Assembly (NCBI GenBank): GCA_015061945.1
Contig: SUVP01000006.1
Coordinates: 62,001 to 126,000 of the forward strand
Length of the DNA: 64,000 nt
Direction of reading: 5' to 3'
Source of the DNA: Opitutales bacterium
GTDB lineage: Bacteria; Verrucomicrobiota; Verrucomicrobiia; Opitutales; Intestinicryptomonadaceae
The notes below the pieces were generated by a model. That model did no database searches. It was not told the origin of the DNA and was given only the letters and a program-made list of their open reading frames with translations. Below are positions 1 to 64,000 of the stretch, piece after piece. The translations under genes were made by a program, and so were the position numbers. Every line of letters begins with the position of its first letter. The first letter of the stretch is position 1.

Positions 1-3000
1 AAGAATATCTGGGGTATAACTCCATCGATTAGCCAACTCCAAAGTGAAGGTGGCGTTGCTGGTGCAGTACACGGTGCTCTTCAAACAGGTACTTTGATGA
101 CAACATTCACAGCATCGCAAGGTTTGTTGTTGATGGTACCAAATATGTACAAAATCGCAGGTGAGCTCACAAGCTTTGTAATGCACGTTTCTGCTCGTGC
201 CCTCGCACACAGCGGATTGTCGATTTTTGGCGACCACACAGACGTAATGGCATGCCGTCAAACAGGTTTTGCAATGCTCTGCTCGAACAGCGTACAAGAA
301 GCACACGATATGGCTCTTATCGCACACGCATCGACACTCTTGTCTCGTGTACCATTCTTGCACTTCTTTGATGGTTTCCGTACTTCGCACGAAATTAACA
401 CATACGAACCTATTTCAGACGATATTCTCAAGGAAATGATTTCGTACGACAAGGTTCTCGAATTCCGTGGTCGTGCACTTTCTTGCGAAAACCCAAATAT
501 CCGTGGTACAGCACAAAACCCAGACGTATACTTCCAAGGCTGGGAAGCACGCAACCCATACTACACGAAGTGTGCTGAAATTATCGCTGAACAAATGGAA
601 AAGTTTGGCAAGCTTACTGGCAGAAATTATAAGCCATATCAATATTATGGTGCAGAAGACGCAGAACGTGTAATCGTAATTATGGGCAGTGGCGTTGAAA
701 CAACTGACGAAACAGCAAAAGTTCTCAACGCAAATGGCGAAAAAGTTGGTGTACTCAGCGTAAGAATGTTCCGTCCATTCAGCGTAAAGATGTTTATGGA
801 CGCATTGCCAAAGACAGCAAAAGTTATCACAGTTCTCGACAGAACTAAGGAACTTGGCTCGATGGGCGAACCACTCTTCCAAGAAGTATCTTCAACAATC
901 GCAGAAGCACGCAACACAGGTATTGTTCCACGTTCGTTCGACCCTGTAATCCTCGGTGGTAGATATGCTCTCGGTTCAAAGGAATACACCCCAGCAATGG
1001 TCAAGGGTATTTACGACAATATGAAGTCGGCAACACCTAAGACACACTTCTCGGTTGGTATCATCGACGACGTAACAAATAACTCAATTTCTTACGACGA
1101 ATCTTTCAAGCTCGACGATTCAGAAGTAAAGAGTGCAGTATTCTACGGTTTGGGTTCAGACGGTACAGTTGGTGCAAATAAGAACTCGATTAAGATTATC
1201 GGTAACGAAACACCAAACTACGCACAAGCATACTTCGTTTACGACTCAAAGAAGAGTGGTGGTATAACAGTATCACACTTGCGTTTTGGTCCAAATGCAA
1301 TCCGTGCTCCGTACCTCGTACGCAACGCACAATTTGTTGCATGCCACCAATTCTCATTTATGCAAAAGTACAAGGTGCTCGACTGCGCAGCAGAAGGTGC
1401 AGTGTTCCTCTTGAACTCAATTTACGACAAAGATACAGTTTGGAATCACCTCAATAGAGACGTACAACAAACAATCATCGACAAGAAGATTAAGTTCTAC
1501 GTTATCGACGCATACAAGGTTGCAAAACAAACAGGTATGGGTGGCAGAATCAATACGATTATGCAAACTTGCTACTTTGCAATTTCAGGTGTTCTCCCAC
1601 AAGATGAAGCAATCGCAAAGATTAAGGGAGCTATTGAAAAAACATACAGCAAGAAGGGTCAAGACGTTGTTGAAAAGAACTTCGTTGCAGTTGACGCATC
1701 TGTTGCAAACCTCTTCCAAGTTGAAGTTCCATCGGCTCCAACAGCAGAACAAGGTTTCCCACAAACTGTTTCTGACAAGGCTCCAGACTTCGTAAAACGC
1801 GTAACAGCTGTTATGATGCGCGACGAAGGCGATAAGCTCCCAGTTTCAGCACTCCCAGTTGACGGCGTATGGCCAAGCTCAACAACACAATGGGAAAAGC
1901 GTAATATCGCAATCGAAGTTCCAGAATGGAACCCAGATTTGTGTATCCAATGTACAAAGTGTGCAACAATTTGCCCACACGCAGCAATTCGTGCAAAGTT
2001 CTATCCAAACAGCGAACTCGAAAATGCACCTGCAGAATTCAAGAAGGTGGCATTCCGTTCGCCAAAGAATCCAGATTGCTCGTTCACAATCCAAGTAGCA
2101 CCAGAAGATTGCACAGGTTGTGGTCTTTGTGCAACGGTTTGCCCTTCAAAGAGCAAGACAGAAGAAGGCGTAAAGGCTCTTATGATGGTTGCTCAAGAAC
2201 CAATCCGCGAAAGAGAAGCAAAGAACTTCGAGTTCTTCCTCTCAATTAAGAATCCAGATAGACTCGCACTTGGCGAAACAGTTAAGGACGTACAATTCCG
2301 TCAGCCATTGTTTGAATTCTCTGGTTCATGTGCAGGTTGCGGTGAAACACCATATGTAAAAACACTTACACAACTCTTCGGCGACAGACTCCTTATCGCA
2401 AATGCAACAGGTTGCTCGTCGATTTATGGTGGTAATTTGCCAACAACTCCATACTGCGTAAATCAAGAAGGTAGAGGTCCAGCATGGGCAAACTCACTCT
2501 TTGAAGATAACGCAGAATTTGGTTATGGCTATCGCATTTCTCTCGATAAGAAAGAAGAAATGGCAAAGGATCTCGTTGTTAAGCTCGCATCGAAACTCGG
2601 TGATGACTTGGTAAAGGAAATCCTCGAAGCAGACCAATCGACAGAAGCAGGTATCGCAAAACAACGTGAAAGAGTATCGGCACTCAAGGCAAAGATTGCT
2701 GGCGACGATTCGTACGAAGCAAAAGCACTCGCATCGTTGGCTGATGACCTCGTAAAGAAGTCGGTATGGATTCTCGGTGGCGACGGTTGGGCATACGATA
2801 TCGGTTACGGCGGTCTCGACCACGTTCTCGCAAGCGGTAAGAATGTAAACATTATGGTAATGGATACAGAAGTTTACTCGAATACAGGTGGTCAAATGAG
2901 TAAGTCTACACCAATCGGTGCTGTTGCAAAGTTTGCATCACAAGGTAAGGCAACTCCGAAGAAAGACCTCGGTATGCTCGCAGTTGACTATGGCAATGTT

Positions 3001-3402
3001 TATGTCGCACAAATTGCTATCGGTGCAAACGATGCACAAGCAATCAAAGCATTCTCAGAAGCGAACAGCTACGAAGGTACATCGCTTATTATCGCATACA
3101 GCCACTGTATCTCGCACGGCTACAACTTGCTCAATGGTCCATCACAACAAAAGGCAGCAGTCGAATCTGGCTACTGGCCATTGTATAGATACGATCCACG
3201 CAAGATTGGCACAGGCGAAAATCCATTCAAGCTCGACTCGAAGGATCCAAAGATTCCAGTTGGAGAATATATGAAGGTTGAAAACCGCTTCAAGATGCTC
3301 CAAAAGTCGAACCCAGAACGTGCAAGTGCTCTCGAAGCAGACGCACAAGCATTCATCAATCAACGCTGGGCGAAGTACAAGTATCTTGCAGAACGCAAGT
3401 AA
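1..3402 (+). CDS. nifJ: Pyruvate:ferredoxin (flavodoxin) oxidoreductase, 5'-truncated by window edge
   Basis: Catalyses CoA-dependent oxidative decarboxylation of pyruvate to acetyl-CoA and CO2 with reduction of ferredoxin or flavodoxin, in the cytoplasm. The reading frame is open from base 1 (KNIWGITPSISQLQSEGG) and 1133 residues are visible; by comparison with the roughly 1170-1230 residue family about 50 N-terminal residues lie outside. Visible in order: pyrimidine-binding and CoA domains, two 4Fe-4S clusters (CIQCTKCATICP near residue 647 and CTGCGLCATVCP near 704), the CAGCGE cysteine motif near 777, and the thiamine diphosphate core GDGWAYDIGYGGLDHVL near 929. It lacks the long C-terminal extension of Desulfovibrio PFOR. 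Codon use is strongly biased (ctc, ttc, gac, aag), consistent with high expression. A strong terminator follows at once, so it is probably monocistronic or last in its unit. It marks a fermentative anaerobe. Confidence 0.97.
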   Translation, partial: KNIWGITPSISQLQSEGGVAGAVHGALQTGTLMTTFTASQGLLLMVPNMYKIAGELTSFVMHVSARALAHSGLSIFGDHTDVMACRQTGFAMLCSNSVQEAHDMALIAHASTLLSRVPFLHFFDGFRTSHEINTYEPISDDILKEMISYDKVLEFRGRALSCENPNIRGTAQNPDVYFQGWEARNPYYTKCAEIIAEQMEKFGKLTGRNYKPYQYYGAEDAERVIVIMGSGVETTDETAKVLNANGEKVGVLSVRMFRPFSVKMFMDALPKTAKVITVLDRTKELGSMGEPLFQEVSSTIAEARNTGIVPRSFDPVILGGRYALGSKEYTPAMVKGIYDNMKSATPKTHFSVGIIDDVTNNSISYDESFKLDDSEVKSAVFYGLGSDGTVGANKNSIKIIGNETPNYAQAYFVYDSKKSGGITVSHLRFGPNAIRAPYLVRNAQFVACHQFSFMQKYKVLDCAAEGAVFLLNSIYDKDTVWNHLNRDVQQTIIDKKIKFYVIDAYKVAKQTGMGGRINTIMQTCYFAISGVLPQDEAIAKIKGAIEKTYSKKGQDVVEKNFVAVDASVANLFQVEVPSAPTAEQGFPQTVSDKAPDFVKRVTAVMMRDEGDKLPVSALPVDGVWPSSTTQWEKRNIAIEVPEWNPDLCIQCTKCATICPHAAIRAKFYPNSELENAPAEFKKVAFRSPKNPDCSFTIQVAPEDCTGCGLCATVCPSKSKTEEGVKALMMVAQEPIREREAKNFEFFLSIKNPDRLALGETVKDVQFRQPLFEFSGSCAGCGETPYVKTLTQLFGDRLLIANATGCSSIYGGNLPTTPYCVNQEGRGPAWANSLFEDNAEFGYGYRISLDKKEEMAKDLVVKLASKLGDDLVKEILEADQSTEAGIAKQRERVSALKAKIAGDDSYEAKALASLADDLVKKSVWILGGDGWAYDIGYGGLDHVLASGKNVNIMVMDTEVYSNTGGQMSKSTPIGAVAKFASQGKATPKKDLGMLAVDYGNVYVAQIAIGANDAQAIKAFSEANSYEGTSLIIAYSHCISHGYNLLNGPSQQKAAVESGYWPLYRYDPRKIGTGENPFKLDSKDPKIPVGEYMKVENRFKMLQKSNPERASALEADAQAFINQRWAKYKYLAERK

Positions 3403-3423
3403 GATTTACTTGATTCTTAAAAC

Positions 3424-3456
3424 AAAAAAGCTTACGGGAATCCGTAAGCTTTTTTT
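3424..3456. terminator. Bidirectional intrinsic terminator between nifJ and rlhA
   Basis: Perfect stem AAGCTTACGG / CCGTAAGCTT around a GAAT loop, flanked by an A run on the left and a T run on the right. It can therefore end nifJ on the plus strand and the rlhA unit on the minus strand. Confidence 0.9.
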
Positions 3457-3485
3457 GTGGATACAACTTTTGTGAAATCAAAAAA

Positions 3486-5330
3486 TTATTTGTAAAAAAT
3501 ATTCATTCCACAATTTTTGCAGTCTGTGTAAACGTGTAAATACGCAGACTGATTTTTTAAAATCAGAGGTTGCTTAATTTTTTTGTCAGATGTTTTTGTG
3601 CAGAGGTTTAGTTCTCGCAAAATGCAATGTTTTGTTTGCATAACCTGCTTGCCAAGGAGCGATTCTTTTGGGGTAGATTCAACCGCACGTCCCGATATAT
3701 TTATACCGAATTTTTTGTAAAATTTTTCAGCGTAAGAATTGAGTACATTTGCAAGCTCGTCAGATTGGATTGTATCTGTTGTAATATCGAAGTTTGGTTG
3801 GGGAGCGATATATTGTCTTTGCGATTGCTTGTAAGAATCGAGTATATTTTTTGTGAGAGCGTCGATAAGTTCGCGTCTTATCGCATTGATTTTCGAGACG
3901 GGAAGGAATGGAACATTTTTTGAATTTACAAAAATATTTTTTGCTACAAACGGAGTCTGCCCGAGCTTTGCGAGGTTTTGCTTTAATGTTTCTATTGCAC
4001 GATTCTCATTTTGTGCGTTCGTTATATCTGTAATTTTAACACTTGCTTCAATCGCACGTTCGTCGAGAGTTTTTACAGAAAAAAGTGTAGCGTTTTCTGC
4101 TGATGACACAGAAATTTCTACATCCATTTTTCTGACAATTTGTTTCTCGAGTTCGCTTTCAAATTTCACGTTTTTGTTTCGGAAAATTTTTGAATTTGCC
4201 CGAACGATTATTTTATCATTTGGATGTCCGAGATAAACTTTGTCGCCTTCAATTTTTCTGACTGCACAGCCAAAAGAATTTTCTTTATCTTCAAAGACAA
4301 GTCCGTCGCCGTTTGAGAGAATCGCAGTTGCGTTTGGAAGAATAAATCCGTTTGGAAAAGTTTTCTTCGCAAAGCCGATAAATTCACCCTTTGCTTTTGG
4401 TGTGTCAAAACTCGCACAATTTTTTTGCGTGCCGTGCAAGTGATATTCACAGAATGTGCGTGTAAAAGTCTTATTTGGATCGGGCTGAAAATCTATTTCG
4501 GATTTCCCAAAAGACGCACGTTTCAAATTGCGAGATTCAATTTCTTTGTCGAGAATTTTGCGATAATACGCAGTTGTATTTTTCACATAATTTTCGTCTT
4601 TTAACCGACCTTCGATTTTAAAAATATCTACACCAGCATCGAGCATTTCTCCGACCGATTGCGAGCGATTCATATCTCGAAGCGACAAGTAGTGAGCGGG
4701 CGGAGCTATTTCATTTTCGTCGGCGTCGTAGAGTTCGTATTTCATACGGCAAGGTTGTGCACACTCTCCACGATTGCCACTTCGCCCACCGATTGCGTAG
4801 CTTAAACGACATTGTCCGCTATACGATACACAGAGTGCTCCGTGTACAAAGCATTCGATTCGAGTGTCGGGTTTGAGTGCTTGCGAGATTTCTTTTATCT
4901 GCTCGAGTGAAAGTTCTCGAGCCAAGACGATAGTGCCAAATCCGCAAGCCTCTAAAAATTTTGCTTTTTCGGTGGTTGTTGTGTGGCATTGTGTGCTTGC
5001 TTGTAAAGGCATTGGTGGGAGTCCACACTCGAGCAATCCCAAATCTTGAATAATTAGAGAATCCACTCCGACATCGTAAAGTTTTTTTGCCAAGTCTATT
5101 GCTTGTGGGATTTCGTCGTCGTGCAAAATCGTGTTTAAGGTTATGCAGACACGACATCCATAGAGATGGGCGAAGTCGCATAATTCGGCAATTTCGTCGG
5201 TTGGGTTTGACGCCACATATCTTGCACCAAATGCGTTTGCCCCAATGTATACTGCATCTGCTCCGCAAAGAATAGCACTTTTTGCGGTTTGGATATTTTT
5301 AGCGGGGCAGAGTAATTCTATACGCCTCAT
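3486..5330 (-). CDS. rlhA: U32 family protein, RlhA-type 23S rRNA C2501 hydroxylation factor
   Basis: RlhA (formerly YdcP, annotated as a U32 'collagenase-like' peptidase) is needed for 5-hydroxylation of a cytidine in the peptidyl-transferase region of 23S rRNA. The 614 residues follow the E. coli protein closely: GADAVYIGANAFGAR (23-37), TLNTILHDDE (64-73), LQASTQCH (109-116), the U32 signature ECFVHGALCVSYSGQC (159-174), and a second cysteine pair in RGECAQPC (188-195). These cysteines (167, 174, 190, 194) are the family's probable Fe-S ligands. A further cysteine set occurs in the C-terminal region (TKHC and CKNCG). It is slightly shorter than E. coli RlhA (about 653) because the sequence stops soon after CKNCG. 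Its start overlaps the stop of the upstream CPBP gene by 4 bases, so the two are co-transcribed. Role by homology; peptidase activity is not expected. Confidence 0.9.
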   Translation of the reverse strand: MRRIELLCPAKNIQTAKSAILCGADAVYIGANAFGARYVASNPTDEIAELCDFAHLYGCRVCITLNTILHDDEIPQAIDLAKKLYDVGVDSLIIQDLGLLECGLPPMPLQASTQCHTTTTEKAKFLEACGFGTIVLARELSLEQIKEISQALKPDTRIECFVHGALCVSYSGQCRLSYAIGGRSGNRGECAQPCRMKYELYDADENEIAPPAHYLSLRDMNRSQSVGEMLDAGVDIFKIEGRLKDENYVKNTTAYYRKILDKEIESRNLKRASFGKSEIDFQPDPNKTFTRTFCEYHLHGTQKNCASFDTPKAKGEFIGFAKKTFPNGFILPNATAILSNGDGLVFEDKENSFGCAVRKIEGDKVYLGHPNDKIIVRANSKIFRNKNVKFESELEKQIVRKMDVEISVSSAENATLFSVKTLDERAIEASVKITDITNAQNENRAIETLKQNLAKLGQTPFVAKNIFVNSKNVPFLPVSKINAIRRELIDALTKNILDSYKQSQRQYIAPQPNFDITTDTIQSDELANVLNSYAEKFYKKFGINISGRAVESTPKESLLGKQVMQTKHCILRELNLCTKTSDKKIKQPLILKNQSAYLHVYTDCKNCGMNIFYK

Positions 5331-6304
5331 TCTCGACTATCTTTTTGTTTTGGTTGCCAAAAACAAAGTGCAATAAAAATTAAAATCAACAATCCAAGTG
5401 CGAGGTATCCGTTTGTCATTCCAGCACTGCCAAAGTATTTTACATTTTCGCATGGCGTGCTATCGAAAATTTTTCTGAAACTTTGGATTCCAAAAACGAT
5501 AGCCGAGTGCATCGCAAGCGGAGCCCACAACATTTTTGTTCTAATATAAAGCATACAGAGAACTGCGCCAAAAACGAACAGCGTTAGAAATGGGATTAAA
5601 TCGAAGTTGCTTGAAATCCCGATAGTGTCGTACCAAGCGACAGTAAAGCCGATGTCCCACGGTGGAGTTTCGAGACCTCTCGACAACTCATTCCATAGCG
5701 ATTTTGGAGCACGGAAATGTTTGTACGAAAAAAACAACGAACTCAAAATTACCCCAGCAAGCGTCCCCCACGCAGTATAAATAGAACGCATAATCAAACA
5801 ACGCATAATGACTTCTTCGAGGAATCCGACGACCAGTCCGCCGAGAATTGCCCCAGCAAAAATATTTAAAACACGTGTAGCCGAGACATCTCTAAGTTTG
5901 ACGTCGCAGAAAAAATATTGGCAAGTAAAGACAATCCCAGCGAGTGCAAGCCCGACAATGAAAAATTTTATGAAAGTTTTAAGGGCGTCTTTGTTGAAAG
6001 GTAGTCCGAGATTAGAAATCGAGAACAAGCTACACTTTTTCATCATGTATGGGAGGAGAATTAGTGTCGCAGCGTAGCAGAGGCGATTGTAATATATATC
6101 AATTCTTTTTCCTAAAAGCCATTGTGTAGTTTCGGTCGAATTGAGGGAATCAATCCATTGTACGAGCCAATAAGTCGGGGCAGTGAAGACCGATGCGAAT
6201 AGGCAAGCACCGAAATATACGAGCAAAAAGAGTTTTAACCCTTCGTACGAACTTTGGTTCGGATTCAATCCGAAAAACATCAATTCTTTTTCACGTTTAA
6301 ACAT
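5327..6304 (-). CDS. CPBP family intramembrane glutamic endopeptidase
   Basis: Multi-pass membrane protein of 325 residues of the CPBP (CAAX protease and bacteriocin-processing, Abi/Rce1) family. The three diagnostic motifs are visible in membrane segments: EEVIMR (E163, E164, R168), FSYKH (F192, H196) and AMHSA (H266). About eight hydrophobic segments are apparent. Family members are site-2-like glutamic proteases; the substrate here is unknown. It is first in a two-gene minus-strand unit with rlhA, with a 4-base overlap. The first methionine (6304) is used; a second at residue 9 is also possible. No clear Shine-Dalgarno precedes it. Family confident, biological role unknown. Confidence 0.85.
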   Translation of the reverse strand: MFKREKELMFFGLNPNQSSYEGLKLFLLVYFGACLFASVFTAPTYWLVQWIDSLNSTETTQWLLGKRIDIYYNRLCYAATLILLPYMMKKCSLFSISNLGLPFNKDALKTFIKFFIVGLALAGIVFTCQYFFCDVKLRDVSATRVLNIFAGAILGGLVVGFLEEVIMRCLIMRSIYTAWGTLAGVILSSLFFSYKHFRAPKSLWNELSRGLETPPWDIGFTVAWYDTIGISSNFDLIPFLTLFVFGAVLCMLYIRTKMLWAPLAMHSAIVFGIQSFRKIFDSTPCENVKYFGSAGMTNGYLALGLLILIFIALCFWQPKQKDSRE

Positions 6305-6591
6305 AAGGTTGGAATTTATCGAATTATTGAAAAAATAAAAGAGAAAAAGAAAAAACGATTCGATTTTATGAACAAAAAGAGCGGAAAAGTGTCGAAAAAA
6401 TTAAATCTTTTATAAAAGTAAAAAAAAGCTGGAAATTTTGAGATTTTAGGTGTTGAATGTTCTTTTCAAATAGTAGTGTGCATTTCAAATGGCGAGGTGT
6501 GCACTCAAATAAAAGTTTTATGCGACACATAGAATAACATTCTTTGTTAGCAGAAAATTTTTAGATTTTCATACTTTAACCAAATTACCAA
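6305..6591. other. Divergent A+T-rich intergenic region with imperfect direct repeats
   Basis: Separates the minus-strand CPBP gene from the plus-strand TPR set. The only structure seen is a run of near-repeats at 6464-6482, 6483-6503 and (partial) 6504-6510, sharing the pattern CAAAT ... GTGTGCA. No confident promoter hexamers or coding frame were found. Confidence 0.5.
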
Positions 6592-9500
6592 ATGATATTT
6601 AACTCTAAACTTATAAAAGGTGCGTTAATCGCATTTGTATCGTTGTTGGCAACGTCGCAGTCGGCGTTTGCACAAAGCGTGGTGCAGATGGGTACAACTG
6701 AATTGAAGACAGAAGCAAAGGCTCTTGTTGACGAAAACAAGTACCTCGAAGCACGTCCATTCATTGTAGAATTGATTAAGCGTATAAATGATTCTCAAGA
6801 CGAAGTCTTAAAGAAAGAGCTTGAACAGCTCAACTATTTCTTGGCTTTTAGTTATTTGCAAGAATACAATAATACTCCTGAAAAGAAACATCTTAACCGT
6901 GCAATTTCAGGTTTCGACAGAGTTATAAATGAGTTCCCAAATGGCTCATATGCGGAGTCGGCTATCAAGACAAAAGCATCTTGTTATGACCTCATTGGAG
7001 ACGTCGAGAAGGCAATCAAAGCTCGTGAGATGCTCTTGCAAAAACCTTATGTAAATAAGCTCAATTACGCAGAGCAATATGATATCGTAAAGCGAATTTG
7101 CGAAGCGATATATTACCCACGCAAATGGAAAATGGGTGAAGTCTGGTTTGAGAGAATGCTCAATATGGCAAGAAACCCCGAAGACAAAGTCTTTGCGGCA
7201 TCAGGTCTTATCCAGTGCAAAATTGCAAAGAAAGAGTACGACGCAATTAAAAAGTATTTTCCATATATGGTTTACGATGCACCTGCTCGCAGTGATATCG
7301 CATTGAACCTCGCATTGCTCACATCTGGCGATGAACTTGTAAAGAAAGAAAAGTTTAGCGACGCATCTGTTATCTATAATATGGTGCTTAATCGCGACGA
7401 AATTGAAGCAAACCTCAAACGTTTCCTCGAAGTTGCAAAAGCTCGCCACGCTCGTGCGTTGAGAATTAATCCAGAAAGCCAAGCAACAGCAGATGCTGAA
7501 AAACAAGTAAAAATTCTTGAAGCACAAATCGAAGCTCTCGCACCAGTTCAAGATTATACCGCAGAGTTGATGGCACGCAATGCTCGCAACTATATGCTCA
7601 CAGAACGTGATTTTGAAGGGTTCTGGTCGTATTATAGAATGCTCCGTACATATCCAAATCACCAAAATGCAGAAGATTTCTATATGGCATCAATCATTGG
7701 TGCACAGAAGATCGGCAAAGATGATACAATGTTCCAACTCGGTGAAGAATATCTTAAGAACTTTTCGGAAGGTACATACGTTAAAGATATCCAACTTCAA
7801 AGAGCTCAATATTTCTTAAAGAAAAAGGATACCGTATCATTCTTTGCACTCGCTCAAAAGTTTATTGCTGAAAATCCAGACGAACCACCATATTCAAATG
7901 ACTTCATCTTCTTGATGGGTAAAACATGGCTCGATATGGGTAAGTATAAAGAACTCGTAACAACTTTTGGAAAGTATAATAAAGAAAATCCAGATACAGC
8001 AATTTCTGAAGGTTGTATGTATTGGTCGGGTATTGCATACTTGGCAACGAGTGATTTTAAGAACGCAGCAAAAGTTCTCGCAAAGATGATTGACTCGTTC
8101 CCGAATGGTGCATACGCAGAAGACGGTATGTATCGTAGCGGTGTTGCTGCATTTGGTGCTGGTAATTTTGGACTTGCACGCGATACACTCGAAGACTTTG
8201 TAAGCCGTTATCCAAATAGCGTTCTTCGCGGTGAAGTCGAATTCTTCCTCGGTGATATTTACGCAAACAATGCACACCTTGAGTATGCAATGAAGCACTA
8301 TAGTGCTGTTGAAAAATATACAAAGAATCAAAACTTCATAGACAACGCATATACTCAATCTGCAAAACTTTTGCACGATGTAGAAAAATATGACGAAGAA
8401 ATTGCGTTGATGGATAAGTATATTGCAAAATATCCAAAGGGTATTTGTTCTGATGCATCTTTCAATAAAGCAAAAGCATTTGAACTTCTTGCAAAGCCAG
8501 CCGACGCATTGGCAATCTATGGCGATGCAATTATGAAGTATGGTGCAAACTTTAAAGACGATGGTGTCGATAAAATGATTCTCGACTACAACAGAATGTA
8601 TCTCGAAAACGAAAAGAAACTTGCAGCAACAATGGAGTTCCTCAAGGCACTCTTGAAAGATAAAGAATTGTTGCGCAATATGGTTGAAGTTCCAGCAAAG
8701 AGATATCGCTATTTCCAAGATAACCCAAATATCGATAAGCGTCTTTACGAAAAATTCAAACGCGATAAGGCATTTGGTCCACAGCTTTACAAAGACAAGA
8801 CACTTGTAAATAAACTCATTGCAACTTATGCAGAACAAATTGCAAAGTATCCAAAGGGTGGAACTGCAAAGGTCTTTAATGAAATGATTGCAAAGGCAAA
8901 ATCGACAAAGAATAAGACTCTTGAATATCGCTTGTTGATGGGTCTTGACGCAATCGGAGTACCAGTTAAAGACCAACAGATGTTTACTATCGACGATATC
9001 AAAATTGCGTCGATGCGTACACTCGTGTGGATGGGTAAGCTCAACGAAAAGTACGGTGCAGAACACGCTCGCAAACCATTTGAAGAAGCAGTAAAAAGAG
9101 ATGAGTTTGAATATTTGATTGACGCTCTCTTTGGTGCTGCAGCACTCGAAGAACGCCTTGCAGCAAAAGGTCAAGGCAAGTGGGAAGTTGCAATTAAGTT
9201 CTATCAAGAAATTGAAAAAGACTTCCCGTCTGACCCACGTGCAGCAACAGCGATGTTGAAGAGAACCGATATTCTTATGAAGCTCGGTAAACGTAATCAA
9301 GCAATCAAGTGCTATGAAACAGTGTTGAAGTCTCCAGCATGGCGTGGTGAAGCATACGCAGAAGCCTTGTATAAACTTGGTCAAATTGCTATGCACAATA
9401 AGAAGACGAACGAAGCCCTTATGTATTTCGACCGTTGCTATCTTGGTTATGCAAATTGCTACAACTGGACAGGTAAAGCAGTCCTCTCGGCAGCACAGTT

Positions 9501-9621
9501 GCTTGTGGCAAATGGCGAAAACAAAAAGGCAAAAGAACTTTGTGCTGAATTTATCGAAAACAAACTTAACGAGGCGTCGCCAGATTACGCCGAAATTAAA
9601 CAATACTTCAATATTCTTTAG
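6592..9621 (+). CDS. Large secreted TPR (tetratricopeptide repeat) protein
   Basis: A 1009-residue protein with a clear Sec signal peptide (hydrophobic core about 10-22, probable cleavage after SAFA, residue 27). The rest is helical and carries many TPR-like pairs, recognisable from recurrent A-x(3)-Y/F-P-x-G patterns such as FPNGSYAESA, FPNGAYAEDGMYRSG, YPKGICSDASF, YPKGGTAK and FPSDPRAATAML. These resemble the TPRs of periplasmic scaffold proteins (YbgF/CpoB- and BamD-like). It probably acts as a periplasmic or outer-membrane scaffold. It starts a tight three-gene set: the next gene begins 6 bases after its stop. Codon bias matches nifJ, suggesting high expression. No Shine-Dalgarno precedes the ATG. 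Family-level call only; partner proteins unknown. Confidence 0.8.
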   Translation: MIFNSKLIKGALIAFVSLLATSQSAFAQSVVQMGTTELKTEAKALVDENKYLEARPFIVELIKRINDSQDEVLKKELEQLNYFLAFSYLQEYNNTPEKKHLNRAISGFDRVINEFPNGSYAESAIKTKASCYDLIGDVEKAIKAREMLLQKPYVNKLNYAEQYDIVKRICEAIYYPRKWKMGEVWFERMLNMARNPEDKVFAASGLIQCKIAKKEYDAIKKYFPYMVYDAPARSDIALNLALLTSGDELVKKEKFSDASVIYNMVLNRDEIEANLKRFLEVAKARHARALRINPESQATADAEKQVKILEAQIEALAPVQDYTAELMARNARNYMLTERDFEGFWSYYRMLRTYPNHQNAEDFYMASIIGAQKIGKDDTMFQLGEEYLKNFSEGTYVKDIQLQRAQYFLKKKDTVSFFALAQKFIAENPDEPPYSNDFIFLMGKTWLDMGKYKELVTTFGKYNKENPDTAISEGCMYWSGIAYLATSDFKNAAKVLAKMIDSFPNGAYAEDGMYRSGVAAFGAGNFGLARDTLEDFVSRYPNSVLRGEVEFFLGDIYANNAHLEYAMKHYSAVEKYTKNQNFIDNAYTQSAKLLHDVEKYDEEIALMDKYIAKYPKGICSDASFNKAKAFELLAKPADALAIYGDAIMKYGANFKDDGVDKMILDYNRMYLENEKKLAATMEFLKALLKDKELLRNMVEVPAKRYRYFQDNPNIDKRLYEKFKRDKAFGPQLYKDKTLVNKLIATYAEQIAKYPKGGTAKVFNEMIAKAKSTKNKTLEYRLLMGLDAIGVPVKDQQMFTIDDIKIASMRTLVWMGKLNEKYGAEHARKPFEEAVKRDEFEYLIDALFGAAALEERLAAKGQGKWEVAIKFYQEIEKDFPSDPRAATAMLKRTDILMKLGKRNQAIKCYETVLKSPAWRGEAYAEALYKLGQIAMHNKKTNEALMYFDRCYLGYANCYNWTGKAVLSAAQLLVANGENKKAKELCAEFIENKLNEASPDYAEIKQYFNIL

Positions 9622-9627
9622 TGAGAT

Positions 9628-10842
9628 ATGAAAATGAAAATTTCTAAAACAGCTATAGTTTCGGCGACATTTGCAATCTTTGCAATATCGGCATACGCAC
9701 AAGACGCACAAGCACCAGCTCAACAGCCAGCAAAAGCTCCAGAAGCACCAGCGGTAGAAGCAAATAAGAATGAAGATCGTTCATACCTTGCAGACTACGA
9801 GGGTAAGCAGGCGAATGTCGTTTTGTTCGACGAAAAATCGAAAAAGGAAACACCAGTAACAGTGAAGTCTGTTGAAAGCAACGAAGTAATTTTCGTTGGT
9901 GGCGGTGGTGAGCTATCGGTTTCCAAGAAAAAGACATCCTCGATGAAGGTAATTTATAGACCAGATTCACAAACATGGGTGTCGGCTCGCAATGCGTATA
10001 ATCGTGGTAATTGGGACGAATCAGTAGCATATATGCGTCAGTTGATATATCCAATTATTCCACTTATGTCGTTGCCTGCTGAAACATTCAAAGGGCACGT
10101 TATGCTCGAAATGTATTTGCAAGCGTTGATGAATGCTGACCGCATGGTTGAAGCAGAATCTATCGTTTCGGCAATTTCTCTCAGCGATTGTGCACACGAG
10201 TTGGTTTCTTCGGCACTTGCAGTAGCAGAAATGCTCGCTCAAAAAGATAAGATAAAAGAAGCTTTGGCAATAATCGAACGTGTTCCATTCACAGGCGATA
10301 AAATCGAAAATATCCCAGATATGATGAAAGTGCTTTCAGTACTTCGCAAAAAAGGAATGGCAAAAGAATGTGCAGTTTATTACACAAAGTTGATGAACAT
10401 CGAAAGTCCACAAAAGAACGAAGCAACTCTTTGGATGGTATATTGCGACTTGAGCTTGGGCAAAAAGATGTCGGCAGAAATTTATCTCAATCAAATTAAG
10501 CTTGAAAAAACAGCGTCTGAATTCTCGCTTTTGCAGTTGACAAAAGGTATGTTGGAATCGGCAAAAGATAAGCCAGATTTGAGAGTTGTGTTAGACCTTT
10601 ACGCTGAAGGTATTGTATTTGGTTCTTTGGCAAGCCCATGGATGCCAGAATTGCTCTATAATACAGGTATGGCATACAAAAAGTATGGCAAACAATATGC
10701 AGCAAATGAAATCTTTGCTCAAATGCTCGCATTCTATCCAGATGATGTTCTTACACAAAAGGGTCAGAAAGAAATCGTAAAAGCTGAACGCAAAAAGGTA
10801 AAGAAAGCTGACGAGGACGACGAAGACGAGGACGACGAATAA
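9628..10842 (+). CDS. Secreted TPR-like protein with acidic C-terminal tail
   Basis: 404 residues with signal peptide (SAYAQ near 21-25), then an Ala/Pro-rich linker (about 25-45), a small beta-rich segment about 55-105 (KQANVVLFDEKSKKETPVTV ...) that may be a domain binding a surface or partner, and a helical TPR-like body to about residue 385. The last dozen residues are almost all Asp/Glu (DEDDEDEDDE), preceded by a Lys-rich stretch. It lies 6 bases downstream of the 1009-residue TPR gene and 19 bases upstream of the membrane-anchored gene, so all three are probably one operon. Function not known; a role in the same envelope complex is inferred from context. The acidic tail could bind cations or a basic partner. 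Confidence 0.75.
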   Translation: MKMKISKTAIVSATFAIFAISAYAQDAQAPAQQPAKAPEAPAVEANKNEDRSYLADYEGKQANVVLFDEKSKKETPVTVKSVESNEVIFVGGGGELSVSKKKTSSMKVIYRPDSQTWVSARNAYNRGNWDESVAYMRQLIYPIIPLMSLPAETFKGHVMLEMYLQALMNADRMVEAESIVSAISLSDCAHELVSSALAVAEMLAQKDKIKEALAIIERVPFTGDKIENIPDMMKVLSVLRKKGMAKECAVYYTKLMNIESPQKNEATLWMVYCDLSLGKKMSAEIYLNQIKLEKTASEFSLLQLTKGMLESAKDKPDLRVVLDLYAEGIVFGSLASPWMPELLYNTGMAYKKYGKQYAANEIFAQMLAFYPDDVLTQKGQKEIVKAERKKVKKADEDDEDEDDE

Positions 10843-10861
10843 TTTTTAAAAATATCTCAAT

Positions 10862-12268
10862 ATGAAACTCCACCACTTTAGACCAAAAAAGGAAAAACGC
10901 GGACTCTTATACCAAGTGTTTGTTGTCGTAGCGATTATTCAAGTATCGCTATTGATAGCACTCAGTGGATATATCGTGTCTAAATCGATTATTGAAGAGC
11001 AGAAGTTTGAAGCTCCGCCTACAATCGAAAAAGTGCAAAACGCACAAAAAGAACACAGAGTTCGTGTGGAACGCCACCAGAAAAAGTCTCGCAAGATGAC
11101 AAAACGTATTCAGGTTGCGAACCCGCAGAACATCAATGCTCCACAGATTAACGTAACAGTTCCAGCTGCAACATCGATTGGCGGTGGTATATCGACAATT
11201 TCCGAAAAGGGAATGACTGAAGGTATGAAAATCGCCGTAACAACTGTTGATATTGGTGGTATTAAAAGTAAAACTGAAAAAGTTCTTATCTGTCTCGACG
11301 CTGGTCCATACCTTATGACTGACGAACGCGGTGGTTTGGATACTTACCGAGTAATTAGAGAAGATATTAAGCGATTGGTAAATAACTTGCCGTCAACAGT
11401 TCTTTTTAACCTTATGGCATTTGATATAAGCCATGGTGCAAGAATGGACTTGTTCCAACAAAATCTCGTAGCGGCAACTCAATTCAACAAGAAAATTGCT
11501 TGCGATTGGATTGACCCAATCAACGCATCGCTCCAAAAGATTGGTCCGTTGCGTCATAACTATAAGCTTAAGTATGAATTCTTGAAACAACCTCCACACG
11601 CAAACGGGTACAATCCAAGTATCTCGAATATTTATCGTATTTACCAAGCAGCGTTGGAACAAGGTGCAGATACAATCTATATTCTTACTACAAGTTGGGT
11701 TGACCCAGACAGAATTAAGTTGCCTTGGACAGATGCAGAAACAGAGCGTTATCGTAAACAAATGGAAAGATACGAACAGCAACTCGAACGTGGACGCAAA
11801 GCTCAAGGTTGGACAGAAGAAAAACAACAAGAGTACGATACTGCTAACGCAAAAGCTCGACAAGAAGGTATCAAAAAAGCTCGCGATTGGATAGCAAAGG
11901 AAAACAAAATGCGTAAAGCAAAAGGTGTTCCGCTCTACACAGGTACTCCGTCGCAGGCAATGTATGAAAATAAATTCTATAAGCAACCTCAACCAGCTCC
12001 TCCAAACGTTAAAGGTTTGAAGCGTCCTGCAGTAAACTTTAAATCGTACGGACGTGCTGGATTGTTCAAGTTCTACAACAAGCTCTTTAAGGAAGTCTAT
12101 TTTGACAAAAAAATGAAACCACCAGTCGTTCATATGATCGTATTCCGTGGTAAAAACGAAGAATGGACTCCGGCTCAAAATAAAGTTGTTCGCCAATTCA
12201 CAAACGCAAATATGGGCGGACGTAGCCGTGTTCTTAAAGGCTTAAAATCTGTCAAGGAATACGAATAA
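10862..12268 (+). CDS. Membrane-anchored protein with degenerate von Willebrand factor A-like domain
   Basis: 468 residues. A basic N-terminus is followed by a single transmembrane helix (about 17-40), a charged helical stalk (45-85), and from about residue 140 an alpha/beta region resembling a vWA fold: KVLICLDAGPYLM occupies the position of the MIDAS DxSxS strand, then VLFNLMAFD and ADTIYILTTSW. The metal-binding DxSxS is not preserved (DAGPY), so metal-dependent binding is doubtful. Around 290-360 there is a long highly charged helical stretch rich in Lys, Glu, Gln and Arg, then a Pro-rich linker. Gene order with two exported TPR proteins suggests an inner-membrane partner of a periplasmic complex. 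The vWA assignment is tentative. Confidence 0.6.
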   Translation: MKLHHFRPKKEKRGLLYQVFVVVAIIQVSLLIALSGYIVSKSIIEEQKFEAPPTIEKVQNAQKEHRVRVERHQKKSRKMTKRIQVANPQNINAPQINVTVPAATSIGGGISTISEKGMTEGMKIAVTTVDIGGIKSKTEKVLICLDAGPYLMTDERGGLDTYRVIREDIKRLVNNLPSTVLFNLMAFDISHGARMDLFQQNLVAATQFNKKIACDWIDPINASLQKIGPLRHNYKLKYEFLKQPPHANGYNPSISNIYRIYQAALEQGADTIYILTTSWVDPDRIKLPWTDAETERYRKQMERYEQQLERGRKAQGWTEEKQQEYDTANAKARQEGIKKARDWIAKENKMRKAKGVPLYTGTPSQAMYENKFYKQPQPAPPNVKGLKRPAVNFKSYGRAGLFKFYNKLFKEVYFDKKMKPPVVHMIVFRGKNEEWTPAQNKVVRQFTNANMGGRSRVLKGLKSVKEYE

Positions 12269-12284
12269 TTTTTTATATGATAGG

Positions 12285-12334
12285 CACCAGCAAGCGTATT
12301 GCTTGTTGACTATGGGTTGCCGAACTTCACGAAG
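12285..12334 (+). other. Structured 3' region between the TPR/vWA set and its terminator
   Basis: An 8-bp stem CAGCAAGC / GCTTGTTG (12288-12295 with 12301-12308, one G:U pair) around GTATT lies just before the intrinsic terminator. It may be part of the 3' UTR or a small RNA; nothing more can be supported. Confidence 0.3.
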
Positions 12335-12363
12335 AACTCTCCAAGGTGTTGGAGAGTTTTTTT
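12335..12363 (+). terminator. Intrinsic terminator after the TPR/TPR/vWA set
   Basis: Stem AACTCTCCAA / TTGGAGAGTT, loop GGTG, followed by seven T residues. Confidence 0.9.
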
Positions 12364-12442
12364 ATGATAGTTGTTGATATACGTTGGAAAGTTTTTTTAC
12401 GGTTATTGATTTTTTTTAGGGCGTAATATCTGAAATGATTTA

Positions 12443-12471
12443 TTGACGAGCGATAGGTTAAGTTGTAGTTT
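12443..12471 (+). promoter_or_regulatory. Candidate promoter of the DUF1080 hydrolase gene (leaderless type)
   Basis: -35 TTGACG (12443-12448), 17-bp spacer, -10 TAGTTT (12466-12471). Only 8 bases separate the -10 box from the ATG at 12480, so transcription would begin at or within a base or two of the start codon. This also argues against the in-frame TTG at 12474 as the start. Confidence 0.6.
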
Positions 12472-12479
12472 TTTTGTGT

Positions 12480-13487
12480 ATGAAAAAAATAATATCTATA
12501 TTGGCGGTGGTTGCTTCGGCAACTGGATTGTTTGCTCAAACAGATCCACTTGTTGGATTCTATACGGGCAAGGTTATTAACGGATTTGGTTATCCATTTA
12601 GAGAGTCTCCAGACTTGTGCATAGAAATAACTCGATTTGGCGACAAGTATCAAGCAAAGCTTACCGAGAAGCCACTTGCTCGTGCCGATACATACGGATT
12701 TGTCAAAGACCTTGTTGCGACAGACGGCAAGTTGACGTTTAAAGATTTTGGTGATAGATTAAAACTCAGCGGTGAAATCACAGCTAAAGGTGGAGTCCTC
12801 AAAAGCAAGGATAGAAAAGGCAAAGACGTTATCGCTGAATTTAAGAAGACAGTGATTGTATCGCCAACAATGGGTTTGCAAGCTCCGCCAAATGCAATCG
12901 TTCTTTTTGACGGAACAAACACAGACCAATGGGAACACGTTGGTGGTGCAAAATGTTGTTGGGAAATCAAAGACGGTGCAATGATTTCGCGTCCACAAAA
13001 AGTAAACGGCAAACGTAAGGACGGCACAATCTTCACAAAGAAAAAGTTTGGTGCAGTTCGTATGCACCTCGAATTTAAAATTCCAGCAGAATATGACAAG
13101 GGAGAAGCTCGTGGAAATTCAGGTGTACACTTCGGACCATACGAAGTTCAGATTATCGATTCTTTTGGTTCTGAAGGCAACTGGTGGCAATGTGGTGCAA
13201 TTTACAGAATCCACGCACCAAAGGTAAATGCGTCGCTCGAACCAGAAGCTTGGCAAACATACGATATCGAATACACGCCAGCAAAATTTATGAATGGCAA
13301 AATGGTCGCATATCCGGAAATAACAGTTTACCAAAATGGCGTAAGAATTCAGTATAAAGAGCCAGTTTTCCACAAAACAAATGTTAATAACAAAACAGAG
13401 CCACTCCTCGACGAGCTTGTTCCATTGGGCTTGCAAGACCATGCACACCCAGTTGCGTTCAGAAATGTTTGGGTTGTTGCTCAATAA
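12480..13487 (+). CDS. Secreted 3-keto-disaccharide hydrolase (DUF1080 family)
   Basis: 335 residues with a Sec signal peptide (MKKIISILAVV ... GLFAQ, about 1-20). An N-terminal beta-rich region (about 25-125) precedes the DUF1080/3KDH lectin-like jelly-roll: LFDGTNTDQWEH, KDGTIFTKKKFGAVRMHLEF, NSGVHFGPYEVQIIDSFG, GAIYRIHAPKVNASLEPE and WQTYDIEY are the typical family blocks. Characterised members cleave 3-keto-glycosides produced by Gfo/Idh/MocA-type dehydrogenases; such a dehydrogenase lies at 48811-50112. The start is ATG 12480 because it gives the canonical signal peptide and fits the promoter; an in-frame TTG two codons upstream would add only two residues. It stands between two terminators, so it is its own unit within the secreted-hydrolase region. 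Substrate unknown. Confidence 0.85.
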   Translation: MKKIISILAVVASATGLFAQTDPLVGFYTGKVINGFGYPFRESPDLCIEITRFGDKYQAKLTEKPLARADTYGFVKDLVATDGKLTFKDFGDRLKLSGEITAKGGVLKSKDRKGKDVIAEFKKTVIVSPTMGLQAPPNAIVLFDGTNTDQWEHVGGAKCCWEIKDGAMISRPQKVNGKRKDGTIFTKKKFGAVRMHLEFKIPAEYDKGEARGNSGVHFGPYEVQIIDSFGSEGNWWQCGAIYRIHAPKVNASLEPEAWQTYDIEYTPAKFMNGKMVAYPEITVYQNGVRIQYKEPVFHKTNVNNKTEPLLDELVPLGLQDHAHPVAFRNVWVVAQ

Positions 13488-13501
13488 GATTTTATCCACA
13501 A

Positions 13502-13524
13502 AAAGCCGTCTTAACGACGGCTTT
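13502..13524 (+). terminator. Intrinsic terminator after the DUF1080 gene
   Basis: Nine-bp stem AAAGCCGTC / GACGGCTTT with loop TTAAC. The following tract is T-rich but interrupted (CTTGTTCTG). Confidence 0.75.
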
Positions 13525-13570
13525 CTTGTTCTGTAAAATATCTTAAAATTGCAGATGATAATGAAAAAAC

Positions 13571-13599
13571 TTGACAAGAAATAAAATCTGCTCTAACGT
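13571..13599 (+). promoter_or_regulatory. Candidate promoter of the DUF5696-like gene (leaderless type)
   Basis: Consensus -35 TTGACA (13571-13576), 17-bp spacer, -10 TAACGT (13594-13599), ATG at 13610. The leader would be about 3 bases. The -35 box includes the in-frame TTG at 13571, so that codon cannot be the translation start of this transcript. Confidence 0.65.
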
Positions 13600-13609
13600 T
13601 TGCTCAATT

Positions 13610-15424
13610 ATGAAAAAGAAATTGCTATTAATACTATCATTGTTTGTCTCTGCTTTAGTTTTCGCACAGAACGTAGATGTTGAAATGAAGTTTTCGGACA
13701 AACGTGTCGAAAAGAAAACATACCAGCTCAAAGATGTTGGCAACAACACTTACAGACTTTTTATTCCATTGTGCGAAATTCCAACGAATGTCGACAAGTT
13801 GACAATTATCCCAGAGTTCGCTCGTGCAAAAGTAGGCGATGAAGGGTATTTTGTTCTCCCCAATGGCGTGCTTACAAAATTCAAAGAACGTAAAGACGGC
13901 AGATTCCTTGCATCTCGTGCACACTTGGCAGTTCTCGGCTCGAAGACTCCAGCAGGCACATACGCTGCAATCGTAAAAGGTATGCCATATTCTTTCTCGA
14001 GTGGAAATTTCAAAAAAGGAAATGATTACCACCAAGAAATATATTTCAATTTTAAACATCGCAAAGCATACGATGATATTTTTATCGATTATGTAAAACT
14101 CGAAGGCGATGACGCAAATTATTCTGGAATGGGTAAAGCATATCGCGACTACAAGCTTGCATCGGGTGCAGTTAAGACAATTAGAGAAAAAGTAAAAACA
14201 CGTCCGGCACTTGAGTATTGTGTTACAGCTCCAGAAATTAGAATTCGTCAGGGTTGGAAACCAGCTCCGCCAAAAGTAAGACACCAAACACTCGCAAACG
14301 AGCCTGAAATGAAAGTCGTTGTAACTTTTGATAGAGTTGGGGACATCGTTGCAGAGTTGAAAAAACAAGGTGTTGATAAAGCACAGCTTTGTCTTGTTGG
14401 CTGGAATATCCGTGGGCACGACGGACGTTATCCACAGATGTTCCCAGTAGAGCCAGCGTTGGGAGGCGAAGCAAAATTGCGTTCGCTCATAAAAAATACT
14501 CTCGCTGACGGGTATCAAATTGTTTGCCACACAAACAGCACCGACGCATACGAAATTGCAGATTCGTGGGACGAAGAATATATCATCAAAAATCCAGATG
14601 GTTCACTTGCTAAAAATGAGACCCCATGGAGCGGTGGAGAAATGTACCAAGTTTGCTGGCGTAGAGCATACGAAAGATTCGGTATTCACGACTTGAAAAA
14701 AGTTGCCGACTTGGGCTTTAAAGGTATGCACTATATCGACGTTGTGTCGTGCGTTTATCCACGCGATTGTTTCGACCCACGCCACCCAACAAATCCAAAC
14801 GAAGCATCGTGGTATATGAACAAAATTTTCGACTACTGCAATGATACATTCGGCGGTTCGATGTCGGAAGGTGGATACGATCACTGCTTCAGTTCGGTCG
14901 ATTCAATCTTGTACGTTTCGTTTATCTTGGGTAATGACAAGAACAGAAATATGCTCGATAGATTAGTTCCATTGTGGCAAATTGCATATCACGGAATTGT
15001 GTTGTCTAATCCAGGTCCATACACAGTGAATTACAAGATAAAAGAAAAAGACGCACAGTTGAAATTTATCGAGTTTGGTGGACGCCCTAATTTCTACTTC
15101 CACTCAAAATTCCGTGAAGGTGCAAGCAACTGGATGGGCGAAAACGATATTACTTGCCAAACAGACGAAAAGCTTAAAGCTGACGTAGCACTTATCAAAG
15201 AAGCATACGATGAACACAACAAGATTGCACATTTGCAATATGAGTTTATGGACTTCCACGACGAGATTGCTCCAAACGTTTTCATCACTCGTTATTCAGA
15301 CGGAACAGAGATTATCACAAACTATACAACTGAACCATTCTTGTACAAAAATTGTCAGATTGAAGGGAAGTCGTATAGAGTTTTTAAGCCATCGCTCTTG
15401 AGCTGGTTTACAAATCTCTTCTAA
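13610..15424 (+). CDS. Secreted putative glycoside hydrolase with DUF5696-like (TIM-barrel) domain
   Basis: 604 residues with Sec signal peptide (MKKKLLLILSLFVSALVFAQ). The N-terminal third is beta-rich and probably carbohydrate-binding. From about residue 230 the pattern fits a glycosidase barrel: KVVVTFDRVGDIVAELKKQG, AQLCLVGWNIRGHDGRYP, LADGYQIVCHTNSTDAYEIA, GFKGMHYIDVVSCVYPRD and SMSEGGYDHCFSSVDSI. The arrangement resembles DUF5696 and GH101-like families, in which Asp after a beta-strand (here in HYIDVVS) and a later Glu (MSEGG) act in catalysis; this residue assignment is inference. The C-terminal part forms a small beta domain. It lies in a run of secreted carbohydrate-active genes, each with its own promoter and terminator. 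ATG 13610 is preferred over TTG 13571 because of the signal peptide and promoter. Substrate unknown. Confidence 0.65.
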   Translation: MKKKLLLILSLFVSALVFAQNVDVEMKFSDKRVEKKTYQLKDVGNNTYRLFIPLCEIPTNVDKLTIIPEFARAKVGDEGYFVLPNGVLTKFKERKDGRFLASRAHLAVLGSKTPAGTYAAIVKGMPYSFSSGNFKKGNDYHQEIYFNFKHRKAYDDIFIDYVKLEGDDANYSGMGKAYRDYKLASGAVKTIREKVKTRPALEYCVTAPEIRIRQGWKPAPPKVRHQTLANEPEMKVVVTFDRVGDIVAELKKQGVDKAQLCLVGWNIRGHDGRYPQMFPVEPALGGEAKLRSLIKNTLADGYQIVCHTNSTDAYEIADSWDEEYIIKNPDGSLAKNETPWSGGEMYQVCWRRAYERFGIHDLKKVADLGFKGMHYIDVVSCVYPRDCFDPRHPTNPNEASWYMNKIFDYCNDTFGGSMSEGGYDHCFSSVDSILYVSFILGNDKNRNMLDRLVPLWQIAYHGIVLSNPGPYTVNYKIKEKDAQLKFIEFGGRPNFYFHSKFREGASNWMGENDITCQTDEKLKADVALIKEAYDEHNKIAHLQYEFMDFHDEIAPNVFITRYSDGTEIITNYTTEPFLYKNCQIEGKSYRVFKPSLLSWFTNLF

Positions 15425-15438
15425 AATTTTTCTGATAA

Positions 15439-15467
15439 AATGCTTCGCAAATGCGGGGCATTTTTTG
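15439..15467 (+). terminator. Intrinsic terminator after the DUF5696-like gene
   Basis: Stem AATGCTTCGCA / TGCGGGGCATT with two G:U pairs and a very short loop, followed by TTTTTTG. Confidence 0.8.
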
Positions 15468-15468
15468 T

Positions 15469-15497
15469 TTGTACAGGTTTCGTTTGTTATGTAGATT
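15469..15497 (+). promoter_or_regulatory. Candidate promoter of the SGNH hydrolase gene (leaderless type)
   Basis: -35 TTGTAC (15469-15474), 17-bp spacer, -10 TAGATT (15492-15497), then six T residues and the ATG at 15504. The predicted transcription start coincides with the start codon. The promoter abuts the preceding terminator. Confidence 0.55.
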
Positions 15498-15503
15498 TTT
15501 TTT

Positions 15504-16634
15504 ATGAAATTAAAACTTATATTTTGTTTGTTAGCATTTGTTGGAGCGTTCACTTTTGTAAATGCTCAAGAAGATATTTCTAAACTCGACAAAAATTTTG
15601 CCGTACAGAAAGTCGGCAATTTAGATGTTGTATATAAAGATGCGTTGTCAGAGCCATTCGTATTAGAAGGTTTCCCATTTCGGAAAAAAGGCGAGCCATT
15701 GCGTCGATTGCCAAGCTATATAAAGCCTGAAGATATTAGTAATGGCGTGTACCATTTGGCAAATCATACATCGGGCGGAGTAATTCGTTTCCGTACAGAT
15801 TCGCCATACTTGACAATTAGAGCAATAATTGGTCATAGGAAAATATCGATGGGGCATATGCCAGCGACAGGGTCGTCAGGCTTCGACCTTATGGCTGATA
15901 AAGACACATACATCAAGACTGTAAACCCTATGCACTACAAGCGTGAAATACCAGAGCCATTAGAAGTGTTGATGACAAAAAACAACCCCAAGACGATGCG
16001 TGATTATACCCTTTATCTCCCACTTTATAATAGTGTGAAATCTATCGAAATTGGTTTTGCACCGAGTGCAAAAGTGGAAGCTCCAACGCCACACAAAGTG
16101 AAGAAGCCGATTGTGTTCTATGGTTCATCAATTACGCATGGTGCGTGTGCGTCGAGAACATCTCTCCCATACACAGCGTTAGTTTGTCGTGATGTTGATG
16201 CTCCAATGGTAAACTTGGGTTTTTCGGGCAATGCAAAAGGTGAGCCAAAAATGGCAGAGCTTATTGCAAGTCTCGATATGTCGGTATTTGTTTATGATTA
16301 CGACTATAACGCACCAACGGCGGAACACCTTGCTAAAACGCACGAACCATTTTTCAAGATTATCCGCAAGGCACAACCGAACTTGCCGATAATTATGCTT
16401 TCTCGTGTATCGCATGCAATCGATGAACGTGCAAATATCGTAAAACAAACTTATGAGAACGCAAAAAAAGCAGGCGATAAAAACGTATGGTTTATCGACG
16501 GACGAGATCTTTTCAAAGACTTGCCGTTTGCCTTGCTGACAGTCGATCATTGCCATCCAAACGATTTGGGATTTTATTTGATGTATAAAAACGTGATGCC
16601 CGCAATTAAAGAGGCACTCAAAAAATCAAAATAA
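15504..16634 (+). CDS. Secreted SGNH/GDSL-type esterase
   Basis: 376 residues with signal peptide (MKLKLIFCLLAFVGAFTFVNAQ). An N-terminal beta domain (about 25-195) precedes an SGNH hydrolase domain: block I FYGSSITHGACAS (nucleophile Ser in GSSIT, about 210), block II NLGFSGNAKGEP (oxyanion Gly), block III-like YDYDYNAP, and block V DHCHPNDLGF with the Asp-x-x-His pair. The two-domain form resembles SsfX3-like and acetylxylan-type carbohydrate esterases, so removal of acyl groups from polysaccharides is likely. Genes on both sides are also secreted carbohydrate-active proteins. The bidirectional terminator overlaps its stop codon. Enzyme class confident; substrate inferred. Confidence 0.85.
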   Translation: MKLKLIFCLLAFVGAFTFVNAQEDISKLDKNFAVQKVGNLDVVYKDALSEPFVLEGFPFRKKGEPLRRLPSYIKPEDISNGVYHLANHTSGGVIRFRTDSPYLTIRAIIGHRKISMGHMPATGSSGFDLMADKDTYIKTVNPMHYKREIPEPLEVLMTKNNPKTMRDYTLYLPLYNSVKSIEIGFAPSAKVEAPTPHKVKKPIVFYGSSITHGACASRTSLPYTALVCRDVDAPMVNLGFSGNAKGEPKMAELIASLDMSVFVYDYDYNAPTAEHLAKTHEPFFKIIRKAQPNLPIIMLSRVSHAIDERANIVKQTYENAKKAGDKNVWFIDGRDLFKDLPFALLTVDHCHPNDLGFYLMYKNVMPAIKEALKKSK

Positions 16635-16674
16635 AAAAAAGCGTCGGAGCTGTGTGAACTCCGACGCTTTTTTT
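16634..16674. terminator. Bidirectional intrinsic terminator
   Basis: Nine-bp G+C-rich stem GCGTCGGAG / CTCCGACGC, with eight A before and seven T after. It serves the SGNH gene (plus) and the small membrane protein gene (minus). Confidence 0.92.
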
Positions 16675-16676
16675 GA

Positions 16677-17087
16677 TTATTGAAAATCGGGATTGTCCTT
16701 GTAGATAATTATGTAGACGATGTAAAGCCAGCAGAAAAGATACACTGCAAATATCGTTAATAAAATCATCCACGCACCCATTACAAACGGAGCATTTGAG
16801 AGCCCGCGAATTGCTAACGTTAGAACGCTTGCAAGGATTAGCGAAAGTGCATAATTGACAAAAGCTACTACTGAAAATCTCGCAAGGGAGCAGTTCTTCC
16901 AAAAATCTTTTTTAAAGATTACAATGGCGAGTGTTTCGCAAAGTGCGAGTGCGAGCGGAAGCAACGCATACAAAATGTACAAAGTATTTGAAAAGTTGAA
17001 GTTGGTATAATACGAACCTGCGACAGCAATTGGCAAATACGTCAACGGATAAATTAAGTAAAGGATGTTTGTGTTCTTGGTAATCAT
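16677..17087 (-). CDS. Small four-helix integral membrane protein, unknown function
   Basis: About 136 residues with four predicted hydrophobic helices (roughly 9-28, 35-55, 68-95 and 103-128 from the ATG at 17087), a short positively charged loop (KKDFWKN) and a C-terminus ending DNPDFQ. An in-frame TTG at 17123 would add 12 polar residues; the ATG is preferred because it sits directly before the first helix. It is not recognised as any family. It is transcribed divergently from the LamG lipoprotein gene and shares the terminator with the SGNH gene. Confidence 0.6.
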   Translation of the reverse strand: MITKNTNILYLIYPLTYLPIAVAGSYYTNFNFSNTLYILYALLPLALALCETLAIVIFKKDFWKNCSLARFSVVAFVNYALSLILASVLTLAIRGLSNAPFVMGAWMILLTIFAVYLFCWLYIVYIIIYKDNPDFQ

Positions 17088-17150
17088 CGTAGATAAGTTG
17101 AAGTAGTTTTGTAAAATCGTCAATGTTTAAACGTAAAAAGAAATTTGTAC

Positions 17151-17179
17151 TTGCGTAAGATAATATAGATTTATAGTTT
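17151..17179 (+). promoter_or_regulatory. Candidate promoter of the LamG/metallophosphoesterase pair
   Basis: -35 TTGCGT (17151-17156), 17-bp spacer, -10 TAGTTT (17174-17179). ATG at 17200 leaves a short leader of about 14 bases without a Shine-Dalgarno sequence. Confidence 0.5.
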
Positions 17180-17199
17180 TTAACAGAAGACCTAATTAT

Positions 17200-18072
17200 A
17201 TGAAAAATACAAAAAATTATTTATATTTGTTGTTTGCAATTTTGTTTTGCTCGTGCGTCTCACAAATGGAGACTGAAAATAAATCGGCAGAAAGTCCGTA
17301 CGCAAAAGATGGGCTTGTGGCATACTGGGATTTTGCTGGCTCCGACGGATTGTCATCAAAAGGTTCAGAAGAAAAACATACGCTCATTCCAGTTGGCAAT
17401 GTTCAAGTAGTCGACGATTCCTCGGTCGATTCGGGGCGTGCGATTGTTTTAGACGGCGAGTCTTATCTGAAAATTCCATACGAGCAGACAGGTTCACTCA
17501 ATGTCAAGAGCGGAAAAGTTTCGGTTTTGGCATGGGTGAAGAAACAAGAGAAATCTCAAATTGGATTTATCGCTGGAATGTGGAATGAATACGAGAACGG
17601 CGGAAAGCGTCAGTATGGTTTGTTTGTATCGCTCCCAATGTACAATGGTACCGACCAAGTTTGCGGACACATTTCTCGCAAGGGTGGTGCAACGTATCCG
17701 TTCCCATACTCAATAGATTATTCGGCAAGTGCACAAAAAGTTCCATTTGAAAAATGGACACTTGTAGCATTTACATACGACGGACGCCATATACGTTCAT
17801 ACGTCGACGGAAAATTCGGTTATCGCAATCCGCAGTTAATCAACCATACAAAAGGTTTTAAGGAGTATCCGAACGGACTTGTGCAGTCGAAGAATCCGTA
17901 TTATTTCCCAGACGGAATTGGCGACAATGGCTCAGACTTCACTATTGGTGCAGTTCGCTTAAAGCGTGGAATGGGTAATCTTTACAAGGGAAAAATCGGT
18001 GCGGTGGCAGTTTATAACCGTGCATTGTCTGATAAAGAAATTTTAGATATTTACAATTCAACAAAGGAATAA
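17200..18072 (+). CDS. LamG-domain (concanavalin A-like) lipoprotein
   Basis: 290 residues. The N-terminus is a lipoprotein signal (YLYLLFAILFCSC, acylated Cys about 24). From about 38 on it is a LamG/ConA-like jelly roll: GLVAYWDFAGSDG, SYLKIPYEQTG, VSVLAWVKKQ, WTLVAFTYDGRHIRSYVDGK, FTIGAVRLKRGMG, and the terminal IGAVAVYNRALSDKEILDIY, the hallmark end of LamG domains. Such domains bind glycans or proteins at the cell surface. The metallophosphoesterase gene begins 2 bases after its stop, so both products are expected to work in the same envelope process. Ligand unknown. Confidence 0.85.
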   Translation: MKNTKNYLYLLFAILFCSCVSQMETENKSAESPYAKDGLVAYWDFAGSDGLSSKGSEEKHTLIPVGNVQVVDDSSVDSGRAIVLDGESYLKIPYEQTGSLNVKSGKVSVLAWVKKQEKSQIGFIAGMWNEYENGGKRQYGLFVSLPMYNGTDQVCGHISRKGGATYPFPYSIDYSASAQKVPFEKWTLVAFTYDGRHIRSYVDGKFGYRNPQLINHTKGFKEYPNGLVQSKNPYYFPDGIGDNGSDFTIGAVRLKRGMGNLYKGKIGAVAVYNRALSDKEILDIYNSTKE

Positions 18073-18074
18073 TT

Positions 18075-19199
18075 ATGGATAGACGATTATTTGGGAAAGT
18101 CGCATTGGGCTTAACTGCGTTCGGTTCGGTAGTGAGTTCTGCATTCTCTGCAACTGCTAAAAAAGTTAGACCAAAGCGTCGCAATAAGGATATATCAAAG
18201 ATAATCGACCCCAACCTTGCGAAATTTTCGCCCGACACCGCACAAGAACAAATGAAGGTGATTCAAGCCAAGCGTTATGTCAAACGCAATGGCAAAGAAG
18301 GAGTATGCACGTCTCTCTTGTTTTTTGCAGATGTGCATTTGGTAACCGAACATTCGTCAAAAATTCGCAAGTTCTACGAAAAGTATCAAAAGTTTATCGA
18401 CGACCCCATTCACTTGGGCGATACCGCTGGTGCGTTTTTTAGAGAGCCATTCACTACTTGGGACGCATTCCCCCGAGCACTGAATGTTATCGGTAATCAC
18501 GATGTTTATTTGACAGCTGATGCCAAAACTCATATGCCCGATAGACGCAAGTATGACACATATTTCAAGAAGTATAATGCCGATTGGAAAGTAGTTCTTC
18601 CTGAAAACGCAGAAGCTGAAGGCAAGTGTTATTGGCACAAAGATTACAATGGCGACTTGCGTGTAATTGGCGTCGATTGTATGCGATATGACGATGTTGC
18701 CCAGCTTGAATGGTTCAAAAAAACACTCTCCGATGCAATCGAGAAAAAATTAAAAGTGTTGATAGCAACGCATATTCCGCCAAATTGCGATAAACTTCTT
18801 GAATGCAATTTTACGACGCTCGATTATGACGCATGGGAGAAAAAGTCAAAAAAATGTGATGCGTATGTCGAAGCTATTGACGAGTTTATTGGTGCTGGTG
18901 GAACATTCGTTTGCTGGATGTGTGGGCACTTACATCACGATCAAATAATGTACACAAAAGGCACAAAACATAAACAGCTTGTTATCGCAATGGAATGTGC
19001 AACACAATTTAGCGATCATACCGATGGACAACATATTCGCGAAACAGCAACCGAAACTTGCTGGCAACTTGTTGCGATTGAATCGGAATCGAACGTGCTG
19101 AAAATTGCACGATTCGGAAATTGTTATGACCACTATTTGCGTCGCAAAGATACATTTTGCTACGACTTCAAAAATCACAAAATTATTTGGAGTTCGTAA
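18075..19199 (+). CDS. Exported metallophosphoesterase (calcineurin-like)
   Basis: 374 residues. The N-terminus (MDRRLFGKVALGLTAFG) is a Tat-like signal, then a basic linker. Dimetal phosphoesterase motifs are complete: FADVH (D86, H88), GDT (115-117), GNHD (140-143), THIPPN and CGHLHHD. The fold acts on phosphomonoesters, phosphodiesters or nucleotides; with a Tat signal it would act in the periplasm. It is translated with the upstream LamG lipoprotein (2-base gap, ATAATT between), preceded by the only SD-like AAGGA of this unit. A terminator follows near 19275. Substrate not predictable. Confidence 0.85.
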   Translation: MDRRLFGKVALGLTAFGSVVSSAFSATAKKVRPKRRNKDISKIIDPNLAKFSPDTAQEQMKVIQAKRYVKRNGKEGVCTSLLFFADVHLVTEHSSKIRKFYEKYQKFIDDPIHLGDTAGAFFREPFTTWDAFPRALNVIGNHDVYLTADAKTHMPDRRKYDTYFKKYNADWKVVLPENAEAEGKCYWHKDYNGDLRVIGVDCMRYDDVAQLEWFKKTLSDAIEKKLKVLIATHIPPNCDKLLECNFTTLDYDAWEKKSKKCDAYVEAIDEFIGAGGTFVCWMCGHLHHDQIMYTKGTKHKQLVIAMECATQFSDHTDGQHIRETATETCWQLVAIESESNVLKIARFGNCYDHYLRRKDTFCYDFKNHKIIWSS

Positions 19200-19274
19200 T
19201 ACGACCACATTCTCTATATCAAAAAACGTTCATCGTCGAAGATAGTGAAATTGGAAAAATTGGGAAAAAACAAG

Positions 19275-19304
19275 AACGGCACCTCAAATGAGATGCCGTT
19301 TTAA
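19275..19304. terminator. Intrinsic terminator between metallophosphoesterase and tRNA-His
   Basis: Stem AACGGCA-C-CTCA / TGAG-A-TGCCGTT with one C/A mismatch, loop AA, A-rich before and T-rich after. Suitable for both the plus-strand gene and the minus-strand tRNA. Confidence 0.75.
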
Positions 19305-19308
19305 ATTT

Positions 19309-19386
<78 letters not shown>

Positions 19387-19405
19387 GTAATTTTTTAAAG
19401 CGTTA

Positions 19406-19434
19406 AGTAAAAACGCTTGTTATGGCAATGTCAA
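19406..19434 (-). promoter_or_regulatory. Candidate promoter of tRNA-His
   Basis: On the minus strand -35 TTGACA (19434-19429), 17-bp spacer, -10 TTTACT (19411-19406), about 20 bases before the mature 5' end. Confidence 0.5.
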
Positions 19435-19563
19435 ATTTTTTCTTTCGTAATGTTGATATTTTGTCAAATAAGTTTGACTTTAAAACACGATTCTAAAATC
19501 ATTGAGTGGCTTAAGGCGGTATGCCTATGGGGAGAATTCTATAAATTTTTATAAATACAAAAT

Positions 19564-22500
19564 ATGAAAAAAATAATAACCTTATTGTTATCTACAGCAT
19601 TTGTTGTGTCTGCATTTGCACAGCAAACAAAACCAAAACAAACTTATCTTGTACTTGGGAGTAAAAATGCAAATTTAGAAATTGTCGAAGCAAATGGCGT
19701 ATCGCTTAAACATAGAGCGTGGGGTCCAGAAGAAGAACGCAAATTTTCGGTGCGTGCATACGCAAATATTTCAACTGACAAATGGACAACTGTAAAGTTT
19801 AAGCTCAAGTATACAGGGCATACGCCAATCTATTTTGTCTTTGGTGGTGAAGGGCAATCAAATGGTGAAAAGAAAGTTCGCGATTGTGTTCTTTACGACA
19901 ACGTGAAAATCAATGGCAAACTTATCCAAGACGGCGATTTTGAAAAAGCAAAATTGGACTGGAAGTTTGGTCAGCACCCAGAAATGCCAGCGCGCGCAGT
20001 TCCTATTTCAGCCGATATTCGCTTCGGCAACAATGGTATTGGTGGACGTGCAGGGTTGGCAAATTCGCAATCGAGAATTTCTACTGAATTAAATATCAAG
20101 AAAGATGAAGTTTTTGAAGTGTCGTTTGAGGCACTTGCTGTGCCAATGGAAAAGTTTGGCGACGGCGATATTCATTTGAATATTCGCAAGTACACAAATA
20201 TGGCATTTGCTGACGAAAATGCGGGCGACGGTATCGGTGGCTGGATGGACGAAGGCAAAAAGAAAAGTTTTAGAAAATTTAAATCGAAAATCGGCAAGAC
20301 AAGTTTTGAGGGCGTATCTTTCAACATTATTGATCCAGAAAAAAATTCTGGTTCATCGGTTATGACTTTCCAATCGCCGAGAACGCATACGATTCTGCGA
20401 TCGGCTTTGTTTGACTTCTCGAAAGAAAAAATATTGTCAAATTATTTGTATTTCTTGCACTCGCTTTCAAAGAATCAAAACACATACGATAACGAAATCT
20501 TCGGTTATGTAGTTGTCATCTATAATGACGGCACACGAGTCCCGCACATTTTGCGTTATGCTTTTGATTGTGCAGACTGTTGGGAACCATCGCATCCGAG
20601 AAATGCAAAGGTTGTTTATAGAACATCGAAGAAACGCAATCGTGGAGCGTTGTATATGTCGCGTGTAAAACTCGATCCCGAAAAATTCATCAAGAGTATT
20701 GAGTTTTCATCGGCTGCAAAAATGCCGTGGGTTGTGGTCGGGGCAACAATGTCGTTGAAGAATGTTCGCACTTGCGATACCACAACGCCAACAGGTAATC
20801 CTGATTGGGTGGCAACTGATATGCCAAAAGATTTAACAGTAATCAAAGGTTCTGCTCTCGACTTCTCTGCATTCTGGGACGGCAAACCAGCTGGCTATTA
20901 CGGACGTGCGATAGTGTCAGAACGTGGAACTATGACTTTTGAAAAAACTCCAGAAAAAGATGTTCGTTTTAAAGGTTATACATTCTATCCACTGGAATTG
21001 ATTAAAAAGTTCGATAAAGAAACGGCGCATAAAAATATTGAAAAACATGCAAAGCTTGTACGAATGAGTGGATACAATCTTGTTCGTATCAATTTTGATT
21101 GGATTAAAAGTAATCTTCACAGAGATAAACGTGCTGAACAATACGATTATATCGACTACATTTTTAGTGAGCTAAAAAAGAATGGCGTTTACGTTCACCT
21201 TCCACTTGCGTGGTATGATATCGGTACAAAAGATTATCACTTTTTGAAAAGAAATGATGTGAAAATCAGAGCAATCTTTGGTGAAAAAGAAGCTCGCTCG
21301 ATGTGGAAAGAAACAGCCGAAGAGCAACTCAACCACTACAATCCGTACACAAAGATGAAGTGGAAAGACGACCCTGTTTTCCAAGTGTTTGAATACTACA
21401 ATGAGTTGAATATTTGCTACAACAAGTTTAACGAGCTCGAACCAAAAACAAAAGAATTAGTATTAAAGCGTTGGCGTGCATGGCTCGAAAAGAAATACGG
21501 CACAATCGACAAACTAAATGATGTATGGAATAAATCTCATTGGGGGCGTGGTGCAAATTATAAATCGTTCGCAGAAGTTCCAGAAAAATATTCTGGTTTC
21601 GATTGGGAACATTTTATGCAAGACGTTAATGACGAGTTTATGGAATTTTGCCGTCAAACAGTTCGTGGAACAGGCTACAAAGGGCTTGTTGTTCAACGCA
21701 ACTTGGGCAGAACTTATCGCGACTTGTGGACACGTCAAAAAATTTCCGATGTGATTATCACAAACTCATATTATCAACATCCTGTCGGAATTTATACTCC
21801 TGGTGCGGACCACACTTGCGGGCAAACAAGCTCTATTGCGAACGAGCTTGGCTATTGGCGTACGCTCGCAACCACAAAGAATTTCGACAGACCATTGACA
21901 ACAACAGAATACAACCACTGCTATTGGAACAAGTATAGATACGAAATGATGTCGGTATTCCCATCGTATTCTGCTTTCCAAAATTTCTCGACACTTGTGA
22001 TTCACTCCGACGCTATTGATTGGCGTGAAAAGACAAAGCGCTTGTGGGCATTCAATGTTTCGGACTCGCCTGCAATAAGATGTTCTGAATTGTTCAACCA
22101 ATGTTTCTTTATGCGTGGCGATGTCAAAGTTTCAAACAACAGAGTTGATATGTTGGTGTCTGAAAAACTCGCAAAGAGCGATGAAGGTGCGTATGGTATG
22201 AGTGGTGGACAAATGCGTTTGCCTCTTATCACTGGGTTTGCGGTTAAATGCGATTCGCCAATTTCAGAATCATTAAAACACGTTAAGACAAAGAAGGCAT
22301 CGCTTGAAGTTGTACCAAATGGCAGTGCCGAAATTGTAACAATGGGCTGGTTCCAAACTGTTGTCGATAACAATAGCGGAAACTTTAACATCGATAAATT
22401 TGTTGGTGTTATGAAAGAAAAAGGGTTGTTGCCAAAAAATAATCTTTCATCGCCAAAGGACGGAATTTATCACACAGATACAGGGCAGATTTACATAGAC

Positions 22501-22956
22501 TCTAAAAAGAAATTTGCAAAAACTGTTACAGATTTTTCGTGCGTTGCAACTGTCGATAAAAGTGAAGAAGTTGATATGGGTGCACTCAAACTCCTGAAGA
22601 CTTCGGTGCCAGCGTCGGTTGGTGTTGCGTCGCTCGACGGCAAGAAAATATCTGAAAGCTCGCGTTTAATTTTCGTTTATTCTACACAAGAAGACAATAT
22701 GGACGCTGTTAGAAGTTATGATAACTCCCTTTCGATAAAAGGTGGCATGGGTCCTATCGTGATGAAGCGAGGAAAGGTGAGAGCAGAACTTAAGCTTGAT
22801 GCGTCGAAGAAATATGCAGTTTATCCGATTGCATTGAATGGTGAACGTCGTGAAAAGCTCGATATGGAATTTGAAAACGGAGTAATGCAAATTAACATTG
22901 ATAACGGCAAACTCAAAAATGGTGCTGTTGCGATGTTTGAAATTGTCGCCGAATAA
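19564..22956 (+). CDS. Large secreted glycoside hydrolase, clan GH-A-type barrel with N-terminal carbohydrate-binding region
   Basis: 1130 residues with Sec signal peptide (MKKIITLLLSTAFVVSAFAQ). The first 400 residues are beta-rich and look like one or two carbohydrate-binding modules. A TIM barrel spans about 470-830: MSGYNLVRINFDWI, LKKNGVYVHLPLAWYD, the acid/base motif EYYNELN (E614), GLVVQRNLGRTYRD, and TTTEYNHCYW with the likely nucleophile E782. An Asn-Glu at the end of one strand and a Glu on a later one is the clan GH-A pattern (GH2/5/39/42 relatives). The C-terminal 300 residues form further beta domains. It is monocistronic, between tRNA-His and a strong terminator. The family number and substrate cannot be fixed by eye; a galactosidase or mannanase-like role is possible. 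Confidence 0.75.
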   Translation: MKKIITLLLSTAFVVSAFAQQTKPKQTYLVLGSKNANLEIVEANGVSLKHRAWGPEEERKFSVRAYANISTDKWTTVKFKLKYTGHTPIYFVFGGEGQSNGEKKVRDCVLYDNVKINGKLIQDGDFEKAKLDWKFGQHPEMPARAVPISADIRFGNNGIGGRAGLANSQSRISTELNIKKDEVFEVSFEALAVPMEKFGDGDIHLNIRKYTNMAFADENAGDGIGGWMDEGKKKSFRKFKSKIGKTSFEGVSFNIIDPEKNSGSSVMTFQSPRTHTILRSALFDFSKEKILSNYLYFLHSLSKNQNTYDNEIFGYVVVIYNDGTRVPHILRYAFDCADCWEPSHPRNAKVVYRTSKKRNRGALYMSRVKLDPEKFIKSIEFSSAAKMPWVVVGATMSLKNVRTCDTTTPTGNPDWVATDMPKDLTVIKGSALDFSAFWDGKPAGYYGRAIVSERGTMTFEKTPEKDVRFKGYTFYPLELIKKFDKETAHKNIEKHAKLVRMSGYNLVRINFDWIKSNLHRDKRAEQYDYIDYIFSELKKNGVYVHLPLAWYDIGTKDYHFLKRNDVKIRAIFGEKEARSMWKETAEEQLNHYNPYTKMKWKDDPVFQVFEYYNELNICYNKFNELEPKTKELVLKRWRAWLEKKYGTIDKLNDVWNKSHWGRGANYKSFAEVPEKYSGFDWEHFMQDVNDEFMEFCRQTVRGTGYKGLVVQRNLGRTYRDLWTRQKISDVIITNSYYQHPVGIYTPGADHTCGQTSSIANELGYWRTLATTKNFDRPLTTTEYNHCYWNKYRYEMMSVFPSYSAFQNFSTLVIHSDAIDWREKTKRLWAFNVSDSPAIRCSELFNQCFFMRGDVKVSNNRVDMLVSEKLAKSDEGAYGMSGGQMRLPLITGFAVKCDSPISESLKHVKTKKASLEVVPNGSAEIVTMGWFQTVVDNNSGNFNIDKFVGVMKEKGLLPKNNLSSPKDGIYHTDTGQIYIDSKKKFAKTVTDFSCVATVDKSEEVDMGALKLLKTSVPASVGVASLDGKKISESSRLIFVYSTQEDNMDAVRSYDNSLSIKGGMGPIVMKRGKVRAELKLDASKKYAVYPIALNGERREKLDMEFENGVMQINIDNGKLKNGAVAMFEIVAE

Positions 22957-22967
22957 TTCTGCAAAAC

Positions 22968-23003
22968 AAAAAATGGACTCTCGTATGAGAGTCCATTTTT
23001 TTT
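22968..23003. terminator. Bidirectional intrinsic terminator
   Basis: Nine-bp stem TGGACTCTC / GAGAGTCCA with loop GTAT, six A before and eight T after. It ends the glycoside hydrolase gene and, on the minus strand, lnt. Confidence 0.93.
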
Positions 23004-24885
23004 ACGATAGTTTTTTGCATCTGCTGTTGACGATTCTATCGAGTGCAAAAATCAAAGCACAGAACGCAACAAACCAATCGCCATATTTGACATAAAAAGT
23101 TTTTCCTTTGTCGAAATTTTTGTAATAGACAACATCGGCATAACCAGCACCTCTAAAATAAATTGTATTTTTATCGTTGAGCAACGGCGTCGAGCGTTTT
23201 GCTGAAAGCGTATGTGGGTCGATAAGTGTTCCGTTTTCGTCAGAAATTTTTAACGTAGGTGCAGGGGCAGGTGTTGAAGCGTCCCACGTTTTTCCGTCAG
23301 CATTTCGCAAATCGATAGACGGGCACATTCTGCCGTACTGGTCAAATACTGTACTCAAGCCATTGTTGGATGAACGCAAGAGAGGCAGTCTTGTAGATAC
23401 AGCTTGGAATGCCGAGTGTGAAGCGTGTTGCCAAGCTCCGCCTTCGCGACCATACCAAGAGTCATTTGTGCAAACAAAAAGCATATCGGCACCAGCGATT
23501 GCATTTTCTCTTGCGAGATATGGGAAGATGTCTTCGTAGCAAATCATCGAGCCGATTTTATAGTTTTTGCCAGCAATTTTTGCATTCAATAGAACTGGAC
23601 TTTCGCCAGCTTTCATATCACCAATCGGAACTACGCTCGATAACCATTTACACCAAAATGGGACGTACTCGCCGAACGGAACGAGTCGACGCTTGGCGTA
23701 GTATTCTTTATTCAACCCAGTTTCTTGCGATACAAAAAATGCTCCACCTTGTGCTGTGCGGTCGGTATAATTGTATGCCATATTACCCATTAAAATGGGT
23801 GTGCGAGTCTCTTTTGAAAGCGATTCAATCCAGCTTTTCATTTCTGGTGAGCCGACAACGGGATAGCGTGGAGGCGTCGCTGCTTCGGGCCAAAGTGCGA
23901 CATCAACTTTTGCCGACTGCAAACCTTTTGTGAGCGTGCGTATTGTTTTGAGATTTTCTCGTGCAAGAGCGTTGTCCCATTTTAAGATTCCAGCAAAATC
24001 TGTTTGAATAAAGCCAGCCGTGAACTCGTATTGTCGATTTTCTTTTCGTGGAAGGTTGGCGATATAGATCCAAACGCTTGTTAGAGCGAGCGTGAGTGCG
24101 ATGTAAAATTCAGGAGCAAAGCGTGTGAACGGAATGCGTTTTGAAAAATTATTTTTTATTTTCCATTTCTGAATTTCATACAATCGATATATATATTCAG
24201 CGATTGCCAAATTAAAAAATATTAGCGTGAACGAGACAATCCAAACTCCGCCAAATGACGCTGTTTGAATTGATGCAGGGCGAAGCCATTGCGAGTGAGC
24301 AAGCAATCCCCAAGGGAAGCCCGTTGCCACCCACGACCGCAACCATTCGAGCAATACCCATAGCGACCCAATCGCACCGAGTTTGAGAATGCGTACCGAT
24401 TGTTTGTCTTTTAGCGAGGGCAACATTTTCGGCAACGCCCAATACCACGGGAAAATAAAAAATGTGGAAATTACAAATGTAAGTCCGAAAAGCCCAATCA
24501 TCCCTGACGGTGGATAGACGTGTCGTAACCAAATCAGAATTGCAATCCACGAGATGTACGAAAACACAAACGTAGAGAAATTCCAAAGTTTGCGTTGTTT
24601 GTTTTGTGATAAAAAGTTGTCGCAATTTTCTTGAATATCGCCTTGCAATTTGTCGATTGATAATCCGAATTTTTCGAGTTCTTCGATATACTTTTTATCT
24701 TTTTGCGATGGCGAGAAATTGTCGATTTTCCCGCACAAAAAACGGCATGCAAGGATTGCAGGCACTGCAAAGATATACGCAAATTCCGCCACGCCGAATG
24801 GCTCGAATGCGACAACATACAGTGCAAACGAAAACGCGATAGCAAAAATTGCCATCGCGTTTGCAAACTTTTTTATTGATCCCAT
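23002..24885 (-). CDS. lnt: Apolipoprotein N-acyltransferase
   Basis: Transfers the third acyl chain to the N-terminal cysteine of diacylated lipoproteins at the periplasmic face of the inner membrane. 627 residues: membrane helices in roughly 10-280, then a nitrilase-fold (CN-hydrolase) domain. The catalytic triad is visible: E334 in LWPEAA, K398 in [14 protein letters not shown]449 in SMICYED. It is longer than E. coli Lnt (512) mainly because of a charged insert of about 50 residues at 52-102 after the first hydrophobic hairpin. Its start overlaps the end of secA by 13 bases, so it is translationally coupled to secA at the end of the lepA-lepB-secA-lnt run. Lipoproteins that would use it occur in this window (17200, 50146). 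Confidence 0.95.
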
Positions 24886-27800
24886 TTTACTAAACGCCAG
24901 CCTTCGTTGAGAATCATTGGTTCAGCTTTTTTGAATTTAAGCGTGAGTTGTTCAGATCCCTTTGCAATCGTCACAGTGTCGTTGCGTCCGATTTTTGGAA
25001 GCTCAATTCTCTTTTCGATGTTTGGCAATTCTATTTCCTTTTTTGGTTCAGGTTGAGGTTCTTCGATTGCCATTTGTGCGAGCGATTGTGTGTTTTCTTC
25101 TGCACGTTGTTCGGCAATATCGCCTGCTTTACGAACTTTTTCTTGAACTCTATCGAGCATCATTTGCAAAACTTCGATGCTCGACGCACTTCGGAAGATT
25201 CCCATACAAACGTCATTTCTGATTCTTTCCATCAACGATTCAAAGCATTTGAAAGCTTCGCTCTTGTATTCATTGAGAGGATCTTTTTGACCATATCCAC
25301 GCAAGCCGATACTTCTACGCAAGTCTTCCATTTCTGTGAGGTGATCTTGCCAGTTCTTGTCGAGTGCACGCATAAGGACAAAGCGTTCGATAGCCTTGAG
25401 TGCGTCAGGGTTTTCAACTTCTTCACGAATCTTGTAAACAGCCTTAATTTCATCGATTACAATCTGTGTGATTTCTTCAGCATTTTTGCCTTCGAGTTGT
25501 TCGTGAATAATTGCTATCGGGAATCTGCTTGTTACCCAACTGCAGAAGATTTTTATATCTTCAAGTTCTGGTTTTGCGTTTGGTGTAGGGCAGAGAACAG
25601 CAACACGTTCGTCGATTTCGTCGCAGATAAAATCGAACACAAGCTTGCGAGTGTCGTCGCTTGAAAGTGTTTCGTTTCTCAAGCCGTATATGATTTCACG
25701 TTGTTTGTTGAGAACGTCGTCGTACTGAAGTAGACGTTTACGCATCGAGTAGTTTTGGTTCTCGACAGTTTTTTGTGCACGTTCAATAGAACGATTCAAA
25801 AGTGGGTGGTCGAGTGGTTGACCTTCTTGGAATGTCTTTTGCAAGATTCTCGCCAAAGGTCCACTGCCAAAGATACGGAGCAAATCGTCTTCGAGCGATA
25901 CGAGGAATTTCGAGAGTCCGTTGTCGCCTTGTCTTGCACAACGTCCACGAAGTTGTCTATCGATACGGCGTGCTTCGTGGCGTTCTGTGCCGAGAACATA
26001 AAGTCCGCCAAGCTCATTTACGCCTTCGCCCAATTTAATATCTGTACCACGACCAGCCATATTTGTCGCAATGGTAACAGCACCACGCTGACCTGCTTGT
26101 GCGACAATTTCAGCTTCTTGTTGGTGATGTTTTGCGTTCAGAACAGTGTGTTCAATATTCTTACGCTTAAGCATACGGCTGAGAACTTCACTGGCTTCAA
26201 CCGACGCAGTACCGACTAAAACAGGTTGTCCACGTTCGTGTGCAGATTCAATTTCAGCGATTGCCGCATTGTATTTTTCTCGACGTGTTTTGTAGATGAC
26301 GTCGTTTCTGTCTACACGTTGGCAAGGTTTATTTGTTGGAATTGCCATAACGTTAAGCCCATAAATATCGTGGAATTCTTGAGCTTCTGTTTCGGCAGTA
26401 CCTGTCATACCAGCGAGCTTTTCGTAGAGGCGGAAGTAGTTTTGGATTGTAATTGTCGCATACGTTTTTGTTTCTTTTTCGATTGCGACATTTTCTTTCG
26501 CTTCTACTGCTTGGTGCAAACCTTCGCTCCATCTTCTGCCATACATAATACGACCTGTGTTAGGGTCGACAATATGGACCTTTCCGTCTTGCACAACGTA
26601 TTCAATATCCTTTTCGTAAATTGAGTACGCACGGAGAAGTTGGCTGATGCAGTGGATATATTCAGAAAGCTTGATGAAATTATCTTCTGCTTGCAATTTT
26701 GCTTGTTGTTTTTGTTGTGCATCGAGCGAATTGTCGGCATCTATATTGACAAAAATTGTCGGGAGGTCGGGCAGAACGAATGCGTCGGGATTTTCGGGTG
26801 CGACAGCATTTCTACCACGTTCTGTCATATCGCTTGTGTGTTGCTTTTCGTCGATAACATAGAAGAGTTCTTCTTTATACTTAAAGCGATCGTTTTTACG
26901 GAAGTCGGCAGCCATTTCCATATCGATTTTATCGAGCTTTTTGCGAAGGTCGCCATTTTCCATCAACTGACGCAAAATTCTATTCTTCGGTGCTCCAAGT
27001 TTTACTTGCCACATTTTGATAATTGTAGCTTCGTCGATTTCTTGACCCGATTCAAATCTTTCGCGAACTTGATTGATGAGTGTATTGCAGAAGTTCGTTT
27101 GCAACTTTACGAGTTTTTCGATTGCTGGCTTTAATTCTCTGAACGGAGGTTCTCTATCTTCTTGTACTGGACCCGAAATAATTAAAGGTGTACGAGCTTC
27201 GTCGATAAGAATAGAGTCAACTTCGTCGACGATACAATAGTAGTGCGGGCGTTGTACTTGTGCTTCGGCTGATGTCGCCATCCCATTGTCTCGGAGGTAG
27301 TCGAACCCGAACTCGCTTGCTGTTCCGTAAGTGATGTCGGCTTTGTAAGCGAGTGATTTTTCTTCCATATCTTGCATATTGTAAATCCAAGAAACAGAGA
27401 TGCCGAGGAAGTTATAGAGGTAGCCCATCCATTCAGAGTCGCGTCGGGCGAGGTATTCGTTGACGGTTACCAAGTGGCAACCTTTACCTGTGAGTGCGTT
27501 CAAATAGAGTGGGAGAGTTGCGACGAGTGTTTTACCTTCACCAGTCGCCATTTCAGCAATCTTGTTTTGGTGAAGTGCAATACCGCCGATAAGCTGTACA
27601 TCGTAATGCACCATTTGCCACTCAATTTCGTGTCCGCACACGAGAACTTTTTTACCGCACAATCTTCGTGCTGCATTCTTGACCGCTGCAAATGCTTCTG
27701 GAAGGAGCGAGTCGAGGCTTTCGCCTTTTGCGTAGCGAGCTTTGAACTCATCGGTTTTGGCTTTGAGTTGTTCGTCTGAAAGCTTTTGATATTCTTCTTC

Positions 27801-27893
27801 GATAGCGTTAATTTTTGCGACTATTGGACGAGTCTTTTTGTAAAATTTTTTATAATGGCTACCAGCGAAAAGTTTTATAATTTTTGTGAACAT
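24873..27893 (-). CDS. secA: Preprotein translocase ATPase SecA, without C-terminal zinc-binding tail
   Basis: The motor of the general secretion pathway, driving preproteins through SecYEG. 1006 residues: Walker A MATGEGKT (115-122), DEAD-type [16 protein letters not shown] (near 218), preprotein cross-linking domain, second nucleotide-binding domain with [12 protein letters not shown] and [18 protein letters not shown], and helical wing/scaffold domains ([21 protein letters not shown]). Two insertions around 255-380 make it longer than E. coli SecA (901). The usual C-terminal CxCxSGx8CH/C zinc motif is absent. After a Pro/Glu-rich linker the end reads [18 protein letters not shown] ... EGWRLVKWD: the IGRND that normally introduces the zinc finger is kept but the cysteines are replaced. 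It lies between a small secreted ORF and lnt. Confidence 0.96.
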
Positions 27894-27961
27894 AATTTGA
27901 AATTTTTATACGTTATTTTTTTTGAAAGGTTGATTGCTTGTTGTTTGAAATCTTTGATTTT

Positions 27962-28336
27962 TTACGGAGCACGAATTCTGTGTGATTTTTCTTTTTTTAT
28001 GTCTTTGGGAAATTCAGAAACATCGGCTAATATTTTTAACTCCGTCTTGTTTGTAGATTTTGGGATAATCCCAGACTCGAGTTCTGCAAAAACAGAAGGC
28101 GACAATTCTTGAAATTCCCCAAGTTTTATCGGCGAAGTGTTGTGTCTATCTTGCCTTGCAGTCTGCCCTTTTGTAGCGAGATTTTTTAGTATTTGTCCGC
28201 TTATTTTTGCAGACGCTCCGTTTTCGCTTGAAAGGCGATACGATGTTTCAAAAGGTTTGTCGATTCCACACACGCTTTGCACGCATGCGACCATAAAGCC
28301 GAATGCGATAGACAAACTATGTGCGAATTTAAACAT
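27962..28336 (-). CDS. Small secreted protein of unknown function in the export operon
   Basis: 124 residues with a good Sec signal peptide (MFKFAHSLSIAFGFMVACVQSVCG), followed by a polar, low-complexity, Lys/Ser-rich chain ending in a basic tail (KKEKSHRIRAP). No domain is recognised. It is accepted as a gene because of the signal peptide and because it fits the gap between lepB (ends 24 bases before its start) and secA (starts 68 bases after its stop) on the same strand. It may be a lineage-specific accessory of the secretion block, but that is inference from position only. Confidence 0.6.
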   Translation of the reverse strand: MFKFAHSLSIAFGFMVACVQSVCGIDKPFETSYRLSSENGASAKISGQILKNLATKGQTARQDRHNTSPIKLGEFQELSPSVFAELESGIIPKSTNKTELKILADVSEFPKDIKKEKSHRIRAP

Positions 28337-28360
28337 ATCAAATTTTACTTTTTGAAGTTT

Positions 28361-29602
28361 TTACTTTGTTGCACCCCAACGCGAAGTGAACGGATAAAAA
28401 ATTATCAACGATTTCCCGACGAGTGCTTTCTTTGGAACTTGTCCCCAGTAGCGACTATCCAAGCTATTTGCCGAGTTGTCGCCCATTGCGTAATAGTGGT
28501 CTTTTTCGACTTTTACGCTGTTGCCGTCTCGCATATCGCCGTCTTGTTTGTATCCGCAATAAAGACCATGTTGTTGTGCGTTTGCTTGGAATGCAACCGA
28601 ACCTTCGATTGCTTTTCCATTACGCATAAGGGTGTTGCCTTCAACTTTGAGAGTGTCGCCACCTTGTCCGACAAGACGCTTGATATAATATTTATCATCG
28701 GGTACGCCACCATTCATTTGTGTCATACCTTCGCAATATTTTGTGCGGAACACGATTGAGTCGCCAATGTTGGGCTTTTTAAAATTGTAGGTGAAGCGGT
28801 CGACAAAGAGCATATCGCCACCGAGAATATCGAAGTTCAGGAATTTTTCGCCACGTTTAACTTCGCCCAACTTCATAACCCATTTGCCGTTCCGTTCGGC
28901 AACTTTTGCGTTTTGCAAATTAAACGCTTTCGACATAACTTCGTCGATAGGGAAATCTGCTGGCAATGCGAGCTCTACTGATTTATTGCCGACAAAAAAT
29001 TTATAAAAGCGTTCTTGTGTTGGCCACACAAAAAACTTTTTTACAGGACGCATATCGAAAGCAAACAAGCCGATTCTTCGGGCTTGTGTTGGTGAATTTA
29101 TTTCAACTTCAAGCTCGCCTGAATCGGGAGCTGTGAGAGAATAATTTGATGCGTCTTTTGCGATGTATCGCCAAATTCTTTCTGGAGCAGAAGGAGGATT
29201 GATGTCTTCAGCACCATTGTAGACTTGGCTTGTCATTCCGTAGAACGACGGGTACATCGAGTTTGTTGGAATTTTGAAAGGTTGCAAAAAGAACGAACGA
29301 ATACCGATTGCGAGGATTCCTGCAACGACAATCATATCGGTATAATCTGCCCAAGTTGAAAGTGGGTAGATTGTGCCACCGCACTTACGCAAAAGTTTTT
29401 CGAGTTCGTCCGCGTGTGCTTCGTATTCTTTTGTGCCAACTTTACCGTCGCCAATGAGTTCTTCGAGATGTTCAATCATCGAGGAAAGTTTTTTTGCGTC
29501 TGCTTGGTCGATTATATCGCAACGATAGTTGTAAACCTTGTACGCTGTACCGAGAAGGTCTTTGGCTCGCTTTTGTTTTTTGCTTTTGAAAAATCCGAAC
29601 AT
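28361..29602 (-). CDS. lepB: Signal peptidase I
   Basis: Removes signal peptides from exported proteins at the periplasmic face. 413 residues: a charged cytoplasmic N-terminal region (1-85), one membrane helix (about 88-106), then the catalytic domain with Ser115 in PTNSMYPS, box C/D GGDMLFVDRFTYNF, Lys308 in KYYIKRLVG (Ser-Lys dyad), and box E YAMGDNSANSLDSRYWG. The large insert between the Ser and Lys boxes (about 120-255) makes it longer than E. coli LepB (324). It is 4 bases downstream of lepA, as in the classical lepA-lepB operon. Confidence 0.96.
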   Translation of the reverse strand: MFGFFKSKKQKRAKDLLGTAYKVYNYRCDIIDQADAKKLSSMIEHLEELIGDGKVGTKEYEAHADELEKLLRKCGGTIYPLSTWADYTDMIVVAGILAIGIRSFFLQPFKIPTNSMYPSFYGMTSQVYNGAEDINPPSAPERIWRYIAKDASNYSLTAPDSGELEVEINSPTQARRIGLFAFDMRPVKKFFVWPTQERFYKFFVGNKSVELALPADFPIDEVMSKAFNLQNAKVAERNGKWVMKLGEVKRGEKFLNFDILGGDMLFVDRFTYNFKKPNIGDSIVFRTKYCEGMTQMNGGVPDDKYYIKRLVGQGGDTLKVEGNTLMRNGKAIEGSVAFQANAQQHGLYCGYKQDGDMRDGNSVKVEKDHYYAMGDNSANSLDSRYWGQVPKKALVGKSLIIFYPFTSRWGATK

Positions 29603-29606
29603 AATA

Positions 29607-31406
29607 TTAGCTGTTTGATTTTAAGACATCGACAAACGCTTCTTGTGGAATAGAAACTTTGCCAATTTGTTTCATACGCTTTTTACCTTCTTTTTGTTTT
29701 TCGAGAAGTTTTTTCTTACGTGTTATATCGCCACCATAACATTTTGCGGTAACGTCTTTGCGGAACGAACCGATTGTTTCTCTCGCAATGATTTTTCCAC
29801 CAATCGCCGCTTGAATTGCTACCTTAAACATTTGTCTTGGCAAAATATCTTTGAGCTTTCCGCAGAGCATTCTACCTTTTTGTTCTGCTTTTTCAACGTG
29901 TACGATTGACGAGAACGCATCGATTTGTTCGCCGTTGACCAAAATATCTAAACGCACAAGTTTAGATTCAACGTAGCCATTCATATCATAGTCAAGGCTA
30001 CCATATCCTCGAGTTATACTCTTAAGTCTGTCGTTGAAGTCGATAAGAATTTCGTTGAGTGGAAGTGAGCAAACAAGCATTACACGAGTGTCGTCGATAA
30101 GCTCGGTCTTCTCGCAGAATCCACGTTTTTCAGCAACGAGTGCAAGCATATCGCCGATTGATTCTGTCGGGATAAGGATGTTTGCGGTAATCATTGGTTC
30201 GTAGATAGACTTGATTGTCGTCGGGTCGGGCAAGCGACAAGGATTGTCGATTTCAATTTGCGAGCCATCGTTCAAATCGAGTTTGTAAACTACACTGGGG
30301 TATGTCGATATGATGTCGAGATCGTATTCACGACGCAAACGTTCTTGCACAATTTCCATGTGGAGTAAGCCGAGGAATCCGCATCTAAAACCGAATCCGA
30401 GTGCAACCGATGTCTCTGCTTGGAACACAAGTGCCGAGTCGTTGAGCTGAAGTTTTGCGATTGATACTTTCAACTTTTCATACTCCGATGTATCGACAGG
30501 ATATATTCCCGAAAAGACCATTGGCTTTACTTCCTTATAGCCCGAGAGCATTTCGTCGGCTGGTTGTGTTGCCGATGTAATTGTGTCGCCAATGCGGATG
30601 TCTGAAACTTCTTTGATATTGCCGACAACGTATCCTGTGCAACCAGCGTCGAGCGATTTTTCGACAGTCATTGTCGGTTTAAATCTGCCGACTTCTTTGA
30701 TTGTCGTACGGCGACCATTGCTCATAAACATAATTTCGTCGCCAGCTTTTAGTGAGCCAGAGAAAACACGAACGTAGCAGATAACGCCTTTGTATGTGTC
30801 GAACATACAGTCAAAAATCAACGCACGTGTTTGTGGATAATCGGCTAAACGTGGGGCAGGTACACGATCGATAACAGCATCGAGAATTTCAGTGATGCCT
30901 ATGCCCGACTTCCCGCTTGCCAAGATTGCGTCTTCGGCTGGGATTGCCAAAATATCTTCAACTTGTTTTTTGCAAAGTTCTGGTTGGGCACTGGGCAAAT
31001 CGACCTTGTTAATTACCGGTATAATTTCGAGATTTTGTCCGACAGCCAAGTGTGCATTTGCCACTGTTTGTGCTTCCACACCTTGTGCTGCGTCGATTAG
31101 CAATACCGCACCTTCGCACGCAGCGAGCGAACGAGAAACTTCGTACGAAAAGTCAACGTGTCCTGGAGTGTCGATAAGGTTGAGTAAATATTCTTTGCCA
31201 TCACGTTTATACGTCATTGTAACGGGGTGGCATTTGATTGTGATTCCACGTTCACGCTCCAAATCCATAGAGTCGAGCATTTGGTCTTGCATATCTCTTT
31301 TTTGGATAGTTCCGGTCTTTTCGAGCAGACGGTCTGAGAGCGTCGTTTTCCCGTGGTCGACGTGTGCTATGATGCAAAAATTTCTGATGTTTTCCAAATT
31401 GTCCAT
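29607..31406 (-). CDS. lepA: Elongation factor 4 (LepA)
   Basis: Ribosome-associated translational GTPase that remodels or back-translocates stalled ribosomes. 599 residues starting at MDNLENIRNF, matching the usual length of about 600. G motifs: G1 AHVDHGKT (14-21), G3 DTPGHVDF, G4 NKVDLP. The domains follow the EF-G-like order and the LepA-specific C-terminal domain ends with GGDITRKKKLLEKQKEGKKR. An upstream in-frame start at 31469 would add 21 non-conserved residues and is rejected. First gene of the lepA-lepB-ORF-secA-lnt series; its promoter should lie in 31407-31517. Confidence 0.97.
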   Translation of the reverse strand: MDNLENIRNFCIIAHVDHGKTTLSDRLLEKTGTIQKRDMQDQMLDSMDLERERGITIKCHPVTMTYKRDGKEYLLNLIDTPGHVDFSYEVSRSLAACEGAVLLIDAAQGVEAQTVANAHLAVGQNLEIIPVINKVDLPSAQPELCKKQVEDILAIPAEDAILASGKSGIGITEILDAVIDRVPAPRLADYPQTRALIFDCMFDTYKGVICYVRVFSGSLKAGDEIMFMSNGRRTTIKEVGRFKPTMTVEKSLDAGCTGYVVGNIKEVSDIRIGDTITSATQPADEMLSGYKEVKPMVFSGIYPVDTSEYEKLKVSIAKLQLNDSALVFQAETSVALGFGFRCGFLGLLHMEIVQERLRREYDLDIISTYPSVVYKLDLNDGSQIEIDNPCRLPDPTTIKSIYEPMITANILIPTESIGDMLALVAEKRGFCEKTELIDDTRVMLVCSLPLNEILIDFNDRLKSITRGYGSLDYDMNGYVESKLVRLDILVNGEQIDAFSSIVHVEKAEQKGRMLCGKLKDILPRQMFKVAIQAAIGGKIIARETIGSFRKDVTAKCYGGDITRKKKLLEKQKEGKKRMKQIGKVSIPQEAFVDVLKSNS

Positions 31407-31517
31407 TTCAAATACTCTATGTGATATAAATAAACCCCTTACTATCTTGAATTTTTCAAGCATTAGCAAGCTTTTTCGAGTATTTATACAAGGCTAAATT
31501 TGGATATTTTTATATCG

Positions 31518-32024
31518 TTATTTCAATTTCAAGTTTATTTCTTTTAATTTTAGGATTCTTTGATTACTTGAGCCACGAAATTGTAGCGATATATCTTTTA
31601 AGGATTCTATAAATGGACCATCTACGAGAATGTCTATTTCTTGCAAGAATTCCAAGGTACATTCACAAAATACTTTTCCGTCGCATTGAAGTAAATCGCT
31701 TTCGAGAATATATCCTGTGTACGCCCAAATTGTCTTGTCGGGTAACTCTTTGCGTATGCGTCTGACGAATGGAAAAAGAACTCGCTGGTTTGGTATTTCA
31801 AAAGGGTCTCCGCCCAACAAGGTTAATCCGTCTATATATGGGCGACGAAGAAGATTGATGATATAATTTTCTACATCAACATCAAAAAGTTTTCCGAATT
31901 TGAAGTCCCAAGTTTGCGGATTAAAACATCCCTTGCATTTGTTAGAACATCCTGAAACAAACAATGACACCCTAATTCCGTCGCCATTTGCCACGTCGGA
32001 TTGTTTTATTTCCGAATAGTTCAT
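31518..32024 (-). CDS. nrdG: Anaerobic ribonucleotide reductase activating protein (radical SAM)
   Basis: Generates the glycyl radical on NrdD using S-adenosylmethionine and a 4Fe-4S cluster. 168 residues with the radical SAM cysteines C26, C30 and C33 (GCSNKCKGCFNP) and the LLGGDPF motif characteristic of activases. It overlaps the nrdD stop by one base, so production is coupled to its target enzyme. Expression of both would be set by the upstream cobalamin riboswitch. Confidence 0.96.
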   Translation of the reverse strand: MNYSEIKQSDVANGDGIRVSLFVSGCSNKCKGCFNPQTWDFKFGKLFDVDVENYIINLLRRPYIDGLTLLGGDPFEIPNQRVLFPFVRRIRKELPDKTIWAYTGYILESDLLQCDGKVFCECTLEFLQEIDILVDGPFIESLKDISLQFRGSSNQRILKLKEINLKLK

Positions 32025-34186
32025 TATAAGTGCAGTACTCTTTCTTTAATTTCCTGTGTTCTACCTTGATTCCAGTATTGAGTACCAATGTATCCACAAG
32101 TTCTTCGTGCGACATTCATCTTTGTTTGTTCTGTGTTTCCGCATTTTGGACATTTCCATATTAGCTTGCCTGACTCATCTTTGACTATTTCTATTTCGCC
32201 ATCGAATCCGCAAACTTGGCAGTAATCGCTTTTCGTATTGAGTTCAGCATACATAATATTGTCGTAGATAAATCTTACTAATTGTAGAACTGCTTTAATA
32301 TTGTTTTGCAAGTTGGGAACTTCAACATAGCTAATAGCACCTCCTGCCGACAATGCTTGAAATTGCGATTCAAACGCGAGTTTTTCAAATGCGTCAATTG
32401 GCTCTGTTACATGGACGTGATAGCTATTTGTTACATAGTTTTTGTCGGTAACGCCTTGAATTTTTCCAAAGCGATTTTGTAAGCATTTTGCAAATCTATA
32501 TGTTGAGGATTCCAGTGGGGTGCCGTAAAGTGCAAATCCGATATTTGTTTGTTTTTTCCATTTTGCACAAGTGTCATTTAAGAGTTTCATTATCTCAAGT
32601 GCGAATGGTGTTGCCGATTGGTCTGTATGCGACACACCTTTCATATATCTTACGCATTCACATAGTCCTGCATATCCGAGCGATATTGTGGAGTATCCAC
32701 CGAACAACAGTTTGTCGATTGTCTCTCCGCTTTTTAGTCTGGCGATTGCGCCATGTTGCCAGAGAATTGGTGCGGCATCGGAATATGTACCTTTTAAACG
32801 TTCGTGTCTGCACATTAATGCGCGGAAACATAGGTCTAAACGTTCGTCCATAATTTGCCAAAAACGTTGTATATCTCCTCCGCTTGATAACGCTACATCA
32901 ACAAGGTTTAGTGTAACAACACCTTGATTGAAACGTCCGTAAAATTTATACTCGCCTTTATCGTTGCGCCAAGGTGATAGACAAGAACGGCATCCCATCA
33001 TTGGGAAACAATTTCCCTCTTTTAATTCTTTCATTTTTTTCTCGCTGATATAATCGGGGACGAGGCGTTTTGCAGAGCATTTTGCAGCGAGTTCAGTTAA
33101 GTAGAAATATTTTGAATTTGGTTCAATGTTATCTTTTTCGAGAACATAAATTAATTTCGGGAATGCTGGCGAAACGTATATCCCAGCTTCATTTTTTACG
33201 CCTTCATAACGTTGCTTAAGCGTTTCTTCGATAATTATAGCAAGGTCTTTTCTTTCTTGTTCATCTCGTGCTTCGCCAAGATACATAAAGACTGTTACAA
33301 ACGGAGCTTGACCATTTGTTGTCATCAAGGTCACAACTTGATATTGAATAATCTGTACACCTCTTGCGATTTCCTTTCGCAAACGTTTTTCTATGATTGA
33401 CTCAAGTGTTCTGGCATCGACTCGCAAATCTGCTTCTTTTATTTCTTCAAGAAGTTCGTTTCGGATTTTATCGCGCGATATTTGAACGAATGGAGCGAGG
33501 TGCGTTAGGGTTATACTTTGTCCGCCATACTGGCTACTCGCAACTTGTGCGATAATTTGTGTTGCGATATTACAAGCCGTTGCAAAGCTACGGGGCTTTT
33601 CTATGAGCGTTCCCGATATAACCGTCCCATTTTGTAACATATCTTCAAGATTAACTAAGTCGCAATTGTGCATATGTTGTGCAAAATAGTCCATATCGTG
33701 AAAATGTATTATTCCTTTTTCGTGCGCCTCTACAATATCTTGAGGCAAGAGAATTCTTCGGGATATATCTTTTGAAACTTCGCCTGCCATATAGTCGCGT
33801 TGAACGCTGTTTACGGTAGGGTTCTTGTTTGAATTCTCTTGTTTTACTTCTTCATTGTTGCATTCAATCAAAGTGAGAATGCTGTTGTCTGTTGTGTTAG
33901 CTTGGCGAATGAGGTTGCGGACATATCGATAGGTAATATATTTTTTGGCGACATTAAATGCACCTCGTTCCATAATCTGATTTTCAACTAAGTCTTGGAT
34001 TTCTTCGACCGCTAAAGCTCTGTCGAGTGCACGAATTACTCCTTCAACATACTCCCCAATATTTTGAATGTCTCGACTTGTGAGCGTATCTTTAAAGTCG
34101 ACAGTCTTATTGGCTTTAGAGACAGCCGAGATGATTTTTTCGATATTAAAATCTTCTTCTTGCCCACTGCGTTTAATAATCTTCAT
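32024..34186 (-). CDS. nrdD: Anaerobic (class III) ribonucleoside-triphosphate reductase
   Basis: Makes deoxyribonucleotides without oxygen or cobalamin. 720 residues: N-terminal ATP-cone (about 1-90, KRSGQEEDFNIEKI), catalytic barrel with HNCDLVNLEDML and FYGRFNQGVVTLNLVD, C-terminal zinc site (CQVCG ... CPKCG, about 660-685) and the glycyl radical loop RRTCGYIG (Gly698) near the end. Translation starts with AAAGGG about 8 bases before the ATG. The 230-base leader contains a cobalamin aptamer and a terminator hairpin, so it is expected to be shut off when adenosylcobalamin is plentiful. nrdG follows with a one-base overlap. Confidence 0.97.
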   Translation of the reverse strand: MKIIKRSGQEEDFNIEKIISAVSKANKTVDFKDTLTSRDIQNIGEYVEGVIRALDRALAVEEIQDLVENQIMERGAFNVAKKYITYRYVRNLIRQANTTDNSILTLIECNNEEVKQENSNKNPTVNSVQRDYMAGEVSKDISRRILLPQDIVEAHEKGIIHFHDMDYFAQHMHNCDLVNLEDMLQNGTVISGTLIEKPRSFATACNIATQIIAQVASSQYGGQSITLTHLAPFVQISRDKIRNELLEEIKEADLRVDARTLESIIEKRLRKEIARGVQIIQYQVVTLMTTNGQAPFVTVFMYLGEARDEQERKDLAIIIEETLKQRYEGVKNEAGIYVSPAFPKLIYVLEKDNIEPNSKYFYLTELAAKCSAKRLVPDYISEKKMKELKEGNCFPMMGCRSCLSPWRNDKGEYKFYGRFNQGVVTLNLVDVALSSGGDIQRFWQIMDERLDLCFRALMCRHERLKGTYSDAAPILWQHGAIARLKSGETIDKLLFGGYSTISLGYAGLCECVRYMKGVSHTDQSATPFALEIMKLLNDTCAKWKKQTNIGFALYGTPLESSTYRFAKCLQNRFGKIQGVTDKNYVTNSYHVHVTEPIDAFEKLAFESQFQALSAGGAISYVEVPNLQNNIKAVLQLVRFIYDNIMYAELNTKSDYCQVCGFDGEIEIVKDESGKLIWKCPKCGNTEQTKMNVARRTCGYIGTQYWNQGRTQEIKERVLHL

Positions 34187-34241
34187 TTCAAGCCCTTTCT
34201 TTCTTGTGAGTTAGAGAGCGTTGAAACGCAAGTTATGTTGA

Positions 34242-34257
34242 GCGGAGGTAACTCCGC
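34242..34257 (-). repeat. Small hairpin in the nrdD leader
   Basis: Six-bp stem GCGGAG / CTCCGC around a 4-base loop, 56-71 bases before the nrdD start. It includes a CCUCC sequence able to mimic an anti-Shine-Dalgarno in the RNA. Role uncertain. Confidence 0.4.
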
Positions 34258-34338
34258 AATGATAGAATTTTTTTTGCGAGTATTCATTTTTTTTTCTTTC
34301 TGCCGTTTGTGCGCGGCGGTTTACGAAATCTCGCAAGT

Positions 34339-34384
34339 AAAAAACAGATAATAGCAAATCACAAAGTGTATGCGGTGCTACTGT
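34339..34384 (-). terminator. Terminator hairpin of the cobalamin riboswitch expression platform
   Basis: On the minus strand ACAG-TAGCA pairs with TGCTA-(TTAT)-CTGT around a structured loop, followed at once by TTTTTT. It lies 29 bases after the aptamer P1 helix and before nrdD, the position of a transcription-attenuation platform. Confidence 0.6.
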
Positions 34385-34412
34385 CTTCTTCGAGCGAGAA
34401 GTCGAGTAGAAA

Positions 34413-34565
34413 ATGTCGAAAACACGTCTTCTGGCTTAATTCTTCAAACAATGTTTGCGTCTGCTCCTTCCCGCTCTTTTGGCAGTGGATTTTTGCAGAT
34501 GTTTCAGAATATTACAGCGGCGCGACCGCATCCGATTTGCACGGATTTCCGTTTGCTTTCGACAT
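34413..34565 (-). promoter_or_regulatory. Cobalamin (B12) riboswitch aptamer upstream of nrdDG
   Basis: The minus strand carries the cobalamin-aptamer consensus blocks in order: ACGGAAATCCGTGCAAATC, GGTCGCGCCGCTGTAA, CCACTGCC, GCGGGAAGG (with the loop for the kissing contact), and the B12-box-like AAGCCAGAAGAC. The closing P1 helix is perfect over nine pairs: ATGTCGAAA (34565-34557) with TTTCGACAT (34421-34413). Total about 153 bases. Downstream lie a terminator hairpin and nrdD-nrdG. No protein-coding frame is credible here. Binding of adenosylcobalamin would be expected to reduce nrdDG expression. Confidence 0.92.
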
Positions 34566-34596
34566 AAAAAGGCTTGCACAAGAAACCTTTTCGTTG
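34566..34596 (-). repeat. Hairpin preceding the cobalamin aptamer
   Basis: On the minus strand AAAGGTTTCTTGTGCAAGCCTTT forms an A+T-rich stem (AAAGG / CCTTT plus inner CTTG/CAAG) just before P1. Possibly a 5' stabilising hairpin. Confidence 0.35.
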
Positions 34597-34626
34597 AATT
34601 ACGTTCATTTATAAAGAACATTCATA

Positions 34627-34655
34627 TGTGTAAAAAACGCATAGAGAAAATGCAA
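34627..34655 (-). promoter_or_regulatory. Candidate promoter of the nrdDG transcript
   Basis: Minus-strand -35 TTGCAT (34655-34650), 17-bp spacer, -10 TACACA (34632-34627). Predicted start near 34620, about 55 bases before aptamer P1. Confidence 0.45.
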
Positions 34656-34663
34656 TAGAAAAA

Positions 34664-34693
34664 TAAAAAAACCGACGCTTTTGCATCGGTTTT
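34664..34693 (-). terminator. Intrinsic terminator after hisB
   Basis: Minus strand AAAACCGATGC / GCGTCGGTTTT with one T:G pair, loop AAAA, followed by a T run. Confidence 0.85.
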
Positions 34694-34713
34694 GGTAGAA
34701 TTAAAAACAAGTG

Positions 34714-35307
34714 TTAAATTGAGCCTTTTGTCGACGGAATGTTATTGCCACGTCGTGGGTCGATTTTAACGGCTTCCGACAACGCTTTTGCAAAGCACTT
34801 AAATGCTCCTTCTGCAATGTGGTGTGGTTCTGCTCCATATTCAAGCTTGATGTGCAAGTTTGCTCCTGCTTCATTTGCAAAGGCTTGGAAGAACTCACGG
34901 CAGAGCGATAAGTTGAAGTCGCGAATGCGTGCATCAAGAGCACCGAGTTCGCAAACGAGAATTGGTCGGTTAGATAAGTCGAGGGCGACACGCACCAACA
35001 CTTCGTCCATTGGCAAAATAAAGAATCCGTAGCGATTCATTCCAGCCTTATTGCCGACAGCTTGCTTGACTGCTTGCCCCAACACTATACCGACATCTTC
35101 AACTGTGTGGTGATAGTCAATATCAATATCGCCAGTTGCTTTTATATTGAGGTCGAAAAGTCCGTGGCGTGCGAAAAGTTCGAGCATATGGTTGAAGAAC
35201 GGGATGCCAGTGTCAATTTGGTACTCGCCTTTGCCGTCGAGATTTATCTCGAGCTCTATTTGTGTTTCTTTTGTGTTGCGGACTATTTTTGCTGTGCGTT
35301 GATTCAT
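34714..35307 (-). CDS. hisB: Imidazoleglycerol-phosphate dehydratase
   Basis: Sixth step of histidine synthesis: dehydrates imidazole glycerol phosphate to imidazole acetol phosphate, a manganese enzyme of the cytoplasm. 197 residues, the normal single-domain length, with the metal-binding motifs HHTVED (66-71) and [10 protein letters not shown] (about 162-171) plus [13 protein letters not shown] (37-49). It lacks a fused histidinol phosphatase. Its start is one base after the hisC stop, so it is the last gene of the aroC-CobW-like-hisC-hisB unit, before a strong terminator. The rest of the his pathway is not in this window. Confidence 0.96.
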
Positions 35308-35308
35308 T

Positions 35309-36409
35309 TTATTTTCCCTTTGACCATTTTAAAACTGCTTTTTTGAAAGACGCCATTTGTGCAGGCGTTCCGATTGAAAGTCTTATGCCGTCGCACACTG
35401 ATTTTTCCGAGGCAAAATAACGCAATAAGATTTTCTTTGAACGCAAAAATTCAAAAAGATTCTTTGCGATTTCTGCACTACTTTTTCCGTCTCGTTTGGG
35501 GCGGAAGAATATGAAGTTTGTTGAGCTTTTATAATATTGCCAACCTAATGAATCGAAAAATTCTTCGGTCTTTGTTCGTTCCGACAATATTTCTTTGCGT
35601 TTTTCTGCGTAATATTTTTTATCTGACAAGGCTGCAACACCTGCAACTTGGGCGAGTCTGTCAAGATTGTAGCTATCGCGTACACGGTCGAGAACTTCGA
35701 TAATTTCGGGGTTTGCCATTGCCCAACCAATTCTCATTCCAGCCAAGCCCCAGCCTTTCGACGATGTGCCTGTTACTATTAAGTTCGGATATTTTTTTAC
35801 AAGCGATGTTGCCGAGTAGGACGCAAATGGTGAATATGCTTCGTCGACAAGCACGAGTCCGTCAAATTCAGATACAATTTTTTCGACTACTTCAATCGGA
35901 AATCCGAATCCTGTCGGTGCATTTGGGTTTGTGAAAAAGAATACGTTTGCTTTGCAATTTTTAACTTTTTCAAAATCTATTTCCAAATTCTTTTTGAATG
36001 GAATTTTGATAAAGTTTGCACCTTGAATTTTTGCAAGAACAGGGTAGAGCGAGTAGCTTGGGTCGAGCGTTGCTATCGATTTTTTATCGTCTGCAAATGC
36101 ACGAATAACGAGGTTTAGAACGTCATCAGAGCCGTTTGCCCCAAACGCATATTCCTTTGGCAAGTTATAATATTTTGCAACTTGTTCACGAAGTTTTGCA
36201 CTTGTCGGCGATGGATACAAACGCAAGCTCGCACCATTTGCACCAACTTCTTTTGCGATTGCTTCGACAACTTTTGGCGATGGAGGGTATGGGAACTCAT
36301 TTGTGTTGAGCTTAATCCAACCGCTACTATCGGGCTGTTCACCAGGGACATACCCCGACATCTTTGAAACAGCGTTAGAAATTTTTGATTTTAAATTAAA
36401 CTTTTTCAT
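35309..36409 (-). CDS. hisC: Histidinol-phosphate aminotransferase
   Basis: PLP-dependent conversion of imidazole acetol phosphate to histidinol phosphate, the step after HisB. 366 residues from ATG 36409 ([10 protein letters not shown]). Fold-type I features: [12 protein letters not shown] (34-45), FTNPNAPTG (159-167), DEAYSPF (189-195), PLP lysine K218 in [16 protein letters not shown], and the phosphate-binding arginine there. A GTG at 36430 would add seven residues but ATG is preferred. The start lies inside the end of the preceding gene (14-base overlap), so translation is coupled. Paired with hisB downstream. Confidence 0.93.
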
Positions 36410-37190
36410 TTTGCGATTGTTCTTCTGCACGCATTTTGCGGGCGTATTCTGAAATATCTGGGATTGTTTTTATTCTCGCACCATTTGCCAATCGTTCCAT
36501 ATATGGATCGGGCTTGCGGGTGAGGTCGAATGGTTCATCGGGAATATCGTCATCATCAAAATCGAGTTCATCGATTGGGTCGATATCATCAAAGAGCATT
36601 GATATTCTTCTTGCTTCGTCGATAAGCAATTCAATAGGTCTTGATACTTCAAACTTTTTATTGACATATTCTGTCATCATTGGATAGCGGAGTTTTTCGT
36701 ATCTCGACTTCAAATCTTCAACATCTTTATTTGAAATATTTGAACGTCTTGAAAGCAAGAGGCAATCGGAGAAGTGTGCGAGAGCGTCGGCATACGGCAT
36801 ACACTCACGAGGATATTTTAAGATTGTTGCACAGTCGAGAACGCCCCAAATGCGAGCAAGTTTCACATATCCGCAATCGACAGTCTTCTTAAATTCTTCG
36901 ATTTCATCGGCGAGATTTTTTGTAGAATCGGCGATATAAAAAACGTGTGTGAATCTATTTGCATCGAGTTGCGAGATTTTTTCGCGTGCGTCGTCGTCGT
37001 CTGAATAATTGATAAATCCAGCGTTTTGTGCCGATGCTATTCTTTTGTCGAATTGAGTTTTTTCTTCGTTGTTTGATATAAACACTCCGCAAAAATCATC
37101 GTCATTCAATGCTTTTTCAATGATGCTCGCACAAACTCCACATCTACCAGATGTCGCCGAGCCGATAATAAAATATGCTGGTATGCTCAT
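36396..37190 (-). CDS. CobW/G3E-like protein with degenerate P-loop, unknown function
   Basis: 264 residues. The N-terminus (FIIGSATSGRCGVCASIIEKAL) occupies the place of a P-loop but lacks the GxxGxGK[ST] lysine. The middle (KLARIWGVLDCATILKYP ... YADALAHFSDCLLLSRRSNISN) resembles G3E/CobW GTPases, where the same region reads like 'D-A..., Q-x-A-x-A-D-x-x-x-L-N-K-x-D'. The NKxD guanine motif is also lost (SRRS). A very acidic stretch follows (DFDDDDIPDEPFDL) and the C-terminus is basic. It lies one base after aroC and overlaps hisC, so it is part of this amino-acid unit. A sensor or scaffold derived from a metallochaperone GTPase is possible; function is unknown. Confidence 0.6.
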   Translation of the reverse strand: MSIPAYFIIGSATSGRCGVCASIIEKALNDDDFCGVFISNNEEKTQFDKRIASAQNAGFINYSDDDDAREKISQLDANRFTHVFYIADSTKNLADEIEEFKKTVDCGYVKLARIWGVLDCATILKYPRECMPYADALAHFSDCLLLSRRSNISNKDVEDLKSRYEKLRYPMMTEYVNKKFEVSRPIELLIDEARRISMLFDDIDPIDELDFDDDDIPDEPFDLTRKPDPYMERLANGARIKTIPDISEYARKMRAEEQSQNEKV

Positions 37191-37191
37191 A

Positions 37192-38268
37192 TTAAATCCT
37201 TGCGGTACGTTGGATTAGCAGTGTGTCGGCACAGACGAGGGCTGCCATTGCTTCGACAATCGGAACTGCACGAGGAAGTACACATGGGTCATGGCGACCT
37301 TTTCCGACAACCGTAGTTTCTTTCAATTCTCTTGAAAGTGTTTTTTGTTCTTTTGCGATTGTTGCAGTTGGCTTAAATGCAACTCTAAATTCAACTGGTC
37401 TCGATGTTGTCATTCCTCCGAGAACTCCGCCAGCGTTGTTTGTGAGAGTCGTTGGTTTGCCATTTTCGTCGAGTGCAAAAATATCGTTATGTTGCGAGCC
37501 GAACATTCTTGTAGATGCAAATCCACTACCAATTTCAAAGCCTTTTGACGCTGGTATAGAAAGCATTGCTTTTGCAAGTTCTGCTTCAAATCTATCGAAC
37601 ACAGGTTCGCCCAAGCCAGCAGGGAGACCTTCTATGCGACAGCGAATCACACCGCCCAAGCTATCGCCTTCTGCTTTTGCTTTCTTGATAAATTCTTCCA
37701 TCTTTGCAGATGTTTGTACATGCGGGCAACGCACAGGACTTGATTCTATTTCTTCTTGCGTTGGCGTATCTTTTCGCAATGGCATCGAGATTGCGTGTAC
37801 GCTTTCAACCCATGCAGTAATTTTCACATTGTCGCCCAAGAATTTTTTTGCGACAGCACCTGCGGCGACTCGCCCGATAGTTTCGCGTGCAGAGCTTCTT
37901 CCGCCACCACGATAATCACGCAGACCATATTTCATATCGTATGTAAAATCGGCATGAGACGGACGCCAGCACTTTGCAATTTCATCGTAATCTTGCGAGT
38001 GTTGGTCTTTATTTTTTACAACTATGCAAATCGGTGTTCCGAGTGTTTTGCCTTCAAACACGCCAGAGAGAATCTCGCACTGGTCGGTTTCGTTGCGTTG
38101 TGTTGTGAGTGCATTTTGTCCTGGACGGCGTTTGTCTAAATCGCGTTGTATTTCTTCTTGCGTTATTTCGAGCATAGACGGGCAACCATCGATTATGCAA
38201 CCGACAGCGTTGCCATGACTTTCACCAAAAGTGGATACACGAAAAATTTTTCCAAAAATACTACCCAT
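37192..38268 (-). CDS. aroC: Chorismate synthase
   Basis: Last step of the shikimate pathway, converting EPSP to chorismate with reduced FMN. 358 residues from MGSIFGKIFRVSTFGESHG. Signatures: GESHG (His18), CPSMLEITQEEIQRDLDKRRPG, DYRGGGRSSARETIGRVAAGA, and the C-terminal RHDPCVLPRAVPIVEAMAA. Twelve residues of in-frame upstream sequence are excluded because a promoter overlaps them. It leads a tight unit with a CobW-like gene, hisC and hisB. The promoter ends 7 bases before the ATG. Confidence 0.96.
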   Translation of the reverse strand: MGSIFGKIFRVSTFGESHGNAVGCIIDGCPSMLEITQEEIQRDLDKRRPGQNALTTQRNETDQCEILSGVFEGKTLGTPICIVVKNKDQHSQDYDEIAKCWRPSHADFTYDMKYGLRDYRGGGRSSARETIGRVAAGAVAKKFLGDNVKITAWVESVHAISMPLRKDTPTQEEIESSPVRCPHVQTSAKMEEFIKKAKAEGDSLGGVIRCRIEGLPAGLGEPVFDRFEAELAKAMLSIPASKGFEIGSGFASTRMFGSQHNDIFALDENGKPTTLTNNAGGVLGGMTTSRPVEFRVAFKPTATIAKEQKTLSRELKETTVVGKGRHDPCVLPRAVPIVEAMAALVCADTLLIQRTARI

Positions 38269-38275
38269 ACTACAT

Positions 38276-38304
38276 ATAACATACCAATTATCGCATTGTT
38301 TCAA
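38276..38304 (-). promoter_or_regulatory. Candidate promoter of aroC (leaderless type)
   Basis: Minus-strand -35 TTGAAA (38304-38299), 17-bp spacer, -10 TGTTAT (38281-38276), with only 7 bases to the aroC ATG at 38268. Confidence 0.5.
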
Positions 38305-38375
38305 GAAAATATAGCTATTTTACACGATTGTTTTTTGTTGCAAGAGTCTCTTTGTTTGTACAAATTTTTTCTCGT

Positions 38376-39209
38376 ATGAAGAAACTAATCTTATTGTTGG
38401 CGATGTCGGCATTGCTTTTTGTCGGGACATCGGTAAATGCAAACTCGAATAAATCGGCTCCTCGCAAAATTGCAGTACAGATGTATTCATTAAATAGATT
38501 CACTCTTGAGGAAGCTATTGAAAAGCTCAAGCCACTTGGAATTGACGCAATCGAATGCTATCGTGGGCAACGTTTGAGTAAGAAGTTCCCGAAGGCAAAA
38601 GTTGGTCCAGATCTAAATGCAGAAGAACGTGCATATATGAAAAAGCTTATCAGCGATGCTGGAATGAAAATGGTCAGCTTTGGCGTCATTAGTGTCCGTA
38701 AATATAGTGGCGAAGAAATTGAACCTATTTTCAAATTTGTAAAAGAAATGGGCGGAGAAAGAATCTTGACTGAATCGGCTGTGTACTTCTTGCCGATGTG
38801 GGATAAGATGGCTGAAAAATATGGAATCCAAGTATTGCTTCACCACCACGCAACAACAGATTATCCATATTGGGATACAGACTTTTTCAAAAAGCACGCT
38901 TCAGGATTTAAGAATATAAAATATAATCCAGACCCTGGACACTGGGCTCGTTCTGGTATCGACCCTGTTAAAGCTTTGAAAGAAGTTGCAGGGTATGTCG
39001 CAGGTATTCACTTCAAAGACCAACGTGAATTTGGTAATATCAAGAATCAGCCAGCACCATTTGGCAAAGGTGTTCTCGATGTTAAAGGTATGCTTGCAGA
39101 GCTCGATAAACAGGGATTTGACGGCTATTATGTTATCGAATACGAAGACAACTGGTTGAATAATATTCCAGAAATTAAGGAATGTGCAGAGTATCTCCGC
39201 AAAAACTAA
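38376..39209 (+). CDS. Secreted sugar-phosphate isomerase/epimerase-like TIM barrel protein
   Basis: 277 residues with signal peptide (MKKLILLLAMSALLFVGTSVNA). The body is an AP endonuclease 2 / xylose isomerase-like barrel: KIAVQMYSLNRFTLEEAIEKL, GIDAIECYRGQRLSKKFP, ILTESAVYFLPMWDKM, VLLHHHATTDYP, KYNPDPGHWARSG, AGIHFKDQRE and YYVIEYEDN. Metal ligands typical of the fold (Glu, Asp/His, His, Glu) are plausible at ESAV, DPGHW, HFKD and EYED. Export of an isomerase-like protein is unusual outside Bacteroidota/Verrucomicrobiota, where such proteins accompany 3-keto-sugar enzymes. Alternative: a cytoplasmic protein wrongly predicted as exported, but the signal is strong. The ATG at 38376 is used rather than the earlier in-frame start at 38328. 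Confidence 0.75.
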   Translation: MKKLILLLAMSALLFVGTSVNANSNKSAPRKIAVQMYSLNRFTLEEAIEKLKPLGIDAIECYRGQRLSKKFPKAKVGPDLNAEERAYMKKLISDAGMKMVSFGVISVRKYSGEEIEPIFKFVKEMGGERILTESAVYFLPMWDKMAEKYGIQVLLHHHATTDYPYWDTDFFKKHASGFKNIKYNPDPGHWARSGIDPVKALKEVAGYVAGIHFKDQREFGNIKNQPAPFGKGVLDVKGMLAELDKQGFDGYYVIEYEDNWLNNIPEIKECAEYLRKN

Positions 39210-39231
39210 TCAGATTTAAAATTGAAAAAAT

Positions 39232-39269
39232 GACGCCAAATTTACATCAAAATTGGCGTCGTTTTTTTT
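39232..39269. terminator. Bidirectional intrinsic terminator
   Basis: Stem GACGCCAA / TTGGCGTC with A-rich left and eight T on the right. It serves the isomerase-like gene and the purine permease gene, whose stop codon it touches. Confidence 0.85.
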
Positions 39270-40596
39270 AGTGCATAAAGGCGATAAATAAGCACATAAT
39301 CGCAAAGACAAACCATGTTGCCGGATTTATTTCTCGCACACGGTTTGTTGTTGTACGCATAAGTACAAACGATATTATCCCCATCGCAAAACCTTCCGTT
39401 ATTTTGAATGACAGTGCCGTGATTAACATACACGAGATTGCTGGGATAAGCTCTGAAAGGTCGTTAAAATTGAGTTCTCGCAAACCTTGAGTCATTAAAA
39501 TACCGACCATAACAAGAGCTGGTGCAGTTGCTATTGCTGGTACCGACGCAATTATCGGAGAGAAGAAAAGTGCCAAAAGAAAGAATATCGCAACTGTCGT
39601 CGGCACGAGTCCAGTGCGTCCGCCAGCTTCAATTCCCGACGCTGATTCAACGTATGCACCTGTTGTGGATGTCCCGAGCAACGCACCTGAAATTGTCGCA
39701 CAAGCGTCAGCTGTAAAAGCACGTCCAATTTTTTCCATTTTTCCGCTTTCATTCATTAAACCTGTTCTGCGTCCGAGTGCGATAACTGTTGCGAGGGTAT
39801 CGAACATATCGAGAATCAAAAGTATCAAAATAATTGGCAAGGCTTTGTTGAAATCTCTGAATGGATATGCGAAATCGAGCTTAAGGAAAGTGTCTGAAAT
39901 TCCATGAGGCAATGAAAATATTGTATCTGGAATTTTTGCTAATTTTTCGCCGTTAGAGTCGACAGCAAAGTATGAAATAATTGTTAGTACTCCAATCGAA
40001 AGAATTATAGCTGGTTTAAATTTTTTAACCATCATCACCGCAGTTAATGCTATCCCAAAAAGTGTGAGCATACATTCGGGTGAGGTTAGGTTGCCAGCTG
40101 TAACAAGCGTGTTGGCGTCGCTTACAATTATTTTTGAACTTTGTAATCCGAAGAATGCAATGAATATACCAATACCCGCTTGTAGCCCAATTTGCAAGGC
40201 ACGAGGGACGCCTTTGATAAATTTTTCTCGCAAACCAGTGATTGAAATCAGCAGAAAAAATATTCCGTTGTAAAAAACTAACGCAAGTGCTTCTTGCCAT
40301 TTAATGCCCATTCCCAAGCATACGATAATCGCAAAGTAAGCGTTTGTTCCCATTGCTGGTGCGAGTGCGATTGGAAGATTCGCAAACAGTGCCATAAACA
40401 AACAACCGAGAGCCGATGCGAGAGCTGTTACTGTAACAAGCGACGCTTTGTCCATTCCTGTCGCCGACAAAATAGCTGGGTTGACCGCAAGTATGTACGA
40501 CATTGTCGCAAAGGTCGTCAAGCCTGCCATTAGTTCAATCGACACAGATGTTTTGTGTTGTTTGAGTTTAAATATTTTTTCGATAAAATTTTGCAT
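39268..40596 (-). CDS. NCS2 family purine (adenine/guanine/hypoxanthine) permease
   Basis: 442 residues with about 12-14 hydrophobic segments. Family motifs of the AzgA-like COG2252 branch: AGLTTFATMSYILAVNP (24-40), LAPAMGTNAYF (78-88), LDMFDTLATVIALGR and STTGAYVESASGIEAGGRTG. It imports purine bases with protons. It begins 4 bases after yifB and is probably co-transcribed with it. It ends at a shared terminator. Exact base specificity cannot be told. Confidence 0.9.
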   Translation of the reverse strand: MQNFIEKIFKLKQHKTSVSIELMAGLTTFATMSYILAVNPAILSATGMDKASLVTVTALASALGCLFMALFANLPIALAPAMGTNAYFAIIVCLGMGIKWQEALALVFYNGIFFLLISITGLREKFIKGVPRALQIGLQAGIGIFIAFFGLQSSKIIVSDANTLVTAGNLTSPECMLTLFGIALTAVMMVKKFKPAIILSIGVLTIISYFAVDSNGEKLAKIPDTIFSLPHGISDTFLKLDFAYPFRDFNKALPIILILLILDMFDTLATVIALGRRTGLMNESGKMEKIGRAFTADACATISGALLGTSTTGAYVESASGIEAGGRTGLVPTTVAIFFLLALFFSPIIASVPAIATAPALVMVGILMTQGLRELNFNDLSELIPAISCMLITALSFKITEGFAMGIISFVLMRTTTNRVREINPATWFVFAIMCLFIAFMH

Positions 40597-40600
40597 AAAA

Positions 40601-42136
40601 TTAAATTCCTCTATCTAAAGACCGATAATTTATTGCTTCAAGCAAATGTTGGGTTTGGATTTTTTCAGATGCGTCGAGATCGGCAATCGTCCGTGATACT
40701 TTTAAAATTCTATCCCACGCACGAGCCGAAAGATTTAATTCTTCCATTGCCGACGACAAAAGCGAGGCTTGTTCGTCATCAAGAGCACAATATTTTCTGA
40801 TTTCAGAAGTCTCCATATTCGCATTTGTTTTTGCAGTGCGTGGAGAGTTTGCAAAGCGTTCTTCCTGAATTTTTCGGGCTTGTACAACTCTCTTTCTTAT
40901 TTCTGCAGACGGCTCACCGGCACTTGCTTTCCGCAAATCTTCGACAGGCAACGCCGATGCTTCAACGTGAATATCGATTCTATCGAGTAATGGTCCAGAA
41001 AGGCGAGCACGATAATTTTGTACTTGTTGTGGCGTGCATCTGCACTTGTGGCGAGGGTCTCCCAAATATCCGCATTTACAAGGATTCATTGCACCAACGA
41101 GCATAAATTTACACGGATATGTAATCTTGCCAGCTGCTCTCGAAATTGTGATTTTCCCGTCTTCAATTGGTTGGCGAAGATTATCGAGAATTGAGCCGAA
41201 CTCTGGGAGTTCATCGAGAAATAATACGCCATTGTGTGCGAGCGAAACTTCGCCAGGTTTTGGGTTTGGCCCACCGCCTGAAAGCCCGACTTTACTTATC
41301 GAGTGGTGCGGTGCTCTAAATGGACGGCGGAAGCACTTGTTGTCTCCCGATTGCGTCAAGCCCGACGCCGAGTAAATTCCCAAAATTTCAAGATATTCTT
41401 CGAGCGACGGTGTCGGCATAATCGATGGAATGCGTTTTGCAATCATACTTTTCCCTGAGCCTGGAGGACCCACCATAAGTAGATTGTGTCCGCCCGCAAC
41501 GGCAACTTCAACAGCACGTCTGACAGCGTATTGACCTTTTACATCGGCAAAATCGGGCATTGAAGATTCATCAAATTCTTTGCGAAATGGCGAGTCTTTT
41601 GGCGATATTGGCTGAAGATTATTTTGTCCGTTAAAGAAGTCGACCAACTCGCGTAAATTTCTTGCAGAATAAACTTCGATTCCTTCGACAAGCGACGCTT
41701 CTAACGCAGAATCGGGTGGAAGAATAACGCCACGCATTTTTTTTGAACGTGCTAAAAGTGCAAGCGATACGCCACCGCAAATTGTCCGCAATTCGCCCGA
41801 AAGACTCAATTCTCCAGCGATAATAAAATCGTTCAGTTTCGACGCATCCATATTACCAGTCGATGCGATAATTCCGAGTGAGATTGGCAAATCGTAAATA
41901 GGACCTTCTTTTTTAATGTCTCCAGGTGCGAGGTTGACAGTCATTTTTGTCAGAGGCATTGTGAAGCCACTGTTTGCCATTGCCGACGACACTCTGTTGA
42001 GCGATTCCTTCACTGCGACATCTGGCAAGCCGACAATAAATGTGCGTGGCTCTCCACGTTCGCCTGAATTAACTTCTACTTCGACAGGCAATGCTTCAAC
42101 GCCTAACAACGCACCCGATTTTACTTTCGATAACAT
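40601..42136 (-). CDS. YifB/ComM family Mg-chelatase-like AAA+ ATPase
   Basis: 511 residues. N-terminal Lon-like ChlI fold ([20 protein letters not shown]), central AAA+ module with Walker [12 protein letters not shown] (about 220) and Walker [12 protein letters not shown], and C-terminal Mg_chelatase_C segment ([23 protein letters not shown] ... [12 protein letters not shown]). ComM in transformable bacteria is a hexameric helicase that extends heteroduplex branches during natural transformation; other members have unknown roles. No other competence gene is visible here. Four bases separate it from the purine permease gene. Confidence 0.93.
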
Positions 42137-42214
42137 TCTTACATTCTTTCTAATAAAAAATATATCTTCAAGATTATTTTAAAACTGCGAAAAAATCTTG
42201 AATGCACAAATTCA

Positions 42215-42220
42215 TATAAT
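42215..42220 (+). promoter_or_regulatory. Candidate -10 box of the cinA-like gene
   Basis: A perfect TATAAT ends 3 bases before the ATG at 42224 and 12 bases before the ATG at 42233. No good -35 is seen. Transcription would start downstream of the first ATG, which supports 42233 as the real start. Confidence 0.5.
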
Positions 42221-42223
42221 ACG

Positions 42224-42733
42224 ATGTTTTTTATGGAAAATCCCAGTTTGACAGAAAAGGCAAAACGCATTGTTGAAATATTTACTCGACGTGGAAAAAA
42301 GATATGCGTTGCGGAATCTTGTACAGGTGGGCTTGTTGCGTCGTCGATTGTTTCTATTAGTGGTGCAAGTGCAGTATTTTTAGGTTCTGCAGTTTGTTAT
42401 TGCGACGAAGCAAAAATGAAAATTTTGTCGGTTAAAAAAGAAATTCTCGAAAAATATTATGCCGAAAGTTTGCAGTGTGCACAAGCAATGGCACACGGTG
42501 CAATCTCGATTTTTAATGCCGATTATGCAATTGCTACAACTGGATTTCTCGATGCAAATGTAGCACCAAAACCAGCAGATTTAGCTGGTAAAGTTTTTGT
42601 CTGTCTTTGCAAAAAAGATGATTTTGGAAATTTAAATTTTGAGTGCGATGAACTTTTATTGGATACATCGTGTCAAAGAAATGTAAACCGTGCAAAAGTC
42701 GCCGAGAGGGCATTAGATATGCTTTTGCGTTAA
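42224..42733 (+). CDS. CinA C-terminal domain protein (nicotinamide-nucleotide amidase)
   Basis: 169 residues covering only the CinA C-terminal (PncC) domain, which deamidates nicotinamide mononucleotide to nicotinate mononucleotide in NAD salvage. Motifs: CVAESCTGGLVASSIVSISGAS near the start, GSAVCYCDEAK, YAESLQCAQAMAHGA, and IATTGFLDAN in place of the usual ATTG(I/V)AGP, so the GP-containing loop diverges. The product may start at the second methionine (MENPSLTEKAKRIVE, 42233), given the -10 box. sppA follows within 20 bases. Confidence 0.85.
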   Translation: MFFMENPSLTEKAKRIVEIFTRRGKKICVAESCTGGLVASSIVSISGASAVFLGSAVCYCDEAKMKILSVKKEILEKYYAESLQCAQAMAHGAISIFNADYAIATTGFLDANVAPKPADLAGKVFVCLCKKDDFGNLNFECDELLLDTSCQRNVNRAKVAERALDMLLR

Positions 42734-42749
42734 AAAAATGGATTAAAAA

Positions 42750-44510
42750 ATGTTAAGAACTATTGTATCTTTCTTCTCTAATTTCACTGCGACATTGCTT
42801 GCATTGTTCGTGTTTTTTTTCGTCTTGCCGATAGCACTGCTTGTCGCAATCGGTGTAAACTCAACGCAGAATATTGACAAGGCTCCAGCAACGTCTGATT
42901 TTTCGACGCTTGTAATAAATTTATCTGAACAAATCGAGGAATCGGGCAAGGCACAAAACGCTTTTGTAGATTATGTAAATGGCGAAACTATTTTAACGCC
43001 ACGTTCAATTTGTGCACGAATAAACAAGGCTTCGGGCGATTCTTCAAACAAAGCGATTTTCATTTGTGGTTCGTTTGAAGGTTTAGTTTCTACACTTTCA
43101 TACGCACAGATTTCAGAATTACGCAACGCATTAGAAAGCTATGTCAAATCGGGGAAATCGATTGTTGCGTATCTTGAAAATCCGTCGATGCGTGATTATT
43201 ATTTGGTGAGTTGTGCGACAAAAATTTATTTAAATCCGTTCGGAAGTCTTGATTTTAAGGGGATTGGCGGGAATTCTGTTTTCTTTGGTAATGCACTAAA
43301 AAAGTATGGTATAGATGCAACCGTTGTGAAAGTTGGTAAACTAAAAAGTTTTGGCGAAATGTTTACATCTGACAAAATGTCGAAAGCTGTTCGTGAAAAT
43401 TATACTCAACTTTTGGATTCAATTTGGGGAACTATTGTTGAGAAAATTGCGAAGTCTCGAAAGGTGCCTGTCGATAAGCTTAAATCTATTGCGTCAGAAA
43501 AAGCGATGCTCACATCGAGGGAATCTTTAGAATTTAAGCTTGTCGATAAGCTCGCATACAAAGATGAAGTTATTGCAGAAATGCAAAAGCTTGTCGGTAA
43601 GCAAAAATTTACTTTTGCACAGGCGTCAATTATCGATTATCCCGAAGACGTGGTTATAAATCCGCCTTCAAAAATTGCACTGATTTATATGAATGGCGAT
43701 ATTGTCGAAACGGCGACAAAACCCGATTCAATCGACTCTACTACATACTGCAAGTTGATACGTTCAATACGCAATTCAAAGGAATACAGCGGTGCTGTTG
43801 TTCGTATAAATAGTGGAGGTGGCAGTGCGTATGCGTCGGAATTGATACGTCGTGAGCTCGAACTTTTGGCGAAAAAAATGCCTGTTGTAATCTCGATTGG
43901 TGGAACTACTGCAAGCGGTGGATATTGGATTGCAACTGCTGGAAAAGAAATTGTAGCCGATGCAGAAAGCATAACGGGTTCAATCGGAGTATTTGCGTTG
44001 ATGTTTTCGGCTCAAAAATTTGCAGGCGATTTTGGTATAACTTTTGATTCAGTGAAAACCGCACCAATGGCTGATATCGGGACTCTTTCACGTTCTCCAA
44101 GCTCTCTTGAAATCGAAAGAATACAAAAACATATAGATGATGTTTACGAAAAATTTGTCGAGCTTGTCGCAAAGTCGAGAAAACTCCCACTCGAAAAAGT
44201 TTTAACATTTGCCGATGGTAGAATTTTTTCAGGGGCGACCGCAAAAGAACTTAAGCTTGTCGATTCAATCGGTGGTTTGGAGTATGCGATTGAGCGAGTC
44301 AAAAAGCTGGGAGCTATGAAAAATTCAGCCATAGATGAACTTCCCAAAAGAGATGCGTTTGTCGAGCTTGTCGAAAAAATTGCACCAGCTGTCGGTGGAG
44401 AATTTGCAAAATCAAAATTCATAAAATCAATAATAGAGACAGCCGAAAAGACAAAAGAACTCAAGTCGGGTGCGTATGCTCGTGTTCCGTTTGATTTCCA
44501 AATAAAATAG
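42750..44510 (+). CDS. sppA: Signal peptide peptidase SppA, 67K type
   Basis: Membrane-anchored Ser-Lys protease that degrades cleaved signal peptides. 586 residues with one N-terminal membrane helix (about 12-35) and two tandem S49 domains, the Gram-negative long form (E. coli 618). Catalytic Lys199 is in GKLKSFGEMFTS of the first domain, and Ser389 in GTTASGGYWIA of the second. DSVKTAPMADIGTLSRSPS and DGRIFSGATAKEL are typical. It lies in a plus-strand run cinA-like, sppA, acyl-CoA synthetase; gaps are short. Confidence 0.95.
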   Translation: MLRTIVSFFSNFTATLLALFVFFFVLPIALLVAIGVNSTQNIDKAPATSDFSTLVINLSEQIEESGKAQNAFVDYVNGETILTPRSICARINKASGDSSNKAIFICGSFEGLVSTLSYAQISELRNALESYVKSGKSIVAYLENPSMRDYYLVSCATKIYLNPFGSLDFKGIGGNSVFFGNALKKYGIDATVVKVGKLKSFGEMFTSDKMSKAVRENYTQLLDSIWGTIVEKIAKSRKVPVDKLKSIASEKAMLTSRESLEFKLVDKLAYKDEVIAEMQKLVGKQKFTFAQASIIDYPEDVVINPPSKIALIYMNGDIVETATKPDSIDSTTYCKLIRSIRNSKEYSGAVVRINSGGGSAYASELIRRELELLAKKMPVVISIGGTTASGGYWIATAGKEIVADAESITGSIGVFALMFSAQKFAGDFGITFDSVKTAPMADIGTLSRSPSSLEIERIQKHIDDVYEKFVELVAKSRKLPLEKVLTFADGRIFSGATAKELKLVDSIGGLEYAIERVKKLGAMKNSAIDELPKRDAFVELVEKIAPAVGGEFAKSKFIKSIIETAEKTKELKSGAYARVPFDFQIK

Positions 44511-44519
44511 GCAAAAATA

Positions 44520-44547
44520 TTGACACCATTTAACTTTAACTTAGAAA
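44520..44547 (+). promoter_or_regulatory. Candidate promoter of the acyl-CoA/ACP synthetase gene (leaderless type)
   Basis: -35 TTGACA (44520-44525), 16-bp spacer, -10 TAGAAA (44542-44547), then 7 bases to the ATG at 44555. Confidence 0.5.
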
Positions 44548-44554
44548 TTTAATT

Positions 44555-46180
44555 ATGTCGGCAATGATAGATATGGGTTATGATGAGTTTGCAAAACGTG
44601 AAGAGCTTTCGCAAACTTTGGCGTTTTCGGTAGTTAAAGGTCTTTGTTCTTATAAGGGAGATTGGCTTTTGTGCGATTTCTCAGGTGGTGAAAAAAAGTA
44701 CGACGCACATACGCTTTTAGCGTACGCAGTCGCTTTTTCAAGACGCTTAAGTAATTTTAAAAAAGGCTCGAGAATCGGCGTCGCAATACCGCCGTCATTC
44801 TTGGCATTTGTCGTAAATTATGCGTGTGCATTTTCGGGAATCAAACCTATCAATTTGAATTTTACACTTGGCGAAGTCGCCGCAAAAAGTTGCATAGATA
44901 CTGCTGAAATTAAGACGATAATTACAGCGTCGGGCTTTAGAGAAAAAATCTCAAAAGCAAATCCAAAATTCCCATGGACTGACGATATTGTCGATGCTCT
45001 CGAGATTGTTTCAAAAATTCCACAAGGCGAAATTGGCGATATTATACGTGATGCAAAATCTATCTCGCCCGAAGAATTTGCCGACAAATACGCTATCGAC
45101 AGAATTGGCGATAATACCAAAGAAGCGACTCTCGTGTTCACAAGTGGAAGCGAAGGTGCCCCTAAAGGTGCAATTTTGACAGAACGCAACATCATTGCAA
45201 ACTGCTTGCAGACTAAAATATCCGAAGTGTTTAACGACGATATTCTCCTTGCAAACCTCCCAATTTTCCACAGTTTTGGGCTGTTGTTCGAGTCGTGGTA
45301 TATGGCAATTCACGGACAAAGAACTGTAACGCTTTTTACTCCGCTTGATATAAAAAATAACATCCGTGCTGTGCGTGAAATGGGCATTACATCGATTATC
45401 GGAAGCCCGACATTCTTCCGTGCATATCTTAAACATGCGACTGCAGACGATATGAAAACGTTGCGTCAGGCTATCGCAGGTGCAGAAAAAACACCAAAAG
45501 GTTTTCACGAACTTTGGAACAACGCATTTGGCGATACATATCGTGAGGGCTATGGCTTGACAGAAGCATCGCCTGTTGTAGGAGTAAATTGTGCTGAAAA
45601 AGATTTTGGATATTTTTCGACAGGCTCTCGTAGAGGTGCAATCGGAAAACTTTTCCCTGGTATGCGTGCAAAGGTTGTTAACCCTACAACGCTCGAAGCA
45701 TTGCCGTTTGGCGAACAAGGCTTGTTGGCGATGGCTGGTCCAAATATTTTTGCAGGCTATTTGAATAATCCGCGTGCGACACAAGCATCGTTGCAAGACG
45801 GCTGGCTCGTAACGGGCGACTTGGCACGTCTTGATGAAGATGGATTCCTTTATATAGACGGACGTGTTTCGAGATTTTCTAAAATCGGTGGAGAAATGGT
45901 CCCGCACGCAACAGTGGAATCGGCGATAAATAACGTGTTGGGCTTGGCTGATACAGACATTCCGTTGATTGCAATATCGTCGCGATTAGACGAGGGCAAG
46001 GGCGAAGCACTTGTATTGCTTTCGGCAACCGATATAACTTTGGCTGATGCAAAAGAAGCGTTGAGGAAATCGGGCATAAGTAATTTGTGGCATCCAAAAC
46101 ATCTTGTGCAGGTTGATAAAATTCCACTCTTGCCAAGTGGTAAACTCGACTTAAAGAGAATATCAGATTTGGCAAAGTAA
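44555..46180 (+). CDS. AMP-forming acyl-CoA / acyl-ACP synthetase
   Basis: 541 residues of the ANL adenylating superfamily. Core motifs: ATP-binding TSGSEGAPKG (about 193-202), YREGYGLTEASPVV, and the hinge GWLVTGDLARLDEDGFLYIDGR; the catalytic lysine is expected in LPSGKLDLKR near the end. Sequence character is close to the acyl-ACP synthetase half of Aas (2-acylglycerophosphoethanolamine acyltransferase/acyl-ACP synthetase), without the acyltransferase half. Likely activates fatty acids for membrane lipid recycling. It has its own candidate promoter after sppA and ends at a strong terminator. Exact acyl substrate unknown. Confidence 0.88.
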   Translation: MSAMIDMGYDEFAKREELSQTLAFSVVKGLCSYKGDWLLCDFSGGEKKYDAHTLLAYAVAFSRRLSNFKKGSRIGVAIPPSFLAFVVNYACAFSGIKPINLNFTLGEVAAKSCIDTAEIKTIITASGFREKISKANPKFPWTDDIVDALEIVSKIPQGEIGDIIRDAKSISPEEFADKYAIDRIGDNTKEATLVFTSGSEGAPKGAILTERNIIANCLQTKISEVFNDDILLANLPIFHSFGLLFESWYMAIHGQRTVTLFTPLDIKNNIRAVREMGITSIIGSPTFFRAYLKHATADDMKTLRQAIAGAEKTPKGFHELWNNAFGDTYREGYGLTEASPVVGVNCAEKDFGYFSTGSRRGAIGKLFPGMRAKVVNPTTLEALPFGEQGLLAMAGPNIFAGYLNNPRATQASLQDGWLVTGDLARLDEDGFLYIDGRVSRFSKIGGEMVPHATVESAINNVLGLADTDIPLIAISSRLDEGKGEALVLLSATDITLADAKEALRKSGISNLWHPKHLVQVDKIPLLPSGKLDLKRISDLAK

Positions 46181-46182
46181 AC

Positions 46183-46216
46183 AAAAAATGCGTTCCGATT
46201 TGGAACGCATTTTTTT
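46183..46216 (+). terminator. Intrinsic terminator after the acyl-CoA synthetase gene
   Basis: Stem AAAAAATGCGTTCC / GGAACGCATTTTTTT with loop GATTT. The A run makes it usable from the minus strand too. Confidence 0.9.
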
Positions 46217-46239
46217 GTAATTAAAAAAGGTAATTGTCG

Positions 46240-46259
46240 AAAGGGTAAAACCCTTTTTT
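46240..46259 (+). terminator. Second small terminator-like hairpin before the PEP-CTERM gene end
   Basis: Stem AAAGGG / CCCTTT around TAAAA followed by T residues, adjacent to the minus-strand stop at 46261. Weaker than the one at 46183. Confidence 0.4.
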
Positions 46260-46260
46260 A

Positions 46261-48492
46261 TTACTTTCTTCTGCGATATACAGCGAGTGCGAGAGCGAGC
46301 GAGCCGAGGAGCATTGCCCATTCTGCTGGTTCTGGAACTGCTGTTGCAATGTATCCGTAGCCAGAGAAGTGTGATACGTCGAACGACAAAACACCGTCTT
46401 CGTATTTTACATTGTTTACGTCTTCTGCTTGGCTCCATTCGCCATTTTGTTCGTGGAAGATTGTGAAGTTTTCTGCATTGAGTGCTGAATCGCCAACGAA
46501 GAACGAAAGTGTAACAGATTCGCCTTGTTCGAGAACGATATCGAAGTCGAACGCAGCAGCTTTAAATTCGCTTGTCGATTCACCGACAAAAGAATTTGCG
46601 AAGTCTTCAACAAATGTTTCTGTTACGTTTTCAACCGACTTAACAACAGCCGATGTTTCTGTACCAATATCCAATGAGAGCGATTCATCTACAACGAGTT
46701 CACCTTTAACTTCAACACCAGCTTCACTGTCGTAATTTTTGATGATAAGTTGACCATTGTTTACAAGGTTAACACCGTCGAGCAAGCTACTATTTTCGAT
46801 TGTGAAAACAGCGTCTTTGTCGATAGTGATGCTTGTCATACCATTGATGATGCTATCAATCGAGCTTACGCCATAAACGAAAACATTAGAAGCAGTCGAC
46901 GAAAGGTTGATATTGCCAGTGAGGTTAGAAGTTTTGATGTTAACGATATCGAAGTTTTCGATAGTACCACCAAACGCACCATTGTAATTGTCGAACGAGA
47001 AAACCTTTGTGCCATTAACAACAGCGCCATTGATACCATTACCCGATACAACACCAGTGAATGCAATGTTGTTACCATCGCTATTGCTGAATACAACATT
47101 TGTGCCACCATTTACAATCGATGTACCATTTGATCCTTGATTACCACCACCATAGATGTTGCCAGCAATCGAGATATCATTTTCAGCATCAACAGTGATT
47201 TGCGAACCACCGTTAACTGTCATCTTGCCATAGTAAGTAGCATCTGCACCTTGAGCATAACCACCACCAAAGATATTGCCAGTGATTGCACCTCCTGTGA
47301 TGTTAATTGCTGTGCCGTTATCAATCATAATATTTGAATATGATTTGATTGTTACACTCTTTGTTGTTACGTTGTAAGAGGCATTTAAACCTAAAGCTAA
47401 TGATCCTGCGTATATTTGGTTTGCAATAGAAACTCCAACATAAGAAGAATTTCCTTCAGCTGTAATAGTTCCACCAGAAATATTTATAACAGTGTTATCC
47501 ATTGAGAGAGTTTGCCAACCAGCATTACCGCCAACGATGCCAGCTGTAACTGTTCCAGCTTTTATATTTGTTACAGTGGAACCTGTAACTTTATTGTTTA
47601 CTCCGCCAGACAAAATTCCAGAGAAAACAGATGAGTCTGATTTAACGACATTGCCACCATCAATATTGACAGTTATATTACCATCGATAACGCTTGTAAG
47701 ATTTTTATCAACACTTGATTCTTCAATATCGGCAATATAATTCCCACCAATAACACCTGCAACAGAACCTCCATTTATGATATTTACAGTTGATGTACCT
47801 GTGAGATTTCCAGGGCGTCTATTCCCTCCGACGACATAATTTGTCTTTCCATTTCCTGAAACTGTTACAGATGTGTTTCCGTACAAATTACCAATTCCAC
47901 CTGATGCACCTGACATTCCACCATACACTCCAATGCCCGATAATCTAGAAGTTAAACCTGTAATATTGCCTAAAATTTGAACATTTGTATTTGCTGTATA
48001 ATTTCCAGATTGTGCCATACCTAAACCAGTAATGTCACTATAATATGTTCCTCCGTAAATGTACATATTACCAGTACGCTTGTTTAATGTACCTTTGTAA
48101 TCGATGCTATGTGTGTTGTAATTATCAACAGCTGATACTTTGTCTGTGAAAGTGCCTCCATATATGTATACAGATGTTGAACCTTCTTCTGTTGCATTAA
48201 AACCGAGTTCAGCACCTCTAAACTTTTTTCCACTTGATACAATGCCTAATATTGTCTTGCCTATAGATGGACCTTTGCCGTCTTCTGTGCCTATTTTTGT
48301 GATACCTGTGCCACCGTAAGCATCGCCTGATATAGTCCCGCTCTTAATCCATACATTTTCGTATGATGCCCCTGATACACCCGATTGATTTGAGGAAACT
48401 GTGTAATTCCAACTTACATTTGAGATGTCTTCTTGTGCCATTGCCGAGAGGGCAAAGAGAGCTGATGTTATTGTTATGATTGATTTTTTCAT
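46261..48492 (-). CDS. Secreted Gly/Asn-rich beta-helix-like protein with PEP-CTERM anchor
   Basis: 743 residues: Sec signal peptide (MKKSIITITSALFALSAMAQ), then a long repeat-rich body with recurring GG-x-V/I-x-G-x-I-x-GG turns (GGSVAGVIGGNYIADIE, GGTITAEGNSSYVGVSI, GGAITGNIFGGGYAQG, GGNVVKSDSSVFSGILSGG) typical of a parallel beta-helix or autotransporter-like passenger. The C-terminus is a PEP-CTERM signal: VPEP (near 720), a hydrophobic helix AMLLGSLALALAV, and YRRRK. Such proteins are cleaved by exosortase, which is not in this window, and are usually linked to surface polysaccharide. The in-frame extension to 48711 is excluded because it lacks a signal peptide. Likely a surface adhesin or matrix protein; function unproven. 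Confidence 0.85.
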   Translation of the reverse strand: MKKSIITITSALFALSAMAQEDISNVSWNYTVSSNQSGVSGASYENVWIKSGTISGDAYGGTGITKIGTEDGKGPSIGKTILGIVSSGKKFRGAELGFNATEEGSTSVYIYGGTFTDKVSAVDNYNTHSIDYKGTLNKRTGNMYIYGGTYYSDITGLGMAQSGNYTANTNVQILGNITGLTSRLSGIGVYGGMSGASGGIGNLYGNTSVTVSGNGKTNYVVGGNRRPGNLTGTSTVNIINGGSVAGVIGGNYIADIEESSVDKNLTSVIDGNITVNIDGGNVVKSDSSVFSGILSGGVNNKVTGSTVTNIKAGTVTAGIVGGNAGWQTLSMDNTVINISGGTITAEGNSSYVGVSIANQIYAGSLALGLNASYNVTTKSVTIKSYSNIMIDNGTAINITGGAITGNIFGGGYAQGADATYYGKMTVNGGSQITVDAENDISIAGNIYGGGNQGSNGTSIVNGGTNVVFSNSDGNNIAFTGVVSGNGINGAVVNGTKVFSFDNYNGAFGGTIENFDIVNIKTSNLTGNINLSSTASNVFVYGVSSIDSIINGMTSITIDKDAVFTIENSSLLDGVNLVNNGQLIIKNYDSEAGVEVKGELVVDESLSLDIGTETSAVVKSVENVTETFVEDFANSFVGESTSEFKAAAFDFDIVLEQGESVTLSFFVGDSALNAENFTIFHEQNGEWSQAEDVNNVKYEDGVLSFDVSHFSGYGYIATAVPEPAEWAMLLGSLALALAVYRRRK

Positions 48493-48552
48493 TAATGTGT
48501 TCTTATTAACCTGTTTCTGATTTTTAAAAAAGAAAGAGATGTTGTTAAATGA

Positions 48553-48565
48553 TGACAACTTGTCA
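48553..48565. promoter_or_regulatory. Palindrome overlapping a -35-like TTGACA upstream of the PEP-CTERM gene
   Basis: TGACAA-C-TTGTCA, two perfect 6-base half-sites around one base, overlapping TTGACA on the minus strand. The arrangement fits a repressor operator, but could simply be a back-to-back pair of -35-like sequences. Confidence 0.4.
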
Positions 48566-48664
48566 ATAATTTTTTGAAAAAATTTTTTCGGAATTCGTTG
48601 ATTAACAATTAAGACAAAAAGTTTGTTTTTTGTAAGTATTTGAGAAGCCTTTGTGGAATACAAT

Positions 48665-48685
48665 AATCGGCTACAGTAGCCGATT
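48665..48685. repeat. Perfect inverted repeat in the intergenic region
   Basis: AATCGGCTA-CAG-TAGCCGATT, a 9-bp stem and 3-base loop, without a T run on either side, so it is not an obvious terminator. Confidence 0.6.
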
Positions 48686-48726
48686 TCAGTGCGATTACAC
48701 TTGAGTTGCAACTAATAAAAAACAAT

Positions 48727-48758
48727 AAAAAAAGACCACCTATGTCGGTGGTCTTTTT
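48727..48758 (-). terminator. Intrinsic terminator after the Gfo/Idh/MocA oxidoreductase gene
   Basis: Stem GACCACC / GGTGGTC with loop TATGTC; on the minus strand followed by seven T residues. It also carries T residues on the plus strand. Confidence 0.88.
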
Positions 48759-48810
48759 GTTAACGTTTGGGAAACAAGCTGTTTGTCTGTTCCAATTTGT
48801 AATATAAATA

Positions 48811-50112
48811 TTATGAAAGCTTGTAGACTCCAGGGAGTGGAACTTCAATTTGTGGCTTTTCGTTGAAGTCCCAATTCTTTGGTGCAAGCGATTGTTGCGA
48901 TTTCTTTGCAATCCAGCCATATTTGAAATTCAAGCCAGAGTAGCAACTTTCGCGTCCAGCAATCGCCATAAGGGTAGAGTCAACCATATCGCGAAGCATA
49001 TTGATTTTCTTGTTGTTCAACACGCTATCGATAAGCACACGGTGTTCTTCGACAAGTGCCTGTGGCTGATCCTTCGGAGCTTCCCATGGCTTTTGACCTG
49101 TAATGCGTTGCATACGGTTTTCATTCGTTTCGAGAATTCCCTTTGTGCCGACAAATCTTTCGAGAACATAGTCTTTCGATTTATTTTCGCGTCGGCTATA
49201 ACTTGCACAGTGTACGCCATTGCCAAAGTCGAAATCTACACCAAAGTGGCTGTATCTGTCGCCCCATTCAGGGTATGGATAATCCCATCTTCTACCGCCA
49301 ATACCATTTACTTCGATTGGATCTTTTCCCATTGCCCAACGGACAACGTCGAGGTTATGGACGTGTTGTTCAACGTAGCAGTCGCCCGATGCCCAGCGGA
49401 AAATGAACCAGTTGCGGATTTGATATTCCATTGATGTCGGGTCAGGGTTTTGCAAACGAAGTTTTTGTCCGTCTTGAATCCAGAAACGTGAATTGAGCCA
49501 GTATGCTTGGATTCCGATGATTTCACCGATTTGTCCGTTTTGGATACGGTCGATAGCTTCTTTGTATCCTGGGTGGAAACGGCGTTGTACACCAGGGATA
49601 ATTGTCAGACCTTTTTTGTCGGCAAGTTCTGCAATTTCGTAAAGTTCGCGAGCTTGTACAGGGTCGACACAAGCGGGCTTTTCAACAAAGATGTGTTTGC
49701 CTGCGTTGACTGCTTCTCGCAAGTGAAGTGGACGGAATACTGGTGGAGTTGCATTCAACACGATATCGCAATCTGCGTCGTGAATGAGTTGCTTGTATGC
49801 ATCCCAACCAACGTATTGGCGAGATGTTGGAATATCAAAATTACCTTTGCAGTAATCGAATCTACCTTCGTCTCTTGCAAAATTTTTAAGTGCAAGTTGG
49901 ATTCTGTCGGGGAAAAGATCGGCTACTGCGACGATTGTTGCACGTCCTTGTGCTGCGCAAAGGAAGTTTCTAACAGCCCCCATACCTCTGCCAGAACAGC
50001 CGATAAGACCAACTCTGAGCTTTGCTCTGTTGCCTTCTGCCCATGAGAATTTAGGTAATGTTGATGCCATACCCGCAAGCGATACTGTTTTTATAACGTC
50101 TCTTCTTTCCAT
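48811..50112 (-). CDS. Exported Gfo/Idh/MocA family oxidoreductase
   Basis: 433 residues. N-terminal Tat-like signal (MERRDVIKTVSLAGMA), Rossmann NAD(P) domain with LRVGLIGCSGRGMGAVRNF (31-49) and the catalytic EKP motif GKHIFVEKPACVDP, then the C-terminal GFO/IDH/MOCA beta-sheet domain with QRRFHPGYKEA and VEQHVHNLDVVRWAMG (conserved Asp/His). Family members oxidise sugars or glycosides, often at C3; exported members of this type occur with DUF1080 hydrolases and isomerases. The exported isomerase-like gene lies 33 bases upstream on the same strand, so the two are co-expressed. Substrate unknown; cofactor retention of exported members is usual for this subfamily. Confidence 0.9.
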   Translation of the reverse strand: MERRDVIKTVSLAGMASTLPKFSWAEGNRAKLRVGLIGCSGRGMGAVRNFLCAAQGRATIVAVADLFPDRIQLALKNFARDEGRFDYCKGNFDIPTSRQYVGWDAYKQLIHDADCDIVLNATPPVFRPLHLREAVNAGKHIFVEKPACVDPVQARELYEIAELADKKGLTIIPGVQRRFHPGYKEAIDRIQNGQIGEIIGIQAYWLNSRFWIQDGQKLRLQNPDPTSMEYQIRNWFIFRWASGDCYVEQHVHNLDVVRWAMGKDPIEVNGIGGRRWDYPYPEWGDRYSHFGVDFDFGNGVHCASYSRRENKSKDYVLERFVGTKGILETNENRMQRITGQKPWEAPKDQPQALVEEHRVLIDSVLNNKKINMLRDMVDSTLMAIAGRESCYSGLNFKYGWIAKKSQQSLAPKNWDFNEKPQIEVPLPGVYKLS

Positions 50113-50145
50113 TTTATTTCCTTTCGATATATAGTGTTTTAAATC

Positions 50146-51138
50146 TTATGATGCAACTGAATCGAGATCGCGATAGATTTGCAAAAGTTTTTGGTCGCCT
50201 GCGAGCGATTTATCTGTTTGTCCGTGTTCCAAACCGATGAAACCTCTGAAACCCTTGTCCCAAATTTTCTTGAGAACTTTTTTGTAATCTATAACGCCAG
50301 TTGTTGGTTCATTGCGTGCTGGAGCATCGGCAATATGGAACGATTCAATGCATTTCCAAACGTTTTCGTCGTCGAGAGAATCGTAGTTGCCAACCTGCAT
50401 ATATTCGTGGAATACGTCGTAAAGCAGACGGCAATGTGGATTATTTACATCACGAACAATCTTTGCACCGAGTGTTGCTCTGTCGCAATACATATTCGGA
50501 TGGCTGATTGTATTGAGTGGTTCAATTTCCATTATGATGCCATAGCGTTTGCAGAAGTCTGCACAAAACGACATATTTTCGACAACATTTTCGTATTGTT
50601 GTTCAGCTGAAAGTTCTTTGTCGACAATCCCAGGACCGATAATGAATGTTTTTGTGTCGAGCCTTTGCATAACTGCAAGTGTGTTTTCAAGCTGACGTGT
50701 CAAGCACTCACGGACTGCTTTCTTATTGCGGATTACTTTTTCTTTTGTCGGCACTTGGTTTGCTGTCATTACAGGGAAGAATTTTTCGTTCATCGAGCTG
50801 ATGCAACCCATTCCCAAACCGAGTTCTTTTACATATGCACCCAACGCTTTTTGTCTGTCTATTTCAGGTTGTTTGTAAACCTTATTAGGTTGGCAGAATA
50901 CGACACCTTCTACCGAATTAAAGCCATTGTCGGCAAGGAATTTTAGACGCTTAAATGGATCGCCCCCTGACGATGCTCTGAACAGCCCACGTGGAGCAAA
51001 TTTCATCTTGAACTTATTTGTACCATTTGCTGTTTTGCAACATTTGTCATTGCAATTAGGGCTTGTGCAACCGGCAAATAAGCCGGCAGTGCCTGCCATT
51101 GTGATTCCTACAAAACTTCTTCTTGATAATTTTTTCAT
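50146..51138 (-). CDS. Tat lipoprotein with hydroxypyruvate isomerase-like TIM barrel
   Basis: 330 residues. The N-terminus has both a twin-arginine motif (SRRSFVG) and a lipobox ending in Cys (GLFAGC), so a Tat-exported lipoprotein is likely. The body is an AP endonuclease 2-type barrel of the hydroxypyruvate isomerase/IolE kind: GFNSVEGVVFCQPNKV, TFIIGPGIVDK, GIIMEIEPLNTISHPN (metal-ligand Glu), HCRLLYDVFHEYMQVG, ESFHIADAPARNEP and FRGFIGLEHGQ. Metal ligands Glu, Asp, His and Glu appear retained. It probably works with the oxidoreductase of the next gene (33-base gap). Substrate unknown. Confidence 0.85.
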   Translation of the reverse strand: MKKLSRRSFVGITMAGTAGLFAGCTSPNCNDKCCKTANGTNKFKMKFAPRGLFRASSGGDPFKRLKFLADNGFNSVEGVVFCQPNKVYKQPEIDRQKALGAYVKELGLGMGCISSMNEKFFPVMTANQVPTKEKVIRNKKAVRECLTRQLENTLAVMQRLDTKTFIIGPGIVDKELSAEQQYENVVENMSFCADFCKRYGIIMEIEPLNTISHPNMYCDRATLGAKIVRDVNNPHCRLLYDVFHEYMQVGNYDSLDDENVWKCIESFHIADAPARNEPTTGVIDYKKVLKKIWDKGFRGFIGLEHGQTDKSLAGDQKLLQIYRDLDSVAS

Positions 51139-51198
51139 ATATAGATTTTTTGATTTATGAATATCTTGAATGTATATGCTCTCAAACGTATGAGAAGA

Positions 51199-51226
51199 TT
51201 TTTAGGTTTCTAAAAAAAACTGTCAA
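51199..51226 (-). promoter_or_regulatory. Candidate promoter of the isomerase-oxidoreductase pair
   Basis: Minus-strand -35 TTGACA (51226-51221), 16-bp spacer, weak -10 TAAAAA (51204-51199), giving a leader of about 55 bases. Confidence 0.4.
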
Positions 51227-51270
51227 CATTTTAAACGTTAAAATTAAATATTTTCTTTTAAGTGAATCGC

Positions 51271-51302
51271 AAAAAAAAATCCGTCATTGCGACGGATTTT
51301 TT
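51271..51302 (-). terminator. Intrinsic terminator after the MFS transporter gene
   Basis: Stem AAATCCGTC / GACGGATTT with loop ATTGC; on the minus strand followed by a run of T residues. Confidence 0.9.
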
Positions 51303-51326
51303 CAAGATTAGTATTTATGTATTTTC

Positions 51327-52544
51327 TTAAGCGTTCTTTGTGTCGTCTTTGAAGAGCAAGCAGAAGAATACTAAGAGGAATGCACAGATACCAGCTTCGA
51401 TAAAGAAGATGTTTTGCCAGTCTGTTGTTGTTGCACCAACTTTTGCAACTACACCTTCAACTGCTTTGTTTGTGTTGCTCGAGATAAGCCATTCCGAGAA
51501 GAATGTACCAATAATTTGAGCTACACCATAGAAGAAGAAGAACAAACCTTGTGCTTGTGCCTTAATATCGTCAGATGCTTTTTTGTCGATATACATTTGT
51601 GCTGCGACAAAGAAGAAACCGAAGATAATACCGTGTACTGCGATTGCACCCCAGTAGAGTGAGTGTGTTTCTGGAGCAAAACCACTGAGTACATATCTTA
51701 CAAGCATTGCCAAGATACCAATTGCCAATGTCTTTTTGAAACCAATCTTAACGATTGCGATAGGCAAGAGTGTCATAAACAACAATTCTGAAACTTGACC
51801 AACGCTGAGCGATGCTGTGATATCTTCAACGCCGAGCGATGAAAGGAATGAGCCGTACATCCAATAGATTGTGAATGCGACAGTCCAAACTACAACGCTT
51901 GCCATAAATACTGCAACGTTCTTATCTTTGAGCATCGAGAATGCACGAAGTCCGAGAGCGTCGACTGCCGACATAGGTTCGCCCTTTGCTTTTGGTGGAG
52001 TTGCTGGGAGGAACAAAGCAAAAACTGCTGATACTGCTGCTACACCAGCACCACAAGCCAATGGAATTGCTGTGCCGTCGATTACAGTGTCGAAGCAAGT
52101 TTTACCTACGAGAGCAAATACTGCTGCACAAATCCAACCGAGTGAACCGAATACACGGATAATCGGGAATGCTTCAGGTGTGCTGTTTGCCATTGCGATT
52201 GATGCTGTCAATCCCCATGTTGGCATATATGCACACATTGCGAGTACGAGCCATACGAAAATCATTGTCGGGTTTGTTGTGAAGAATGCTGCAAGGAGCA
52301 AGCCAGCTACGAGTGCATTAAGAACGCACAAAACTTTTTCACTATTTGCAACTCTGTCAGCAAACATACCAACTAATGGCGAGAAGATTGAACCGATTGC
52401 CATTGTCGACATAATGAGCGAGAACATCAGTCCTTTAACTTCCATTTTGTCGAGGTAGCTTGATAATTGTACCCAAAATGATGCTACAAGCATAAATTGC
52501 AAGAACATCATAATGCTCAATTTTGAACGGAGTATTAATGACAT
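51327..52544 (-). CDS. MFS transporter of the nucleoside:H+ symporter (NupG-like) type
   Basis: 405 residues with 12 apparent membrane helices. Features in common with NupG/XapB-type permeases: FLQFMLVASFWVQLSSYL (TM1), SPLVGMFADRV loop, EAFPIIRVFGSLGWICAA (NupG-like R-x-x-G-x-x-GW), WMYGSFLSSLG, and FFFFYGVAQIIGTFFSEW. A charged middle loop separates the halves. Members import nucleosides or sugars with protons. A good AAGGA Shine-Dalgarno precedes the ATG. It follows fumA by 36 bases with no terminator between, and precedes the isomerase-oxidoreductase pair. Given its neighbours, a sugar or keto-sugar substrate is also possible. Confidence 0.8.
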   Translation of the reverse strand: MSLILRSKLSIMMFLQFMLVASFWVQLSSYLDKMEVKGLMFSLIMSTMAIGSIFSPLVGMFADRVANSEKVLCVLNALVAGLLLAAFFTTNPTMIFVWLVLAMCAYMPTWGLTASIAMANSTPEAFPIIRVFGSLGWICAAVFALVGKTCFDTVIDGTAIPLACGAGVAAVSAVFALFLPATPPKAKGEPMSAVDALGLRAFSMLKDKNVAVFMASVVVWTVAFTIYWMYGSFLSSLGVEDITASLSVGQVSELLFMTLLPIAIVKIGFKKTLAIGILAMLVRYVLSGFAPETHSLYWGAIAVHGIIFGFFFVAAQMYIDKKASDDIKAQAQGLFFFFYGVAQIIGTFFSEWLISSNTNKAVEGVVAKVGATTTDWQNIFFIEAGICAFLLVFFCLLFKDDTKNA

Positions 52545-52580
52545 ATTTTTTCCTTATGTTGTTGTTATTGTCTTATAAAA

Positions 52581-54200
52581 TTAAAGCATTTTGAAGAAGT
52601 CGTTGCCCTTGTCGTCGACGAGGATGAACGCAGGGAAGTCGACAACATCAATCTTCCAAATTGCTTCCATTCCCAACTCTGGGTACTCGAGCAATTCAAC
52701 TTTCTTGATGTTTTCTTTTGCCAAGAGTGCTGCTGGGCCACCAATCGAACCGAGATAGAATCCGCCATGTTTTTTACATGCGTCGGTTACAACTTGTGAG
52801 CGATTACCCTTTGCAATCATAATCATACTTCCACCATTTTCTTGGAAGAGATCGACGTATGGGTCCATTCTACCAGCTGTTGTTGGGCCAAATGAGCCAG
52901 ATGGCATACCTGCTGGAGTCTTTGCCGGACCTGCATAATAAATCGGGTGATCTTTAATATATTGTGGCAAGCCTTCGCCTTTATCGAGACGTTCCTTGAG
53001 CTTTGCGTGTGCAATATCGCGACCTACAATAATTGTACCTGTGAGCTTCAAGCGTGTCTTGACTGGATACTTTGTGAGTTCTGCCAAGATTTCTTTCATC
53101 GGCTTATTCAAGTCGATAGCGACAGCTCCGTCAGCTGTATTTACATCGCGATATTCTGCTGGAATATACTTTGCTGGATCTGTTTCGAGTTCTTCGAGCC
53201 AAATACCGTCGGCATCGATTTTCGCTTTCATATTGCGGTCTGCCGAGCAAGATACGCCCAAGCCAATCGGGCAACTTGCACCGTGGCGAGGCATACGGAT
53301 AATGCGAATATCAAGAGCAAAGTTTGCTCCACCAAATTGTGCACCAATACCAAGCTTACGGGTTTCTTCGAGAAGTTTCTTTTCAAGTTCAACGTCTCTG
53401 AATGCGTGTCCGAGCTTGTTGCCCGATGTCGGTAAGTTGTCGAGATATTTTACCGATGCGAGCTTTACGTTTTTCAAATTAGCTTCAGCACTTGTGCCAC
53501 CAATTACCCAAGCGATGTGGTATGGTGGGCATGCAGCTGTTCCGAGACTTTTCATTTTCTCTATCATAAATGGAATGAGGCGTTCTGGTGTGAGAATTGC
53601 CTTTGTTTCTTGATAGAGATATGTTTTGTTTGCCGAGCCACCGCCTTTTGCGACGAACAAGAAGTTGTAAGAGTCGCTATTAGTCGAGTAAATGTCGATT
53701 TGTGCAGGGAGGTTGCAACCTGTGTTTACTTCGTCCCACATATTAAGTGGAGCGTTTTGCGAGTAGCGGAGGTTTTCTTGAGTGTAGCATTCGTAAACGC
53801 CCTTCGAGAGATATTCTTCGTCTTCTACGCCTGTCCAAACTTGTTGACCTTTCTTTGCGACGATTGTTGCTGTGCCTGTATCTTGGCAGAATGGGAGTTT
53901 ACCCATTGATGCAACTTCGGCATTGCGGAGCATCGTAAGGGCTACGCTCTTATCGTTGTCGCTTGCTTCGGGGTCTTTAAGAATCTTTGCGACAAGCTCG
54001 AGGTGAGCTGGGCGAAGAAAGAATGAGACATCTCGCATTGCTTCACGAGCGAGCAGTGTCAAACCTTTAGGGTCAACTTTGAGGATTTTCTTTCCTTCAA
54101 AATCGACAGTTGAAACGTATTCTTTTGTGAGCAAACGGTACTTTGTATCGTCTTTGCCCAACGGGAACATTTTTTGATATTCAAACGGTGGTGTTGCCAT
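52581..54200 (-). CDS. fumA: Class I fumarate hydratase (4Fe-4S, oxygen-sensitive)
   Basis: Interconverts fumarate and malate. 539 residues, one polypeptide carrying both alpha and beta domains as in E. coli FumA (548). The three cluster ligands are at C105 (LPFCQDTGT), C224 (TAACPPYH) and C318 (LGVSCSADR), matching the known E. coli positions. Substrate-binding motifs include [23 protein letters not shown], and in the C-terminal domain [23 protein letters not shown] with KGNRSQVV. Such an oxygen-labile enzyme suits anaerobic metabolism (malate to fumarate for fumarate reduction, or the reverse). The MFS gene follows. An inverted repeat lies in its leader at 54213-54232. Confidence 0.97.
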
Positions 54201-54212
54201 AAATTTTCCTAT

Positions 54213-54232
54213 ACGCCAACAGATAATGGCGT
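54213..54232. promoter_or_regulatory. Inverted repeat upstream of fumA
   Basis: Six-base arms ACGCCA / TGGCGT separated by 8 bases, 13 bases before the fumA start on the minus strand. It could be an operator or a leader hairpin; there is no T run in the minus direction. Confidence 0.35.
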
Positions 54233-54252
54233 TTGTATATTTTTTTACAAGA

Positions 54253-54921
54253 CTAATCTATATTATCAGAGTTTAAAAATTCTGTGATAATTTCTTCGGG
54301 TTTTTTGCCTGTTTCTTGAGATTGTTTTTCAAGTTCTGCAAAATTTTTGTATTCCAAAACATCGAACGTTGCACTTGAAAATGGTTTTGGAATAATAAAT
54401 TTGTCCCATGTTTTTGAGATTCTCCAGTAGCGGTTTGGTGTGATTTTTACTGCTACTATTCTTGCTCCACTTTCTTTTGATACTATCGTAAACCCAGCTT
54501 TTGCACGATTTTTTGGACCTACTGGACCGTCTGGTGTAATGAAAACATCTGACCCATTTTTAACTGCGTTAATCAATTCGATAACAGAATTTGCCCCGCG
54601 TCTTTTATGCGAGCCACGCACTGTGAGGATTTTCATCAGGTTAAATATTGCACATAAATATGCTCCGTCTTTGCTTGCACTTACAAGTCCAGTCATAGGG
54701 AGTTTCGGGCGAAAGATACTTTTTGCGAATGGCAAATATAATATTCTACTATGCCAAGCTACCCCGACAAATTTTTCGGGAGAGCTCAAAATTTGTGCAG
54801 TTCTTTCCGATGTCTTTATTCTCACCGTCAGTTGAAGTAGGCGAATGAACAAATACAATGGGAACATCGTCAAATAATGGCGAAGTGTTGGGTTGTAGAC
54901 ATCTGAAGATTTTTCTGTCAT
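54253..54921 (-). CDS. DUF374 family lysophospholipid acyltransferase-like protein
   Basis: 222 residues. DUF374 proteins are LPLAT-superfamily acyltransferases related to lipid A acyltransferases. Visible blocks: [13 protein letters not shown] (active-site His in the HX-type box), [55 protein letters not shown] (the diagnostic PDGPxGP), and [28 protein letters not shown] short hydrophobic N-terminal segment (about 18-35) anchors it at the inner membrane. Together with the ArnT-like transferase transcribed divergently from the same 90-base zone, it may modify lipid A or a related envelope lipid; that is inference. Confidence 0.88.
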
Positions 54922-55010
54922 TAAATCTATCTTTAAAAAAAATACTTATTTTTCAACACAAAATAGATTCAATCGCTTTTTATAAAAATTTTCTTGAGCA
55001 AAAGTGTAAT

Positions 55011-56810
55011 ATGTTTGTGAATAAAACTATGCAAAATTATCAAATAGATGAGAAAAAATCTGCTGGCTGGCTAAAGGATATTTTGGCTTTGCTCTTGTTG
55101 TTTTCTGTCATCTATCTCGGGTTTTCGTGGATGCGTCCGCTTGCGAGTCCAGACGAAGGTAGATATAGCGAAATCCCGATGGAAATGGTGCGAAGTGGCG
55201 ATTATATCACACCAACTTTAAATGATATGCCATATTTTTACAAACCACCTCTCTTTTATTGGTTTCAGTGTGGAGCAATAAAAATGTTTGGTGTGAATAA
55301 ATTTTCGCTACGTTTTGCGAACTCGCTTATGGCTTTGCTTGGGATTGTAATCACTTATTGTGCTGGGCGGAGTTTATATGGGCGAACTGCAGGGATTATG
55401 TCGGCATTGTGTCTGGCAATGGGCGTGTTTTATTTTGCACTCGGGCAGATTATAACTTTGGATATGACAGTATCGGTGTTCATTGCAGGTGCTATGTTTT
55501 CGTTTATCATCGCCCTAAAGAAAAGTGGAGTGTGGCGAGGTATTCTCATATTGTGCTTCTTTGCGATGAGTGCATTGGCAGTGATGTCGAAAGGGATAAT
55601 CGGGATTCTCATTCCGTGTGCGACAATATTTATTTACGCATTGTCGTTAGGGATATTTTCATTTTTGAGAAAACTAAAATCATCTGATTTATGGTGGATA
55701 ATTGCAGGTATAATTTTATTTTTAGCGATAGCATCGCCATGGCATATCTTGGCGACATTGGCAAATCCGCCATACGAAAATGCGTCAGGGCTATTTTCTA
55801 AATCGGCGTCGGGGCAAGGATTCTTCTGGTACTATTTTGTACATGAACACTTCTTGCGTTTTATCGACCCAGCGACAAGTATGCGTGCTGAACCTTGGTG
55901 GTATTTTCTCGTTCTCGCCCCGATAGGATTTTTCCCTTGTCTGATTTTTTTACCGCAGACACTCAAGGATATTAGCAAAAAAGGTTGGGGAAATTTGCGA
56001 AGTGAAAATTCAGAAATTTTATATTTTCTAATTTGGACAATTTTTGTCGTCGGGTTTTTCTCTGTTTCGAGCAGTAAACTTGCAACATATATTCTCCCGA
56101 TATACCCAGCGTTGTCTGTTGTCGTTGGCGTGTGGCTCGCTAAAATTTGGGATGAGAAAAATTTTATCCGTCTAAAAATTCCGCAAAATATAATGATATG
56201 CTTGGGGTATATCGCAGTGATTGTTCCGTGGATAATTTGGCATATTTTAAATCGCAAAGGTAAACTTTTGGAGCAATCTGATGATATGGTTTTGCCTGTC
56301 GCAATATTGTCGCTACTAATGTTCACTGGAACAAGTATTGCACACTTCTTTGCGAAAAATGGCGATGTAAAAAAATTCTGGATTATCGCAATTGCTACAA
56401 TGTGTGCGTTGTTTGTAATGTTTAGTTCTCTGGCAGGTTTTCTTCAACGTGAGAGTGCTGAGGGGTTCGTCGAAAAAATTGCAGATGTCCGCACAAAAGA
56501 TGACGCATTTGTTATTGCTTTCGAGTACAATATTTTTCAAGATTTTCCAGTGTGGTTGGGGCAAACCGTTTATACAATTGGCGATGTCCCCGAAGAACAA
56601 ACCTTTGGATATATGCGTTCGGGTAATGTAAACGCATCTCGATTTATTAAAGATAATATCGGCTTTCGCACGCTAATCAAAAAAACAAAAGGCAACATTT
56701 ATGTGATTATACACAATCGCGATATTGACGACTTCAATAAGGAATTTTGTGCCGATTACAGTGTTGTCGCAAAAGAACGAAACTTCAATTTATTAAAAAT
56801 AAAAAAATAA
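55011..56810 (+). CDS. ArnT/PMT-like membrane glycosyltransferase (GT83-type)
   Basis: 599 residues from ATG 55011, with about 12 membrane helices. The N-terminal catalytic loop holds LASPDEGRYSEIP (Asp-Glu acidic pair) and MPYFYKPPLFYW, both classical for undecaprenyl-phosphate sugar transferases such as ArnT (4-amino-4-deoxy-L-arabinose to lipid A). Further blocks: RFANSLMALLG, YFALGQIITLDMTVS, HEHFLRFIDPATSM and FLIWTIFVVGFFSVSSSKLATYILPIYP. A later start (55029) is possible; upstream in-frame sequence from 54858 overlaps the divergent DUF374 gene and lacks membrane character, so it is excluded. The next gene starts in the overlapping TAATG. Confidence 0.88.
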   Translation: MFVNKTMQNYQIDEKKSAGWLKDILALLLLFSVIYLGFSWMRPLASPDEGRYSEIPMEMVRSGDYITPTLNDMPYFYKPPLFYWFQCGAIKMFGVNKFSLRFANSLMALLGIVITYCAGRSLYGRTAGIMSALCLAMGVFYFALGQIITLDMTVSVFIAGAMFSFIIALKKSGVWRGILILCFFAMSALAVMSKGIIGILIPCATIFIYALSLGIFSFLRKLKSSDLWWIIAGIILFLAIASPWHILATLANPPYENASGLFSKSASGQGFFWYYFVHEHFLRFIDPATSMRAEPWWYFLVLAPIGFFPCLIFLPQTLKDISKKGWGNLRSENSEILYFLIWTIFVVGFFSVSSSKLATYILPIYPALSVVVGVWLAKIWDEKNFIRLKIPQNIMICLGYIAVIVPWIIWHILNRKGKLLEQSDDMVLPVAILSLLMFTGTSIAHFFAKNGDVKKFWIIAIATMCALFVMFSSLAGFLQRESAEGFVEKIADVRTKDDAFVIAFEYNIFQDFPVWLGQTVYTIGDVPEEQTFGYMRSGNVNASRFIKDNIGFRTLIKKTKGNIYVIIHNRDIDDFNKEFCADYSVVAKERNFNLLKIKK

Positions 56811-57532
56811 TGGGACAGAAAAAAGAAAATGTATGGTTGAATTTGGGCTTCAATATTGTCGCCCCAAGTTTGATTCTTGTTAAGGGCAAAAAAATTTTTG
56901 AAAGTATTTTGCCAGTGTCGGATAATTTAGATGTTATCGTGTTTGTGTCGGCACTCGCATTTCCGCTGGCTTACGGAGTTTACGATTTGTTGAGACGTCG
57001 CAAATGGAATATCTTTTCTGTCATCGGGTTGCTCAGCGTTGTTCTCACTGGTGGAATCGGATTGATGAAACTTTCACGAGAGTGTATGATTTTAAAAGAG
57101 ACTATTGTTCCTCTTGTTTTGGGTGGTGCAGTACTCGCAACGGCACTTACAAAAAAGCCACTCGCAAAGATGATTATGTTAAACGAAGACATTGTCGATG
57201 TGAAGAAAATCGACGATGCTCTCGATGCTCGTGGAACTCGGGCAGAGTACGATTCAGCTCTCAAGACAGCTACATATTGGGTTTCGGCATCATTTCTTTT
57301 GAGTGCGATATTAAATTTTGCATTGGCATCATACATATTTAAAAGCGAGGTTGGCACAGAAGCATTCAATGAGGAAGTCGGTACAATGACAGCATTGTCT
57401 TTCCCCGTTATCGCAGTGCCAACAACGATTATGTTCATTTTTGCGATGTATAAATTTTTCGGGGCGTTGTCGAAAAATACAGGACTTTCGCTCGAAGAAA
57501 TTATGACTCAAAAATCAGATAAAAAAGGATAA
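56810..57532 (+). CDS. VC0807-like integral membrane protein
   Basis: 240 residues with about six hydrophobic segments. It resembles the VC0807 family (distantly related to intracellular septation proteins), with a repeated small-residue pattern: NIVAPSLILVKGKKIFES, ALAFPLAYGVYDLLRRRKWN, VIGLLSVVLTGGIGLMKLS and VPLVLGGAVLATALTKKP. Cytoplasmic C-terminus short and basic. The start is the ATG overlapping the stop of the glycosyltransferase gene (TAATG), and the BtuF-like gene starts 2 bases after its stop, so the three form one operon. Biochemical role not known. Confidence 0.7.
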   Translation: MGQKKENVWLNLGFNIVAPSLILVKGKKIFESILPVSDNLDVIVFVSALAFPLAYGVYDLLRRRKWNIFSVIGLLSVVLTGGIGLMKLSRECMILKETIVPLVLGGAVLATALTKKPLAKMIMLNEDIVDVKKIDDALDARGTRAEYDSALKTATYWVSASFLLSAILNFALASYIFKSEVGTEAFNEEVGTMTALSFPVIAVPTTIMFIFAMYKFFGALSKNTGLSLEEIMTQKSDKKG

Positions 57533-57534
57533 TT

Positions 57535-58395
57535 TTGAATAAATTTTTTTCAGTAATTTTCTCTATTTTACTTTTGGCGATTTCTTGCGAAGCGTTTGCA
57601 TATAGTGTATGCGATGCTCGTGGGGTATTGTTTGAATTTGAGAAAACTCCCCGTTGTGCCACAGTTGTTCCAGCTGTATCGCAGAATATTTTTGCACTGG
57701 GTGCCGAAGAAAATCTCGTAGCAAATTCACGATTTTGCAATATTCCCAAAGAAGCAAAATTGAAAATAAAAATCGGTGGTTTTATCGATCCCGATTACGA
57801 GAAAATCTTAGAGATAAAACCCGATGTCGTCATTTTGCCAACGACAAAAGAATCACGCATCGAAAAGCGTTTGGAAAAGCTCGGCATAAAATCTTTTGTC
57901 CTACATTCTGAAGGTATCAAATATATTTCTGCCGACATCCGTATGCTCGGCAAACTCCTTCAAAAAGAGGCACTGGCAAACAAAATTGCAGATGAGTTCG
58001 ATTCAATTATATCAACTAATTTCGACGCTGGGAAAAATCGCCGTGCAATTTTTATGTTTGGTAAAATGGCGAGTGGTAAAGGTTCGTTTGTGGGCGATAT
58101 TTTATCGGCTTGTGGATTGAAAAATTGTGCCGAAAAAATCGGAGTGCCATGGGCGGAAGTGTCGAAAGAATTTGTATTAACAGCACGTCCCGAAGTGATT
58201 TTTGTAGAAGTTGCCAATGATTCTGCACGCATACAAGCAGAGAAATTTTATAAGACAGATCCCATTTGGCGTACGACTCCCGCAGTTAAAAATAATGCCA
58301 TATATTTTATCCCACGCAACCTTGTTATAGTGCCGTCGGTACGTGTTGTTGAGGCTGTAAAACTTATGCGTTCCTACCTGTCGAAAAACAAATAG
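57535..58395 (+). CDS. BtuF-like periplasmic binding protein (vitamin B12/heme/siderophore type)
   Basis: 286 residues from a TTG codon at 57535 preceded by AAAAGGA. Signal peptide about 1-22. Helical-backbone metal receptor fold: TPRCATVVPAVSQNIFALGAEENLVANSRFC, GGFIDPDYEKILEIKPDVVILPTT, EKRLEKLGIKSFVLHSEGI, ARPEVIFVEVANDS and the terminal PSVRVVEAVKLM. The pattern is that of ABC importer binding proteins for cobalamin or Fe-complexes. No permease or ATPase gene is adjacent, so it would have to use subunits encoded elsewhere or act differently. Coupled to the membrane protein gene upstream (2-base gap). Ligand cannot be fixed; cobalamin is attractive because of the nrdD riboswitch, but this is inference. 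Confidence 0.78.
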   Translation: MNKFFSVIFSILLLAISCEAFAYSVCDARGVLFEFEKTPRCATVVPAVSQNIFALGAEENLVANSRFCNIPKEAKLKIKIGGFIDPDYEKILEIKPDVVILPTTKESRIEKRLEKLGIKSFVLHSEGIKYISADIRMLGKLLQKEALANKIADEFDSIISTNFDAGKNRRAIFMFGKMASGKGSFVGDILSACGLKNCAEKIGVPWAEVSKEFVLTARPEVIFVEVANDSARIQAEKFYKTDPIWRTTPAVKNNAIYFIPRNLVIVPSVRVVEAVKLMRSYLSKNK

Positions 58396-58399
58396 GAAC

Positions 58400-58430
58400 G
58401 CAATTAAAATAAGACTTATTTGTTGATTGC
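58400..58430. terminator. A+T-rich hairpin between convergent genes
   Basis: GCAAT ... ATTGC enclosing AAATAA-GAC-TTATTT. Weak, without a proper T tract; it may serve both converging genes. Confidence 0.35.
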
Positions 58431-58434
58431 GATT

Positions 58435-61395
58435 TTATTTTTTCAACAATTCTTCGATTGCTTCGGCAATTTGAAGACGTCTTTTTTCGATGTGCATAGG
58501 GTTGAATGAAAAGTCTGTCATCGACTTTGTTATCGTTTCTGGAATAGCTAATAATTCAGCATATTTCTTCTGTTCTTCTTTTGAAAGTTTTGCAGATTTT
58601 TTTGCGAGCGTGCGTTTTAAAATATGCAAATATTCATAATCTTCTATACCATCTCGCAAGATATCCATACGCATTGTGCTTACAAATTTATCGTTGTCGC
58701 CAGCTTTCTTGCCGTCTTTTGTCGAGGCAGGGGGATAGAAAAATCGGCCGTCGCCATTCCCCCAATTTCTCTTTGTTCCTTTGGGGAGAACGTAGACGTC
58801 TGCCCAGCTCATTGGGTCGGCATACGGATTTTGTAATGAGTTCGGGTAGGCTGTGGTGCTATACATATAAGTTGTGCTCCATATCAAAATACCTTCGACA
58901 TCATATTTGAAAGTTTGCCAAAGCCATACTCGTAAGTCTACACCAGCGTGGTCGATGAAAAGCCCTGCAAACGGAGCACGTGGATTTGTGCAAATATACC
59001 ACCAAACTTCGTCGCCATCTTTTTGTGCTTGCAGAGCGTCTTTGTGCGAAAATTCTCGTGTTATCGGACACCAAATGTCTACAACTTTTGTGAGTTCTTG
59101 CGATGGTTCTTCGGTAATCATCACGTTTATATGTGGAGCATATTTTTTAATTTTACTCAGCTCTTTTATCAAAAATGGATAGTTGTGTTTTTCGGGTTCG
59201 TCAAAAGTGTAGCTGTAAAAGAAATCTACCCAACCTTTCTCGACAATATGCTTGTCGATTTGTCCGAGATAATCTGCTAAAACGGCTTCGTAGCGAGGGT
59301 CGCCGTCGACAATCTCATTTATTTTACCTTTGATTTCTCGACGGAAGTTTCCCGAGCCAATACCTTGTATTTTTATACACATCGCACCGACATTGTATTT
59401 CTCGATTTGTTCAGATACGTTCTTGTCGAAGTCGGTCCAATCAAAGACAACTTTGGGAGTTTTTGTTTTGTCGTTATCGGGATATACAAACTTAAATTTT
59501 GGATTCGCCATAAGTGCGTTGTACGGGAATATTTTTGCTTCGGCGAAAATCTCGCGTATTTCTTGACTCAAGCGATCTCTTACTTTGTTGGGGTTGTTGT
59601 AGAACCGTGACATCTTGAAAACCGATTCTCCAAAGCCCGAACGCAAGGTTGGTTTTTGGGGGAGCGAGAATCCGAATATGCGTAATTTAATCGGGACTAT
59701 CGCAGTTTCATCTCCGATAGATATTGTAATTTTGCCTTCGTAAATTCCCGCAGGCGTATTTTCTGGAATAATGAATTTTATCCAAAGTGGTTGAACTTTT
59801 TTTGCGTCTATTTCAAATTCTTTTTGCGGTAATTCAATGATTGGGTCGGGCCACATTGCACGCTTGCTGAAGTTGTCGGTACACATCGAGATTTTCACAT
59901 AATCCAACAAGTACGGTTTTATATTCTTTGCTGAAATTATATTGTCGCCATTTTTTAAATCGGATATATCGAATTTGATTTTTCCTTTACTCGATTTTTT
60001 GAATGCAAGTTGCAGTGTTTCGCATTCATTGCCAGCACACGATAACTCGATGATATTTGTTGTTTGCGTTGGAGGTTTGCAAGTTTGTGCCAACTTGTTT
60101 GCCGACGATGTCTGCCAAACCGACATATTGCCAATCTCAACAGGGAGCAAGTTGCCTGTGAAATCTTCTTCGACGAGCGTAAAGTTAGATTTTTCTGCCG
60201 AATAATCGAGCGTCCAATTTCTTTGCGGAATAGAAATTTTCAATGATATCAACGTCGACAGCTTTTGTGGAAGATTAAGCTCGAGCGTTTTTGCATCGTC
60301 TGAAAGTGTTATATTTTTTTGCAGATTTGAAAAAACTTCATTCATCGTTTCTGCCGAAAAATCGACTTTTACATCTCGAGGAAATGGAGTTTTTGAAGTG
60401 ATTTTTATTTTTCTCGAGTTTGCTTTCCAACTCTTTTTTGAGACGTTCATACCGTCGACAATACTGATGTCGGCAGACCCAATTAGGCGTGTGGAAAGGT
60501 CGAGTTTCTTATCCTTAATTTTTGCAGAGTATCGCAGAGAATCGAACTGAATTACACACTTCTTGTCTTCTAATACGAGCTTAACTTTTACAACTTTTGC
60601 TGGAAAAAGATTTTCGGCAAGTTTGATTTCGCCACCGAAGTCTGCACCGACTTTTCCGATATATTCATAAGGTTTTCCGTCAGCCGACGCATACATCAAA
60701 AGGTTTATTTTGCTTGGATTATACCCTATGTTTATTTGAATTTTTCCGTCTAACTGTGTGAATTTTTTATTCCCGAAAGTGAATGTCAGCTCTGCGTCGG
60801 AACTCATCGACCACCGTTGAGTATTGAAAGTTGTGTTGTTGTTTTCGGGCATTGGCGAGATAGGGTAGCCCATCGCAAAAATCGATTGATAAACATATTC
60901 GCCATTCTTGATTGTTTCAGCCTCGCCGATTCTATCATTTTCGTAAAGTGGCAAATATTCAACAATACGCATATTTTTGAATTTTATTGTCGAATTGCCT
61001 GTGTTCCACGCACCAAGTTTAACTTTGATTTGGTTATTTGTCGGGGCAATTCTTACTTTCTCATCGACGAACCCAGCTTCTTCGGTAAGCGAAATATCTT
61101 TGTTGATGTAGCGTGTCCCTGCGAGAATTGCTCCACTTTTTGAGTCGCCACGCACGCTAAATAACAGAGTGTAGATTTTATCATTTGGTGCGTCGATAGG
61201 ATTGCTGATAAAAGTCGATACGCCATTTTCGAGATTTCCGCTGATTGAAAGCGTGCCGTCAGGGAGGACTTCACATTTGGAATTTTCTTTCGCATTTATC
61301 GTCCAACCTTGAGGAGTTATCGCCAGCGTTGCAGAGGTGAAGAAGATTGAAACAAGTATAAAATTCAGATATATTAATTTCTTCATAATTGCCAT
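58435..61395 (-). CDS. Secreted GH123-like glycoside hydrolase with DUF4091 domain
   Basis: 986 residues with signal peptide (MKKLIYLNFILVSIFFTSATLA after an alternative start MAI). N-terminal beta-rich carbohydrate-binding regions (about 25-480), a beta-sandwich before the barrel (FEIDAKKVQPLWIKFIIPEN), then a TIM barrel about 600-860 with FFYSYTFDEPEKHNYPFLI (adjacent Asp-Glu as in GH123 substrate-assisted N-acetylgalactosaminidases), and the C-terminal DUF4091 blocks GILIWSTTYM, WGNGDGRFFYPP and RMDILRDGIEDYEYL. Other DUF4091 proteins have uncharacterised roles, so GH123 activity is a hypothesis. Either of two ATGs (61395, 61386) could be used. It converges with the BtuF-like gene. Confidence 0.75.
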   Translation of the reverse strand: MAIMKKLIYLNFILVSIFFTSATLAITPQGWTINAKENSKCEVLPDGTLSISGNLENGVSTFISNPIDAPNDKIYTLLFSVRGDSKSGAILAGTRYINKDISLTEEAGFVDEKVRIAPTNNQIKVKLGAWNTGNSTIKFKNMRIVEYLPLYENDRIGEAETIKNGEYVYQSIFAMGYPISPMPENNNTTFNTQRWSMSSDAELTFTFGNKKFTQLDGKIQINIGYNPSKINLLMYASADGKPYEYIGKVGADFGGEIKLAENLFPAKVVKVKLVLEDKKCVIQFDSLRYSAKIKDKKLDLSTRLIGSADISIVDGMNVSKKSWKANSRKIKITSKTPFPRDVKVDFSAETMNEVFSNLQKNITLSDDAKTLELNLPQKLSTLISLKISIPQRNWTLDYSAEKSNFTLVEEDFTGNLLPVEIGNMSVWQTSSANKLAQTCKPPTQTTNIIELSCAGNECETLQLAFKKSSKGKIKFDISDLKNGDNIISAKNIKPYLLDYVKISMCTDNFSKRAMWPDPIIELPQKEFEIDAKKVQPLWIKFIIPENTPAGIYEGKITISIGDETAIVPIKLRIFGFSLPQKPTLRSGFGESVFKMSRFYNNPNKVRDRLSQEIREIFAEAKIFPYNALMANPKFKFVYPDNDKTKTPKVVFDWTDFDKNVSEQIEKYNVGAMCIKIQGIGSGNFRREIKGKINEIVDGDPRYEAVLADYLGQIDKHIVEKGWVDFFYSYTFDEPEKHNYPFLIKELSKIKKYAPHINVMITEEPSQELTKVVDIWCPITREFSHKDALQAQKDGDEVWWYICTNPRAPFAGLFIDHAGVDLRVWLWQTFKYDVEGILIWSTTYMYSTTAYPNSLQNPYADPMSWADVYVLPKGTKRNWGNGDGRFFYPPASTKDGKKAGDNDKFVSTMRMDILRDGIEDYEYLHILKRTLAKKSAKLSKEEQKKYAELLAIPETITKSMTDFSFNPMHIEKRRLQIAEAIEELLKK

Positions 61396-61499
61396 ATAGA
61401 TTGCTCAAAATAGCTAAATAATTTTCGGAATAAGTCAAATTCTAAACAAGATAATATTTATTTAAGACAATATAGTGCAAAAATATTTAGCATTATATA

Positions 61500-61526
61500 C
61501 AAAAAAAGACGGCACATAGCCGTCCT
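61500..61526 (-). terminator. Intrinsic terminator after dxs
   Basis: Minus-strand stem GACGGC-TATGT-GCCGTC followed by seven T residues. Confidence 0.88.
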
Positions 61527-61547
61527 TAAAAATCTTCCCAAAATCAA

Positions 61548-63422
61548 TTATAGATATTTTTTTACTCTGTCTTTGATTTGGTCTGTGTTTAAGCCGAATT
61601 GCGAGCGGATTGTTTTGACATCGGTGCCGTGTGGAATGTATTTGTCGGGCCAACCGATAATATCCAAATTGCATTTCTTTTGGTTTGCTATCAAGCATTC
61701 TGCAACTGCTGAACCGAATCCACCAGATACAACGTGGTCTTCAATTGTAATAATCGTCTTGTTTGAATCAGCACATTTTAAGAGCAATTCAGTGTCGAGC
61801 GGTTTTACATAGCGAGCATTTACTACGCCGATTTTCTTTCCGCATTCTTGCTCGATTGCCTTTGCAACAGACAACGCTTCTTTGACCATATTGCCCAACG
61901 CCCAAATGCAAATTTCTCCGTCAGATTCTTGCAAGATTTCAGCTTTGCCAACTTCCAAGAGAGCAGGGGTATCTTTGATTTTTACGCCTTCTCCCTTACC
62001 GCGTGGGTATCTGATAAATGACGGAAGTTTTGATTGAATTGATGTCCAAAGCATATCCGACAATTCATCTTCGTCTTTTGGTTGCATAACAACTGCATTT
62101 GGCAACGGACGCAAGAACGAGATATCGAAAAGTCCGTGGTGAGTTGCACCGTCGTTTGGACTCAATCCAGCTCTGTCGAGGCAGAATGTAACTGGGAGTT
62201 TTTGCAAGCAGACATCGTGCATTGCACAGTCGTACGCACGTTGCATAAAGGTAGAATAAATTGCAGTTACAGGTGTGAAACCTTTGCGTGCCATACCTGC
62301 TGCGAATACTGCTGCGTGTTCTTCAGCAATACCGACATCAAAGAATTGTTCAGGCAATTCTTTCTTGATAAATGAAAGCCCTGTTCCAGACGCCATTGCC
62401 GCTGTGATGCCGACGATTTTCTTGTCGTCTTTTGCGAAGCGAACTAACGCTTGCCCCATTGCGTCTTGATAATTTGGAATCGACTTATCGTTATTGAGAG
62501 TCTCCCCTGTTACCACGTTGTATGGCGACGCTCCGTGGAATTTTTCTGGATTGCGAACAGCAACGTCTAAACCTTTTCCTTTCTTTGTGATTATATGCAG
62601 AAGGATTGGGCGAGTTGCACGTTTACAATAATTCAAATATCTTTCGAGAAGTGCTATATCGTGTCCATCGATTGGTCCGAGATACATCATTCCGAAGTAC
62701 TCAAAGAATGGCGATGGCACAAACCAACCTTTTGCGTCGCGTGCGGTATTTTCGGTCATTTTGATAACCGTTTCGCCGAGTGGGAGCTTCTTCAAAAATG
62801 AATTCATATCTGAATAGAGGCGATTGCAAACAGGGTTTGTGATAACTTCGTTCAGATATTGTGCTATTGCCCCGACATTTTTTGCGATAGACATTTCGTT
62901 GTCGTTGAGAACAACAATCATCTTTTTTGTCGTCGAGGCAATGTTGTTAAATGCTTCAAAGGTGACGCCATTTGTCAAGGCAGCGTCTCCGAGAACAGCA
63001 ACGATATTTTCGTCATCGCCAAGTCTGTCTCGTGCGGCAGCCAAGCCGAGTGCAGCCGATGCAGCAGTCCCAGCGTGTCCAGCACCAAATGCGTCGTGTT
63101 CCGATTCAAATATATTACAGAATCCGCTTATCCCGCCAGTTTGACGAAGATTCTTAAAACTATCGTTATTGCGACCAGTTAAAAGTTTGTGCGTGTAGCA
63201 TTGGTGCGAGACGTCGAAAAGAATTTTATCTTTCGGAGTATCGAATACTCTGTGCAAGGCTATCGAGAGCTCAACAATACCAAGGTTTGGGCTGACGTGT
63301 CCGCCGTTCTTCGATGTTACATCTATAATTTCTTGTCTGATTTCTTGTGCGAGTTCAGGCAAACTTTCAGCCGACATTTTCTTTAAATCGGCAGGTGAAG
63401 ATATATCGCTTAACAATGACAT
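61548..63422 (-). CDS. dxs: 1-deoxy-D-xylulose-5-phosphate synthase
   Basis: First enzyme of the MEP isoprenoid pathway: pyruvate + glyceraldehyde 3-phosphate to DXP, thiamine diphosphate-dependent. 624 residues in transketolase domain order: HVSPNLGIVELSIALHRVFD, DVSHQCYTHKLLTGR, AGHAGTAASAALGLAAARD, thiamine-binding GDAALTNGVTFEAFNN, KKGKG, GIAEEHAAVFAAGMA, FCLDRAGLSPNDGATHHG and EDHVVSGGFGSAVAE. xseB lies immediately upstream on the same strand (gap 30 bases), so the usual xseB-dxs neighbourhood of many bacteria is kept. Ends at a strong terminator. Confidence 0.97.
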   Translation of the reverse strand: MSLLSDISSPADLKKMSAESLPELAQEIRQEIIDVTSKNGGHVSPNLGIVELSIALHRVFDTPKDKILFDVSHQCYTHKLLTGRNNDSFKNLRQTGGISGFCNIFESEHDAFGAGHAGTAASAALGLAAARDRLGDDENIVAVLGDAALTNGVTFEAFNNIASTTKKMIVVLNDNEMSIAKNVGAIAQYLNEVITNPVCNRLYSDMNSFLKKLPLGETVIKMTENTARDAKGWFVPSPFFEYFGMMYLGPIDGHDIALLERYLNYCKRATRPILLHIITKKGKGLDVAVRNPEKFHGASPYNVVTGETLNNDKSIPNYQDAMGQALVRFAKDDKKIVGITAAMASGTGLSFIKKELPEQFFDVGIAEEHAAVFAAGMARKGFTPVTAIYSTFMQRAYDCAMHDVCLQKLPVTFCLDRAGLSPNDGATHHGLFDISFLRPLPNAVVMQPKDEDELSDMLWTSIQSKLPSFIRYPRGKGEGVKIKDTPALLEVGKAEILQESDGEICIWALGNMVKEALSVAKAIEQECGKKIGVVNARYVKPLDTELLLKCADSNKTIITIEDHVVSGGFGSAVAECLIANQKKCNLDIIGWPDKYIPHGTDVKTIRSQFGLNTDQIKDRVKKYL

Positions 63423-63452
63423 CTTGAAATATTGGTTCAGTTAATTGGCCAT

Positions 63453-63692
63453 CTATTCATCATCTTCTAAAGAAAAGTCTTCAAATGAATTTTTAGAAAA
63501 TTTCTTTACGGCAAGCTCGGCAGACTCGAGACGTTTACGGCAAATATCAAGACATTCTCTGGCTCTACCATATTTGTCGACGAGTTCTGAAAGCGGTATT
63601 TGAGGGTTCTCCAACTGAGCCAAAATATCTTCGAGCTCTTTTAGAGAATCCTCAAATGAAGTGTCGTTTTTTGAATTCAACTTTGTAGCCAT
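63453..63692 (-). CDS. xseB: Exodeoxyribonuclease VII small subunit
   Basis: Small subunit of the nuclease that degrades single-stranded DNA to oligonucleotides; acts with XseA, not seen here. 79 residues from ATG 63692 (MATKLNSKNDTSF), with the family core SFEDSLKELEDILAQLENPQ, PLSELVDKYGRARECLDICR and a helical acidic C-terminus (FEDFSLEDDE). A TTG at 63728 would lengthen it to 91 residues but the shorter form matches the family (about 80). It precedes dxs by 30 bases. Confidence 0.9.
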   Translation of the reverse strand: MATKLNSKNDTSFEDSLKELEDILAQLENPQIPLSELVDKYGRARECLDICRKRLESAELAVKKFSKNSFEDFSLEDDE

Positions 63693-63845
63693 TATCGCAA
63701 GTTTCGCACTATATTGCTTTCTTGACAAGCTAAAAAAAGCCTTTCTTCGAGGTAATATATAGTTTTTTGCAAAAAAAGAAAAAAAAGCTCGACATTTTCT
63801 TTAAAATATTCAGTGTAAGAATTTGCGGAGATTATATCTTGCAAA

Positions 63846-63870
63846 AAACGTCGATGAATAGTCGACGCAA
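63846..63870 (+). repeat. Hairpin in the leader of the right-edge gene
   Basis: CGTCGA-TGAATAG-TCGACG (63849-63854 with 63862-63867), a six-bp stem 20 bases before a strong Shine-Dalgarno. No T run, so not a terminator. Confidence 0.4.
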
Positions 63871-63885
63871 TTTTAATAGTATTTT

Positions 63886-63892
63886 AAAGGAG
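63886..63892 (+). promoter_or_regulatory. Strong Shine-Dalgarno sequence
   Basis: AAAGGAG 11 bases before the ATG at 63904. It fixes the start of the right-edge gene and contrasts with most starts in the window, which have none. Confidence 0.85.
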
Positions 63893-63903
63893 AATTATAA
63901 AAA

Positions 63904-64000
63904 ATGGCAATAAAGAGAACATCAACAAAAGTACCTCTTAAACCATCTTACGCATATCTTATCGAAAAGAAACGCGACGGACACGAATTTACAGAAGAGG
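63904..64000 (+). CDS. Thymidine/pyrimidine-nucleoside phosphorylase, N-terminal fragment at window edge
   Basis: Only 32 residues visible, starting MAIKRTSTKVPLKPSYAYLI and including EKKRDGHEFTEE. The KRDGxEL(T/S)xEEI signature belongs to the N-terminal helical domain of the nucleoside phosphorylase/anthranilate phosphoribosyltransferase superfamily, closest in wording to thymidine or pyrimidine-nucleoside phosphorylases (deoA/pdp). Such enzymes cleave pyrimidine deoxynucleosides to base and deoxyribose 1-phosphate. The rest lies beyond the right edge, so product and completeness are uncertain. Confidence 0.55.
   Translation, partial: MAIKRTSTKVPLKPSYAYLIEKKRDGHEFTEE

What the first reader, a model, noticed from the sequence alone, without database searches (positions are those of the whole stretch)
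48811..51138. Tat-exported oxidoreductase and isomerase: possible extracytoplasmic 3-keto-glycoside pathway
Seen: Gfo/Idh/MocA oxidoreductase and isomerase-like barrel both with RR signal sequences, adjacent; another exported isomerase at 38376 and an exported DUF1080 hydrolase at 12480. Known: DUF1080 (3KDH) enzymes cleave 3-keto-glycosides made by Gfo/Idh/MocA dehydrogenases. Inference: glycosides are oxidised, cleaved and isomerised outside the cytoplasm and imported, perhaps by the MFS permease at 51327.
Basis: partly seen in the sequence, partly recalled or inferred. Interest (0 to 1): 0.55.

Follow-up and report, generated by a model that had tools for sequence, protein, structure and literature searches.

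The report
Exported sugar-oxidising enzyme pair
A gut bacterium of the Verrucomicrobiota carries a two-gene unit whose enzymes, a sugar dehydrogenase and a sugar-isomerase-like barrel, both look set to be shipped out of the cytoplasm to work on sugars there; this resembles a route known from Bacteroides but with a different set of parts.

Summary
48811-50112 (-) is a Gfo/Idh/MocA dehydrogenase, 50146-51138 (-) a xylose-isomerase-like TIM barrel; both have twin-arginine signals, the barrel also a lipobox. They form a two-gene unit between terminators. Among 19 family genomes the barrel has 13 ortholog loci; in all 13 the dehydrogenase follows, RR is kept in both, and no other gene recurs in more than 4 loci. 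The MFS gene (nucleoside-symporter family) lies behind a terminator and is unlinked elsewhere; the DUF1080 gene is 35 kb away. Yet related barrels do sit with a Tat dehydrogenase and a DUF1080 hydrolase (three genomes of one distant genus), and in 12 of 22 paralogous family loci head-to-head with a second, Sec-exported barrel. That second kind, including the barrel at 38376, has the His-x-His signature of the beta-eliminase AtOGE; the pair's barrel does not and looks like an isomerase/epimerase (OtnI/YcjR-like). The general route is known in Bacteroides (BT2156-BT2159); this is a variant. Substrate unknown; nothing was assayed.

The parts
48811..50112 (-). Tat-exported Gfo/Idh/MocA dehydrogenase, 433 aa; second gene of the unit. 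EKP motif at 144-146, invariant D65 at the end of the second strand, E248-Q-H-V-H252-N-L-D255 where many other Gfo proteins of the genome have D-x-x-x-H
50146..51138 (-). Tat-exported, probably lipid-anchored xylose-isomerase-like TIM barrel, 330 aa; first gene of the unit. Metal-site residues E206, D241, H268, E304; E206-P-L208 where the known eliminases have a His
48729..48758 (-). intrinsic terminator downstream of the dehydrogenase gene (12-pair stem, then T-run)
   Evidence: -18.2 kcal/mol; 0 of 200 shuffles fold as well
51273..51303 (-). terminator hairpin between the MFS gene and the barrel gene; separates the MFS gene from the unit
   Evidence: -15.4 kcal/mol, z -4.2; 1 of 200 shuffles as good; read from the sequence; not listed by the scan
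51198..51226 (-). sigma-70-like promoter match (TTGACA-17-AAAAAT) upstream of the barrel gene; weak evidence
   Evidence: 25 such sites found against 20.8 expected in the region, so not significant by itself
38376..39209 (+). Sec-exported TIM barrel of the other kind: H156-x-H158, D186, H212, E255, nearly the residue pattern and spacing of the beta-eliminase AtOGE; candidate cleaving enzyme, not linked to the unit on the chromosome
12480..13487 (+). Sec-exported DUF1080 (3-keto-disaccharide hydrolase family) protein; one of 5 PF06439 matches in the genome, not linked to the unit
51327..52544 (-). MFS permease of the Nuc_H_symport family; neighbour, not part of the unit

Best explanation
The unit encodes two enzymes that act one after the other on a sugar or glycoside outside the cytoplasm. 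The dehydrogenase folds with its NAD in the cytoplasm, is exported by Tat and oxidises a ring hydroxyl, most likely C3. The lipid-anchored, metal-dependent barrel then rearranges the keto-sugar: C2/C4 epimerisation or keto-isomerisation as in YcjR/OtnI, or hydration of a glycal as LgdB2/AtHYD do. Bond cleavage, where it happens, is done by separately encoded exported enzymes: His-x-His barrels such as the one at 38376, or DUF1080 hydrolases. Because NADH cannot be exchanged freely there, the bound cofactor should be reoxidised on the spot by reducing a keto-sugar, so the whole would be redox-neutral. Shown by sequence: the two families, the signals, the unit, its conservation, the metal-site residues, the two kinds of barrel. 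Inferred: C3, the order of steps, cofactor retention, substrate.
For: Families and signals. Pair and order: 13 of 13 ortholog loci, own included, the dehydrogenase cut by the contig end in two; no other gene in more than 4 of the 13. Barrel site: E206, D241 and E304 in 14 of 14 rows, H268 in 13 of 14. Profile and fold matches of the barrel: 3ngf, 1k77 (YgbM), 6wn6 (YcjR, 3-keto-D-glucoside 4-epimerase), ketose 3-epimerases. Dehydrogenase model: NAD-dependent sulfoquinovosidases, levoglucosan dehydrogenase, DgpA, GFOR, all at Z 29-32. Links of the barrel's family to the pathway: consecutive barrel/dehydrogenase/DUF1080 genes in G053, G245, G401, one genus; of 22 paralogous E-P-L barrels in the family (E <= 1e-31), 12 head-to-head with a His-x-His barrel, one behind a dehydrogenase and a His-x-His barrel on the same strand (G007:C19), one followed by a dehydrogenase (G015). 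In the own genome 64%-identical Tat dehydrogenases are followed by proteins with homologous N-terminal parts ending in DUF1080 (C10) or in a barrel (C13). Published: BT2158 is periplasmic and works with BT2156 or BT2157 (passages).
Against: No activity, localisation or expression data. The window dehydrogenase is far from BT_2158_fam (37.5 bits, cut-off 750) and its best NCBIfam hit is inositol 2-dehydrogenase (76.6, cut-off 355); the barrel's is hydroxypyruvate isomerase (87.6, cut-off 353). The DUF1080-linked barrels belong to the sister group and their dehydrogenases score only 34-43 bits with the A2 profile. 8 of the 22 paralogous E-P-L barrels have neither a dehydrogenase nor a His-x-His barrel nor DUF1080 directly beside them, and outside the family 9 of 13 loci have no dehydrogenase beside the barrel. 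No cleaving enzyme is in the unit. One review reports that BT2157 with BT2158 alone did not convert glucosinolates in B. fragilis unless BT2156 or BT2159 was added.
Confidence: 0.5

Rival explanations
1. The pair is itself a complete cleaving system: the dehydrogenase makes a 3-keto-glycoside and the barrel breaks the glycosidic bond by beta-elimination, as LgdA/LgdB1 or GlycDH/AtOGE do.
For: A sugar 3-dehydrogenase with a sugar-phosphate-isomerase-type barrel does this in described systems (PMC10628242, PMC7676230). In B. theta BT2158 with the isomerase-family protein BT2156 is reported to suffice for glucosinolate conversion.
Against: The catalytic His two residues after the beta-5 metal ligand (AtOGE H134, PuCGE H143) is Leu208 in the window protein, in 14 of 14 A1 rows and in the two nearest own-genome paralogs. 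The barrel profile does not list AtOGE (8BVK) at E <= 0.001, whereas the His-x-His barrels find it at 1e-16. LgdB1 residues could not be checked.
Confidence: 0.14
2. The dehydrogenase alone is an NAD-dependent glycosidase (GH188/GH109-like: oxidise, eliminate, add water, reduce, all on one enzyme) and the barrel processes the released sugar.
For: Best-ranked fold matches are NAD-dependent glycoside hydrolases 8qc5, 8qc2, 8qc8, 8qc6 (Z 31.6-32.0). Such enzymes need no external cofactor exchange, which suits export.
Against: Levoglucosan dehydrogenase, inositol dehydrogenases, DgpA and GFOR lie within Z 1-3 of these, so the ranking does not discriminate. No entry named GH109 is among the 58 profile matches (absence only).
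Confidence: 0.13
3. The pair acts on free polyols or small keto-acids rather than on glycosides: an inositol-dehydrogenase-like enzyme with a hydroxypyruvate/2-oxo-tetronate-isomerase-like partner.
For: Best NCBIfam hits are inositol 2-dehydrogenase and hydroxypyruvate or 2-oxo-tetronate isomerase; R275, E277, P278 and G281 of the barrel align with R-H-E-P...G of 3ngf and 1k77.
Against: All these hits are far below the curated cut-offs. Related barrels are linked to DUF1080 or to His-x-His barrels.
Confidence: 0.17
4. One reading: oxidation by this dehydrogenase, cleavage by the DUF1080 at 12480, isomerisation by this barrel, import by the MFS at 51327.
For: A barrel/dehydrogenase/DUF1080 run exists in three genomes of one distant genus. 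The MFS ortholog occurs in 14 of 19 family genomes, the same 14 that hold the dehydrogenase ortholog (fragments in G016 and G018, contig end in G012); 5 genomes lack both (Fisher p 9e-5, ignoring relatedness). In G011 the MFS lies 2 kb from a Tat dehydrogenase (74% identical to the C10 one) and a HEAT-repeat protein like the C10 DUF1080 fusion, on the other strand.
Against: MFS behind a terminator, in the nucleoside-symporter family, not beside the pair in other genomes, and beside IU_nuc_hydro-family genes in G001 and G002. No DUF1080 near the pair in 12 other loci. Relatedness confounds the co-occurrence: three of the five negatives are one genus, and G008 matched none of five proteins.
Confidence: 0.06

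Closest known systems
BT2156-BT2159 system of Bacteroides thetaiotaomicron (two Gfo dehydrogenases, DUF1080 3-ketotrehalose hydrolase, sugar isomerase family protein)
   Same: Gfo/Idh/MocA dehydrogenase with a sugar-phosphate-isomerase-type protein; BT2158 is described as periplasmic (PMC11300592, passage); gene identities from PMC10434189, PMC10734470 and PMC9007349, passages only.
   Different: Two-gene unit without DUF1080 or second dehydrogenase; dehydrogenase far from BT_2158_fam; barrel with a Tat signal and, in 6 of 13 orthologs by my reading, a lipobox.
E. coli YcjR, 3-keto-D-glucoside 4-epimerase (6wn6)
   Same: Fold (Z 25.3, 248 residues, 2.9 A); the profile alignment pairs E206, D241, H268 and E304 of the window barrel with like residues; a Gfo enzyme as partner (recalled).
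   Different: 17% identity; cytoplasmic (recalled); the barrel is nearer to 3ngf and 1k77 (93.7 and 75.1 bits against 43.5).
AtOGE/AtHYD operon of Agrobacterium and LgdA-B1-B2-C of Bacillus smithii
   Same: Sugar 3-dehydrogenase with sugar-phosphate-isomerase-type proteins for oxidation, elimination, hydration and reduction (PMC10628242, PMC7676230). The 38376 barrel and 12 others in the genome share the His-x-His site of AtOGE.
   Different: No export is mentioned in what I read of them. The pair's barrel lacks the eliminase His; whether it resembles LgdB2 or AtHYD could not be tested (sequences not available here).
Glucose-fructose oxidoreductase of Zymomonas mobilis (GFOR)
   Same: Gfo fold (Z about 30); Tat export with a carried cofactor (recalled).
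   Different: 14-16% identity; the window dehydrogenase has an acidic residue (D65) at the end of strand 2, which speaks for NAD rather than NADP (rule recalled; strand).

Membership tests
Gfo/Idh/MocA oxidoreductases (PF01408) | Rossmann domain over the curated cut-off, EKP motif | tested here: met
   42.4 bits against 24; E144-K145-P146 invariant in 12 of 12 rows
Xylose-isomerase-like TIM barrels (PF01261) | Domain over the curated cut-off and TIM fold | tested here: met
   97.3 bits against 31.1; model pLDDT 88, Z up to 28 to such barrels
BT2158-type glycoside 3-dehydrogenase (NF058561) | Score over 750 bits | tested here: not met
   37.5 bits, partial match
BT2156-BT2159-type system | DUF1080 gene in the same unit | tested here: not met
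   The window's DUF1080 is 35 kb away; none found near the pair in 12 other family loci of 8-19 kb
BT2156-BT2159-type system | Extracytoplasmic location of the dehydrogenase | tested here: inconclusive
   RR signals conserved, but prediction only; the TAT_signal model matches 4 of 12 and 4 of 14 rows
CGE/OGE 3-keto-glycoside beta-eliminases | Catalytic His two residues after the beta-5 metal ligand | tested here: not met
   Pair's barrel: E206-P-L208. The 38376 barrel has H156-x-H158, so it meets this one feature; spacing 0/2/30/56/99 against 0/2/31/57/101 in AtOGE (AtOGE residues)
Hydroxypyruvate isomerase (TIGR03234) | Score over 353 bits | tested here: not met
   87.6 bits
YcjR-like keto-sugar epimerases | E-D-H-E metal site in the barrel | tested here: met
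   E206, D241, H268, E304; the His is Gln in the distant L103 row and in paralog L039
YcjR-like keto-sugar epimerases | Epimerase activity on 3-keto-glycosides | not testable with these tools
   needs enzyme assay
GFOR-type enzymes | Cofactor held tightly during export and catalysis | not testable with these tools
   needs purified protein

The most novel reading that the evidence does not exclude
The pair is a self-contained, redox-neutral editor of sugar stereochemistry outside the cytoplasm: the exported dehydrogenase keeps its NAD bound, oxidises a ring hydroxyl, the lipid-anchored barrel inverts or shifts the neighbouring carbon, and the same dehydrogenase re-reduces the keto group with the hydride it still holds, turning glycosides that the cell cannot use into ones that its exported hydrolases accept.
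Probability: 0.18. Interest if true: 0.68.

Novelty: new variant of a known kind. Interest (0 to 1): 0.42.

Why it matters
Oxidative (3-keto) glycoside breakdown outside the cytoplasm is known from Bacteroides; for gut Verrucomicrobiota I know of little (my impression, one search). This genome carries a large exported set: of 28 Gfo proteins over the Pfam cut-off, 17 passed my RR-signal filter and 2 more have RK (L022 has RR but failed the filter), beside 24 PF01261 matches and 5 DUF1080 matches. The exported barrels divide into two kinds told apart by one residue and open to test: eliminase-like (His-x-His) and isomerase-like (Glu-Pro-Leu). The conserved pair raises a direct question: how does a Tat-exported NAD enzyme get its cofactor reoxidised?

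Tried and rejected
MFS as part of the unit: rejected, though co-occurrence speaks for some tie. DUF1080 at 12480 as part of the unit: rejected for this genome (one Gfo-DUF1080 neighbourhood within 4 kb, on C10, and no barrel-DUF1080 one). Pair's barrel as an OGE/CGE-type eliminase: not met. GH109: no entry so named among the profile matches or the 50 listed fold matches, which is absence only.

Relatives outside the phylum: the scan of genome contigs gave 49 loci, 12 in the family and 37 distant (25-43% over the best segment; 35 Acidobacteriota, one Chloroflexi, one Armatimonadetes by their titles). In these 37 the A2 profile found a dehydrogenase directly beside the barrel only in L145. Phylum search: 13 of 387 genomes, own included, match at E <= 1e-40, at most 5 candidates per genome being scored, so a lower bound. 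Of the 13 loci outside the family, 4 have a dehydrogenase next door by the A2 profile (L189, L190, L192, L193) and 9 do not. The tree puts the 13 pair barrels in one group (96/87); the DUF1080-linked barrels are in the sister group, so that link is by family, not by orthology. L186 and L188 (second copies of own loci) were left out of the tree.

Mended on re-check: I first read the head-to-head arrangement as 12 of 12, but I had picked those 12 because the coordinates already showed it. The other 10 paralogous E-P-L barrels of the family were then fetched: one has a dehydrogenase and a His-x-His barrel upstream, one a dehydrogenase downstream, 8 have none directly beside them. The three genomes with the DUF1080 run are one genus, not three independent cases. 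For these two reasons I lowered the best explanation from 0.55 to 0.5 and raised rivals slightly (eliminase 0.12 to 0.14, polyol 0.15 to 0.17, full chain 0.05 to 0.06).

Scripts: one search showed the motifs with gaps and was redone ungapped. The motif pattern missed one domain in each four-barrel fusion and the second barrel of L166, which one search shows as HNH (L051). Literature: ten searches were answered, of which 14 and 89 found nothing. I make no claim that the pair is absent from print. Papers: PMC10628242 sections 7 and 8 and passages; PMC7676230, PMC9007349, PMC11300592, PMC10434189, PMC10734470, PMC12385236, PMC11501099, PMC10654075 and PMC11879859 passages only. The primary papers on BT2156-2160 and on the 3-keto glycan pathway were not held. 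PMC11501099 adds that BT2157 or BT2158 deletions had no growth defect on raffinose-family sugars.
Full report
WHAT IS THERE. Window 48811-50112 (-) encodes a 433-residue Gfo/Idh/MocA protein and 50146-51138 (-) a 330-residue PF01261 TIM barrel. The barrel gene is upstream; 33 bases separate its stop codon from the dehydrogenase start. A terminator hairpin follows the dehydrogenase (48729-48758) and another lies between the MFS gene and the barrel gene (51273-51303); both fold far better than shuffles. A promoter-like match lies upstream of the barrel gene, but such matches are not clearly more frequent in the region than expected. So the two genes most likely form their own transcription unit and the MFS gene is not in it.

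EXPORT. Both N-termini have a twin-arginine motif followed by a hydrophobic stretch. In the barrel this ends in L-F-A-G-C, a lipobox, so it is probably a Tat lipoprotein; 6 of 13 orthologs, own included, have such a cysteine by my reading. RR is invariant in 14 of 14 aligned barrels and 12 of 12 aligned dehydrogenases, while most of the rest of the signal region varies. NCBIfam's Tat model recognises only a minority (4 of 14, 4 of 12) and neither window protein. The genome has one TatC. Export is well supported by conservation but not shown.

CONSERVATION OF THE PAIR. Of 19 genomes of the family, 13 hold an ortholog of the barrel (own included; the others 42-74% identical), and in all 13 the dehydrogenase follows it on the same strand (cut by the contig end in G016 and G018). 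G012 has the dehydrogenase at the very end of a contig. Clustering of the genes around the 13 loci lists, apart from frames inside these two genes, only an ABC-type ATPase family in 4 loci among groups found in 3 or more. G381, of another family of the order, also has a barrel followed by a dehydrogenase of this kind (466 bits with the A2 profile), though its barrel is of the sister group. In the own genome six barrels have a same-strand Gfo gene within 2.5 kb, against 0.7 expected.

THE ORGANISM. Named contigs that carry the orthologs are uncultured Opitutales and Verrucomicrobiota MAGs and Puniceicoccaceae Marseille-Q1082. The window is G000:C8:62001-126000 of a 2.5-Mb genome.

THE BARREL. 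Its model (mean pLDDT 88) is closest to 3ngf, 1k77 (YgbM) and 6wn6 (YcjR, 3-keto-D-glucoside 4-epimerase), then ketose 3-epimerases; the profile search agrees. The alignments place E206, D241, H268 and E304 on the matching positions of these enzymes. In the known 3-keto-glycoside beta-eliminases a catalytic His stands two residues after the first metal ligand (AtOGE H132/H134; PuCGE H143; PMC10628242). In the pair's barrel that residue is Leu208 (E-P-L).

TWO KINDS OF EXPORTED BARREL. All 24 PF01261 matches of the genome were aligned. Three Tat-exported ones, including the finding, read E-P-L; a fourth (L038) reads E-N-S. Thirteen read H-x-H, among them the barrel at 38376 (H156-x-H158, D186, H212, E255), whose spacing 0/2/30/56/99 is close to AtOGE's 0/2/31/57/101. 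Twelve of the thirteen were aligned as A3 (L054, part of a fused protein, was left out); both His are invariant in 12 of 12, and the A3 profile finds AtOGE (8BVK; entry confirmed) at 1e-16. The A1 profile of the pair's barrel does not list 8BVK at E <= 0.001. Among the other seven, L037, without a signal, reads E-V-H, as in the CGE eliminases. So the two 'isomerases' of the finding are different enzymes, and the one at 38376 is the better candidate for bond cleavage.

LINKS TO THE KETO-SUGAR PATHWAY. (1) One search lists 22 further E-P-L barrels in the family at E <= 1e-31. Twelve lie head-to-head with a His-x-His barrel (these were picked from coordinates that already showed it); in G001 and G002 the partner is a fusion of four barrels in about 1055 residues, and a dehydrogenase follows the E-P-L barrel. 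Of the other ten, G007:C19 has dehydrogenase, His-x-His barrel and E-P-L barrel in a row, G015 has a dehydrogenase after the barrel, and 8 have none of these directly beside them. (2) In G053, G245 and G401, all of one genus in another family of the phylum, a related barrel, a Tat-exported dehydrogenase and an exported DUF1080 protein are consecutive (PF06439 confirmed). The G053 dehydrogenase is a long but sub-threshold match to BT_2158_fam (257 bits, cut-off 750). (3) In the own genome two Tat dehydrogenases 64% identical are each followed by a large exported protein; the N-terminal parts are homologous (35% over 572 positions) but one ends in DUF1080 and the other in a barrel. Thus DUF1080 and barrel domains seem to stand in for each other beside such dehydrogenases. 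This echoes B. theta, where BT2158 is reported to need either BT2156 (sugar phosphate isomerase/epimerase) or BT2157 (DUF1080) (passages of PMC12385236, PMC10734470, PMC10434189, PMC9007349), and BT2158 is called periplasmic (PMC11300592). The same review says that in B. fragilis BT2157 and BT2158 alone were not enough.

THE MFS GENE. PF03825 (nucleoside:H+ symporter family), 234 bits, below the cut-off of TIGR00889. It has orthologs in 14 of 19 family genomes. In 11 of the 12 other pair loci the genes upstream of the barrel are visible and none is the MFS; in G014 the contig starts 325 bases upstream. Thirteen other MFS loci were fetched and none holds the barrel or this dehydrogenase. In G001 and G002 IU_nuc_hydro-family genes are beside it. 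In its favour as a partner: the 14 genomes with the MFS are the 14 with the dehydrogenase ortholog, and in G011 a Tat dehydrogenase of the C10 kind (74%) with a HEAT-repeat protein lies 2 kb away on the other strand. Relatedness explains much of the first point: three negatives are one genus, and G008 matched none of five proteins.

THE DEHYDROGENASE. It belongs to a subgroup (6 of 28 in the genome) that reads E-Q-x-V-H-N-L-D where many others read D-x-x-x-H; the alignment to inositol dehydrogenase 4n54 pairs Glu248 with Asp and His252 with His. D65 ends strand 2 of the model, which by the usual rule (recalled) suggests NAD. The model (mean pLDDT 77) fits NAD-dependent glycosidases, sugar dehydrogenases and GFOR about equally well (Z 29-32), so the reaction cannot be read from the fold.

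HOW IT MOST LIKELY WORKS. The dehydrogenase leaves the cytoplasm with its NAD, oxidises a ring hydroxyl, and the barrel rearranges the keto-sugar; cleavage falls to His-x-His barrels or DUF1080 enzymes encoded elsewhere; the reduced cofactor is reoxidised by returning hydride to a keto-sugar. Every step after 'exported and paired' is inference.

NOVELTY. The route is known in Bacteroides; the two-gene Tat unit with an isomerase-type lipoprotein barrel is a variant. Interest is moderate.

Noticed in passing
G002:C41 and G001:C21 (L211:1724-4891, L212:1728-4889): A single exported open frame of about 1055 residues with four TIM barrel domains in a row (His-x-His seen in three of the four by the script), head-to-head with a Tat-exported barrel.
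   Followed up: partly
L172:5267-7390 (own C10) and L169:3059-5473 (own C13): Paralogous exported proteins behind 64%-identical Tat dehydrogenases; homologous N-terminal parts (HEAT_2 in one), but the C-terminal domain is DUF1080 in one and a TIM barrel in the other: a domain swap.
   Followed up: yes
L221:1917-5055 (G007:C19): Dehydrogenase, His-x-His barrel and E-P-L barrel in a row on one strand; one search reports one in-frame stop inside the match of the His-x-His barrel.
   Followed up: no
window 46261-48711 (-): Repetitive, glycine-rich protein with a PEP-CTERM-like end, next to the pair; no Pfam match, sub-threshold NCBIfam PEP-CTERM hits.
   Followed up: no
L103:11988-13010 (G015), L157 and L158 (G002, G001): IU_nuc_hydro-family proteins with signal-like N-termini stand near a paralogous barrel-dehydrogenase pair (G015) and beside the MFS ortholog (G001, G002).
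   Followed up: partly
   Followed up: no
own genome C1:305335-306654 and C4:120409-121707 (L029, L024): Two dehydrogenases of the same E-Q-x-V-H-N-L-D subgroup have Arg-Lys in place of the twin arginine.
   Followed up: no
own genome C3:125452-126366 (L037): A barrel without a signal in the C3 cluster reads Glu-x-His at the site, as in the C-glycoside eliminases.
   Followed up: no
loci L153-L156, L160, L163: A lipoprotein-like gene (META domain in L153) recurs near the MFS ortholog in six of 12 loci, and in five of them an ABM-family gene (Pfam-confirmed in L154).
   Followed up: partly
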